64,000 bases of DNA from Daucus carota subsp. sativus (taxonomy: Eukaryota > Streptophyta > Magnoliopsida > Apiales > Apiaceae), in NCBI RefSeq assembly GCF_001625215.2, contig NC_030389.2:39793454-39857453 (forward strand). The letters run 5' to 3'. The notes under the pieces were generated by a model, which was not told where the DNA came from, did not search any database, and saw only the letters and a program-made list of their open reading frames with translations. Made by a program: the position numbers and the translations under genes. Of this stretch, positions 1-64,000 are shown one piece after another. Numbering within the stretch: position 1 is the first letter of the stretch; the number at the start of each line of letters is the position of its first letter.

Positions 1-1
1 T

Positions 2-3000
2 ATGCGGGATGGCCCCTTCGAACAGGGCAAAATTAACCAGGGTGACATGGTTGATGTATCAGAGCTTCTCTTGACAGGGATTTTCTCATCACATATAATC
101 ACCGTCATCGTCAGGTGTATATCTCTCTCTATGTGTGTTACTGTTACATCATATATAAATAAATAAATTCACGTGTTGAACTACTAGCTCTCGTTTTTTC
201 AGAGTAACCTTCAGACTTATGGCCAAAATTTACATCGATTTTCAAAAAATTGGTCAAGGTTTTCAAATTCTCAAAAAAGTGGCCAAAATTTGGCTCCGCG
301 TAGCTCCCGCTTTAATGGGGATCCACACTTTTAGAAAAGGAGCCAAAGTTTGACAATTTTTGTGAAAATTTGGAACTCATTTTTTACCGTTAGTTACAAC
401 AGCCTCACTTTTAAAAAGCGGAGCCAAAGTTAATCACCTTTTTGAAAATTTGAAACTCTGACCAAATTTTTAAAAACGGTCAACTTTGAAGTTTACTCTT
501 TTTTTAATTAGAGATCAAAGATACCCAAGACCCTCCCACTTTCGAATCTTTCTTAAAAATGTTTAATTTTTATATAGTCTTCAAATGGGCTCTATAAATT
601 TTTATATAGTCCATAAAGAACCACCTTCAATGATTTATTTATATCGGTTTTTCTAGTGTGTGCCTATAACAACCAGGTTTTTATTATTTAATTAGTTATT
701 AATATTATAAAATAATAAAATAATATTAAAACAATCTTTGGTTTATATTCTAAATATTATTGTGGATATGCATAATCGACTAATTAGTTGGTTAAGGATT
801 AGGATGAAACTGTAACTAAACTTTAGATGAGGCATAATATTTTGAATATTTTGATGCTAATCTTTAAAGCATACTTATCTTTATTTACTATAAATTTCGA
901 GAACACATCTAAGTCATCCACAACAGAGTTAAATATAATTATTCTACTGGTGGCAAGCGTGAGAGAGTATGCATGCGGTAGTAAAACACAGTACATGATT
1001 GGATAGATTTTGGTGCAATGTACAAGGTGTAGCATATTATTAAGGAAGGTGCGACGAGAAAGTTACATACTGGTAATTCTTGGTAAATGGTGGAGGTTTG
1101 ATTCAAATCTTCATACCCAAATATATTTGTTACACTTATAAAATTATATTAATTGTGTTGAATTTATTTCAGGTTCATAATTAGTATACTAATTATACGC
1201 TGTGCTGCATTCATCATTTTGAGAGCATTCTATTTCGGTAAGCAAAATACCTCTTGTGTATCTAATTACCAATTAATTTATTCATTTAGTTTTGTATTTT
1301 TTTTACATCAAAATACATTTGTACATATTCTTCCTTTATTTGGGTTTTATATTAATTTATTTATTTATATAATTGAAATCTGGGTACATATATTTATGAT
1401 ATTTTAATATGGTGATTATTAATGTGAATTTCCTATTGTTGGTTATTTTCTTAAAGGTTTATATGTGGGGTTACATGTATTGTTTTTTTTGAAATACTCT
1501 GGCAATATCCTATTTTATTGGAACTGTAACTTTGTTACATTTGGTACTTGTTGATAATTCAGTGTGGTTATAAGGTGTCCAGACTCATGTGCCGAACCCT
1601 ATTACGTAGATACGGGAGTTTGGGCAGTGTACTAGTGTTTGGAGGATTGATTGTTTATAAAGTAGAGTTTGCCTTATTATATATTGGTAAATTAGATTTT
1701 GATAATGTGTTTTGCTAGTTATTTTAATTAAAAATAATTGAGAGTCTGATTTCAAAATCACTGCATCCTTTTATTGTGTTTTAAAATAGAGAGAACTGTA
1801 TTTATTATTTTTATTTGTAATAATTATGACTTAAATCCTCACCAAATTTCTTGTTTCATAACCATGTTCTCGAGCTTGTGTTCCGTTACTAAAACTAGTA
1901 CCATTCTTTAAAACAATAATATTCTTTTGTTTATTATTAAAGTGTGAGATTATTTTATTTTTATTAAATTAAAGGTAAGTAAGTATAAGCATATGTGTAT
2001 ATGTGCATGCATCTGAACTTCAAGATGATTGTGTGTAGTTTATTCTCTTGCTATATTATATATGCAATATGTCGCTCCTGGAATAATAGTTGGAAGACAC
2101 CTAAATTATTTTGGTTAGTTGTATTTTACGTGATATATATATACTATTTATAGTGACAAGATTGAACTTGGAAATGCATAAAACTGATATGTTTGAATTA
2201 ATTTAAATTGATTATAGATTCATAAGGAGGAGTAGCTTCAGTTTTGATCACAACTAAATTAGTGTTGTTATATCAGGTACGGATTCTATTCTTTTCTCTC
2301 TTTTACTTAAATAATAAATATTTATGATATTTATTATTTTGACATTCTTAAAATCTCTTTTGTTATTGCACATCACTCTTTTCACTTGGCCTTCATATAT
2401 TTGAATTATTGTTGCCTTGACTCCTATTGTTTCCTTTCGTTTTATGATTGTACCACTGTATATATTTTGTTCATTGAGTCGGCAACTTTTGTAATTGTTT
2501 GGGCTCTTAAACTTATCCGTGTGGGTAAATCACGGACAATGTTCACATGGAGTTCGTAGTAAAGGTGAACTAGACACCAACTCGTATCGGTGATTTAAGC
2601 ATACGAGCACGTTTCTGGGGTATGAGACGTGAGAAGATCATGATTGTTATTGTTTTGTGGAATATTTCATACATTCTTTATTTCTTCTTGTGGATAACCG
2701 AAGAAGAAATCATTGTTCTGTATTTGCTCGGTGATTGGAGTTGAGCAAGTACAGTTTTGTGTAAGAGACCCGTATTGTGTCATTTATTCATCATTGAGTC
2801 TTATTTATAGTTCATTGTTTATCTCGATTATTGTGACTTGAGGTACTTATTTGTACCCATTTATTGTAATCATTGTTTCGAGATTATTGATACTCTTTGC
2901 ACCTACACTATTTTTATATTCGTACTGGGCATTGGCTCACTCTCGTTTGCTTTCTTTCCGCAGGTAATCAGGGGTAGCGGGGATCGTGATGAGTGACACC

Positions 3001-5615
3001 CACCTTTAGTTGCTTTCGTTGTTAGGGGCTATAATAAGACTTTAGAGCTTATATTTCTATTGATTTCAGACTTTGTTGGATTTATTATCATGGAGTTTCA
3101 GACTTTATTATCCATATTGACATTTTGGTTGTTAAATTATTATATTATTTCTGAATGAATTTAGAATTATTTAATCGTTTAGCCCCATTGTAAAAGTGGG
3201 GTGTTACAGTGCCCATGGGCACACACTAAGCACCAAAATTTATAAGTTTGGTGGATTTTGATTGGTTAATGCTTCTTTATAATGGTGGACCCCCCTGCAA
3301 ATTCACCAACCACACCAATCAAAATCCACCAAAATTATAGATTTTGGTGCTTAGCATGTGCCCATGGGCACATACTAGACAAACCCTATTTATATATTAT
3401 AAAATCCAGGCTGCTCCTCAAGTTTCAGTTTTTATGCTTCACTATATCGTTAGTTTATTCAACTAACCATTTTACTCTTGAGTCTTGACCAGACAACTAC
3501 CACTTTTACTCACTTAAAAAAAAAAGTTTAGTATCAATTCTTTGATTCATTTTATATTCATTTTTTGCTTTTGTTCTTATGATTTATCTTATAATGTTCA
3601 AGTAATGTATACTATAATTTTTTCAGGTCCAGGCTTAAGGACCTGAAAGGTAAGGTTATTGTGTTGCATTTTGTGCCAATAGGTTTTTGGTCCGAATCTT
3701 ATATGACATATGATACCACAATCTTGCTGGATATATACCGTGAGTTGCAGCCTAAAGGTGGTTTCGAGGTTGTCTTTGTTGGAGTTGAGGTTGATTATTT
3801 TCCCGACCCTGACCTGGATTGCCTTGGACAAAAATTTTCTACTCTCGAGGATTGTTTTGAGTACAAATTTTCTAGCATGCCATGGCCTGCTATCCCATTC
3901 TCAGATACTAAATCTAGGAAATTATTTACAAGATTTCCCCTCTCAGCTGGCTATCTCTCTTTTGATGTTTCGGCCTCAGTTGTCATTGATCCTACAGGCA
4001 AGGTTTTGCGAACGAACGCAAACAATTTGTTTGAATCTTACGGAGCTCGGGCTTATCCTTTCACTCATGAAAGAATGAAATGCATCTTATATGAGATCTA
4101 CGAAGCCGGAAAGCGTCCCTCTGTTATGAAACTCCTGGCGTCTCCTGAACGTGATTTTCTCATCAACAAGAATAATCAGGTATACTGTTTCTAGCAACAT
4201 ATGAGATATCCATCATATTATATTTTAATCTGTTTAAAGTAATACTCCCTCCGTCCCCCTGAGTAGTATACATTGGGGGACGGAGACGCGGCATAGACTT
4301 TAATGCTCCTGCAAAATATAGTTGTGCAATCTATTTTTAAAATTTTTCTTTTCTGAATTAGAGTTTTGATGTTATATTTTTATACAGAAAAAGAAAATCT
4401 CAAAAATAAGTTACGGAACGAAATTTTATAAAAGCATTGAAGTGCGTGTCGAGCAGTTAAAAAGAAACGTATAGAATTAAATGGGACAGAGGGAGTATCT
4501 ATTACCCTTATGAATTTCTGTTGTTGAATATGTATTCTGGATACTTCTAACTTCTCTTCTTAATAGGAGGTCCCTCTTCGCGATCTTGAAGATAAGGTCG
4601 TCGGCTTGTATTTTTGTAAGGGTGATGATGACCATCACCTCACAGAAAAAATTCTGGAGGCCTATGAACAGTTGGTTAAAGTGAAAAACTTCGAAATTGT
4701 GCTTGTTTACATTCACTACTCATTTTTGGGGTTTCAACATACAAGCGAAGAATCATACTGGAAATGTTTCGGAGAAATGCCTTGGTTGGCCCTCCCGTAT
4801 AAAGACCCGGTTTGTAACACGTTGCAGCAGGTTTTCAATCATCCTAAGTATGCAGATCCAGACGGGTCAGAGCCAAACCCTAATCTTGTGATTATTGGAC
4901 CAGAAGGAAAATTTGTTGAACGGTTTGGTGCTGACATCCTACTGAAATATGGAATTTCAGCATATCCTTTCACCCGCAAAAAAGTTGCCAAGTTAGAGGC
5001 TAAAAAGATGAGGAACAGTAATCTTTTCAATGGTGGAAATAAAAACATTCCTCTCGTACGAACAGATGGGTCCATAGTAAGTTTTTTTTTTGCATTTTTG
5101 TGCTTGGTTCTACGATCCCTACTCTCTGCTTGTTTCTCAGTAGTTGAATAAATTCTGGTCATTGACATTTGTTTTCGACTTTACAGGTTCAGTTGTCACA
5201 ACTTATGGGGAAGAGAATCATGCTTATCGCTGAGAATGGTATAGGGCTCAACAATCCAGATGCCAAGTTTTGGCGGATTCTACGAGCGAGGTATCTCCAA
5301 ATGAAGGGCACAAGTGATGAGTTTGAAGTTATTCACATCTGTACAAAAGAAGGATATTCTTATGGTAAGAATATTGCAACTACACCATGGTTGACGCTTC
5401 CTGCACATAGCAAGGGATCAAGTGGAAGCAGTCTGTTAGGAAATTTTACTTCTGTTGGGGGGCTTTTTGCTTTTGATCGTGATGGAAGCCTAGTCAGGAG
5501 AACAAGATACCCATCAATTAAATGGGAGAAGATGGACTTTCCCTTTTATTCTGGTGTTTGGAAGGAGGTGTTGAGGGATATAATAGGAAGGTACCAATGG
5601 AACTCTTTAAATTAG
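2..5615 (+). CDS. Nucleoredoxin-like protein lacking CxxC (copy 1), possibly degenerating
   Basis: Exons 2-114 (true start may lie left of the window), 3627-4179, 4570-5076 (or from 4567) and 5187-5615, about 533 residues. Three thioredoxin-like repeats are seen, each with the nucleoredoxin signatures FEVVFV or FEIVLV, MPWPAIPF or MPWLALPY, and AYPFT; the linker SPERDFLI joins repeats 1 and 2. Functional nucleoredoxins reduce disulfides through WCxPC; here all three positions are replaced (for example VPIGFWSES in repeat 1), so redox catalysis is unlikely. The first exon matches the family only if the frame changes at about base 76, and a second shift at the start of exon 2 restores it. A Stowaway element lies in intron 2. 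The N-terminal exon and the 3.5-kb first intron are less certain than the rest. It could be a non-catalytic binding protein or a decaying paralogue. Confidence 0.75.
2480..3208 (+). repeat. Possible LTR fragment ending GGGGTGTTACA
   Basis: The stretch ends at 3208 in GGGGTGTTACA, which resembles the 3' terminus of many plant Ty3/gypsy LTRs (5' terminus TGTAACACCCC). A block before it, GCATTGGCTCACTC followed by TTTCCGCAGGTAA, is also LTR-like in style. No protein domain, primer-binding site or matching second LTR was found and the 5' limit is not visible. Low confidence; it may be another repeat class. Confidence 0.25.
3209..3371. mobile_element. Palindromic MITE with GTGCCCATGGGCAC ends
   Basis: Left end GTGCCCATGGGCAC then ACACTAAGCACCAAAAT; the right end is its reverse complement (ATTTTGGTGCTTAGCATGT then GCCCATGGGCAC). 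The inverted arms extend inward through GGTGGATTTTGATTGGT, about 65 bases each, leaving a short loop. No coding capacity. Related single ends occur near 6341-6366 and 17711-17727. The superfamily is not assigned because no clear target duplication is visible. Confidence 0.7.
4245..4495. mobile_element. Stowaway-type MITE in nucleoredoxin intron 2
   Basis: Terminal CTCCCTCCGTCCCC and its inverted partner GGGACAGAGGGAG are flanked on both sides by TA (4243-4244 and 4496-4497). About 251 bases, AT-rich, non-coding. The termini and TA target are those of Tc1/mariner-derived Stowaway MITEs. The GGGGGACGGAG block at 4275 is an extra internal copy of the terminal motif. Confidence 0.85.
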
Positions 5616-6515
5616 TATATGGGGTTTGCTCTGAGCCTCTTACTAATAGTATCAGGTTAAGGTGTTTTAATTTATCTTTAACAAAAACATGGTTATTGTA
5701 TTGATGTTATGCCAATGTTGGTACTATGAAGTTTTAAATGGAAGAGGGAAGATGATTAATCAGTGATGAAGTTTGAAAAACGGAGAAGTGATGGCTAGAA
5801 ATCTAATTTTGGAGGTCGGATTTCATTAATCCTTAGTTTTGATGTAAATATAAGGGAGATTACAGTGTCTTTTAATGAAAAATCATTCCCAGCTATTTAT
5901 CTTCGCTGATAATACGTTACTAATAGATTGTTTCAAATCATTATTCAAACGGATATATATCAGCATTGCTATCAGCAAACTCATTCAAAAAATGACATCT
6001 TATTCGTTTTGTTATTAAATTTTATTTGTATTTGAGGTATATCATGTTATGTTGATAAGCAGTAGTATTTCATCATTGCTACACATTTGAAACTATGATT
6101 GCTTTTTCTTCTTTTTTTCCTAGACACGACTGATTTTTGTTGTTCTGTTTATCTCTATGTTTGACACGTATGAAGTGCTAACTCTGGATCCAAATAATAA
6201 AAACTTTAAAAGAAATTTAAAGAATTATGTTCACAAAAACAGCACATAGGTCATGAGACTATACTTATCTATTCTCCCCATGAATTCACCGTTATTAAGA
6301 TACGAGAGTTTATCAAAATCTCTCAAATTTATAAACTTCTGCGCTTAGCATGTGCCTATGGGCCCACACAAAACAAATATCTTTCAAAATACGAGATGAA
6401 AACAGTGTGCACGTAAACAAAACGGGGTGATTAATTAATGCTCACATTAATGCATATACTAGTACTCATGTACATGTACACAATCACACATGGATTAAGC
6501 AATTTTGAATTGCAT
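5616..6515. other. Intergenic: nucleoredoxin downstream region plus filler
   Basis: Bases 5689-6280 are collinear with 12434-13092. From 6281 to about 6536 the sequence has no partner in the other unit and includes one end of the GTGCC-type MITE (GCTTAGCATGTGCCTATGGGC near 6345-6365). No gene seen. Confidence 0.6.
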
Positions 6516-9500
6516 TTAGCAACACCATGGATAAAACCTACTAAGGCAGATGGCAAACGCCTGGAATGCCGATATTGGATACCGGTAATCCATTGTAAAC
6601 ACATCCTTGTCCACTTTACCAAATTGTAGGATAACCTCCTCATGTTCAGGTGTGATCCCTCCACCCTCAGCCGAAGCAACTAGCTGAAAGTTCACCACCG
6701 AGGCAATTGTTACGCGTCCATTAAAATTTAAACACCAGCTCTGTAGCTGCTCATTCCATATGGGAGATTTAATTTTTAAGATGAGCTGTCCATCTCTCTG
6801 ACTACATAAAGGTCCAGAAAAGATATCGTTCGTGCTGTTAGGTAAAGATGGAGGGGTGTCAATGCTACTTTGCCGGAACTCAGTCTGTGTTGGAGCCACA
6901 CCTCCTGGTTTAATAGCAGAAGGGGAAATTGTGTCCATGACGCAATGCATTCTTCTCCTGCTGAATCCAACAAAGTAATGTAAAGTATTCCAGTCAAACC
7001 AATACGTTTTACCCATGGGGTAAGCTGTATTATATCTAAACTTTGAACAGAACATAGCTGCTTACCCTTCTACTTATAACCTTATTCTATAAAACTTCTT
7101 TTGAAATGTATGCAATAGATTCACCTTTAGAAAAAAACTATATTTCCTGTGCAGAAAACTGTTGTACCCTCTTTTCACACACACTGCGGATTGTATACAT
7201 GCTAAAACTATTTTAATCTTACATTTATATACTCTGATAGATTTGTGCAGCATAATTTCTTTGTGATTGCTATATTGCTATTTTTCTTTTTCTAAATTGC
7301 TATAATACCATTCATAAACGATAATAAAATAGAATGATGCATGAGGATTTTGCTTACCTGGTTTCAAATGAAATGTGCGCTACTGGATAGCTTCCAGAAG
7401 GAACACAAGGCAAAACTTGTTTTGATCCTATTAGCCTCGTGAAACGACTCCTTGTCATTTTAGCTCCCGTATGAAATGGCAGAGCATCATATACGGAAAA
7501 CTTTGTCATTAAGTAATTAGATCTTTCACCAAGGAAGAACAAGGGGAAAAAAGAACAATTAAAATGGCAGAAATGAATAGGATTCAAATATCAAACAGGT
7601 TAGGTTATAGAACACACTTCAGCTTTCCAATATATGCACAGCTCCGTTTTGACATATCATCAGCATTGAGAGAGATGATATATTCTGTGAGAGTTGCATG
7701 TCTGGACTTTCGAGCACCAAGAAGAAACTTTCCATTTTCAGCCAGCGCTATTGATGAAGATCAGATAAAGAACAAAAGTCAAAGACAGTACAGTAAGGAA
7801 TGGAGAAACCTAGCCGAGAAATGAATACCCCACCAAGGGTCCAATACTTGTCAGTTGTCGCAAAAACATAAACAAGAGATATAGGCATACTCCGAGAAAC
7901 TGGAAAACCGTTCAGCATTAACATGTCAAAGTTTTAGTATTTGGTTCTCTATTTCATACCATGTCTATCACATTGAATTATTGAACAGAAGTCAACTTCA
8001 CAGCAACTGATTTAATATAAACAACTGTTTTGATCACCGAAAACGATAGCCCATATAATAAGATGGTTTTGCCGCACTGTTGCCAAGATATTCAAAAAAC
8101 TACAGAAGCATATATTAATGCACACCTTGAGATAAACTGAGGTACAAATTATATGAATGTGCCAACCCACTCCCACTCCCTTTTCTAAAACTCCTTTTTA
8201 TAAAACACCGGATAAAGGAATCTCTAGGACCAGGCTGCAAATTAATTATTGAACATAAAATGAGAAGAAAGAATGAAATGCAAGTACTAAAACTAGAATT
8301 GACATTAAAATTAAGATAAAACATGGTAAAACATGTTACTCTAATGCGGGTCACTGTATTACAATACAATGTCAACAATCCTAGAGTAACTATTTTGAAG
8401 ATTGATAAAGCACAAAAATGGGAATCAATCTTTTAGAAGAAGGCATATACAATCAGCTTCATATTTACAATGGTCAGCGTAAAAAAATTCGAAACAAAAC
8501 TTGAAGCAAACAATTGGTTGATATTGTCTGCATTTCCTTATTTCTTTTTCCCCAAAAAATTGTCCACGTTATGTTAATATGGTAAATTTCATGTAAGTTG
8601 GTTGATAAATTTAAAAGATGATACGCATATTTTGTAGAATTAAAGTTGGATTTCGATTAATGGACAAGAAAAACAGCACGGAGGGAGTATTTGGTTTAGG
8701 ATTACAAGAGGGGGAGGGGCAGGTCACAGGGCCTTGGAAGTTTCTCTTTTGGTGTATACTGGTACTTTCCACACCCACAATTCATTGAACTGTCTTTTTC
8801 CGTTGTTCCGCTAGTTCTGGAAAATCTACAATTTATTGTATTGTTGTTCAATGCTGTATCGCCTTTTTTTTTGCCCCATATTTCCAAAAAAATCCAAAAT
8901 GCTTCATGAAAATCTTGATATCCCGGCATTACAACAGAAACACCTGTCTACATCCTACTATATCTGTTCCAATCACAAATTGTAATCCTGGCCATATACA
9001 TGCACTTTACTTGCTTTAAAATTTATCCATGTTATAAGTAATTATATACTTACATCTAAATAAAATCGAAACACATTCATATAGGCCTCCCGTCCTACTA
9101 TATCTGTTCCGATCACAAATTGTAATCCTGGCCATATACATGCACTTTACTTGCTTTAAAATTTATCCATGTTATAGATAATTATATACTTACATCTAAA
9201 TAAAATCGAAACACATTCATATAGGCCTCCTTTTGTTTCAGTGATTTTATAGGTATTTCAACTTCTACGGAACTATGTTACAACTAGTTCCATGGAAAAT
9301 AAAGTATAAGTGTTTTGTTCACCACTATGTAACTGGTACTCACTTGTTTTCTTTTAAGTCGTTTAACGTATTTTAACACAGATTAAGAAAGTTCATTATT
9401 ACACTAAAAAATCATTTATTAGCCCTTTCTTTTCCATTTTTGCACTCATTTAGTGTCTTTCCTCTCTCTTTCTTCTCCTGACTCATAGTATTATATAAGG

Positions 9501-11358
9501 GTATTAAAAGTCATTAGACAACCCAATTGTTCTTGAAAAGAGAGAACGGCCTATCTATACTATACTATAATAAGCCAACATGGGTATAATTTGTAGTCCA
9601 AGATTTTAGTTATATTTTTTGGTTTGGTACTCTCCTTTTGGTACTACAAGTCTACAAATGTGGAGTCTATTAGTATTATATTGTTAAACAGTTTCAAATA
9701 CTAAAAACACTTATAACAATTCATTATCATATAATATTTCATTAAAAAATTATGATAATGTTATAAATAAAATTATAAATATACAAGATATTTAACAAGA
9801 ACATTCATATAACTCTTTTTAACTAACACGAACCATTACATAACCCTTTCTAACTCTAATCTTAAAAGTTATTGTTGTCAAAAAAAACCAAGATTACAAA
9901 ATTATGTTGAAATTCGATTGATTAGATTACTGAATCTTTCAAAGATATTACACGATCCGCTATATTTATTAGAGTTTGTCCATTTTCAAATAATCGGAAG
10001 AAAATATAGTCAGTTGAATAATATAATTTAATTAAAATTCAATCCATTAATACTAAAATACTAATAAAATGATGTTAAAATTTAAATTATAAATAATAAA
10101 TTATGAATTATATACCCGCCCGTGCTTCGCACGGGTTAAAGGCTAGTATTTATAACAAATAGTGACATTTTCTAAAACGGACTAATAAAAGAAAATAGAG
10201 GGAGTAATTTATTAAATCACTTAATAATCTAATCACCATTTGACTTAAAAAAACCATAGGTCACCTACATAACTTGAAAATCTTAGAACCCTAAGTTCCT
10301 CTATCCAACTTATAGCTAGCCAACCAAATAGTAAAGCATTTAGGTTCCAAGGTACTTGCGGTTTCATAACTGAGGCACATTGAAACAAATGAAATCATAG
10401 GCGTCAATAGACGCACATAACTAATCCGTTTGTTTGCATGAAAAACACGATTTCAAATAACAATTTCCCAACAAACAAACAAAAAATCTTTCCGGCAAAT
10501 GATTTCTCAAAACACAACTCAAGTCCTTTCTAATCTTCTTAATCAAAGTCATAATTAAACATCTCAAAACCAATATTCTAAACATCGGTGAACTCAGACA
10601 AGCACTCAGAGATTAGCAATCAACTAAATCATAGTACTCCCTCCGTCCCAAAATACATGTCGCTTTGACTTTTTGCACGTAATTTAATGTGCAAATAAAA
10701 CATACTTCTATATATTATTTTTTATATTTCCTTTTTCTAAATAAAAGTATAACATCCATATTTTTATTCAGAAAAAGAAAATTTGAAAAATAATATATAG
10801 ACATATGTTTTATTCGCACCTCAAATTACGTGAAAAAAATCAAAGTGACATGTATTGTGGGACGGAGGGAGTAACTTATAGAGTAATTCAGCGACGAGAC
10901 CGATTTCCTTGAAATTTCCTAATTTCTATTTCGATAACCGGCAGTTATTTTTCCAAAAACTAAATAATTTATCTATGCTCAGTTGTCCCGAATAACTGGT
11001 TTCGACTATCGCTCGTCCCGAAAGTATTTGAACAAATAATAAAACCTAGATATTCAAAAAAGAACACAAACAAACGCGATAAAATCAGAAAAACTCGAAA
11101 ACAAACCTGTTTGACCGAAATCGGAAAAGTCAAGACTCCCGAAACTTCCGGAAGCCTAACAATCTCCTTGATCAACACGTTCCTCCAACTCCGACACACT
11201 CCGGCACACGCCACCACGCTCCTCCTCATCGGCCACTCACTCTCCGACGCCTCCACCTTCATCAACACTTCTCTCAACAAATCCTCCGGCATTATCGCCC
11301 ACCGGCAACTGCTCTCCGGCCTAGGCTTCGATCGGAATCCGATGTAACTAAGTTTCAT
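6516..11358 (-). CDS. Tubby-like F-box protein, copy 1, with altered C-terminus
   Basis: Five exons on the minus strand: 11107-11358, 8126-8234, 7618-7747, 7358-7522 and 6516-6957, giving 365 residues. The F-box lies near residues 20-70 ([26 protein letters not shown]); the tubby domain starts at [14 protein letters not shown] and runs to the end ([30 protein letters not shown]). Plant TLPs are SCF adaptors whose tubby domain binds phosphoinositides. Compared with copy 2 it has lost about 10 residues in exon 1, gained 7 after CFIKR, lost LNVLGS and GP at the exon 4/5 junction, changed NFLGTKF to NYLMTKF, and ends in RFYPWCC instead of FDTKIACE. All indels keep the frame, so it may still be translated, but the lost residues are conserved family positions. 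An alternative is an early-stage pseudogene. Confidence 0.85.
8954..9230. repeat. Local tandem duplication, about 140 bp x2
   Basis: CCTACTATATCTGTTCC to CATATAGGCCTCC is present twice in a row (8954-9093 and 9094-9230) almost without change. The other segmental unit has it once (about 17556-17690). It lies in the first intron of tubby-like copy 1. Confidence 0.9.
9554..10146 (+). mobile_element. Non-autonomous Helitron
   Basis: The 5' end is TCTATACTATACTATAATAAGCC-like (starting TC at 9554, preceded by A). The 3' end has the hairpin CCCGTGC-TTC-GCACGGG at about 10119-10135, then TTAAAGG and CTAG at 10143-10146, followed by T. These are the defining Helitron features (5' TC, 3' hairpin plus CTRR, A/T target, no target duplication). 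593 bases, no coding capacity. It sits in tubby-like copy 1 intron 1 and is absent from copy 2. Confidence 0.9.
10637..10871. mobile_element. Stowaway-type MITE in tubby-like copy 1 intron 1
   Basis: CTCCCTCCGTCCC and GGGACGGAGGGAG termini are flanked by TA (10635-10636, 10872-10873). The inverted arms are long, with an AT-rich middle. The other segmental unit reads through without it (CATAACTTATAG near 18155), giving an empty site. Confidence 0.92.
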
Positions 11359-11420
11359 CTTCGCGTGGAGTCAAACTTACAGACTGTAAATTATAGATAC
11401 AAGTGTGTGTGTGTGGTGGT

Positions 11421-11447
11421 GGGGGGGGGGGGGGGGGGGGGGGGGGG
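11421..11447. repeat. Poly-G tract (27 G) upstream of tubby-like copy 1
   Basis: A (GT)n run leads into an uninterrupted run of 27 G, about 65 bases upstream of the tubby-like start codon (which is on the minus strand, so the tract is poly-C in the transcript sense). The other unit has GTGTGTATGTATATGTG there and no G run. It could form quadruplex or i-motif structures, or its length may be an assembly uncertainty. Confidence 0.9.
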
Positions 11448-11509
11448 ATGTTAATTTGTACCAAGTACTTAACTTATCGTTGCTTCTTCGTCAAACGACT
11501 CAAACCAAC

Positions 11510-12433
11510 AGAATAACAATAAGTTGTTGTGAAACGGCGTCGTTAAGGAGTGTTAGTACTTAGTTGAGAGAGAAATCGGTGGATTTAATTTAACAAAAAG
11601 CGCAAGCCGAGCAAGATTGATAGCTCAAGGTAGGGGTGTACACGGGTCGGTGAAATCGACAAAACCAATCCAAACTGATCATATTTTATCCGAATTAATA
11701 AGAATTTTTTTGACTTAATTGCTAATTGAATTAAAAAAATGAATAACACGATTTAATTGGGCTGGACAAAGATCTCAGGTTTTTTAACCGATCCAACCCA
11801 ACCCGATTAGAAAATATTAAATTACATATAAAAATTATTCACCCCACCCCACCCTAGTTTTAAATACAATAACAATAAATTGTTGTGAAAACGGCGTCGC
11901 TAAGGAGTGTTAGTTGAGAGAGAAATCGGTGGATTTAGATTTAACCAGTGTTGTAAAAAGCGGGAATCGGATTTAATCGGTGAAGTCACGGAACAAGAAT
12001 TAATCGGAGATTAATTGAATTGATCGGAGATTAATCGGATCAGTTCGGCGAGCCGGGGAACAGGGATTAATCGGTGATTACGTCAGTGACTTTTAGAACA
12101 GAGGATTTAACAAAAAGTGCAAGCCGAGCAAGATTGATAGCCCAAGGTAGGGGTGTACACGGGTCGGTGAAATCGACCGGACCAATCCAAACCGATCATA
12201 TTTTATCCGAATTAATCAGAATTTTTTTGGCCTAATTGTTAATTGGATTTAAAAAAAATGAGTAACACGATTTAATTGGGCTGGATAAGGATTTCGGGTT
12301 TTTTAACCGATCCAACCCAACCCGATTAAAAAATATTAAATTACATATAAAAAATTGTTCACCCCACCCCACTCTAGTTTTAAATACAATAATCATGTTT
12401 ATGTCAAACATAAAAATTTATGTTCGACATAAA
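11510..12433. repeat. Junction of the segmental duplication: two copies of a GGGGTGTACACGGGTCGG-type repeat
   Basis: The block from about 11510 (GGCGTCGTTAAGGAGTG, GAGAGAGAAATCGG, GCAAGCCGAGCAAGATTGATAG, GGGGTGTACACGGGTCGG, down to CACCCCACCCCA) recurs from about 11868 to 12385. The second copy is interrupted at about 11946-12105 by GTTGTAAAAAGCGG and repeated ATTAATCGG motifs. No gene. It lies exactly between the two segmental units. Confidence 0.7.
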
Positions 12434-13179
12434 TATGGTTATTGTATTGATGTTATGCCAATGTTGGTACTATGATGTTTTAAGTGGAAAAATGAAAATG
12501 ATTAATCAGTTATCACTATGAAATGGATGAAGTTTTAAAAAGTGGAGAAATGACGTTAGAACTCTAATTTTGGAGATTCGTCTCTTAAAATTATAAATCC
12601 TGCGGAACTATTCGGCTTTCATTAATCCTTAATTTTGATGTAAATAGAAAAGAGGTTACAGCGTCTTTTAATGAAAAATCATTTACCATTCCCAGTTATT
12701 TATCTTCGCTGATAATGCGTTACTAATAGATTGTTTCGAATCATTATCAAAACTGATATATATCAGTATTGCTAATTTGCTATCAGCAAACTCCTTCAAA
12801 AAATGACGTCCTATTCGTTTTGTTATTCAATTTTTGTATTTGATGTATATCATGTCATGTTGATAAATAGTAGTATTTCATCATTGCTACAAATTTGAAA
12901 CTATGACTGCTTTTCTTTATTACTATTTTTTTTTAGATATGACTGATTTCTGTTGATCTGTTTATCTCTATGTTTGACACGTACGAAGTGCTGACTCTGG
13001 ATCCAAATAATAAAAACTGTAGAAATTTAAAGGAATTATCTGTCCACAAAAACAGGGCATAGTTCATGAGACTATACTTATCTATTCTCCATCTTCACCT
13101 CCCTTGTCTGCTGGTAATTTTGTGTTGTACAAAACAGAAGCCTGTAACAAAAACTGAAGGAATTTCCGAATAAGAAGCC

Positions 13180-13742
13180 ATGAGAGCTGCAGATGATCCT
13201 TGGAGAGAAGAAAGAAGCCAGGGCTTGTTAGGCAACTTCTGTAGTAGCTTTTGCAACTCTATCTCTTCATGGTCTCTTTCTTCTACTTCTACCAATTTAA
13301 GTATATTTTGTTACTACTATATATCACAAATATATATCATACGATTTCTTCAACTCAACTGAGCATGAATCTGCAGTACCCCTAATAATATGTGTCTATT
13401 TTCACTGTTTATTGCAGTCTCTACTTGGTTTGTTGTTGCTGGCTCTTACAGGACTGTCTTCCTGGCCTTCGTCGTCCTGCTCACCACAGAAATCATCCTC
13501 CTGACCCTCCTGGTCATCATCCCAGGCCAACTGATCCTCTTGTTGGTCCTAGTCCTGCTCCTTCTCGTTTTGGGACTCCCGGAGGTCTGCCTGGTGTTGC
13601 TAACCCGCTGGCTGGTCCTATGGGCGGGACTCCCGGAGGTCCGCCTGGTGTTCCTAACCCGCTGGCTGGTCCTCCGGGCGAAGATCCGGTCAGGTTTGAG
13701 CCACCAGGCCCACCTGAACCCCCTGGTCCTCGCCGCTACTGA
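13180..13742 (+). pseudogene. Proline-rich coding remnant, unrecognised
   Basis: From about 13456, after the possible acceptor CTTACAG, one frame encodes a proline/glycine-rich stretch with imperfect repeats (GTPGGLPGVANPLAGP, then GTPGGPPGVPNPLAGP) and ends in PPGPRRY and a stop at 13742. Just upstream a different frame reads like a signal peptide (SLLGLLLLALTG), as if a frameshift separates them. An open stretch at 13180-13302 begins MRAADDPW but no splice joins the pieces convincingly. I do not recognise the family; a decayed secreted proline-rich protein is one reading. Confidence 0.3.
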
Positions 13743-15223
13743 TCTTTAGGTTTCAATTATATGTTGTGTATAAGTGCACTGGTATCAGAATGTTTCCCGG
13801 AACTAATGCTTCAATGAAGTGCAAATGTATGTACAACTTTCAATTTACCAAGTTCATGTGATGTGCTTGATTACATGAAACAGGTATTGTAATAATAAAT
13901 TTACACTAATAAACAGGAACTGTTTCCAATGATTACCTCTAGAAATGTTTGTTTCTCTACAAAACAAGTGCTGAAGATAAGGCAACAAGACAAGAGAATA
14001 TATTTCAGTGACTGATAAACATATAAGTTTTTAGATACCACAAGTATTTTAAAAAGTTAAGACAACAATCACATTCGCCAAGAGTACAGTGGTAAAGACT
14101 GGACTAGAACAAGTCTCACAGAGCTCGACCGGCTACAAGCCTACAACTACTATGAAGAAGAACCCAAATAAAGTTAAATATCGAGAAAGTAGGCACAATT
14201 GGTGCATGCCTCTCTTGATGTCTGGGCAATTAACATTAATGGCAGAAGAACAAACCATATGAACAAGCTATCTTGGGTCCTGTGTAATCTACGCCTTTGT
14301 CAATAAGATGTGAGGCCTTTGTCTATGCTGAAACAAATGACATGTTCCACAGTATTAGCACATGGAAATACTAATTTGTGTTTCTAATTTATGCCACAAG
14401 TATGTTAACATGACAAAGGTTTAACTTCAACAGATAAATTACTACATATATTTTTTCTAGCCCCACTTGGCTTGTTATCTTTTCAAGCTGATATTATTAC
14501 AACTCCCGTTAATTTCCACAAATGGTCAAATTCAAACCAAAATGAAGGTCATAATTAACTTCTATAAACCATATTCAAATTTACCTAATCAACGATACAA
14601 ATATTAGTTTCATAAGGAATAACAACCTGAATTGACATCCCAGTTAGTTTAATAAGGAATAAAAAATTGAATAGACATCCCAGTATGAATTTGTTAGGAC
14701 AATAAAGGACCCTCCCCTCTTCTAAATGTTATTGGAAGAAACTATGATCATCCAACTTAATCAAATCCTGATGTTAGTTCAAAACCCAGCTTTAGACCTC
14801 TTCATCTAGTAGATAAAAACCAAAGACAATATTCAAAGATGAAAAAAAAAACAATAGTAGCATTGTGTTGGTAGTGGGAGGAGTGGAATTGAGCAGTGTG
14901 AAATATAGGTATGTTTACTTTCCATCAAATCAAGTGGCGGAACAGACATTAGAAACATGCAGTGCTACAGTGGGGAATCCAGAAGTGACAGCATACTCAA
15001 AACTAAAGTACAAGCACCCTAGAAAACAGGGAACTAAAAACAATCCACAAGCTAAACCACTTTCTCTTTCTTATTTCCGTGTGTTGTGTGTTTGGCAACA
15101 TTAACACTAGCTAATATATCATGGCTCCATTAAGCATGAGAATAGCTACGTTAATGTAGATCTTGAGAGATGTGTGTGTGTGTGTGTGTGTAAGAAGTTT
15201 CTAGGGTTATTCTTACCTGTAAT
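13743..15223. other. Intergenic stretch, no gene recognised
   Basis: Nothing clearly coding. A (GT)n run lies at 15173-15191 just beyond the 3' end of tubby-like copy 2. A 240-base open frame at 14865-15104 (+) has no recognisable content. Confidence 0.5.
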
Positions 15224-18200
15224 TCATTCACAAGCAATCTTTGTGTCAAAGCTACTAAGGCAGATGGCAAACGCCTGGAATGCCGATATTGGATACCGGT
15301 AATCCATTGTAAACACATCCTTGTCCACTTTACCAAATTGTAGAATAACCTCCTCATGTTCAGGTGTGATCCCTCCACCTTCAGCAGAAGCAACTAGCTG
15401 AAAGTTCTTCACCGAGGCAATTGTTACACGTCCATTAAAATTTAAACACCAGCATTGTAGCTGCTCATGCCATCTGGGAGATTTATTTTTTAAGATGAGC
15501 TGTCCATCTCTCTGACTACATAAAGGTCCGGAAAAGATCTCGTTCGTGATGATAGGTAAAGATGGAGGGGTGTCAATGCTACTTTGCCGAAACTCAGTCT
15601 GTGTTGGAGCCACACCTCCTGGTTTAATAGCAGAAGGGGAAATTGTGTCCATGACGCAATGCATTCTTCTTGGGCCCCTGCTGAATCAAAAAAGTAAGGT
15701 AAAGTATTCCAGTCAAACCAATACGCTTTACCCATGGGGTAAGCTGTATTATATTAAACTTGGTACAGAACATAGTTGCTTACCCTTCCACTTATAACTT
15801 ATTCTATAAAACTTCTTTTGACATGTATGGAATAGATTCACCTTTAGAAAAAACTATATTTTCTGTGCAGAAAACTGTTGTACCCTCTTTTCACACACAC
15901 TGCGGATTGTATACATGCTAAAACTATTTTAATCCTACATTTATATACTCTGGTACATTTGTGCAGCATAATTTCTTTGTGATTGCTATATTGCTATTTT
16001 TCTTTTTCTAAATTGCTATATTACCGGTCATAAACAATAATAAAATAGAATGATGCATAAGGATTTTGCTTACCTGGAACCCAAAACATTTAATTCAAAT
16101 GAAATGCGCGCTACTGGATAGCTTCCAGAAGGAACACTAGGCAAGACTTGTTTTGATCCTATTAGCCTAGTAGAACGATTCCTTGTCATTTTAGCTCCCG
16201 TAGGAAGTGGCAGAGCATCATATACGGAAAACTTTGTCCCTAAGAAATTAGATCTTTGCCAAGGAAGAACAAGGGGGAAAAAGAACAATTAAAATGGCAG
16301 AAATGAAATGATATGAACAAAAAAAATGGCAGAAATGATTAGTATTCAAATATCAAACAAGTTTTTTTTTTTTGTAAGGAAATATCGAACAAGTTAGATA
16401 AGAGAACACACTTTAGCTTTCCAATATATGCACAGCTCCCTTTTGACCTATCATCAGCATTGAGAGAGATGATGTATTCTGTGAAAGTTGCATGTCTGGA
16501 CTTTCGAGCACCAAGAAGAAACTTTCCATTTTCAGCCAGCGCTACCGATGAAGATCAGATAAAGAACAAAAGTCAAAGACAGTACAGTAAAGAATGGAGA
16601 AACCTAACCGAGAAATGAATACTCCACCAAGGATCCAATACTTGTCAGTTGTCGCAAAAACATAAACAAGAGATATAGGCATACTCGGAGAAACTGGAAA
16701 ACCGTTCAGCATTAACATGTCAAAGTTTTAGTAAATGGTTCTCTATTTCATACCATGTCTATCACAATGAATTATAAAGCAGAAGTCAACTTCACAGCAA
16801 CCGATTTAATATAAATCACTGTTTTGATCACTGAAAATGATAGCCCATTAATAAGATGGTTTTGTCGCACTGTTGCCAAGATATTCAAAAAAACTACAGA
16901 AGCAAATATTAATGCACACCTTGAGATAAACTGAGGTACAAATTATATGAATGTGCCGACCCATTCCTTTTTATAAAACACCGGATAAGGGAATCTCTAG
17001 GACCAGGCTGCAAATTAATTATAGAAGATAAAATGAGAAGAAAGAATTAAATGCAAGTACTAAAACTAGAATTGACATTAAAAATTAAAAATTAAGATAA
17101 AACACGGTAAAACATGGTACTCTAATGTCCTCATTTCCTTATTTCTTTGTCCCAAAAAAATCGTCCACATTTTTTTAATATGGTAAATTTCATGCAAGTT
17201 GGTTGATATAGTTAAAAGATGATACGCGTATTTTGTAGAATTAAAGGTTGATTTTGATCAATGGACAAGAAAAACAGCACGAAGGGAGTATTTGTTTTAG
17301 GATTACAAGAGGGGGAGGGACAGGTCAAAGGGCCTTAGAAGTTTCTCTTTCGGTTTATACTAGTACTTTCCACACCCACAATTCATTGCACTGTCTTTTT
17401 CTGTTGTTCCGCTAGTTCTGGCAAAGCTACAATTTATTGTATTGTTGTTCAATGCTGTATCGCCTTTTTTTTTTCTTTCATATATCCAAAAAATTCCAAT
17501 GTTTTTCATGAAAATCTTGACATCGGCATTACAACAGAAACACATGTCTACGTCCTACTATATCTGTTCCAATCACAAATTGTAATCCTAGCCATATACA
17601 TGCACTTTACTTGCTTTAGAATTTATCTATGTTATAAGTAATTATACACATACATCTAAATAAAATCGACACATATTCATATAGGCCTCATTTTGTATTA
17701 GTTATGACTTATCTTGTGCCCCAGGGCACAGGTTAGCCATTCCAATAATCTAATCACCTTTGACTTTTAAAAAAACCATGGGTCACCTATGTAACTTGAA
17801 AACCTTGGAACCGAAGTTCCTCTATCCAACTTAAAGGCCAGCCAACCAAATAGTAAAGCATTTAGGTTCCAAGGTACTTGCGGTCTCATAACCGAGGCAA
17901 ATTGAAACAAATGAAATCATACGCATCAATATACCCACATAACTAATCCATTTGTTTGCATGAAAAACACGATTTCGAGTAACAATTTCCCACCAAAAAA
18001 AAATAAAAATCATTCCGGAAAAAGATTTCTCAAAACACAACTCAAAGTCCTTTCTAATCTTCTTAATCAAAGTCATACTTAAACATCTCAAAACCAATAT
18101 TCTAAACATCGGTGAACTCAGAAAAGCACTCGGAGATTAGCAATCAACTAAACCATAACTTATAGAGTAATTCAGCAACGAGACCGATTTCCTTGAAATT

Positions 18201-18661
18201 TCCTATTTCGATAACCGGCAGTTAATTTTCCAAAAACTGAATAATTTATACTCTGCTCTGTTGTCCCGGATACCTGGTTTCGGCTCTCGCTCCATGAACA
18301 AATAATAAGCCTAATTATATCAAAAAATACACAAACAAGCGCAAGAAAATCAGAAAAACCCGAAAACTCGAAAACAAACCTGTTTGACCGAAATCGGAAA
18401 AGTCAAGACTCCCGAAACTTCCGGAAGCCTAACAATCTCCTTGATCAACACGTTCCTCCAACTCCGACACACTCCGGCACACGCCACCACGCTCCTCCTC
18501 ATCGGCCACTCACTCTCCGACGCCTCCACCTTCATCAACACTTCTCTCAACAACTCCTCCGGCATTATCGCCCACCGGCAACTGCTCTCCGGCGCCGGCT
18601 CCGCCGACGTCTGAACATTCCGGCTAGGCTTCGATCGGAATCCGACGTAACTCAGTTTCAT
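15224..18661 (-). CDS. Tubby-like F-box protein, copy 2 (canonical)
   Basis: Five exons on the minus strand: 18380-18661, 16920-17007, 16412-16541, 16074-16253 and 15224-15677; 377 residues. N-terminal F-box at about residues 31-80 ([33 protein letters not shown]), then the tubby domain: [97 protein letters not shown] and the invariant end [16 protein letters not shown]. Family knowledge: plant TLPs pair an SKP1-binding F-box with a PIP2-binding tubby domain at the plasma membrane and act in stress and ABA signalling. The exon 3 donor is the weak CTAAA|GTGTGT. Shorter than many TLPs because the N-terminus before the F-box is brief. Confidence 0.93.
17711..17727. repeat. Short palindrome related to the GTGCC MITE ends
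   Basis: TTGTGCCCCAGGGCACAGG resembles the terminal palindrome of the MITE at 3209-3371. It stands where the other unit carries extra sequence including the Helitron; possibly an eroded element or excision scar. Confidence 0.3.
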
Positions 18662-18894
18662 CTTCGCGTGGAGTCAAACTTACAGAATCGCAGATTTATA
18701 AACTATAAATTATAGATACAACTTACAAGTGTGTGTATGTATATGTGAAGAGTGAGAATGTTATTTTGTACCAACTACTTAACTTATCGTTGCTTCTTCG
18801 TCAAACCAACAGAATAATAATAACTTGTTGCGAAACGTCGTCGTTGGGTAGTGTTAGTTGAAAGAGAAATCGGCGGATTTAGATTTAACAAAAA

Positions 18895-19964
18895 GTGGAT
18901 AAAGTGATACTTCCCAGCCTAAGGCTCATTTTACCGAACACGTGTTCTCATATTTTTATAAAATATAATTTTAAATTAGTTAAAATAAATAGTTTTAAAT
19001 AAAAAATAATTTTAAGATTTTTTTTTAAAAATAAATTATGAAATTATATTGTATAACAATATTAAAATAATATTAAATAATGAAAGAAAATTGTCAAGAA
19101 ATAATAGGAAAGAAATGAGTATATTTTTGTGGAGCTTGCGTGTTGGAATCTATTTGTTTGATTTTTTAAAGATATTTATTTCATATCTGATTGTTGTTTA
19201 TATGGAAATACGATCATTTAGTTTAATTACTACTATACTGTTTTTCTGTTAGAGACTTTGTGTTGTCATGTTTTCTCTCACAATATTTCTTCAGAGTTTT
19301 TCTTGTACTTCAATAATTCTATATTTTTTTTGTAGTCCTGCTAAATTCGAAGTCATAATATAATATAGATAAAGGCAAAAATATACAGAAAAAACTCTAT
19401 AATAACATACTCAATATATAAAATATATGTCATATAATACTTTATATATAAAAAATATTAAGAACATATGCCGTATTACAGAATATGAGCAGAACATATT
19501 TATAAAATTATTTTTGATTATAAAAAATGAATCATATATTTTAAATTCGTTATTTAAAAGATATATTCAAATTATATGATTAAAATTTAAAAATACGTGT
19601 TAAAAATTAAAATCGAAAACCACTTGTTAGCACACGAGTTGAACAACTTATGCAATTAACAACGTTTTCTTGGAATAGTTAGCACTGAATGCTTAATAAT
19701 AAACTCGATCCTAATGAGTTAGTTAGAAACTGATTGTTAAATAATACAAGTCCATTTATTTTGAGTGTGTTTGGTGTTGATAATGTACTCCATGCAATAG
19801 AGTAGACAATTTGCAAAATGATAGTCTTGTTAGATTCAACCGCAAATCTACCTATATACCTAATTAAAGAATTTGCAAAGGGCACTCTGTCACTAAAAGA
19901 AAAAGTTGGCCAATTCGAATTTATATTCATCATTGGAGTCAGTTGAATCAACACTGTTTTTTTT
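18895..19964. other. AT-rich intergenic DNA, no gene seen
   Basis: Very AT-rich with short open frames only. The longest (19679-19954, minus) has no recognisable domain. Nothing here supports a gene. Confidence 0.5.
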
Positions 19965-20625
19965 AGCTTATTGCATTTTGTAACTCCACATTTTGGCTGA
20001 TTAGCAAATTAGATTCGACACTTTGAAATGTGACAGTTTGTAACCTTAAGTTTTATTTAGCTTTCGGTTTGTAACCCTGGCCCACACATCCGTTAAAAAC
20101 AGCTGTTAATTTTAACTGTTTGAGAGATGACAGTGTGTATATTAGTTTCTAACAGCTACTTTACTCCACGTGACCTCTCAAAATTTATGTATCATATTTA
20201 GAAATTATTTCTAAACACACACAAACAATTTAAAATAATTTTTAAATTACGTATTTAGATATAGAATCTGAAAATTTATTTATTTCTACATAAACGATGT
20301 AACTTATATTTAAATTTTAAAGTAAATACATATATTAAAAATTATTTGTAATTTAATATATATTGTTGTGCGTGTTCAGAAATAATTTTAAAATATAATA
20401 CATGAATTTTGAGAGGTCACAAGGGATAAAGTAGCTGTTAGAAAATAATATACACACTGTTACTTCTGAAATAGTTAAAATTAACGGTTGTTTTTAACGG
20501 ATGTGTGGGCCAGAGTTACAAACTGAAAGCTAAATGAAACTTAGGGTTACAAACTGTCACGTTTCAAAGTGTGGGTCTGATTTGCTAATCAGCCAAAGTG
20601 TGATGCTGCCAAGGGCAATAAGCTC
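19965..20625. mobile_element. Long foldback element (661 bp)
   Basis: The left arm begins AGCTTATTGC, then TTTGGCTGATTAGCAAAT, GACAGTTTGTAACC, CCACACATCCGTTAAAAAC; the right arm repeats these inverted (GTTTTTAACGGATGTGTGGG, GGTTACAAACTGTCAC, ATTTGCTAATCAGCCAAA, GCAATAAGCT). Pairing continues to an AT-rich centre near 20290, so almost the whole element is one hairpin. No coding capacity. It resembles long-TIR, MULE-like or foldback MITEs; the superfamily is uncertain. Confidence 0.85.
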
Positions 20626-20959
20626 TTTTTTTTCATGACCTAATCTTATTTATATTTCTTTATTGGTAAAAGAAAATGTTACTCAAAAATTATTTATAAG
20701 CAATTTTTTTGTCTTCTTATTACAGCTATCTTGGCTGATGATCCCAAGCCAAGACAAAAAATTCAAGTGAACAATATTGGTGTGTCCCTTTTAATCTTTA
20801 CCTCCTCATCAATCATTTTTTAAAGCAAAAAGGAAGTTGCATGAAAGCAAAAAGGAAGCATCCACTGAGTATGAATCTATGGCCTAATAATTGAGTTTCA
20901 CATTCTTTAGAACATTGTTGTCATCATAAACGTGGAAGGCCGCAAGTCCCCAACCGTTG

Positions 20960-21268
20960 CTCCCTCCGTCCCATCCACCGATTTGTATACAAATGGTTGG
21001 GACACGGAAACCAAAAAATTGGATAAAAATAGTAAAGTTAGATGAAAAGTAGGTATAGTGGTAAAACTCATTTATATTTAACAATAGATTTGAGATAATA
21101 GAGAAAAATAGTGGGTGTAATAGTGTTTATATTATTATAAAATGGAGATAGTGGAAGAAATTAGTTGATGAAATAATGTTTTATATTATAAAAATTTACT
21201 ACTTTTGGAATATATACAATTGATGGGACGTCCAAAAAAGAAACCGTATACAATTCATCGGGAGAGAG
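20960..21268. mobile_element. Stowaway-like MITE, diverged ends
   Basis: Starts CTCCCTCCGTCCCATCCACC and ends GGGAGAGAG followed by TA. Both arms also hold inner copies of TTGTATAC-type blocks and GGGACG or GGGACA. Diverged from the canonical terminal sequence, so limits are approximate. Confidence 0.6.
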
Positions 21269-22627
21269 TATTTTCCACCCTAAAATTCTACAAATCTACA
21301 ATAACACAATGCCATCTATGCAAATCATATTATTATGTCCCTCTAATCCCACAAATCCTGCACCGTATAGCTGAATTATCTGATTTGTCGATCAACGAGT
21401 TTTAGCGTGAAAATAATAATAATAAATAAATATTTATCATATTTGTTTGAGCGTAGACAAATTAGATATTCTCTCACTTCTCTATTTTTTGGAGGGAAGA
21501 TAATAAAAATAATTGTTCATGTCTGTTTGGTCGAGTTTATTTTAAAAAAATTTAAGGACTTATCTTAAGAAAATATATTTTTTATTTTTTTAGATAGAAA
21601 TTTTAAGAAAATGTTGTATTCTTTATTTAGCAAAGAAAAAGACTTGTTTCAGAAAAAAAAAACAGACTTTTATCTCTCAAAAATAAGGTCAATCACACAT
21701 TGGCATAAAATCTAAGGCATGTACTCTACTCCTACACGTGTTCGTGAGGATATAAAAAGCGTGCATTGAGTGGAACCTGGATCTTTTTCATATCTCATGG
21801 ATCCGGGGCAAATGTTACGCAGACACATGGAGAACCATATTAGCTGTTGATCCCAGCAAAAACCTACACCTCTCAAGCAAAGTGATTCGTCCCACTGATC
21901 ACTAACAACAATTGTAATGAGGTGGTGTATTATAATTAATGGAATCTACAATCATAAAGAGAATGGAATGTGATGAGAGGGAGATACTTGATGAATGATG
22001 ATGAAATGGCACAAGCTAATCAACTTATACACCTCAAAACAATCTGGACAATCATAGAATAAATATGGAATATATGTGACAAAACCATGATTTCATAATG
22101 TTCCGTTCACAAAAGATTTGTGTTAATTTAGTGATGCAATTCGGGGCATATAATATTTAATTATTTTTACTAATGGATTACACACGCACACACAGGACGC
22201 CAGACTGGCAAGGGGCACCAGAGCTCAACCACCGTACCAACACCCTGTTACTTTTGCTCATTTTAACCAAAAAAATTAAAGTTGAACTAGGATTTCAATC
22301 TAGATTAATCTCCTTGTTTCCGCCTATGTGAAAGTTGGAACAACAGTGTTCATCTGCAGGTTCACAACAGAACGGTGAAAGCTAATAGTAAATTTAGGTG
22401 CCTACACGGCTACACACATCACAAACTTAGAGCAAGATATCAGTCTGCCACTGTCGAGGCTTCGTGTCTGGATTTTTTATTGCAGCTTCGGAAGACAAGA
22501 TAGAAGATATACGAAAATTTCCGGATTCCAGGAATCTGTACAGGAATTCACCGAACTTGTTATTTAAAACAAGGAGGAAAGCAAATGAAGAGAAAGTAAA
22601 GTTATCTCACTTTCACTCCTATTCGTG

Positions 22628-22779
22628 CTCCCGAGTTCTTTAAAAGGACGAAAACAAGTGAAAGTGAGTGCAAATATAATATAATTTCACTCCAAAACTT
22701 TCACTCTAAAAGTGGGATGAAAGTGTTCACTTACATTCACTTGCTTTTTCTCCTGGAAAAACTCGGGAGTAAGGCATTA
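22628..22779. mobile_element. Small MITE with CTCCCGAGTT termini (152 bp)
   Basis: Left arm CTCCCGAGTTCTT, AAAGGACGAAAACAAGTGAAAG; right arm inverted, CATTCACTTGCTTTTTC, AAAACTCGGGAG. The arms are about 45 bases with some mismatches. Non-coding. No target duplication could be fixed with confidence. Confidence 0.65.
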
Positions 22780-22880
22780 GCTTCACCCGAACTTAAATGA
22801 CATGACTCAACTTAAGGTTAATAGTCTCAGCTCACCACATATATGCATAACTCTTGTTCCTTTGTGATTATACAAGGTCA

Positions 22881-23497
22881 CTCCAACACAGGGACGAAGC
22901 CAGCAAACATTTATAAGGGGGGCCAAAAAGTTTTCTTTAACACAGTGAAATTTTTCGTCAACACCGTAAAATATTTAATATAAAATAAATACAAAAATAC
23001 TAGTAAAAAAATTATAGTAGAACCTTGCGTTCTTTTAAACCAGGAAATCAAGTATATAGTTGTGTCAATTAAAATATTTAGCTATTTCTCTTTAGATATA
23101 TAAGAGTATAAAATATCAGGAAACTCATCATAATAATTCTAAATTATACGATAATCTTTAATTAGCAAGTAAGACACATTAAATGAAATTATATTTCAAA
23201 AAAAATGATATTGTATTTTAAACAAAAGTAAAATTTTTACAATATCACAAAAACTAAATATTATGCTTATTAACCTTACAAAAAAAATATTATACTTATT
23301 TAGAAGATGAGAAACTATAGTTTAAACAAGTAAAAACTGATAATGCGCGAGTACTATTCTACGAAAATGAAGAAAGTGAGGTATAAGTTTCTCGGATAAG
23401 AAAGACCTCCACCAAAAATTCTTATTTTTGTAAAAGAATTATATTGACGTTTACCTTTATCACATATCACATTTCACGATCTTTTTCTTAAATAGTA

Positions 23498-23545
<48 letters not shown>

Positions 23546-23810
23546 TATTTTTGTTTATTTTTATTTATAAATTTGATCTAATACATAAATTAGAGAAATC
23601 TAAAAATTAACACTTCATCTTACAATGTTAATTATCTCTTAAGACCGAACAAATATTTTTCTGGGGGGGCCAAATTTTTATATTTATATAAATATAGAGA
23701 TAAAATACAATTTTTTTCAAAGTTATATAATACAAATTATAATATTAGGGAAACCCTAGGGGGGCCATGGCCCCTTCTAGCCCCTATGTAGCTTCGTCCC
23801 TGCTCCAACA
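22881..23810. mobile_element. Non-autonomous hAT element with perfect 8-bp target duplication
   Basis: The element 22889-23802 (914 bp) starts CAGGGACGAAGCCAGC and ends GTAGCTTCGTCCCTG, inverted termini of about 12 matching bases, with further inward similarity (GGGGGGCCAAA and its partner GGGGGGCCAAAT near 23664). The flanks are identical 8-mers CTCCAACA (22881-22888 and 23803-23810). An 8-bp target duplication with short inverted termini starting CAGGG is characteristic of hAT transposons. The interior is AT-rich with an (AT)n(AC)n run at about 23503-23545 and no transposase, so it needs a transposase from elsewhere. Confidence 0.9.
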
Positions 23811-24722
23811 TCCACTAGTAACATGCCTGGTGTGGATTACTGATGGCACAGCGGAGGAAGTAGTGTCTTGTTGCAAGAGTGACCGGTACGTTTGTTTTGT
23901 TTTTTTTCAGTGCAGTGACTAGCCTTGACGACATTTCTAGTTCAGTTAACCACTGATATGGTATGGTTCTAAAATCCGTCCATTTAACCAATTAATCATT
24001 ATATAAAATATCCTGTCGATTTGATTTTTAAAATTCATTCATCAGATTATAATTTTCTAAAATTGATATAACAGACTTAACAAATTAGTATTTATTATAT
24101 TTTTAATATATATGATTAATACATAACTAATCTTTTTAATTAATATCCGATTAATACCCAATTATCTAATCAATCACTGCTCTGTCGATGATTTTGATTT
24201 CCGCTTTGCACATATAACAATTTGATAACATTGAGTCAATAAGATCAGGGGCAGAATCTGGTCAGAATGTAGGACTCATGGACTTGACTTAGACATGGAT
24301 AAATGATGCGTTAAGTCATCTTTTTTCACAATATTTATTTCAATACAAATCGTAATAATTGGTTTCACTATTTTCCTTATTTTCAAAAACAAATACTCCT
24401 CTAACTCGTCCTACTAGAAACAAGGAAGAAGAGTCCTTATTAGAGTATGTCCTAACCGCAACGTCGTAGCTGCAAGCTAGGATGCACTTAGCGGTAACCC
24501 CTAGCAGAGATAACCCTTAAAGCGCTTTCAGATGTAACCCCATTCTGATGGCAGCCTCCATTATGCTTCCAAGTTCCAATGCAGTTCCATATGCCTTCTT
24601 GCATGCCCTTTCATGGTTCACTTAGCTATGGTGAAACCCAATATCCTTTATCAAACGATTCTACTATGTCCAAATAAAGTCTAGATAATGTAATGGCTAT
24701 AAAATAAGCCTAGGAAGAATAG
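23811..24722. other. Intergenic, no gene recognised
   Basis: AT-rich with no credible exon on either strand and no clear repeat structure. Confidence 0.45.
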
Positions 24723-25415
24723 GACTGTAAATGAGTTGATACGCTCGATAACCGCTCGGTGTTCGGTTCGAAAAAAGCTCGGTTCGAGCTTGGTTCGATT
24801 TATAAATGAGTCGATCTTGAGCATAATTTTAAGGTTCGTTTTATAAACGAGCTGAACTTGAGCACAGCAGAGTTCGACTCGATAGTTCACGAACAAGTTC
24901 GAATTATGAGTTCGTGAACTTGGCTCGTGAGTGTAGTTCGTGAACATGGTTCGTGTACTTGGCTCGTGGATGTGGAAGTTTTATTAATGGATGATTTATT
25001 ATGAATTTAAGATTCCCTAGAGCATAAATTAAAATATTTTTAGATTTTTAATTTTTTTTAAATTAAATTAAATAACAAACAAGCTCGTAAATAAATTTAT
25101 AAGCATAAGCTAGCTCGTTAGAAAAGTTTATTAAACAAGTTCGTGAACAAAATTAATGAGCAGTTGGTGAGCAAAAATTCGTGAGACATGTTCATGAGCG
25201 TGAGTTAATGAGCGGTTCGTGAGCAAAAGCTCGTAAGACAGCTCGTGGGACATGTTCGTGAGCGGTTCACGAGCTGTTCGTGAATAGAGTTATTCCTTAA
25301 TGAGTCGATCCTCAAACAATATTTTTGGCTCGATCCAAGCTCGAGTTCGAGTTCGCTAATTTTTTAACAAACGATACACGAGCACTCTAGAGTTTGGCTC
25401 GGCTCATTTACACCC
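24723..25415. repeat. GTTCGTGA-rich repeat with GTGTAAATGAG inverted ends
   Basis: The left end (CTGTAAATGAGTTGA) and right end (TCGGCTCATTTACACC) are inverted partners. Inside are many short variants of GTTCGTGA, GCTCGTGA, GAGCTC and GTTCGAG in both orientations. No protein. This style of repeat is common in plant intergenic DNA; the class is not assigned. Confidence 0.65.
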
Positions 25416-25734
25416 CAAAATTTTATGACACAACAACTCTTGCAAATGAATTTGTAAATATTTCATACATGACTTTGGTTTTGTATAAAAACAGGCCTAT
25501 GAGTACCATAGTCCGTATAAATTGTTTTCAGTCTTTTGGGCTATGGTTTACATTTAATTCTAGCTGTTTTATAAATGTCTGTTTTATACCGAATCTACTT
25601 CCAGACCGGATTCTTCTCGTGTTTTGTTTGAACTGTACTAACATGGCCCAGTTATCAGATATGCTTAGTTCGAAGCACTAGAAGCCCAATCCAGTAGATG
25701 TTTTCTCTTTGGCAAGACGTACGATACACTCGCT

Positions 25735-25813
<79 letters not shown>
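25735..25813. repeat. (AAT)n microsatellite
   Basis: An uninterrupted ATA/AAT trinucleotide array of about 26 units. Confidence 0.97.
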
Positions 25814-26871
25814 GTCCAAAAGAAGAATGAAAAAATAATAAGGTCGCCATCATACAAGTGTTGCATCTAAAAAAGAATACGGTAATAGTCTAAAAAGTTT
25901 ATGTGGATCAGAATTAATTGTTGGGACATAGACAAAACAATCTCAGTGGTCCTTCTCAGCCACCTGCTTATCCATGTGCAAAATAGTAAAATAAACGAGC
26001 TTCGCTTATGTTCAGTCGCATTAAATAAGAAATTTTATGTTCCAGTCACTATTGATAAATTTGTGTTCTGGTCCAAACTCATTTATTGTTTGTTGAAGAT
26101 ATACTCCAATGTATGTACTTCTGCGTACTCATTTGATTTTTTGACGCCTACATATATATTGTTTAATTTTATAATTGGAATTATTATTTTTTAAAATTTT
26201 ATATTTCCGAACAAAAAATATATAATAAAAACAATAATTTTAATTATGCAATCAAAGGACGAGAAATGTGTGTCTAAAATATCAAACTACCTATATTTTA
26301 AAACTGTTTTAAATATTAACTTAATATAAGAATTGAATCTTTGTTGAACCACAAGAATAATATCCGTCATGTCGGAAGATATATATGTGAGAAAAGATAA
26401 ATGTTCATTTGCATTCTTCAAAAAAAAAAAAAAATGTTCATTTGCAAGTTTATATTATTATTTTTGCCAGCCATCATTTATAAATAAATCCTTAAAGGTG
26501 AGAAACATCAGGGAAATAAACTATAATAAAAATATATCTGAAAAATGACAAGGTAGTTACATATCATTTGGTTATTCCAATACCAGAACTAATGATTCAT
26601 TCGAGTGGAAAGGAACAAAGAAGAATGAAATCAAATTTATATTTTATAAGAAAAAAGTTTGTGCTCTTAATATTTGAAAAGATAAAATAAAAGTTTAATC
26701 TCTTTTTTTCCTCCCAATATGTTTGAATTACAGATCTATCTCATATGTTTGATAAGCTCCATTCTTCTATATTTTTGTACTGTCTTCATCTAAAAAATTT
26801 AAACTCGCTTATGATTAATTATTATTATCTCATACCTTTATTATATATAATTTTTATTTAATGTTTTTACT

Positions 26872-27650
26872 TCATCAAAGTGCACGTAAACTAAAATTAA
26901 GATTGAAGAAGGTTAAAGCCTAAAGGAGCTGATAGACAATGCTGAAGAACCCTACATTATTAATCGAATATGTTAAGCATATATATACAATGCAATTTCG
27001 TTTGGATTTTTCTTCCTCCAAATACCGATATGTCCAACTACACGCACGTATACGTTAAAAATGAGTGGTGTGTAATACTCCCTCCGTCCCTAAATACTTT
27101 TCTTGTTTCCCTTTTTCACGTTTGCCAACACACACTTTTGATCATTAATATCTTTAATTTTATATTAGTATTAAATATAAAAATTTCACTGTATTAAAGT
27201 ACTCGTAAATACGAACCCAACAAGATCACTCATGACTATATTTAGTATTATAGATTAGACGTAAATTAGTCATTTGTCTCATGTTATGAACAGTCCCGAC
27301 ATATCAAACGAGAAAAGCTTTTTGAGACGGAGGGAGTAAGTGTTACGAATATTTATTTGGGTTTGGACATGGTTAAGGAGTGTTTACATGGTCATCAAAG
27401 TGCACGTAAACTAAAATTAAGATTGAAGAAGGTTAAAGCCTAAAGGAGCTGATAGACAATGCTGAAGAACCCTACATTATTAATCGAATATGTTAAGCAT
27501 ATATATATAATGCAATTTCGTTTGGATTTTTCTTCCTCCAAATACCGATATGTCCAACTACACGCACGTATACGTTAAAAATGAGTGGTGTGTAATAAGT
27601 GTTACGAATATTGTATTTGGGTTTGGACATGGTTAAGGAGTGTTTACATG
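26872..27650. repeat. 259-bp tandem duplication, one copy split by a MITE
   Basis: TCATCAAAGTGCACGTAAAC begins both units (26872 and 27392) and GAGTGTTTACATG ends both. The second is 259 bases; the first is 520 because a Stowaway element plus its TA duplication (261 bases) sits inside. The rest is nearly identical, differing by a few bases. Confidence 0.93.
27078..27336. mobile_element. Stowaway-type MITE (259 bp) with its empty site nearby
   Basis: CTCCCTCCGTCCC and GAGACGGAGGGAG ends are flanked by TA (27076-27077 and 27337-27338). The neighbouring unit has the uninterrupted GTGTGTAATAAGTGTTACG, showing the exact pre-insertion target. A diverged relative lies at about 27843-28091. Confidence 0.95.
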
Positions 27651-27842
27651 TTCAATAAGCAAAGCCGAGATCTGTACGTATCCTATTTTAGTTGACTTGA
27701 TGTCAACGTGTTTCGGATTAAGCATCTAAATCTGTACTTTCAGGATTGTTCTTTCGCTTCCGGCATTTAATCAGGCGTTTCTCTCTGTGTCCAAAGTCGT
27801 GTGGCTTGAATTTGAAGTGACTCGCGGTCTACATTGATATTT

Positions 27843-28091
27843 ACTGCTCCATTCCCTAAATACTTTTCCCATTTGTCTTTATCACGTTTGTTAATATACA
27901 CTTTTGATCATTAATATCTTTGATTTTATATTAATATTAAATATAAAACTTTCACCATATTAAAGTACTCATAAATATGAATCCAATAAGATCACTCATA
28001 ACTATATTTTATCTTATAGATTAGACGTAAATTAGTAATTTGTCTCGTGTAATGAACAGTGCCGACATTTTAAACGGGAAAAGTAATTAGA
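27843..28091. mobile_element. Older, diverged relative of the 27078 Stowaway
   Basis: Internal blocks such as TTGATCATTAATATCTTTGATTT, TATTAAAGTACTC and TAGATTAGACGTAAATTAGT match the 27078 element in order, but the terminal repeats have eroded (CTCCATTCCCTAAATAC, AACGGGAAAAGT). Confidence 0.7.
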
Positions 28092-29014
28092 ATCAGATGG
28101 TGTATGTTGTTAAAATTAACTGATTTGGTTCTAAACAATCGCATGCGATTTCATAATAATCTTCAAACCTCAATCAAATCTATGAAAATCATACCGATTT
28201 ATAACTTCGATCATGGAGAACATCAAAACACACCACAACAAAAACCAACTTTCACAAGAAGAAGAGACTAACAAAACCCAAATAAATTAGGAACTTATTG
28301 AAAGAAAAACAAAATTTCTAACAAGAAACGGAAAAAAGAAATCAGGGCTTTCCACCGGTAAAAACCGATGAAAACCCCCTCAAAAATCTTTAATGGAAGC
28401 AAGGGTTTGACAGGGAGAGAGATAACTGATTTGGTTGAGAATTTGAAAATTTGAAACTAAATATTTGATGGAGCACCCGACCTGGTAAGTCTTGTACATC
28501 AAATAAATTCAGCGTTTTCTTTTTGAAATGGTTATTTATTATTTAAATGATTTATATAATTAGATGATTGAAGTAAATATTTTACTTGTTCAGCGAAAAA
28601 GAGTATAGAATAAAAAATTACTATAATTCTCCAGTTAAGATTCCCAGCATACATATCAAATCGTTTTCATTTTAAAATACTAGCATCTCAGAGTATACTA
28701 TTAATATTTTCTCGAAAATCCTGAAATAATTTTTATGTAACCTTCTAGCGTCTAGGTTGACATGAGCTTCTCAAGAGTCATGAGCATCTCGGGTTCGTAC
28801 AAATGTTCGAACCGATTTTAAATAGGTAAAATGAAATTCACTTATTTGCGACCGATTTGACCGGTTTCAAATCAAAACTACGAGTATTATACTAGAAAAT
28901 GACACATTAAATAAAAAAAAGAGAGCAGAATGGAAAATAGAAATAATTGTCTTTAAGAAACAGCAAAATCACTGATTCAAGTTTAAGGCGAGGATCGCAG
29001 ATCATACATAAGCC
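28092..29014. other. Region upstream of NHX, no gene seen
   Basis: AT-rich upstream DNA. No exon or structured repeat recognised. The promoter of the NHX gene must lie in its right-hand part but no single element can be singled out. Confidence 0.45.
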
Positions 29015-29164
29015 GTGTGTATCATAGTATATTTTCTTGTGTGTGTTTACACTTTTTCTCTTCATAAATCTGCTCCACGTCTCTGCTTGCTGCTTGTTCA
29101 CGAGAATCTTCTCATTTTACTGCTCAAAGCTTCAAATTTTATGCAAACTTCTCAACTTCCATTG

Positions 29165-29166
29165 GT

Positions 29167-29265
<99 letters not shown>

Positions 29266-29752
29266 CCTCTCTCCCTCTCTCTCCCTCTCTCTCCCTCTCT
29301 CTCTCTCCCTCTCCCTCTCCCTCTCTCTCTACGCCCCTCCCTCCCTCCCTCCCTCTATCTCTCTCTCTGAAGCTGGATGTCATATGTTATTGGGGTGGTT
29401 TGTTTATACTGTATATAAGAGCTAGGACAAACAGTGTTCTTCCTTTGAATTTCTCAAATATCTTGCAAATTTAAGCTTGTATGTTTATGTTATTTGTGTT
29501 TGTTCTAATTATGCCATCAGTTCAACAGAAGCATACTGCTTTTACTTTTAATTAATATCTGTGATTTAAATCTCCCTGGTTTGATATGAATTTGATGTGT
29601 ATTGGATGATCACAAGTACATGAGTCCTAGTTCAGATTGCCCAAATCTAAAGTTTAGATTGTTTGGGTTAAGACTATTGTATAATAGTGTCATGAATTGG
29701 AAATTTAGTGATTTGTTATAAGCTGCGTTGATTGATTTATGTTGATTGACAG
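29165..29752 (+). other. NHX 5'-leader intron with (CT)n microsatellite
   Basis: A donor after CTTCCATTG (gtaactctc) and an acceptor TTGACAG ending at 29752 bracket an intron in the untranslated leader. A long (CT)n array at 29167-29260, degenerating into CCCT-rich DNA to about 29367, starts three bases inside the intron. Intron position is inferred from splice signals; plant NHX genes often have leader introns. Confidence 0.6.
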
Positions 29753-29833
29753 AATTTGTCAGCATTCTGGAGGTATTTGCTGACAAGTGGCGCGAGAGAC
29801 TGATTTCTTGTACAGCAGGACTAGGAAGCTAAG

Positions 29834-32800
29834 ATGATAGGGGGTTCCGGTTTGGGGGTTGTATTGTCAAAGATGAATGATTTGTCAACTTCTGATCACG
29901 CTTCAGTGGTATCCGTGAACTTGTTTGTTGCACTTCTTTGTGCGTGTATTGTCGTTGGTCACCTGTTGGAGGAGAGTCGATGGATCAATGAATCCATTAC
30001 AGCTCTTGCTATTGTGAGTTTTTTAATGATATTCTTTAATCAATTCCGTTGGCTAATTAAATGTCTGTCCAGTTTTCTTTGTTATTTTTTGTATTGATTC
30101 TCTCTCAATTCTTTTTTTTTAGGGCCTTTGCACTGGGGTTGTTATTCTATTAACCAGTGGTGGGAAGAATTCACATCTGTTGGTTTTCAGTGAAGATCTT
30201 TTCTTTATTTACCTTCTTCCACCTATCATCTTCAATGCTGGGTATGTTGTGTGCTCTACCAATTGATTTTTTTTTCCTTTCGGAGTGTGTTTGTTGAAAT
30301 ATGAATAGTTTATGTTCTTTGCAACTAATTCAATGAAATCTGATTTTTACTATCAGTCACACGAGCAGAAATTTTGAACTGTATGTCCTAGGCAATCTAG
30401 TTCATGCAGATAGAAATTGTTGGATAGGTTTCGTTATGTAATAAAAGGGAAGGGCAGTGCTAGTAGTAGGCAGCAAAATGACTTCTAGTTAAGTTATATA
30501 CACCTATTCTAAGTGCATCAACTTTGGTTATCCTAGCCTGGAACCCACCCAAAGGGTCATGATTGTTGTCTGCCGAAATAATAGATGTTAGCATTGTGCA
30601 GGAAGCACTTTATCTGAAAGAGAAGGGGAGTGCTAGTAGAAGGCACAAAATTACTTCCAGATAAGCCCTTAATAAATTATTTGAGATGTAACCATATAGT
30701 TCATGAAATATGGTTCAGTGAACTGCAAGATGTCCAAATGTACTTTGTCACTAGATGGATCAGATCTTACCAAATTTATCCTTGCATAGTTGTTTCATAA
30801 TGGGGGTGGTCATCCATGCTAATTTAGAATGCTGCAGGGGAATTTAGCATAATTTCTCTGCAACCTACTTATACTCAAACTATATGCTACACAGATATAA
30901 CATATGAATATGTGGAAGCATTTGACCGGTGAAGAGCTAAAGAAGAACCAGGGTTGGCACATGGCTAGTGTTTTCTCTTTTATATGTGCTTATTTAATTC
31001 TTATATCAGTCATGCCCACCCTGGAAGGATCTCAGCTCCGAGTTTCCTGTATGCGTCAGCACTTCTTTAAAATCTTAATTCCGCATATGAATGAAGACTA
31101 GAATCTTTAATATTGTTTAATTTATCGCTAGTATAAATTAAATAGTCTTCCTCATTATTAGCTTTATTAAACTAATTAATAAACAAATTTCTTAGCTAAA
31201 TTAATAAAGTAATATTTAAATAACTACAAGTTGTAAGTTTTACATCTATATTAGAACTCCGACAGTTAGCATAGTTATAATTAGTGTCAGCATTATGTCT
31301 GTGATTATAATAGTCAGGAATTAATTGTTGTCCCTTGTTAATGTATTTGTCAGGTTCCAGGTGAAAAAGAAACAATTTTTCCGCAACTTTTTGACCATCA
31401 CTCTTTTTGGTGCTGTTGGTACTTTGATATCTTTCAGCATCATATCAGTGGGTATGTAACTGTTCGCAAATACAGTCCCTGAAATATTATGCCAAGAATC
31501 CAATTTTGGTGATAATTTAGTGTTTTGGGGTACTCAGGGTTGGAAGCCCAAGACCCACCCTATCCATGCACTTTTATTGAGTCATTGACTATGTAGCCAC
31601 ATACATATTGTATACATGATGTGTTTTAGAAATGAAGAACGAAAAAGACTCTATAGAAAAATTAAAACTCTTCTAGCAAATTAAGCAACTATAAAGAATA
31701 CAGTTGAAAGCAACACTTGTTAACAATTATGCAGTGACAAAGTTTTTGTACTTGCATCAATTTTCTTGACGGGAAAGATGAATATGTGTGTGTGTGTGTG
31801 TGTGTTTTTGTTGATTTAAAGATGAATCAATTGTGCAGTCATTTTGTATTTCAAGCCTTTTGCATTAGGTATATACCTGCAAAGTCGAAATTTCGACTTG
31901 TATATAATGCAGAATTAGCTGTTCACAGTGAGGAGTCATTGGTTTTCAATGCTTAATTATGTTAATATAAATTATTTGAACTAAGTTTACTATGCAACAT
32001 AAAAATCAACATATACAGGGAAATATAGTATATGAATCTAACATACTTTTGTATTAGGTGCAATGTACATCTTCAAGAAGATGAATATCGGTGCTCTTGA
32101 GATTGGAGATTTTCTTGGTAAGACAAATATCTTTCAAGTTTCAACAATACCGTCCAGTTGTACTTTTGCTCAAAATGTTACCTAATTCTTTCTATTATGA
32201 CCCAGCAATTGGTGCAATCTTCTCTGCGACGGATTCTGTTTGTACATTGCAGGTATACAAGGCTTCTTAACCTGTAGTCATTCTGCAGAGCAATAAGTTT
32301 CTGCTTTCTAATACTTTGTCTAATGATACAGGTGCTTAATCAGGATGAGACACCCTTATTATATAGTCTAGTCTTTGGGGAAGGCGTTGTCAATGATGCC
32401 ACATCAGTAGTCCTTTTCAATGCAGTCCAGAGCTTTGATTTGTCTCATATCGATGGAGTTACAGCTTTGCAGTTGATCGGGAATTTTATATATCTATTTA
32501 TCTCAAGCACTTTGCTGGGAGTTTTCGTGAGTTTTTGTCTTTATCTCTGACTCTGAGTGTCTCTATCCTTACCTGAGTGTTAATTTCCAATGCTTTTAGT
32601 AAAATATTTTGCAATGTGACATTCTGAATTTATTGTATTCAGGCCGGACTGCTTAGTGCATTCATCATTAAAAAGCTCTACTTCGGGCGGTTAGTAACTT
32701 CCTCCCCGACATTTGCTTTATTTGCCTTCTGCTTCCTGCCATGTTACCAAAAGTGTGCCTTTTTGTGCTTGGCATATGCTTATTCAACTAATTATTATAT

Positions 32801-34822
32801 GTTTATATGTTTTAAGGCACTCTACTGATAGAGAGGTCGCTATTATGATTCTCATGGCATACCTTTCTTACATGCTGTCTGAGGTAAGATTTTTGCTTTT
32901 TAGTATTCAGTTGCACATATACTAAAGCATTACTACTTTTTTTTTTTTTTTTTTGACACTATGCTAATCCATAATTTTTATCGCAGTTGCTTGATCTAAG
33001 TGCTATCCTTACAGTCTTCTTTTGTGGGATTGTGATGTCTCATTATACCTGGCACAATGTCACTGAGAGTTCAAGAGTCACTACCAAGTATGTAGTTTAT
33101 AGTTGTTTTACATCACCTGCTGTTGGCATACATCCCTTGTAACACTAGCTCTCCTAATAACAGTAGGATACTAGTATGTCTTTCCATCATTGATATGTTT
33201 TCTCCACTTCTTTAGGCATACTTTTGCGACCTTGTCATTTATAGCGGAGATATTTATCTTCCTCTATGTTGGCATGGATGCCTTGGATATTGAAAAGTGG
33301 AGATACGTGAGCGACAGGTAGGGAGTTTTTTAAATTTTACATGCGTGCTACCTGCAAACCATGGTCAAGTTAAGTGGATGCCTGTTGTAACTTTGGTTCC
33401 CTTTCTACTCAGCCCTGGAACATCAATTGGTGTGAGCTCTATTCTGTTGGGATTGATCTTAGCAGGCAGAGCAGCCTTTGTTTTCCCTTTATCATTCTTA
33501 TCTAACTTGACCAAGAAGTCCCCCGAAAACAAAATTGAGCTAAAACAGCAAGTATGACTATATACTCTTTGCATCGTTGACTAATAAGGTGATTGGTGAG
33601 AGAGGTAACTCAATACACATATTTATTTCTTCAGGTTACAATTTGGTGGGCTGGTCTAATGCGTGGTGCTGTTTCAATGGCCCTTGCTTACAATCAGGCA
33701 AGTCGCTATTCTTTGAATTTTTTAGGTTGAAAGATATTGGTACCTCTTTTGGTCCACTCCATAGTCTGTGTGGCTTATGGGTCATATGAAAAAAGTATTC
33801 ATTCTGCAAGAAACCTATATACCATTTACTTAATTGTGCTTCTATTTTATCATGCAGTTTACAAAAGGTGGTTACACTGCACGACGTGAGAATGCAATCA
33901 TGATCACCAGTACCATCACTGTAGTTCTTTTCAGCACAGTAGTAAGACATCTTATTTTGCACTTCTAAACTTATGGTTTTGGCTGGTTGTTTTGATGAAG
34001 CTTGACGGGAAGGACTATGTAAAGGATATTAGAGACATGGGGTGGGGGTGGGGATAATATAAAGTGGAGTAGGTGATAGAGAAGTGGAAAAGTTGAAACC
34101 TGTGAAGTATATAAAATTAGGAAAGTGGTACTCATGTGGAATATGAGTAATAAACAGTTGGAATTGAAAAAATTTGTCCTACTAATTTCCATTCCATTTA
34201 ACCTGCCGAGCACAACGTAGGTAATTCTACTTTGGAACAATTAGTCATAATTTTTCTTTTACGGGATGTGATGAGTAATAAAGACCATCAACTGTGACCA
34301 GATCCCTTTCAAATTATCATCTTACTGATCCTTAATGCCGCCAGTGTTTTTAAGCAAATACGTAGAGAACTTAATTGTATACCAAAAGTTGGTCTAGTGA
34401 CAAAATTTGCGTTCATTCTTTTAAGAGTAAGACCTGGGGAGGATTACATGATTATATATGGTAATGACTTAAAATAATTTTTGGGATTGATTCAGGTATT
34501 TGGCCTGCTCACCAAACCTCTAATACAACACTTGCTGCCTTCCACTGCACACCTGAGCAGAATGATTTCATCTGAACCTGTGACACCTAATTCTTTCTTT
34601 GCACCTCTTCTTACAAATGGTCAAGATTCAGAAGCTGATCTAGGCGCAACTATAATCCGTCCAGCAAGCTTAAGGATGCTTCTGACAACACCTTCTCGCT
34701 CTGTCCACCATTATTGGAGAAAATTTGACAATGCATTCATGCGTCCTGTTTTTGGTGGAAGAGGTTTTGTACCCTACGTTCCTGGATCTCCAACTGAGCA
34801 AGATGGTTCTCAGTGGCACTGA
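29834..34822 (+). CDS. NHX: Vacuolar Na+(K+)/H+ antiporter, NHX family
   Basis: Fourteen coding exons: 29834-30013, 30123-30241, 31354-31451, 32058-32117, 32206-32252, 32332-32526, 32643-32689, 32817-32883, 32987-33087, 33216-33317, 33413-33551, 33635-33697, 33858-33941, 34496-34822, giving 542 residues, close to the usual vacuolar NHX length. Hydrophobic throughout residues 1-440, with the amiloride-binding motif LFFIYLLPPI at about 86-95, FSATDSVCTLQVLNQDE, and GEGVVNDATSVVLF (conserved acidic pair of the ion path), then a hydrophilic tail ending DGSQWH. Class I plant NHX proteins exchange cytosolic Na+ or K+ for vacuolar H+, supporting salt tolerance and vacuolar pH. The intron after AYNQ starts with GC instead of GT. 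Assignment to NHX1 versus NHX2 or NHX3 is not possible without a tree. Confidence 0.97.
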
Positions 34823-35803
34823 GACACGAGTAAATCACAACAACGGTTTTTTTGCTAGAGTTGCTTTAAATACCATCCTTTGTGGTTTGATGTTTGTTCG
34901 TGGGTGGTGATGTTGCCAGGGCAACTGAGTGATATCACCAATCTATACAGTGTATTACTGTATATATCAGATTTTCGTGTTTTGCTGGTATTGTGACTCT
35001 TCAGCAGTCGGTAAATATTTCAGTTTCATTCATCTGCCAAGCTAGTGTTCTTCAGGCTGTATCACACGTACAAGATCATTTGAGTATCCTCAGTCAAGTG
35101 TGTCATCACCGGACAGAACTTACGAAACATGCTCCTTCGCTGCCAGCAATATTTATGGAAAACAATTATCATATTTTTTGGTTAGACAGTAAATACAGCA
35201 TTATTGCTTTATCGTCTGTAAATTACATATGGATTGCAACATACTACAATGTTAAAAATCTTCCTCGACGTTTGTATATCACCATGTGGATTGTAATGTA
35301 GTATATCAACTTGTATTCAAAGTTATATTCATCAAGCAGCAAAATATGCTTCCGGCCTTTAGGTGTTAGGCCTTCTAATATTAATTTTAAAATAGATGTT
35401 AAAATATAATCTAGTCTTTTTTAGCACGGGACTATCAAATCTAAATATATTAGATGTTCTTGCTCATAGAGCTTTTTATCTCTTCCTTGCGATGATTTTT
35501 AGGAAATTAAAATATACAAAAAATTGGTGCCTTGGAGCCTTGGAGGTGAGTATATAAGAAAAATGAATAAATTACTAATTCAACATAAGTGTACCAAATC
35601 CTTTAAAAAGAAAACATAAGTGTACCAAATAAACAAAAACTTAGATCAGCGGACAGTCCAAAATCGTAACAAGTCCAAAATCGTGACAACTGTAATTCAC
35701 TTTAGTCTTTAGAGTCTTGAGCTCTGCGCCCACAATTCATTCATATATTCTGCATATCCATACAGTCTGTCTCAGTCTCTCAGATCCACTACTACTATAA
35801 TCA
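34823..35803. other. NHX 3' region and spacer before the ACP gene
   Basis: Untranslated 3' sequence of the NHX gene and then the ACP promoter region. No gene recognised. Confidence 0.5.
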
Positions 35804-37542
35804 ATGGCTTCATTCACAGCTTCTTCCATCTCCTTCACTCCTCTCTCATCCTCTCTCAACCTAAACAAGGTATACATCTCTCTCTCTCTCTCTCTCCCTC
35901 CCTCCCTCTCTCTCCCCCCACTCTATCTCTCTCTCCCCCCTCTCCCTCTCTCTATCCCTCTCCATCTCTCTCTCTCTTCCTCCCTCTCCCCTCTCTCTCT
36001 CTCTCCCTCCTTCATCTCTCTCTCCCTCCTCCCTCCCTCCCTCCCTCCCCCTCTCCCTCTCTCTATCCCTCTCCCTCTCCCTGTCCTCTGAGTCCTCTCC
36101 CTCTCTCTATCCCTCCCCATCTCTCTCTCTCGCTCTATATGAAATATTGAAATGTACGTGTGTGTTATATGAATGTTTGCATTTCGTGTTTGTAATTGTG
36201 ATCTTCCATTGTCTGTTTAGATTTCAGTGGTATTTGCTTGAATTTTGTTGAGTAGCAGTGACGAGTTAGTTCAGTTGTATATTTGTTTGATATAAATAAT
36301 TTTTATTTTGTATTATTTTCTGTGTTTTAGCTGTAATTGTGTTAATGCTAAGGCCATCGAATAGGTGAATACTTGGGATGAGATGATGATTTTATTTTGG
36401 GGAAGGTAGAGGAGTGATGATTCTAAAATCATTTGTTTAAACTTTTAAAAGTTGTGCAAAGTTTAATCAATAGACTTATCGAATGAATTTGTCGTGATTG
36501 AATGCAAGCAACTAACCCAGCAACAAATTGGGCATATATATTCCAGAATCCATATCTTTTAAAAAAATTATTGGATAAGATAAGTGAATTTAATTTTTTT
36601 TCTAGGATAATATTTGAAAGTGAATTCTATTAATTTTTTATGAAATAATAATTCTTCTTGTTTATTTTGACTTTTGAGAAATTTTATCGTAGGAGATTAT
36701 GTGAAATATAATTATGAACGTGCGAATGGTGATTTAGATTGTTAATTCAGCAGTTAAGATTTCTTCTTAGGTTAGTTGTGTGTAGTGGTTTACTGACTTT
36801 CTATTGTTGAATTCTGCAGGGACTTGCTAAGAGCTCGGTTTCGCTCTCCATCAATGGGATATCTTTCCCTTCACATGGGTTGAAGTCAGTCTCGCGTCGC
36901 TTCAGTGTGTCATGCGCTGTATGTTTCTTGGCTCAGTCTTCTAATTTTATGAGTAATCTTTGTTGGATATTGCATTAAAATAGTATCATTCACTTACACA
37001 TGCTATTATCTAGTCCCACATTTTTGAATTGTGAATATTAGGCTCGTTCTATTAGAGAAAGTCCTGCACATAGTAATCATAGAATTGATGCATTGTGTGA
37101 TATATGCAAGCATTTTAATAACTACCTTGTCCTTAGAAATGAAGCAAAATGTAATATTTTTGAGCAGGCCAAGCCTGAGACAGTCGATAAGGTATGTGAG
37201 ATTGTGAGGAAGCAACTGGCAATACAACCTGATGTTGCAGTCAGCGGGGACTCAAAGTTTGCTGCCCTTGGAGCTGATTCTCTTGACACAGTATATGTTT
37301 CTAACTAAAGGCTATTTTCATGTGTTAAATCTATTCCAAATTTTTCAACAGGCTGATACTTTCACCCTGCTAATTGCCTAATTGGTAATGTCCACAACTT
37401 CTGCTTACAGGTTGAAATTGTGATGGGACTCGAAGAGGAGTTTGGAATCAGTGTGGAGGAAGAGAGTGCACAAACGATTGCTACTGTGCAGGATGCAGCA
37501 GATTTGATCGAGAATCTTGTTGAGAAGAAGGGCAGTGCCTGA
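35804..37542 (+). CDS. ACP: Plastid acyl carrier protein
   Basis: Exons 35804-35869, 36820-36918, 37168-37290 and 37411-37542 give 139 residues. The first about 54 residues are Ser-rich and basic without acids ([17 protein letters not shown]... [11 protein letters not shown]), a chloroplast transit peptide. The mature protein starts [13 protein letters not shown] and carries [18 protein letters not shown], in which the serine of DSL takes the 4'-phosphopantetheine arm. It carries growing acyl chains in plastid type II fatty acid synthesis. The exon layout (transit peptide split over exons 1 and 2, DSLDT at the exon 3 end) is the usual one for plant plastid ACP. Intron 1 begins with a long CT-rich tract. 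Confidence 0.96.
35879..36132. repeat. Impure (CT)n / CCCT tract in ACP intron 1
   Basis: About 250 bases of almost pure pyrimidine on the + strand, with CTCTCC and CCCTCC variants, starting nine bases after the splice donor. Open frames through it are low-complexity artefacts. Confidence 0.92.
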
Positions 37543-39558
37543 AGAATCAGGGAAAATTCTGCAGAAATAGGTCTATGAAAGAGAGTTAATTTTCCTAGCA
37601 TGCGAATTAGCTATTATAAGATGATCGTTACCGTTAATCTTTATTGTAAGTGACAAAGTACTTGGTGCCCTCACCTGTTTTGTTATGTTATGTTGCATTT
37701 TCTGACTTCTAGTTGAAGCTTTTATAGAAATCATTGGCATGTTTTAAAACTGTGGAGTTTTTGCCTTTATGATTTAATTTTCCAGTGAGCTGTTCTATCT
37801 GTTTCTTAGGGAAGGGATGAATAGGTGGTGGTGGTCAGTAAATTTATATATTGCATATGGTGGCTGCAACTGAAAATCAGATTTGGTACTTGTTCTTTTT
37901 TTTTTTTTTGTTTAAAACACTAATATATGGACTTCTGTCAAATCAGTTGTTTTTTGTTTTCGTATTATCAAACTGTAATTGTCTTGTTTTGCACAATCAT
38001 CCCCGGAACTCTGTTTTACCAAGAACTATACTTGTAGAAAATTGTCACCAGTACCCTGGATCATCTGCCTGCATAATTATGGATCCTGAAATACAATTAG
38101 TTTTTCAGATAATCAATGGTTTTCACTGTATCGGCGTTGGATTTACTTTTTCATTTGTTATATAAATACTTCTGTCGACTTATATACGTTTGGCACTCGT
38201 CACGTATTTACTTTTATCAAATATCGGCACGTATTTACTTTTATTAAATATATTAAAAAATCTTCTGCAAAGAAGTTTAATATTTAAATTTTTATTCAGA
38301 AACAAAAAATTTTAATGTTATAAAATTATACAAAAACCTTAAAATTAGTGGCTGTAAAAAATTATGTAAGAACGAGTGGGACCGAGAGCATCGTCTTTGA
38401 CACTGAGTTGCAGTGATTACTAGAAGTTGCTTTTATTAATAGTTGCAGTATAAAAAAAATTGTAAAAACTGAATTTTCAAGTAAAAATATAATCAGTCAG
38501 TTAATAAAATTGAATCAAATTATATTAATAATAAAATAGTAAATGATGTTAAAATTTAAATAATAAATAATAAATAATAAATTTCAAACTATATACATAA
38601 AAGAATTATTATCCGAAAAAACAACTAAATATAACGGAGGAGTCTCATCTCATTGTCATGACCTCGATACTTGTGCATGCTCTCGCTTACCCTATATTTG
38701 AGTTACGTTATTATTCGTGAACAATACTGTTTTACAAAGATGTTGAGTAATAAGATCACGGGAAGATTGATCAGGGGATTCTGCACCAAATACAAACGAT
38801 ACATATCACTACACAATGATGCCATTTATCTAGGTACATCTTTGCTCCGAGTTGGACTCCAGTCAGGAGAAGAGTTTACGAGGATTATATAATATTTCAA
38901 CTTTCTCCTCACTCGAGAGCACAATTTTGCACGTCCATGTGCTTTGAACTTTGATACCATACTAAACGACCTTTTCGATCTAATAAATAATATGATCTTT
39001 TTTTTTTAAATCCTATTTGATGTTAAAAACTACTTCCTCTGTCCCTCTCATTTCTTTACGGTTACTATTTTGGGATGTCCCTCTCATTTCTTTACGTTAC
39101 CATAAATAGTAAGTTTTTCTCATCATTACACTCACTATCTTCCCCTACTATCTCATATTTACCAATAAAAACTACTATTACACCCACTACTTTCCTCCAC
39201 TATCTCAAATATTAAATATTGATAGGTCCCACCACTTTGCCCACTTTTCATCTAACTTTACTCATTTTTTATACATTGTCTTGGTCTCCATGTCCCCCTC
39301 CAATGTAAACAATTGAGGGGGACGGAGGGAGTAGTACCCATCAGTAGCTACGCTAATGAAGTTCTGTTAATCTCATGTTATATAACTGTTGGAAATTTAA
39401 GGTTCTTGAGTTCTTTTCTGTTTAGCATTTTTTTTTCATTGATTTAGCATGTCAGTTAAGGTTGCATATTGATTTTTGAGTCCAAGTACTTTGTGTCAAT
39501 ACAATGTTAATCTCGTTTTAATGTCTCTATGTACTTATTCTTCATATTTCTAACTAGG
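37543..39558. other. Intergenic between ACP and nucleoredoxin copy 2
   Basis: ACP 3' sequence to about 37750, then AT-rich DNA. Bases about 38482-38600 resemble the interior of the Helitron at 9554-10146 just before its hairpin (ATGATGTTAAAATTTAAAT, AATAATAAAT) but lack the hairpin. A Stowaway element follows at 39033-39331. No gene seen. Confidence 0.5.
39033..39331. mobile_element. Stowaway-type MITE (299 bp)
   Basis: Starts CTTCCTCTGTCCCTCTC, ends GGGGGACGGAGGGAG, flanked by TA on both sides (39031-39032, 39332-39333). The left arm carries a small internal duplication of CCCTCTCATTTCTTTACG. Confidence 0.85.
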
Positions 39559-39709
39559 CCAGAGAAGGAATCTGTGTATTCAAACAAAATCAACTCTAGC
39601 ATCCACTGTCAGTTGTGGAACGCGAGCAATAGAAGATGGGATTTTCGACTCTTTACGTGTTCATCCAGCCACTAGTGCACCACTAGCAACAAATATATAT
39701 GGAATCTGT
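39559..39709 (+). other. Exon-like segment upstream of nucleoredoxin copy 2
   Basis: Bounded by a possible acceptor (TTTCTAACTAG) and donor (ATCTGTG|gtgagc). One frame is open across it (containing STVSCGTRAIEDG and ATSAPLATNIYG) and ends in phase 1, which would join in frame to the next segment at the acceptor CTTGTAACAG at 39931. No start codon or family match is visible. It could be an N-terminal exon, a leader exon or chance. Confidence 0.3.
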
Positions 39710-39984
39710 GGTGAGCTTATTGCAAAAATTATTTTACAGAAGTAATGTGTGATGTTTCCTGAAATTACTTGCTGAATGCATTTTGTTATGCTAATTAAGT
39801 TTTATGAATGTTGTAACTGTTTACTTTTTGCCCTTGAGTCGACAAATGACCCCTTAAAGTATAAAATACAAATTGGATGAGAAAACAATAAGGCTTTGAT
39901 TCTAATCAAGTGTCAGTGCTTGTAACAGATTCTAGGGACGAGGGGAAGGAGGCAAAGAAACATGAGGTTAAGAAACAGAAGAAT

Positions 39985-42159
39985 ATGCAGGAGGAGCTTA
40001 TGGGCGTCAAAGAAGGAGATATTCTTGATCTTCGCAAGCTTCTCTTCACAGAAAACAGGGATTACCTAATACAATGCGATGGGAACCAGGTATTATGTCT
40101 ATGTTTGTGTATATGAACTTTTATTTTCCGGTTCAAATATTATGATCAAACAACTAGTTCACTGCCAATAATAACCTTGATGGTGATACCAGGGAAGAGT
40201 AACATCTGCAGTAATATTAATTTATTACGTGTTTTTATCTTTCAGTTGAAGGCTGAGCAGTTGGCAGGCAAGGTCATTGTTATATATATTATGTATCTTC
40301 CTCTTGATGATATTTCTGATTGTAAGGAGTGGCGGAAGACAGAGATACTGAAGGATGTGTATAATTATTTACGGCCTAAAAAAGGTTTTGAGATTGTTTT
40401 TGTGGCTGTCGATGATGTTGACAATAGCTTTGGAAAGGAAATGTTATCTGATCCTTTACCTAGAACAAACCTTGAGGATCATTTTGAAGATGTATTTTCT
40501 TTCATGCCCTGGACTGCCATTCCATTCTCTGACAGAACATCCAGGAAACGTATGGATACAAGATTTGGCTTTAGAAAAGGTTACTGCAGTGATGACATGT
40601 TTATAATTGATTCAACAGGCGTCGTTTTGCAAACAAATGCCCTGTCGTGTTTTAAAAGCTATGGAAGCCTAGGATATCCTTTCAGCAGTGAGAGGGTGAA
40701 ATTCCTGCTGTCTGAATGGCAAGCAATTGCTGCACAACCGACATTAGAAAAACTTTTATCTTCCCCGGAACGTGACTATGTCATCTCAAATAACGGGGAC
40801 AAGGTATGGTATGCACACTTGATAACATTATGTGATAATGGCAAAATTAACTTATCAATTAGTACTTGTTTCATTTGCACATTTGGCTAAATATGGATGA
40901 TAATATATTCCTTAGCACTAACTGGTACATGTATTTCTTAGGTACCTATTCATACACTTGAAGATAAAGTGGTAGCTCTGTACTTCTATGCAGACAACAA
41001 GACAACCGAGACTAATAGGCTCACAGAAGAACTTAAAATGGTGTATAAAGAGTTGGCAAAGAGAGAAGAAAATTTTGAGGTCGTGCTTCTTTACCTTTAT
41101 GACACGAACGAGACTACTGGATATAGAACTGAAGAATCATTCTGGAAAACGTTTAAAACTATGCCCTGGTTGGCACTTCCTTATAAAGACCCGAACCTTA
41201 AGAAGTTGAAAATAATTTACAAGTATCCCAAGTATTATGAGTCAAGTGAGAAAGAGGTTTCTTTGCTTGTAATAATTGGTCCTCATGGAGAATTCTGTGA
41301 ACCATGTGGAGCGGAAATTTTGTCAAACTATAAGCTTCAAGGATACCCGTTCACACGCGAGAAAGCTCTCCAGTTAGAGACTGAAATAATAAAGAAACTC
41401 AAGTTAGAGATGATCTGGGAGCCAAAAACGATCTTTAGTAGAAAAGATGGAACACATGTGAGTTCTTTAATTCTTTTTATGCTTTGTGCATAATTCAAAG
41501 CGTTTATCTTGAATCTCATATCAATTGTTGTCCAATTCTTCGTGTTTAAATAGGTTTCACTCTCTCAACTTGCTGGGAAGAGAATCATACTTTTTTTTGG
41601 CTTATTTCAAGACGAGTTCCTTAACGTGTTAAAGGAAAGGTTTCTAGACACGAAGGGCACAGACGGTGAATTTGAAGTAATCCACATCTATACACACGAT
41701 GAAGAAGTTGATCTGGACCCGGCCTGGCTTGCCTACCCTTTGCCAGAAGACTTCCCCTGTGCATCTGATATTTTACCTTGTGAGTTTGATAAACGATTTC
41801 TTAAATGTGGACTATTTTACGATGTTGGAGATTGTACAAGACTTCTTGCTTTTAATCAAGATGGAATGGTTGTCAGAGATACCGCATTTCCAACCATTGA
41901 TGATACCAATTTTCCTTTTTATACCACGGGGTTGGAGAACGAGGCCTTATTGCAGTTGAATTCGGTGTTTCAGTGGTACTGCTTGGGCAATGATGACAGT
42001 TCCAGCTGCAAGGCAGGCTACGTTGGACCAAACCAGCGTTGCACCATGCCAGTTTCCCTCAAGTCCAGCGCAATAAGCACGTATCGTGTATGGAATGATG
42101 ATGAGAGTTATAGCGTTGGGCTGATGGCGGAGACTGGTGATGGACGCCGTTTGCTTTAA
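39985..42159 (+). CDS. Nucleoredoxin-like protein lacking CxxC (copy 2)
   Basis: Exons 39985-40089, 40246-40803, 40942-41457 and 41554-42159 give 594 residues from ATG 39985; ATG 40000 is in frame, and an upstream exon may extend it. Three thioredoxin-fold repeats: DILDLRKLLFTENRDYLI leads into repeat 1, SPERDYVISNNGDK links to repeat 2, and VSLSQLAGKRI starts repeat 3. Nucleoredoxin signatures are kept (FEIVFV, MPWTAIPFSD, MPWLALPYKD, GYPF) but the active-site cysteines are absent in every repeat (IVIYIMYLPLDD, VVALYFYADN, IILFFGLFQD). The C-terminal DC1-like Cys/His cluster of nucleoredoxin 1 is reduced to CLGNDDSSSC and QRC. All three introns are phase 0 at the repeat borders, as in copy 1. 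A redox role is unlikely; a binding or structural role is possible. Reading frame intact. Confidence 0.85.
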
Positions 42160-42890
42160 CATTTTTGAAAAATATAACAGAATTTCTAGTGAATGTAGAA
42201 TGTTATTTTTTGGAGCAGATTTTATTTATAGTTCTTGGAACAACTTGAATATGTTTCTGTTTTTGTAACTGAACAAATGTTGTCAATTACGAATGCATCA
42301 AAGCGATCTTAAGGATGCTCTTTCGTTCACCCTGATGTAGTGATGTGCATCCACTTGTAAAAAGACCAAAAGAACCGCAGGTTTATTCGTGGTAGGCGCG
42401 GCTGAATCTATTAAGAGGCACTGTACATGTATCCTCTCTAAAAGAATTCTGATAAATTTTATATTTTTAATTTTCAAAATACCTTGAAAACAGTTGTGGA
42501 TCCACCCCTCTGCCTCATGACTCGCAGATTTTTGGATTTCAAAAGATTATGATATTTCTCATCATAGGATAAGAAACCATGCACAATATGAAGTCCATTT
42601 CTCGTGTCTTATCCGGTTTGAACGTATTTACGAAGATCTTATTTTGATCATAATAAAAATATTTTTAGGTAATTAATCTTAGCAGAAGCTTATTTTAATT
42701 AATTTAATTTGAAATTTTTAAATCAAACTTTCATATTCATAGAAGTTTGTTGGGTTAACAGAAGACAAAATAAAATGATAGATCAAAAATGCAAAAATGA
42801 TTGTTTATTTGAGCAAATAACCCATTTAAATACAATCCTACCAAAATTATGCTCAAACAGCGAGTCAATACAGTCAAAGTCTACTTACAA
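42160..42890. other. Intergenic spacer
   Basis: Nucleoredoxin 3' region and AT-rich DNA before the leader of the next gene. No gene recognised. Confidence 0.45.
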
Positions 42891-42956
42891 TAGGGTCGCA
42901 AATCTCTCTTGTCTCTCTCACTAGCGCCGGCTCAAATTCATTTTCAAGCTCGTCAG

Positions 42957-43966
42957 GTCTCTCTCCCACTCCCATCTCTCTCTCTCTCTCTCTCCCTCTC
43001 TCTCTCTCTCATTTGAATTATATATATTTGTATGTATTTCAGTAATTATAAACCATATCTCTGATTAGCCCTAATGAAATGAAATCATATATGTTACTAA
43101 GTATGAGCATCATTACTTATCTTGATGTTGAACTATGCTAATAACATTCATAGCAAGGAGTGAATGATACATACTTTTGTGTAGGATGTTTTATATTAGT
43201 ACTCAAAGAGGGTTGAGAGAAATCACTTTATTCTGATATCTAAGATGTTTTGCTGTCAATTCATATGCAGCTGCTAATTTCTTGAATGTTTTGTTTTCAA
43301 AATGATTAGTTTGGTGTGTGTGGGGATTTTTTTCAGTTGTGTCATCGTGTGAGTGCACAGAGCTTTCTGATCGATATACTGAAATTCAAAAGCAGGGCAA
43401 CTAATTTGTATATGATGTGTATTGAAAACAATCATGGCTGATAAATAGTATTTGATATTGTTTTAATAAACTACTACCTTTTTGCCAGCTAATTAGCTGA
43501 AGAAACCTAAACCAGATATGGGTTCGAATTATGTTTCTTGGCGGAGTCAGATATTTTATTAAGGGCGATATTATACTCTAGCTTTCTGGCTCAATGTTTT
43601 TGAGAGAACCAACAGAAAATTATGAAATAAGAATGGATAAACAAGTTGGATTTCTTCCACAAATATAATAATTCCAGAACTGCTATTTTATAAATTACAA
43701 TTATACCAACAATTTGATCACAAGCTTGAGCAAGACAACAGATGCATATATTATGATTCACCAAATCAGAGTTTCTAGGTATTGTATTTAATGGAAAGAA
43801 TGAGTCATGGGCACATAAACCTACCTTGAGTCAATGGCTTGTGGGTGATGTTGACTCCAACATATGGAGAGCTCATACATGTGTATAAAGTGTTCTATTA
43901 TACATTAAAGAAATTGTGGTTGGTGGTTGACATTTAGAAACGGATGTTTGCTTGTCTTTTTTACAG
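42957..43966 (+). other. 5'-leader intron of the small mitochondrial protein gene
   Basis: A donor after AAGCTCGTCAG (gtctct) and an acceptor TTTTTTACAG ending at 43966, ten bases before the start codon. A (CT)n run lies at about 42976-43010 near the donor. Inferred from splice signals only. Confidence 0.5.
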
Positions 43967-43976
43967 GAAAGCAACT

Positions 43977-46686
43977 ATGACATCAAGAATTGCTGCTAGA
44001 TATGTATCTCGAAGGCTTTCAAGTAGTGGAAAAATACTTAGCGAGGAGGAAAAGGCTGCTGAAAACATCTACATCAAGGTAACTTGTGATTAAGTTTCAT
44101 ATGATTTCTGTTCACTTCAAGTGAACTTGATCTTAGTTTTCCTTTTAAGACCTTCCAGATTCTGTTTAGGAACACTATAGGATAGTATTACCATGTAACG
44201 AATCAAAGATTGCACTATACAACTTCCTAAACAATTATAGGGCATGTTTGGCATGACTTTTTTAATGAAGATAAAGACTTATTTCGATAAAAAATAATCA
44301 TAGTTACATAATACTTTTTAGAATTAAGTATTTAATAAGTGTTTAACATTCATTATCTTCATAAATAAGTTACTTATTTTCAGAAAAACTTACATATTTA
44401 CGTACCTTTTTCAGAAATGAGTGACTTTTTAAGCCAAAGGAGGAAGCTGTGACACCATAGTTTTTCAGATATATTGATTGTTACTGTTGTTATTATGCTT
44501 AGAACTTAGAGTAACCTTACCATTATCTATGTGTTTTACCTTATTTTGTTAAACTTTTGTCTCAGCCATTTATATTTTTCACACCACTATTATATTTTTC
44601 ACACAACTGCTTTATTTTGTTGAATGTTGAGAGACATGATTGGTGAATTACTGATTGAAGGATGCAGATAGATATAATGAGTATTTTTCTGTCTTCCTAG
44701 CTTATTCTCATATCAGTCGCTATATTAACATCAATCCCGATAGATGTACATTTTCTATCATATGTTAAAATTAACATTCAAAAGCACAAGTTTGATGGTT
44801 ATTCAGCTTAGGTCTTGGACACATCTATTTTAATTTTACTTTCTGATAGTTGTATTGTCGTTAAATCAATTGGTAAGTACCTTATGGAGGTTTTGCTAGT
44901 GAGTTTAGATTAAACTAGTAAATAATTCCTTGGAGCCGATACATTTTACACAGTTAATTTTCTTTCCTTTCACATTATTATAAACATCTAATAAGTAAGG
45001 TGAAATATCAATGATCACCATCAGAAAAGACATAAATTCTAGGACAAACTTCAGTATCAATGATAAAAGATTCAGCCACCATAATGGAATAAAGGCATTT
45101 ATTTTAAGAGAGTGGCATGTTCCTTGAAGATACCAATTGTTATCATCCCTTTTTTCTTACTATATTTCTGCTAACTTTTAGCATTACATCCCTTCTCCGG
45201 TTAAAATTTAATCATTCAGCATGGTAAACAAAGTTTGAATGGTATTTAATAAAATCCCAAGTCTACCTGAAGACTTTTTGGTGAAGTTTTAAATTTTGGG
45301 TTTAAATTAGATATCTATTTCGGTACTACAAGAAGTAGTTGACTATGGTCGGTGCAGTGAGATCTGTGGAGAAGAGTGTTGGTCCGTTTTCTGTCCCCGT
45401 GTGGATTGCATAAATGGCTTATTAACTCTATTAATATGAATAACTATAAATTTGTATAAGGTGTCTAGTGTGTGTGAAGTTATTAAAATAGTTTATTTTA
45501 AATCTGTTTGCATAGTGAAAATCGGCAGTATCACCTTATGGATCTGTCCAACATATGCATTAGGAACTTCTTGATTGAATTCAAAAACTACTTTCTCTAA
45601 GGTTTTAGAGGAACTCTTCACTTTTGGCATACTTGGATTGTACATATAAAAAGCAATTTAATTAATATACTGTAGCATTTCTAATAATACTCATTGTTAG
45701 TGTCCTTTTCTGAAGATTTTCCACTAAATTGTGCCCCCCTTAATCATATGAAACACATTTTATAGGCTTTAGCAAACAGTCACATTTATGTTCCAGCTTC
45801 ATTTTATTGATTATATTTAGTTCTATTCTCATCCCGGGGTGGACTGTTCCATATTTAGCACATGTGATTGTCTTCAAAGAGCTGGTTTCTTCCTTTTTTT
45901 TTGTACATGATCTCTTTGTTTTTGTATGTAACTTTTTTTTAACTGCAGAAAATGGAAAAGGAGAAGTTGGAGAAGTTAGCGCGTAAGGTAAGCTCAAGCC
46001 ACATTATCCGTTCATAATGTAATTATATTTGTTGATGCTCACTTGTACTGGATGCAGTCCTTATTTAATTACTATTATTCTTACCTTCTGGTTCATAGAT
46101 TAAATAGGAGATTGAGATAGATTCTCTTATGTTATGATGCCTTCAACGGGGGGACCAAAAACAAAGAACTCAACATGCTTTCTTACTTTCGGAAATACTA
46201 TGGAGGAAAGATTATATGTATTAGAGAGCTTCAGTTGAAGTATGAGTTGATAATATATCTGCAATAAGGCTATTTAAACCTCATTGGTTGCAGGCTTGCT
46301 GTTTATAGATGTATAGTGTACATATGAATTAGGGCCCTGTAAACCGAATTTGACTAGGACCCGTGAACTTAGGACCGTATGCAAATTCTAATATAGACAT
46401 CATATTTTCATCAGTGTAATCACCTCAACAGTCTTGAAATCTGGTTACAATGGAGAGATTTTTATCGACTATAAAGCCGTGGCTACCCTTTTTTGAACAA
46501 AATGATGAACATGGAATATTCTAGCCCTAAAGCTGTGGCTACCCTTTTTTGTGTGTTTTTTCCCCTACCTTTTACCTTCTAACACCTAACTATTATTTGG
46601 TCATTTTTTGTCTTCAGAATACTAAACCAGGAGAAGCCCCAGCAGCAAGCTCAGGATCTGTATCTGATGCAAAACCTAGCAAGTAG
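43977..46686 (+). CDS. Small mitochondrial protein, ATPase-inhibitor-like (At2g27730-like)
   Basis: Three exons 43977-44078, 45949-45987 and 46618-46686 encode 69 residues. The N-terminus (MTSRIAARYVSRRLSSSGK) is basic, Ser/Arg-rich and without acids, a mitochondrial presequence. The core LSEEEKAAENIYIKKMEKEKLEKLARK is a charged amphipathic helix resembling the plant family typified by Arabidopsis At2g27730, annotated as related to the mitochondrial F1-ATPase inhibitor IF1. The tail is Ala/Ser/Pro-rich. The middle exon is only 39 bases. Role in ATP synthase control is inferred from family naming, not shown here. Shorter at the C-terminus than I remember for the Arabidopsis protein. Confidence 0.8.
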
Positions 46687-47103
46687 TGCAAGAACTAGGA
46701 ATTGTCAGAGTGTTTGGTACTGTTCAGCTGCCTTAAGTGGCCGCATGCAATGTAAAACATGCTTGTTCTTGGTTGAGATTTCTTTTTTCTTTTTTGGGTT
46801 GATGATAATAATAAATATTCGAACTTATGTATCTTTTATTTGATTGTATTGCTTTGTAAACTTGTTAACCAGTGCTTACATTTGATGTGATCTGCTGGGT
46901 GGCACAGTAGTGATACTCCTGTTCCAAACATTAGGACTAATCAGCTAGAGTACTAAAAGTTATCATAAACTAAATATTTGATAATACACACTTACACAGA
47001 GTTACAGAGTTTTGCTTTATGACTTTTGGTTAGATGATAAATTTTTTTGAAAGAAAAATCTCAAATGCGGTTTATTATATTTCGATACAATCATCAATAT
47101 CAA

Positions 47104-48254
47104 TATACTTATATAAAGGAGAAGCGAGGGGCGTGTAGGTGGCGTCTCTCACATCGCTCCGTTCTATTTTTCTAATTTTCTGGAATTTTTGGATGAAAAA
47201 TATCAAAAATTAGAACTACCATTTTTACTTTCCGATATATTAGAAGCAAGTTTCAGAATCTGATTTTGTTTCAGATTATTTATGGAATATAACAGCTTGA
47301 AAGTTTTAATCTGATTTTGTTTCAGAATATTTAATTATGGAAAAAAATAACACACAAGTCTCTCTACACCTATAAATACTCCTATAAGTTGTAGGGTTTA
47401 GGATCATCTAAATACAAACTCTCTCTCAATACCACAACCATACCTCTCTCTCTATTGATAGTTCTCTTGCTCAATTTCTAACTCGGTGGTGCCTTTCTTC
47501 TGCAACAATAAGTAAAGGCTGTTTATACGGTAATAAAAAAATAAAAGTTATTGCAAGCAAAGGTAGTTACAGACCACTATGTGGGAGTTGACAAATCCAA
47601 ACACGGAAGAAGAATATAGTCTTGACATTATATTGATGGATGATATCAATAAATTAACTATTAGTGATCTATGTTTGTTGGTTATTCTTTTAAAATATTT
47701 GTTTTATTCATCAGACATGTTTATTGTTGCTAATTCTTATCTGATTTAGGAAAAAATTATTCATACATTATCTGTTTGCTCCGCTTAAGCAACTTTTAAG
47801 TGAAGACTGTTTATACAGTATTAAAAAACAAAGGTTGTTACAAGTAAGGGTAGTTATAGACCCTATCTCACGGATTTAAGTTAAATGTTTTTGTGCACAA
47901 GCAATCCATAAAAATTGGAGGAAGGTAACAATGTAAGAACATCATTACTTTTCAAAAAAAAAACACAAATAAAATTAATATTCGTCGTGCTTTAAATTGT
48001 TAATTACATGCAGAGATTTATTTTCAACAACATGAATTATAGTCCAATTTTACAATTTTATATATTAGTATTGGTATTATACTATTATATCATAATTTTT
48101 ATAATATAAAATTTATTTTATCCTACAAATATTAATTTTTAAACATTAATATACTTTTTATAGATAGCCACCAAATTATTGCATTCTACATATAATAATA
48201 TTGAATAATTAATATAATTTTTATAGGCCGCCGCAACACGCGGATTCTCAACTA
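47104..48254. mobile_element. Possible degraded Helitron
   Basis: The left part reads ATATAAAGGAGAAGCGAGGGG, similar in style to 5' ends of some plant Helitrons. The right part ends with a small hairpin CCGC-AACAC-GCGG and then TTCTCAACTAC. The CTRR end is imperfect. An internal duplication (CTGTTTATACGGTAAT / CTGTTTATACAGTATT) is present. Tentative. Confidence 0.35.
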
Positions 48255-48407
48255 CTTCATATATAAGAATGAGTATGTAGACCTTAAAAAATTAAAATAA
48301 TACACGGCCTTGTATTGCAGTGCATTGCATCATTGTCAGACTGTGTTGAACAAAACATTGCATTCGCCTGAAGATGCAGGGACTAACGTAACAGACCCTG
48401 TGTATAT

Positions 48408-49128
48408 TAGGAATGACCGGTGGGAAAATCAATCGAATGCCCGAAATCAAAATCGCAAAAAATAAAATAAATTAATGTGCTGTATTAATTGGAACTGAAA
48501 TAATTTAAAATCGAAATCAAATTAAAGTGATTAGTATTATCAAGTTTAAATTAAATAATTCTATGAAAAAATATTACATATATCTCTATATTAATAATTA
48601 ATAATTATGTAAATTTATAAATCCTATCTGTCGATTATCAGTCGTTCATGTTTATGTTTAGTAGACTTTGGATGACATTTGTACCCAAGCCAAATCATTT
48701 CTCTACAGACATGTTATTGCTTTCTTCTGTTTTATCTTTTTTTATCAACTTTTCTGTGTAAAATGGCTATTTGGTCAGAATAGGTTCGTACAAGTGGGCT
48801 CTGGTGGTGTTAGTAGTGTGAGAGACCATTTAGGTCCTGGTAAGCAGTGGTAGCAAGTAATTTGCTATTGCTGAAGCTGCAGTAGTATTATACATTTTCA
48901 ATTAAAAACTTTATTTCAAGCAATTTTATGATTAAAGTTTATGAGTATATAATTTATTTTGATTTAAGTTGGTTTTAAAACCGAAACCGCACCATTATAA
49001 ACTGAAACCGTAACTAAAAACCGAAACCAAACCAACGGTGTTTGGTTTGGTTTTGGTTTTTGATTTTGGAAACCGAATAAATTTGGTTACGGTTTGATTT
49101 CCGGTCGAAACCGAACCACGCTCATCCC
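48408..49128. repeat. GGTTTGGTTTTGG-rich element
   Basis: Begins near AGGAATGACCGG and ends CGGTCGAAACCGAACCACG then CTCATCCC, whose inverse (GGGATGAGCGTGG) resembles the left end. Dense CCGAAACC and GGTTTGGTT blocks at 48970-49110. Similar in style to short hAT-derived repeats of plants; class uncertain. Confidence 0.5.
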
Positions 49129-49359
49129 TACATGATATTACTCTTTTCGGGAACACCTATCCAACCCGATTTTAAAAACCCAAACTTTTAAGCCTGGCCC
49201 AAACCTCACTCGAATTTTGTTCATTCGGTAACAATCTGGGATCCAAAGAATACCGGCCCATTTGTGTTCAGTAATTCTACATTTCTGCCCACTACTTCAT
49301 GATATTGGTGTATATCACGCACTTATCTCATAAACTCATCATCATCGCTAAATATTACT

Positions 49360-49500
49360 GTGCCGCGTACGATACACGCTCCCTCCCTAGCGAGTCAGCG
49401 TTTGACTTATGGAGTGGTAGGTGATCACAGTTGGTCAATTATATACAAAACAGGGCAGGCAGTGAGCAGTCGCTGCTATTCGTTGAACTTAATCTCTCTC
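49360..49500 (+). promoter_or_regulatory. Cu/Zn-SOD promoter region
   Basis: A TATA-like ATTATATACAA lies at about 49438-49448. A GTAC core, the motif bound by the copper regulator SPL7, occurs once at 49367-49370. One tetramer is weak evidence by itself. Confidence 0.35.
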
Positions 49501-49533
49501 TATCTCTCTCTCAGTCCATCTCTCTCTCTCTCG

Positions 49534-50370
49534 AAGGGGTTCCCTGAGGTAATACAAATCTCTCTGATCATAATTTTTCTGTTGATTCAACTCGATGTTT
49601 ATATGTGTGCGTGTCTATGATTAAGCTTGTTGTTTAAGCTGATTGTTATGTTTTGGTATTGAATTTTAATTTATTTATTTTTTAGTTGATTGTTAAAGCT
49701 TATTTGTAATTGTAGATCTAAATTGATCCCGATAAAAGCGTAGAAATGAAGTGAAATGATGAGATTATGTGCGTTTTTTTCATTAAGAATGGTGTTAATT
49801 TGCTTTGATCTTGTTTCATAATTGTGTGTGTAAGGATTTATTAAGTCATAATCTGTGTGTTTGCTGATGATTCTGGTATTCATGTATACGCTCTCGATGA
49901 ATTTATATTTGATTTAGCTCATTCACGAGCCTTGTTTAGATTTTTCGGTCATATCGAGTATTTAGCTTATTTCCAGAGTTGATTTAATTTGTATATTTGA
50001 ATTGATCTCGATGATAATGTAGAGCCTGTGTTCCCTTTTCTTTTATGTAGATTGTTTTTTGTTGAGTATAGACGTCTTTTCATAAGTTTGTGTATTCGTA
50101 TATGATGAGTTTATATGATTGGCATAGGAGTGAGCTTTTGACTTTGAATTGTTATATAGAATCTTTGAAAAATTGTTATGCATTTCTTCTATACAGAACC
50201 ACTTTAAATTAATAGTGTCAACACTTAAAAACTATTAATTAGAGATTATATTTTTAAAGCAGGTACGTGCTAGGGTATTATTTAACATATATTAATTTGT
50301 CCGAAGAATGAAAGTTCAGTGTTATGCAATGATTTACTAAGATAACGTTGTAATGTATGCTTAGATCACA
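49534..50370 (+). promoter_or_regulatory. miR398 target site split by the SOD leader intron
   Basis: The leader exon ends AAGGGGTTCCCTGAG (49534-49548) just before a gtaata donor. The next exon starts ATCACA (50365-50370) after CTTAG and the start codon is at 50378. Joined, these 15 + 6 bases form a 21-base site that, from memory of the family, differs by one base from the Arabidopsis CSD1 miR398 site, at a position that is already unpaired there. The intron (49549-50364) separates bases opposite miRNA positions 1-6 from those opposite 7-21. miR398 represses CSD mRNA under copper shortage. Confidence 0.9.
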
Positions 50371-50377
50371 TATAACA

Positions 50378-52095
50378 ATGGCGAAGGGTGTTGCAGTTCT
50401 TAGCAGCAGTGCTGGAGTCAGTGGCACCATTTACTTCACTCAGGAAGGAGATGGTAAATTAAGTTGTTTTTTGTTTATGGTTTTACTTTGTACACTACTC
50501 ATAGTTGTTTAAACTTTCGTCTTTTTGTTCCTCAGGTCCGACTACAGTTACTGGAAACGTTTCTGGTCTTGCACCCGGACCTCATGGTTTCCATGTCCAT
50601 GCACTTGGTGATACAACAAACGGATGCATGTCAACTGGTAATTGTCACTATTCATATTTTTATATGTTGTACCTTTATCGTTTTGTTCAATTAAATCAGG
50701 CAAAATGAAATTAGATAGAATTCTATTCTTGTTGCTATGTATTATTATTTTAAGATTTCTGTATTTGGTCATGTTAATCTGTAGGACCCCACTACAACCC
50801 TGCTGGTAAAGAGCATGGAGCCCCTGAAGATGAGAACCGTCATGCTGGTGACCTTGGGAATGTGACAGTTGGTGAAGATGGTAAGTATATGCCATCACTG
50901 ATTGCTTAGTTATCACTTTTAGTTGCATCTTACTCAGTTGTATACTTATATTTACCATTTCCTTTTCTATTGAAGATGAGCTTCCTCTTCTTTTTTTTTT
51001 AATAAAAAATTGTTGTTCTTTGAGTGTTCACTGACCTTCACATCATAATAATGTCTTCTTCTCTTTTTTGTGAAAATACAGGTACTGCCAGTTTCACCAT
51101 TGTTGACAAGCAGGTACTGGTTCTTAGTCTGATTGTATGCATTTTGTATTTACCAATGGTTTGCCCAGATTTCTCAAATTCTTTTCTGTTGCAGATTCCT
51201 CTTACTGGATCAGGCTCCATCATTGGAAGGGCAGTTGTCGTCCATGCTGACCCCGATGACTTGGGAAAGGGTAAGAACCATATGTTTTGCAGCCTCTGCT
51301 CTTCTGTTTTCACATTCACTTGGATTATATCTGATATGACCATCTTGATATGATGATCTTATTATTTTCAACTACAAGAATCACTATTCATATACTATCT
51401 GCGATTGATCATCTCCATATTCTAGTCTCTGGTGCAGAAGTCTATTGATTATGATTTTAAATGTTCAATGACCTAAAAGTATTAAACATTCAAGGTGTGA
51501 TGCCCTTGGGACAGGACAACTTTGCACATACCTAATTATGGTTTTTGTGCTATTTAGTGAACTTATGGATATGTCACAACTTTATTTCTGAATATATTGA
51601 TGCATGCCCCAGTTCTACTTCGCAATATATACTTACTGGCTGAATATTAAGCTATGTGTTTGTAATTTACTTGGTTTGTGATTCATATGAACACACTGAT
51701 TTGTCAAGGGCAGTACTCTTAAAAAAAGATTTTTTAAGATGCTGATTGTTTTCATATTTTGACTGTTATAGGTGGTCATGAACTCAGCAAAAGCACTGGA
51801 AATGCTGGTGGAAGGGTTGCCTGCGGTAAGTCTCTAATAAGAAAAGCCCAAATTTGAAACGTCAACTACATATTGATCTCCTAGAATCTTTGTGATGAGA
51901 AATGAATGGTCATTGATGCCTTGTTGGCTTTCTTCACCACATGAAATCCAAGGGTCTCAAGTGGTTAATATCAATATCAGCATATCAATTTACCAAGTTG
52001 CATAACATTAGGATTATAGCACCTTATTTCTGCATGCCGATACTTATTCAATATGGGTATTCCTTGCCACAGGTATAATTGGTCTGCAAGGTTGA
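50378..52095 (+). CDS. CSD1: Cytosolic Cu/Zn superoxide dismutase
   Basis: Seven coding exons 50378-50453, 50536-50637, 50785-50880, 51082-51113, 51195-51270, 51772-51825 and 52073-52095 give 152 residues, the standard length without transit peptide. It starts [16 protein letters not shown] and ends CGIIGLQG. Copper ligands in [10 protein letters not shown] and HAGDLGN plus the later His in [11 protein letters not shown]; zinc ligands in the loop [19 protein letters not shown]; the disulfide pair is the Cys of NGCMSTG and of RVACG; the active-site Arg is in GGRVACG. It dismutates superoxide to H2O2 and O2. The cytosolic identity follows from the lack of a targeting sequence and the miR398 site in the leader. 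The last exon carries only the final seven codons and stop. Confidence 0.97.
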
Positions 52096-53335
52096 TTTTA
52101 CTTGCTGCTCTTGGTTTCATTCTGGCGGAATCCGGATACCTTTCTTTATATAAGTTACAAACACTTGACATCTTGCTACTACGCTATTTTTAAATAAAAG
52201 GATTGTGGGACTGATTAGCAATGATTTGTAACTTGGTTGCAGTTAGTTCATTCTCACTGCTAAACATGAATTTGCCATCCTTCAACAGTTCTCTATTATG
52301 ACTTGTGATATCATTTGTGCTGGTATTAATTTTGGAAAGCAACATAAATGCTTTTAGAAACATTCTATGCACTTTAAAGCAAGAAAATATACATCATCTG
52401 CCTCAGTCAAGGAGCTGTGTATATCAATAGAAGTAAAAACTGATTGTTGAGCACTCTCTTTACATACTATGAAAGAAACGTCATTTTAAGTATTGTCTGA
52501 CTGTAAATGCAAGAATTTTTATCCGATGCCCATGAAAAATTGCACCGTCAGATTTACGCTGTAAAATCATTGATAGCTCAAATTTTATTGCGCAATTTTT
52601 TTTATTTCTTGTTCGAATCATGATTCTTCAGTGTTCTAAAAATCTCTGTTTAATTTTTAAAAGAATTTCTCTCATTATCTATTACATTCTGTTTTTGACT
52701 AAAAATTCCAAATCTTAAATTCTTTATAAATTCTGAATCAGTAGTCCAGTGTTCTAAAATTTCTCGATTAGTTAATTTTTTTACCTAATTATCAAGTATG
52801 TTATGATTCGACTAAAAATCTTCGATCTATCAGAAAATTTCTAATAAATCCTGAATTAGTAGCTCAATAAATTAGTTTCGATTTTTGAATCTGTACTTAG
52901 ATTAGCAGATAAAAGCATCTGTTGCTTTGTGCATATGGAACAGAAAACAGTGATTATTCTAAAAAAGATGAACCCGAGGTCAATTTTACAATTCGATGCT
53001 AATCCATAAAAAGATAAATCCAGTTTCAAAGCAGACCCATCTATCCACAACAGGCCCCAGATTGACGTTGCCAAATTAAACGCCACAAGTTTAACGGCTG
53101 AGATGACACCATAATCCATCAACCGTAAATCATACCAACCCACCAAACTTCCCTCCATCTACTACACCAACAGACAATCAAATATACAAACCTGCACATA
53201 TAAACAACTCTACAATATTTTATCTACTCAAACTATATATTATAATATTTATCTCCTAGCAGCCAGGAATCAGTGGTTGGTTGACGAATAACACTCCTCA
53301 AATCTCTCCTCTGTGTTTCAACATTTCTCGTTCCA
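52096..53335. other. Intergenic, SOD to shikimate gene
   Basis: SOD 3' sequence, then AT-rich DNA with two copies of a GTGTTCTAAAA motif (about 52630 and 52750) that resembles the ATTAATCGG-associated repeat near 11946. No gene seen. Confidence 0.45.
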
Positions 53336-56300
53336 ATGGAGCTGGACCAGCTGGTATTCTGTTTCCGTATTCTCACGTTAAAACTGTTCTCATTGTTCTG
53401 TTCAAGCACGGACTCATATTTATTTATATTCTTAAATTATGCTTCTAATCCACGTATTGCGGTTGCAGTATTAACATAATTCACGTTAAAATTGTTCTCT
53501 GTTAAGCACAGACTTATATTTATGTATATTCTTAAATTATGCTTCTAATCTACGTTTTGCGGTTGCAGTATTAACATAATTCACGTTAAAATTGTTCTCG
53601 TTTAAGCATATATTCATAAATTATGCTTTTAATCCACGTTTTGCGGTTGGAGTGTTAACATAATTATAATTTGAAATTTGTCAGACATTTACCTACCACA
53701 GCCGGACTAATAAATAGAGTAACTAACAAACTATTTATTGTGAATTGTGATTGCTTGTAGGTTGTTCCTGCTGTGAAAATGAGTAGTGAGAGGGGGATTA
53801 GGAGTGGTACAACTCTGATATGTGCTCCGTTAATGGCGGATAGCGCGGAGGAGATGGTTGTTTTAATGAATAAGGCTATGTCGTGTGGTGCTGACCTCGT
53901 GGAGGTTAGATTGGATAGTTTGAAAAGATTTGATCCTCCTCGAGACGTCGATTACTTAATTAAGCAATGTCCTTTGCCGATTCTGTTTACTTACAGGTTC
54001 GGAATTGAAATGTGTGTTGATTTTGTATTTGTTTGTTGTTGATGTTGATTGGAACTTTATATAATTATGTGATTGCTAATGAAGGTTTGATCATTCTGTT
54101 TGAGCTGCGGATTTTATTATATAGTCTTGTCAGCGGAAGGGGATTATATTGGATTATATTGAAAACTGTAAAAATGTAAATTAGATGGATGTTGAGTGCC
54201 TTTACACTGATTAATTTTTATGAATCTTGTCAGTTGTGTTAGTTGACTTGTACCAATAAATAGTATGTAGTTTGCTGATTTGGTGTGTTTTTTAGACCTC
54301 GATGGGAAGGGGGACAGTATGATGGTGATGAGGAAAGCCGATTGGAAGTGCTGCAATTGGCCATGGAACTTGGAGCTGATTACATTGACGTGGAGTTAAA
54401 GGTCATCTTCTATTCTGTTCATGATTATATATTACAGACCAAAATTATCTTACTATCATAAAGATCATTTCATGATTATTTTAAATAATATAGTTGCAGA
54501 TGAATTTGAATTCGTAGAACTTTAATTCTGTAAAACTTTATAACAGTGCTGAAACTTCTTTGCGTTTTGCAGAGTTGGTAGGCTTTTAAATATACAAATT
54601 ACAAGATAAGATTAATAAGAACTACTGTTATTGTCACGGCCACTAACATTGCAATGTACATCAAGAGAGTGACTGCATTTTCGTTTTTCACATATAGTGC
54701 TGTCGTCTTAGATATATACATTTAGTTTTGAAGACTTGTAGCTGTCATCTCTTTTCCTTTGTCATAATTTGTTGGTAATATCCTCTGGAATGTCTAGACG
54801 TTTAAACTAATTAACTACTATTTATCATAAAGGCTGCTGATAAGTTCAACACGTTGATGCGTGCAAAGAAGCCTGAAAAGTGCAAACTCATTGTTTCTTC
54901 ACACAACTATCAATATACTCCATCAGTTGAAGATCTTGGGAATCTCGTGGCTGTTATACAAGCAAGTGGAGCTGATATAGTGAAGATTGCTACCTTTGCC
55001 TTGGATATTACCGATGTGGCACGCATTTTTCAGATTACTGTTCATTCGCAAGTAAGCGGCTGCGTAAGTTGTAAACCTATGTGTTCATCGAATTCTTCTT
55101 ACATCTACTCCTTTCGGTTACAAAGTAAGTCACTGTAACACACCAGACTATGTTAAAAATCAAGGGAAAATGCAAAGCCAATTAAAACTGTGTTTTAAAT
55201 GCTGAAAAGTCAAAAAGTTTGTATGATATTTTATTGGAGAGTTAAAATTTAGACCTTTGTATTGTGTCCTCATTCTTTCTCCATTGACTCAGTTCAAGCA
55301 TACAAAATTCCCTGCTATCTTATATTCTAGATGGAGCGCATGATAAAGTTCATCATGCATTCACTATAAAATTTTCATGCCTGAGTATTTTTTGCTTACT
55401 TATTTATGCATTATTAACTCCATGATCGTTTATTATTATAGAAGTACCATTTGATGTTAGGGAGCCCTTAATCCTTTCAGGTTCCAATAATAGCATTGGT
55501 TATGGGGGAGAGGGGTTTGATATCTCGAATACTTTGCCCGAAGTTTGGAGGATACCTTACTTTTGGCACCCTTGAGTCAGGAGTAGTTTCAGCTCCTGGG
55601 CAACCCACAATTACTGATTTGCTCAATTTATACAATTTTAGACAAATTGGGCCCGACACAAAAATATATGGTATTATTGGAAAGCCTGTTGGCCACAGCA
55701 AATCTCCCATTTTATACAATGAAGCATTCAGATCAGCCGGGTTTAAAGGAGTTTATGTGCATCTATTGGTGGATGATTTGCAAAAATTTCTGGGAAGTTA
55801 TTCATCTACAGATTTTGCTGGGTTCAGGTCAGTCTTGTACGAGTTCCAGTAGATTAAACTGCTAAAAAGAATCTTAAAATTAATCATAGCTTAAGTCCTC
55901 CTTTAACTTTCTGCAGTTTTGATTAGGGTTGACATCCTGAGCTTCCACCAGTCATATACTTTTGGTTCTTCTAAAGTGTCTAGACTTGATATACTTAATA
56001 TAATTCGTTATATGTATAAGCAGTCCTTTATTTCAGATCATGTCTTCTTCCCTCCACTTATTACCACTTTTTCCTCCTATTTTCTGTACTAATCTTACTG
56101 GCATTTGATTGCCAGTTTCTCTTTTAATTTATCTCTCTTTTCTAAATTTAAAATCTTCAATATACTTTCTGTAATAGATATGTAGCATAATATAATTATA
56201 GTTTATCTTCTTTTTTATTGCACTGTTTTACATCTGTTCTGTACTCTTTGTTCAGCAATTCACTACTCATTCTCAGTGTAATGTCCAACTTTGATGAGGG

Positions 56301-58363
56301 ATTCTCTGCGAATATACTAGTATAGGATAGACGATGAGACTTGAGACATATGACAAGGCCAAAAGGTTCAGAACTTTAGATTCCTCTCTTGACTTGGTAG
56401 TGAGCTGGATAAACCTTTGTTATGCTTGCCATCTTTTGCTGCCTTTCGTTTCGTGACATACTAATCCATCAATCATGAAGCTTGATGCACCCACAAAGGC
56501 ATCATGCCATCATCTACAACATCTTCCTCCAATTTTCCGAGAACCAAATGTTATTTTCGTAGAAGATAAATGGCCGAACTCATTTTTATTATCAATGGAA
56601 CACAGTTCACTTTGATGGCAACAAATGCCTTCCTGAGCACCCAGATGTTCGATATTAGGCTAAATATTTTTCACTGACTTAATAATGTACTCGGAGAGTT
56701 TTCGTGCAAATTTCTTTTTATTTTTGATTTAATAAAATAATACTGGTGATCAAAATACAAAGCAATTGAAATTATCATTTTGGTTTGGCGTATGAATTAT
56801 AAACACTTGCACTTATAATGACAGTAGCTCCACCTACGCTCTATATATGTCTAATTCTATGATACAGTTCCTAAATTTGGCTAACTTGCTTGTGTCCCAA
56901 TTTCACTTATTTTGCAACTTTAGTTTACTAGGTGATTAATTTCTTGGTACCAAATAAATCATGTTTTCAACTTGTGTATGGAGGATTACATGAAAAATGT
57001 TTATATGCAGTTGTACTATTCCTCACAAGGAGTCTGCAGTAAAGTGCTGCGACGAGGTGGATTCAGTTGCCAAGGTGATTGATTATATCATTTCTACATA
57101 TGCTTGTTTATGGGTTAAGTTTTGTTTCTGTTATTTATACCTTTAGGACTTCTATAAAAATACCCCTTTTTTTGAATTTTTTAATATATCACAGTCGATA
57201 GGAGCTGTTAATTGCATTGTGAGGAGAAACAATGGGAAGTTATTTGGTTGCAATACAGATTATGTTGGTGCAATTTCTGCAATAGAGGATGGGCTGAGAG
57301 GTCTCTTTTATGCTTCACTAGCCGCACAGCCCGATTATACTTGAAAGTACACTCATACTGCACACGGTTTATGCTCTCAGGTTCACACCTTACAGATAGT
57401 GCAGCTGGGTCACCCTTGGCTGGTAAACTTTTTGTAGTCATTGGTGCTGGCGGTGCTGGAAAGGCACTTGCATATGGTGCCAAGGAGAAGGGAGCAAGGG
57501 TTGTGATTGCCAACCGTACTTATGGTTAGATTCTTAGTTACTAGACTTGTGCAAGTCGATTGTGTAGCTCCTTGATGTTTGCTAAAATAAGTGTAACTCC
57601 TTGATGAGTATACAATGTTTTCTTATTTGTAAGTATTTTGAACTTCTCTCAATATATTTCTACAAGATCGAGCAAGAGAACTTGCTGATACAGTTGGAGG
57701 ACAGGCTTTGTCTCTTTCCGACTTAAATAGTTTCTGCCCTGAGGATGATATGGTTCTTGCTAATACAACCTCTATTGGGATGCAACCAAAGATCGATGAA
57801 TCACCCATTTCTAAGGTTTGGATACTGTAATTTCCTTTTTATAGCATATTTTTATGATTGAATTATTTGGCCTTTTAATTATCTTAGATACTGTAAAGGT
57901 CTTGATGTTATCATGTTACCTGGCTGTAAATAAGTAGAGTTGCTCAACCCTTGAAGGTTTATTGCATCTAGTTTCTTTAGATCTCATTTACCATGTGAAA
58001 TTTCGTTTTCATAATTAAACCAAATTCGCATTGTTTGAGTTGTAGACGTTTACAATAGATGTAAGTAGGTCTTTGTTTCTGCAGGAAGCTCTGAAATCAT
58101 ACAAATTGGTTTTTGATGCGGTTTATACCCCCAAAATCACCAGACTACTGAAGGAAGCCGATGAATGTGGAGCAAAAATTGTTACCGGGGTTGAAATGTT
58201 CATTGGTCAGGCTTACGAACAATACGAGAGGTTTACAGGGTTACCCGGTAAGTTTATTGAGCACATCTAAGAAGTCACCTGATATTACTTAATCTCACAT
58301 TACTCCATTCCTCCAATTGCAGTACCAAAGGAATTATTTAGACACATCATGGCTACATATTGA
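53336..58363 (+). CDS. Bifunctional 3-dehydroquinate dehydratase / shikimate dehydrogenase without transit peptide
   Basis: Eleven exons: 53336-53353, 53761-53996, 54296-54401, 54833-55051, 55481-55827, 57011-57074, 57195-57300, 57381-57524, 57667-57815, 58085-58247, 58323-58363; 530 residues. Residues about 20-240 are type I dehydroquinate dehydratase (EVRLDSL, TYRPRWEGGQYDGDE, SSHNY with the catalytic His, DIVKIAT with the Schiff-base Lys, MGERGLISR). The rest is shikimate dehydrogenase (GHSKSP substrate serines, CTIPHKE catalytic Lys, NTDYVGA, and GAGGAGKA with NRT for NADP). It converts dehydroquinate to shikimate. Keeping SKSP and CTIPHK points to shikimate rather than quinate use. No plastid transit peptide: exon 1 encodes only MELDQL and an in-frame TGA lies at 53282-53284. 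It may be a cytosolic isoform, or use an upstream alternative exon. Confidence 0.95.
53374..53667. repeat. Three tandem units of about 100 bp in shikimate gene intron 1
   Basis: Units begin CACGTTAAAA(C/T)TGTTCTC at 53374, 53482 and 53582; each continues with TTCTTAAATTATGCTTCTAATC-like sequence, then GCGGTTGCAGTATTAACATAAT. The third is shortened. It lies 20 bases after the donor of the first intron. Confidence 0.9.
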
Positions 58364-59000
58364 GAGAGGTTTGATTTACTAATCCTTTTGTGACTACTAA
58401 ATTGGGTTTGATTTCCTGTTTCTGATACAAACTATACCAGGTTACGCAGGAAATACAGTTCAAGTATCATCTGCCGCAAGTTGAGGGATTTGAATCATTC
58501 TTGGAAGCCGACAACTCCGAATTTGATTTGTATGTATCTCATTCTTTTGCCAACATCCAGGGAAGCTTGGTCTAGTAGAATAAGGAAAACTATATATCTC
58601 CATTCTAAATGCATCTGTAGTTCTCACTTGGGGCAAAAAGCATCCTATTGTACTGATACTTGATACTGTAAACCCTCTTCTTCTTTTTTTTTTTTGCGAA
58701 GAAAATGTGTTCTACAACACAGACAATATATTAGAGTCACTGCCATATTACTGCGTTTGTCGTTCTCGTTCTCGTTCTCATTTCCCGTTCTCATTCCCAT
58801 TAACAAAAAAAAAACTCCCTAAATACAATAACCCCGTGTAAAGTTCCTCAAACATGGCTCAAACCTTAACAAACATGATTAAATTAAATTTTATTTTGTA
58901 AACTCATTGGCATTTAATGAATATGGTATACATTGTTATATAACTTTCAGATTGCTAACTAAAAAAATATAGTAAGCTGCGTATTCCCTTTAAATTCTCA
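58364..59000. other. Tail-to-tail spacer
   Basis: 3' regions of the shikimate gene (+) and the RING gene (-). CTCGTT/CTCATTCCC repeats lie at about 58760-58800. No gene seen. Confidence 0.5.
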
Positions 59001-62000
59001 TCATACTGGACTAGAGTTTTGTCGAACTTGAAGTCGCCGAACAAAATATCGAAGATACACCGCGTTGAGACTCGTGCACAACCCCAATCCCAATAATGCT
59101 GATATTAGTATTGCATAAACTGCCTTCAAACGACACTGCAAGAAACAAATTTATTATGATTATTCTAGTTATAATAAAAGATGTAAAGTGCACACGAAGA
59201 GAACTGATAGATGCCCGTGTGGGCGATATGGCGCTTTTTGGATGCCTGTAGAATTGACAGGTCGAGAAATCATGTATGGTAATGAGAAAATCAAGTACAG
59301 TACTCACTATTGAATAGAAAAGATGGAGTGTCATGGCTACTAGTGCAAATTCAAACGTTGCGTAAGTCCATATATAATCCCTGCTTGCTGCATGTGAAAA
59401 GTCGAAGGTCAGTCTGCAGAAATGCCTCATGAGTAGCAAGAATAAACAGGGTTTGGGGTTGGTTATACCTAGGATGATTGCAAGTGCAGATGCCAAAAGA
59501 CCCAACATCAGAGAAAATGGTGCAGCAATCACTACTGCGTCCGTTTTTAGGTCATGAATCTACAGAGAAGAGCAATAAAATCACCACGTGCAAATGTGCT
59601 ATCAATTTATACATGTTATATAGAATTTGGTGATTGCAACTATGCTTAGAAGTATGATTCACTTTCTAATATAACATATATTCAAGTTTTATCCAGTTGT
59701 GTGACCACACAAACTGAAGCGTAATTGTCCTTTTGAAATTTATTTTGTGTGTGTGTGTGTGTGTGTGTGTCTGTGAGCTAGTAGATGTGTATATTTGTGC
59801 TGAATCTAGTAGAGAAAGCTTACCAGAAGTTGCTCGACAAAGAAAAAATAACAAATTGTACTGATCAAAACCAGCACCACAAAGTCCTGCCAGGCACTGC
59901 ATAAAACACAGAAAAAAATCATGAAAATCGAATCAAAAGTAGACAAAAAGATTGAGAATATTCATAAAAACTGAACAATATATCAATCCTAATTCTGGAC
60001 AGGGATACATTGCTCAGTTATATTTCTAGACATAGCGCTAATAGTTTATCAAGCTCAAAAGACTAGATATATTATTAAAATAACATGACATGATCTGATT
60101 TAAAAATTTAAAACTGCACTAAAGTCATATACACCTTATCGGCCCTGCGTTCAAATTTTGTTGATTAACCTCTGTTCTCCTGTCCCTTTGAGTAGAGGTT
60201 GGAGCACGAAGCAAAGTTACAGGTAAATTTGACACTTCTCGCCCACATACATCACAATTCTTGTTTGGTCTTGTGCTAAACCATTTAATCGCACATTCTT
60301 CATGTATAAGCCTGAGTGCACCTTTGCAGCTGCACTCCATCTTCAGAGTATTTCCTTCTTCACATGGGTCCAAACATATTCTACAAACAGCTTCTTCTTC
60401 AGGTATCTCTTCTTCATCATCTTCAACATCAGTTTTTTGACCTGATTTCTCCAGGAATCAAATTCCCATATTAGCGGTAACGGGTAAACAACAAGACTGT
60501 AGGACATTGAGTACTGTTTTTTAACTATACTTCAGTCCTTGACACTTGAAAATTTTAGTTCGCCAGAATGCGAAAGTTAGGTTGTCAAATGCAGGTTATT
60601 GGACATCAATTGAGCCTGCTACTAGATTTAGTTCCTTAAAATTTTTAAAGACATTCACACACACACAAAGGTGCATATAACAGCCTGATCATATAACAGA
60701 GTTGGAATATAAGATGGAAGAACCAGCAATTAAGACTCAGATAAAATTAAGAATAACCAACTAAGTGGATAATCTCTATCACAGATACCAACACATTATA
60801 TATGGTTTTATTTTTGCGCTGATTGCAACATCTTTTCTTGGTTTTGGTAGTTTACACGTAAATAAGAAGCCAAAAGTGAAAGGCGGTCATAATGATCATA
60901 AATAATAATGTGTCCCATTTTTTTATCCTCATGGAGTCGGTACTAGGACATAAAAAAGTGATATTAATAATTCTATACAGTAGAAAGATATGTACTAGGA
61001 CATAGGAAAGTGACATTAATAATATCATACAGTAGAAAGATATGTACCATCGACAGTGTCTGTTTGAACATTCTCTTTACGATTAGCAAAAGAAACTGAT
61101 TTTACAATAACCATATTTCTCCCGGGCACGGAGAGAGACCTTGAAACAGCTTGAGCAGTACCTATCTGCAGGAAAGATTTTAGAATAAATATCTTACATT
61201 TCTCGACACTAAGCCTCAGTCATCTTACAAGACTACATCTTGCAAAATGACAGTACCCTATTAAAACTATATGTGGTACATTATTAAAACTTACACGTGA
61301 CTTAGTTTGCTCCCCGTATGTTCTTGCAGAGGCAGGAAACGGGGTTGAAGGTGACGAATTATCTGCAGGTGTGACAGGAAGAGAGGTGCTTCTATCCCAA
61401 GAAAATTTTGCCTTAAAACTGGCCAAAACAGGGCTACCAGGAGCTCCTTTCGGGTCTGAATTGAGGAGTTGATTTTTTTCCCCATCATAATTCGTCACCT
61501 TTTTCTTAAAGCTTAAACCCCGGAGTAAACCTGCTGAAGAACTTCCACTTGGGATACTTGGAGACTTAAATAAGCCCTTTCCCCTGTGGCTATTGCCAAA
61601 GCCTACATGTCTAGGAGGGATTTGAAGAGATAGATCAGAGCGTCTTGAACTTGATGCCGAATTTGTGACTTCTGTTGTGGATTCTGTCTTGTGGGGATCA
61701 GCCTGTATGTGCCACATAGTTATACTTAGTGTAGTGATTCAGTTACAAGCTTTTAACACAAAGAATGAAATTAAATCATGTGCAAAAAAAGTAGAAAAAG
61801 AAAAAGAAAAAACTAAGTACACTGGCTGGGTTCAATTTTCTAGGTTATCAGGAAGGATGTCCATGTTAGTTGAATAAGTAAGTATTATTTATGAACAATT
61901 AGTAATTTCTCAAATAGGGTTTTCTTACTAAATTATGTCCCCTAGTTCTACAATATAGTGCAAGAAATCAAACATGGCACAGAATATTACATAAAAATGC

Positions 62001-62811
62001 AACTTTTCTTATCCTTTTACTAAATTTAAATATGTGTTGTAGACTTGTAGTTCTTAAATAAACAACCAGTACTAGGAACCTAAGAAAAGCCTGCTTCACT
62101 AAGAAATTAAAATCCAGAAACATTTTTATTAAGACGCGTAGGGTTTTGGCAGGGCCTTAAATCCTCAACTACTTGTAAGTTGTACCAATGCCATTGTAGC
62201 AGAAGGATTAGGCATATCGACATATCCTACAACCAGGTGTATCGACTATTTTTCACATTCAATTTCAGTCGGTTGCAGGAATAATATCTTCTCAGCAAAT
62301 TACTCTGAGCGTGATCATTCACTTAATTCACCTCCCCACTATTTCAGCCGACTGCAACTCCACAAGAAAAATATCTTCAGCCCCAAAACCCCAAGAACTA
62401 TAATCATATTAAAACAAAACTAATTAGAACACACACCTATCTATCCGGAAAATCAAGAACAATCCAAATATACAAAACCCAACAAGATACCCAAATTTGT
62501 CAAGTGACCCGTTCTCCTAAAACCTCAGCATTATGTTAGGATCATTATATTCTAATAAGATGTTCAATGTTTGGAGCTCTAATACCGTGTCAAGTTACCG
62601 GTTCTCTAAATCCTCAGCAACATTTACGATCATTATATTATAACAAGATTAAAACACTTTGCTCTCTCATGAGCACACAAATAATAGAAAAACCATGTAA
62701 ACAAAAACACATATGGTAAGAGAAAGAAAGGGAAACCTGGGGAGGAGCATCATGTGAAACTGCTGTAATAACTGGCTGAGATGTTTCAGACACTTGTGTT
62801 ATCTCCTCCAT
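59001..62811 (-). CDS. RING-CH (RINGv) membrane protein, probable E3 ubiquitin ligase
   Basis: Eight exons on the minus strand: 62737-62811, 61295-61702, 61048-61165, 60135-60441, 59824-59896, 59469-59559, 59308-59387, 59001-59135; 428 residues. Residues 1-200 are Ser/Pro-rich and probably disordered. A short acidic run ([13 protein letters not shown]) precedes the C4HC3 RING-CH finger at about 220-268: [22 protein letters not shown], with the Cys-then-His order typical of MARCH proteins. Four hydrophobic segments follow ([53 protein letters not shown]), so the finger faces the cytosol next to a membrane bundle. MARCH-type proteins ubiquitinate membrane proteins; the substrate is unknown. The TCACGT|gtaagt donor at exon 2 was chosen over an overlapping alternative to keep the frame. 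Confidence 0.9.
59747..59770. repeat. (GT)n microsatellite in RING gene intron
   Basis: TGTGTG run in the intron between exons 5 and 6. Confidence 0.9.
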
Positions 62812-64000
62812 AACAACAATATTCTTCAATATCTTGGAACCAAATATATAACAAGAATACTAATAAAGACAAGACAGTTTGAGATTCTGTTTATATATAC
62901 TAGTATAGTAAATACAAAAGATATGCAGGGGAGAAAGAGAGACAAGGCTAGTGGGTTGGGGGATAATCTGTTGAGAAGATGATGAGAAATGGGCTGTCTA
63001 GTTTGGCCGTTCTAATGTTTTTGTCTGCTTCTTACCACACTTATTATTACCTTAAAGCCGTACTTTCAGATGCCCCTTTGTTTTTCCTAACTTGTTAACT
63101 TAATTTTTCGTACTTCTAATTTTTTTTTCTTTGATTTAGTGGCTACCGGCATTTGGCAAACAAAGCAAAACACTGATACAAGGAGCGAGCTGTTGATTTG
63201 GTGGTATCTTTTTCTGTAATCAACGGATTCTTGGAAGTGTTAGGCCTGTTTGAGAATTAGAGGTTTGGGACAAAACAAGAGGTTTGCGGTGTTTTAGAGA
63301 TTTGACCACTAAAATCCGTTAATATTAGTGTTTGGTAGTTATGGGATTCAAACAGAGGTTTGTGTTAGAGAATCATTCGCTCTAAAACTTTAACACAAAC
63401 GTTAAAGTGTTAGAGGAGACCCCTTTACTCTCTCTCATTCGAAATCCCATTATTCGGTACCATGTTAAAGAACCATTCCCTCTAAAACATTAAGGTGTTA
63501 AAGGAGGCTCTTTTATGTATCTTATACTTATATTTCAACAGTTTGGTCTCAAAAAGTTAATTTTAAAAAAACTACTTTGAAAAGTTTTTTGGGTAAAGAG
63601 GTTTTGATCTGTGTTAGAAAAATCTAATCAATCAGCTATTTACCAAACAGTTTTACGAGAAACAGCTAATTCAATCCGCCGGTCAAAACATCTACTTCAA
63701 TCACCTAGTAAAAACATCTAATTCAATCCGCTAACGCTAACAGCTAATTTTCAAAAAGGACCTTAATTATTTAAAAGTTATTTTTAATATTATTTATTAT
63801 TTTTCAAATTATAATTGACAATATTTGATTGACCCCGCTAATATTAATAATAATAATAATAATAATTCATATATACATATAAAACTATCTAATTAAAATC
63901 AATTCGATCATTTATTTACGACGTCTTTTAGACAAAAAAATCGGATAAAACTATTATTCAATCTCAGTCTCGCTCTCATGTGTTTACTGTTAAAAAAATA
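62812..64000. other. RING gene upstream region and repeats
   Basis: Leader and promoter of the RING gene (minus strand) lie to about 63000. Bases 63240-63760 hold repeated phrases such as GAGGTTTG, GTGTTAGAG and CAGCTAAT of unknown class. A short (AAT)n run sits at 63839-63866. No gene seen. Confidence 0.45.

What the first reader, a model, noticed from the sequence alone, without database searches (positions are those of the whole stretch)
49534..50370. miR398 target site created only by splicing of the SOD leader intron
The 21-base site is 15 bases at the end of the leader exon plus 6 bases at the start of the next exon, separated by an 816-bp intron. The part opposite the miRNA seed is cut between positions 6 and 7, so unspliced or leader-intron-retaining RNA has no complete site. 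Alternative leader splicing could therefore switch copper/miR398 control of this SOD on or off. The site is clear in the sequence; the switching idea is inference. Whether this split is shared by other plants I cannot check here.
Basis: partly seen in the sequence, partly recalled or inferred. Interest (0 to 1): 0.8.

Follow-up and report, generated by a model that had tools for sequence, protein, structure and literature searches.

The report
Spliced miR398 site in plant SOD
In this plant's copper/zinc superoxide dismutase gene, the landing site for the copper-linked microRNA miR398 is cut in two by a leader intron and becomes whole only after splicing; a sister gene shows the same split, so it looks like an old feature of the gene and not a proven switch.

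Summary
AAGGGGTTCCCTGAG (49534-49548) and ATCACA (50365-50370) flank a GT-AG intron of 816 nt and join into a miR398 site that ends 7 nt before the ATG (50378) of a 152-aa cytosolic-type Cu/Zn-SOD. The spliced site has penalty 5 against miR398a, the unspliced one 9: weakened, not erased. No contiguous copy was found in the genome, which holds two MIR398 hairpins.

New here: a sister gene (dS about 0.4) has the same split at the same miRNA position, although the two introns align at no higher identity than shuffled sequence. A third, older SOD gene has a leader intron in the same place but no site. In print, a maize SOD-4A transcript carries CCUGAG-AUCACA, and banana and rice cytosolic CSD genes have leader introns. 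So the split is probably an old consequence of an intron running through the target site.

The switch remains inference. The intron holds 24 ATGs, so a retaining mRNA should be translated poorly, and the one rice leader variant was nearly undetectable. Banana CSD1B does make a leader-retaining mRNA, so the idea is testable. Verdict: a true, probably conserved, under-described detail of a known regulation; no evidence for switching.

The parts
49440..49446 (+). TATA-like element (TATATAC) upstream of the leader exon; promoter inferred
   Evidence: read; neighbouring GGTAGGTGATCAC and TTGGTCAA blocks are also present upstream of the sister gene L012
49462..49548 (+). leader (non-coding) exon, CT-rich; 5' end approximate, no transcription-start data
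   Evidence: no ATG in its last 79 nt
49534..49548 (+). 5' part of the miR398 site (pairs with miRNA positions 21-7)
49549..50364 (+). leader intron, 816 nt, GTAATA...GCTTAG, 24 ATGs
   Evidence: sister intron of 811 nt at the same place in L012
50365..50370 (+). 3' part of the miR398 site (ATCACA, pairs with miRNA positions 6-1 except position 5)
50378..52095 (+). coding region of a cytosolic-type Cu/Zn-SOD, 7 coding exons, 152 aa
   Evidence: (gene model), Pfam Sod_Cu E 3.3e-52

Best explanation
This is the miR398 target site of a cytosolic-type Cu/Zn superoxide dismutase (CSD1), interrupted by an old leader intron. Transcription starts upstream of the leader exon; the 816-nt intron is removed as a matter of routine; splicing joins CTGAG to ATCACA and completes the site, which ends 7 nt before the start codon; miR398 (raised when copper is short) then slices or represses the mature mRNA. 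Pre-mRNA is only a poor target. The split is a by-product of an ancient intron position that runs through the site, kept because both exon halves are under selection. Shown: sequence, coordinates, pairing, coding gene, two MIR398 hairpins, the same split in a sister gene. Inferred: use of this junction in RNA, slicing, copper response, constitutive splicing, selection.
For: Exact site, intron and 152-aa SOD frame. Leader-junction pairing 0 of 100,000 shuffles. Sister gene L012 (leader intron C1:35018514-35019324, 811 nt): CGGGGGTGCTCTGAG|ATCACA, same miRNA position, 150 of 152 residues identical, dS 0.415; the last 11 of 21 site bases identical although the leader introns align at 66.6% identity, inside the 63.4-68.8% of 20 shuffles. 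Two MIR398 loci, fold z -7.6 and -6.0; the miR398b type has 9 GTAC motifs within 342 nt upstream of the hairpin. Maize SOD-4A transcript, predicted site CGGGGGUCGCCUGAGAUCACA (PMC4510349, passage). Banana MaCSD1B, 1C and 1D have 5'-UTR introns (PMC4615540, passage); rice OsCSD4 has 7 exons, 7 introns and UTRs at both ends (PMC9191229, passage). In Arabidopsis the miR398 sites of CSD1 and CCS1 lie in 5'-UTRs (PMC4005643, passage).
Against: No RNA-seq, degradome or annotation of this gene could be read. By a small profile from 18 coding introns of three genes the predicted acceptor is weak: rank 31 of 42 AGs in the leader, with higher-scoring candidates upstream; the sister acceptor ranks 14 of 42 and that of L016 18 of 31. 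The miR398b type, the one with the copper-type promoter motifs, pairs worse with this copy (6.5). The miR398a locus L001 matched no Rfam family at gathering scores (L017 was not scanned). That maize, rice or banana introns cut the site at the same base was not seen in genomic DNA; the banana paper names a miR398 site in MaCSD2A, none in MaCSD1A, and the passages read say nothing on MaCSD1B-1D.
Confidence: 0.82

Rival explanations
1. Regulated switch: leader splicing is changed by stress or tissue, so that intron-retaining or alternative-acceptor SOD mRNAs escape miR398 while the protein is still made.
For: Of 42 possible acceptors in the leader only the predicted one gives penalty 5 or less against miR398a (3 give 7 or less, itself included). 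Weak acceptors in all three cytosolic-type genes. Banana MaCSD1B mRNA with retained 5'-UTR intron sequence (PMC4615540). Rice CSD3-SV3, an exon-skipping variant, lacks its miR398 site (PMC8068833).
Against: 24 ATGs in this intron and 15 in the sister's should block translation of retaining mRNA. Rice OsCSD1: no alternative splicing found; OsCSD4-SV2 too scarce to measure. No expression data for this species.
Confidence: 0.08
2. Passive licensing: the split has no isoform role but keeps miR398 from acting on unspliced nuclear RNA, so that slicing is confined to finished mRNA, and this benefit has helped keep the intron in place.
For: Retained penalty 9 against 5 spliced, sister 11.5 against 6.5; same split position in both genes despite diverged introns.
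Against: A neutral ancient intron explains the same facts. L016 keeps what looks like the intron without having a site, so the intron needs no such benefit to persist. The copper-chaperone-like gene L015 has a contiguous site.
Confidence: 0.12
3. The gene model is wrong: the SOD mRNA starts inside the intron or uses another acceptor, and the split site is not made in most transcripts.
For: Predicted acceptor ranks 31 of 42 by the small profile; stronger candidates at 49686, 50216, 50051 and 50263.
Against: The sister gene gives the same join at the homologous place, the joined pairing is far beyond chance, and the maize transcript reads CCUGAGAUCACA across the equivalent place.
Confidence: 0.06

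Closest known systems
miR398 - CSD1 regulation (Arabidopsis and other plants)
   Same: Cytosolic-type Cu/Zn-SOD gene, 5'-UTR site, pairing open at positions 5, 13 and 14 as in the Arabidopsis site (recalled sequence); 5'-UTR location stated in PMC4005643 (passage)
   Different: Here the site is shown to be interrupted by the leader intron; the papers opened do not mention this
Alternative splicing that adds or removes plant miRNA sites (grape survey, PMC4108029, passages; an Arabidopsis analysis cited there as ref. 48)
   Same: Presence of a site depends on splicing; 139 grape genes had a site missing from one or more isoforms, many in 5'-UTRs
   Different: There the sites come and go with isoforms; here no second isoform is known and the site straddles the junction itself
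Rice SOD splice variants (PMC8068833, passages)
   Same: A Cu/Zn-SOD splice variant (CSD3-SV3) lacks the miR398 site, and OsCSD4 has a 5'-UTR variant
   Different: CSD3-SV3 loses the site by exon skipping; nothing is said there about a site split by the leader intron
Banana MaCSD1B leader-retaining mRNA (PMC4615540, passages and section 21)
   Same: Cytosolic CSD1 gene with a 5'-UTR intron whose retention leaves the ORF intact
   Different: No link to miR398 is drawn in the passages read

Membership tests
miR398 targets of the CSD1 class | gene encodes a cytosolic-type Cu/Zn-SOD | tested here: met
   152-aa frame, Sod_Cu E 3.3e-52 over 133 of 133 positions, no N-terminal extension; cytosolic location itself not tested
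miR398 targets of the CSD1 class | 5'-UTR site complementary to miR398 with pairing across positions 10-11 | tested here: met
   penalty 5 against miR398a, positions 6-12 all paired; 0 of 100,000 shuffles
miR398 targets of the CSD1 class | miR398 encoded in the same genome | tested here: met
   two loci with hairpin folds, z -7.6 and -6.0; expression not tested
miR398 targets of the CSD1 class | slicing of the mRNA opposite miRNA positions 10-11 and repression when copper is short | not testable with these tools
   needs degradome, 5'-RACE or expression data
junction-spanning (splice-dependent) miRNA sites | neither exon, nor exon plus intron, holds the full site | tested here: met
   retained penalty 9, acceptor-side 13.5, spliced 5; no contiguous copy in the genome with up to one mismatch
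junction-spanning (splice-dependent) miRNA sites | the junction is used in RNA | not testable with these tools
   indirect only: same join in the sister gene, maize transcript sequence
miRNA sites switched by alternative splicing | isoforms with and without the site both accumulate and differ in miRNA response | not testable with these tools
   no RNA data for this species; precedents in banana and rice from papers
miRNA sites switched by alternative splicing | split conserved in homologous genes | tested here: inconclusive
   met in 1 sister gene (L012), not in the older L016, which has a leader intron but no site; other plants not readable here

The most novel reading that the evidence does not exclude
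The split is an angiosperm-wide, selectively kept device. Because the site exists only after leader splicing, miR398 is licensed to act only on finished mRNA, and leader splice variants (cloned in banana CSD1B, predicted in rice CSD4) are a natural pool of miR398-immune SOD mRNA for copper shortage or heat. A bolder extension: if MIR398 arose by inverted duplication of its target, the parent must have been spliced CSD1 RNA, since the genomic site is interrupted; miR398 5p strands printed for blueberry (one of three), Ammopiptanthus, strawberry and raspberry, and an identical small RNA of longan, carry the same CUGAGAUCACA as the CSD1 site, including the U that does not pair, although the two hairpins of this genome do not.
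Probability: 0.1. Interest if true: 0.65.

Novelty: new member of a known kind. Interest (0 to 1): 0.35.

Why it matters
miR398-CSD1 is a well-known copper and oxidative-stress circuit, and the papers I opened treat the site as a plain 5'-UTR sequence. If it exists only across a junction, three things follow: target prediction on genomic DNA or on exons one by one will miss or under-score it; genomic reporter or editing constructs that drop the leader intron or shift the junction may change miR398 control; and leader splice isoforms in existing RNA-seq can be sorted directly into miR398-sensitive and miR398-resistant classes.

Tried and rejected
Contiguous site elsewhere: in the window the best contiguous match to miR398a is 6.5, on the minus strand at about 57370-57390, and nothing else reaches 7.5; in the genome the core pattern with up to one mismatch gave only the complement of the MIR398a hairpin, while the backward-read control gave 2 (that tool scores only its best candidates). 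Retrocopy: rejected, the gene has six coding introns and an intact frame. Rfam at gathering scores gave nothing for the window or for L001; L017 was not scanned. Sites in the other SOD-domain genes against miR398a: L013 10.5 contiguous, L014 10.5 contiguous and one split match of 6.0 at a place I read as lying inside a coding intron and took as chance, L015 6.0 contiguous and one split match of 6.0, L016 10.0 contiguous and 14-15 at its leader junction; L012 also has an unrelated-looking split match of 5.5 that starts inside its leader intron. In the window a second split partner for the same leader donor (acceptor 50811, inside coding exon 3) gives 5.5 against miR398a. A scan of prokaryote contigs for stray plant DNA kept the best 80 of 166 relatives, all bacterial by title, not used. 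Printed statements that the CSD1 site spans a junction: none seen in ten paper searches; I opened 15 papers, passages only apart from one whole section, so this does not show absence from the literature. PMC5429560 (cotton) places its predicted miR398 sites in coding regions; PMC4924269 held none of the words sought. Of 20 papers holding the junction sequence I opened 7: one is an SOD target (maize), five print a miR398 5p strand or an identical small RNA, one a precursor primer.

Species: 441 Mb in 11 contigs fits carrot, nine chromosomes and two organelles; this is recalled and untested. The names chloroplast type (L013), CSD3-like (L014) and copper-chaperone-like (L015) are my reading of the sequences, not the result of a family test.

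Full report
What is there. At 50378-52095 the window encodes a cytosolic-type Cu/Zn superoxide dismutase in seven coding exons, 152 residues, with six GT-AG introns and a full Sod_Cu match (E 3.3e-52). Upstream lies a CT-rich leader exon behind a TATA-like TATATAC at 49440. It ends in AAGGGGTTCCCTGAG at 49548. The next exon begins at 50365 with ATCACA, 13 nt before the ATG; the site ends 7 nt before it. Between the two lies an intron of 816 nt. Joined, they read AAGGGGTTCCCTGAGATCACA, which pairs with miR398a at all positions except 5, 13 and 14 (penalty 5: mismatch 1, wobble 0.5, doubled at positions 2-13). If the intron is kept, its first six bases replace ATCACA and the penalty rises to 9: four mismatches and two wobbles. 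So unspliced RNA has a much weaker site, not none.

Is it chance? Among all GT...AG pairs of 60-1500 nt in the window this is the only split site of penalty 5 or less on the + strand, and there are none on the - strand; 10 shuffles (+ strand) gave 2, 0, 1, 0, 0, 0, 0, 1, 0, 0. A split match somewhere in 64 kb is therefore not remarkable. One at the leader junction of the very gene that miR398 is known to target is: 0 of 100,000 shuffles of the leader-exon end and exon-2 leader reached 5, and 11 reached 6.5. A core pattern of the joined site occurs in the 441-Mb genome, with up to one mismatch, only as the complement of the miR398a gene (0 forward, 1 reverse; backward control 2).

The microRNA is there. 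Two loci carry mature miR398: a miR398a type (UGUGUUCUCAGGUCACCCCUU, C8) and a miR398b type (UGUGUUCUCAGGUCGCCCCUG, C1). Both fold far better than shuffles (z -7.6 and -6.0, none of 200 shuffles as good in either), though L001 matched no Rfam family at gathering scores. The b type has 11 GTAC motifs in 1411 upstream bases against 4.4 expected, nine of them within 342 nt of the hairpin; the a type has 1 against 4.6. GTAC is the core of the copper-response element bound by SPL7 (recalled); in Arabidopsis SPL7 activates MIR398b and MIR398c (PMC4005643, passage). By this sign the b-type gene is the copper-responsive one, and it pairs less well with the window copy (6.5) than miR398a does (5); with the sister copy it pairs slightly better (6.0 against 6.5).

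The split is not unique. A domain search gave 10 Sod_Cu exon matches that I group into six gene places; I fetched the five outside the window. The nearest relative, L012, has 150 of 152 residues identical, dS 0.415. It has a leader intron of 811 nt at the homologous place, and its joined ends read CGGGGGTGCTCTGAGATCACA directly before ATG: the same split between miRNA positions 6 and 7, penalty 6.5 against miR398a and 6.0 against the b type, 11.5 and 11.0 if retained. The two leader introns align at 66.6% identity over 721 columns, inside the 63.4-68.8% of 20 shuffles (alignment scores were not compared), while the last 11 bases of the site, which span the junction, are identical and the whole site matches at 17 of 21 (by eye). 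Part of that is the splice signal itself. A third gene, L016 (111 of 152 residues identical, dS 1.6 to the window copy), has what looks like the same leader intron (CCTTGAG|GTACTC ... TTGTAG|AAAAATGG, 532 nt) but no site (penalty 14-15). By inspection I saw no leader intron just before the ATG in L013 (chloroplast type by its N-terminus) or L014 (CSD3-like); the leader of L015 (copper-chaperone-like) was not examined, but it has a contiguous site of penalty 6. So the leader intron appears older than the gain or loss of the site within this group.

Beyond this genome. No plant genome other than the window's own could be searched. From papers: the maize SOD-4A transcript has CGGGGGUCGCCUGAGAUCACA as its predicted miR398 site (PMC4510349, passage), 18 of 21 identical to L012 and 17 of 21 to the window copy (by eye). 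Banana MaCSD1B and MaCSD1D have one 5'-UTR intron and MaCSD1C two; a MaCSD1B mRNA that retains 5'-UTR intron sequence was cloned (PMC4615540, passages and section 21; 5'-UTRs of 134, 82 and 79 nt). That paper names a miR398 site in MaCSD2A and none in MaCSD1A; the passages read do not say whether MaCSD1B has one. In rice OsCSD4 is described with 7 exons, 7 introns and UTRs at both ends, and the OsCSD1 coding region starts in 'exon 4' behind a partly transcribed non-coding 'exon 3' (PMC9191229, passages); the OsCSD1 miR398 site is in the 5'-UTR (PMC8068833, passage). These facts fit a split shared by monocots and eudicots, but I saw the genomic junction of none of them.

How it works, and the switch. 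Most likely the intron is simply removed and miR398 acts on the mature mRNA. A switch needs leader variants that are stable, exported and translated. Against: the window intron contains 24 ATGs and the sister intron 15, so a retaining mRNA should be translated poorly; rice OsCSD1 was not found to be alternatively spliced, and OsCSD4-SV2, which differs in its 5'-UTR, was too scarce to measure (PMC8068833). For: banana CSD1B makes a leader variant; a rice CSD3 variant (SV3) lacks its miR398 site; by a crude profile from only 18 coding introns the leader acceptors are weak in all three genes (rank 31 of 42, 14 of 42, 18 of 31); and of 42 possible acceptors in the window leader only the predicted one gives penalty 5 or less against miR398a (3 give 7 or less, itself included), so another choice would lose or weaken the site. 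The weak acceptor also counts against the gene model itself. A milder reading is passive licensing: miR398 cannot well engage unspliced RNA. Exon-junction complexes sit about 20-24 nt upstream of junctions (recalled), just 5' of this site, so they would not cover it (inference).

Novelty. miR398 control of CSD1 through a 5'-UTR site is established (PMC4005643), and so is the idea that splicing adds or removes miRNA sites: in grape, 139 genes had a site missing from some isoform (PMC4108029, passages), and in rice a Cu/Zn-SOD variant lacks its miR398 site (PMC8068833). I saw no printed statement in ten searches that the CSD1 site is split by the leader intron, but several key papers are not held (Sunkar 2006 among them), and gene models in public databases would show it to anyone who looked. 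I file it as a new member of a known kind and rate it modestly.

Noticed in passing
50263 (AAAGCAG|GTACGTG): Inside the leader intron an acceptor-like AG directly abuts a donor-like GT; it scores among the best acceptors and ties for best donor there, like a recursive splice site. Chance is likely in an AT-rich intron.
   Followed up: partly
L017:1-1411 and L001:1-1411: The miR398b-type gene has a dense GTAC cluster upstream (11 against 4.4 expected), the miR398a type nearly none (1 against 4.6), the pattern expected if only one is copper-responsive.
   Followed up: partly
window 49534-49548 and L012 leader exon: The two sister sites match different miR398 3' ends: AAGGGG fits miR398a (CCCCUU), CGGGG fits miR398b (CCCCUG); a possible division of labour between duplicated SODs and duplicated miRNAs.
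   Followed up: partly
L016:3661-4192: A third, older SOD gene has a leader intron in the homologous place but no miR398 site.
   Followed up: partly
miR398 5p strands in papers: Printed miR398 5p strands of several plants share CUGAGAUCACA with the CSD1 site, including the base that does not pair with miR398; the two hairpins here read GAGAACAC instead.
   Followed up: partly
49417-49437 and L012 upstream region: A promoter block (GGTAGGTGATCAC..TTGGTCAA) is shared by the two sister genes although surrounding sequence has diverged.
   Followed up: no
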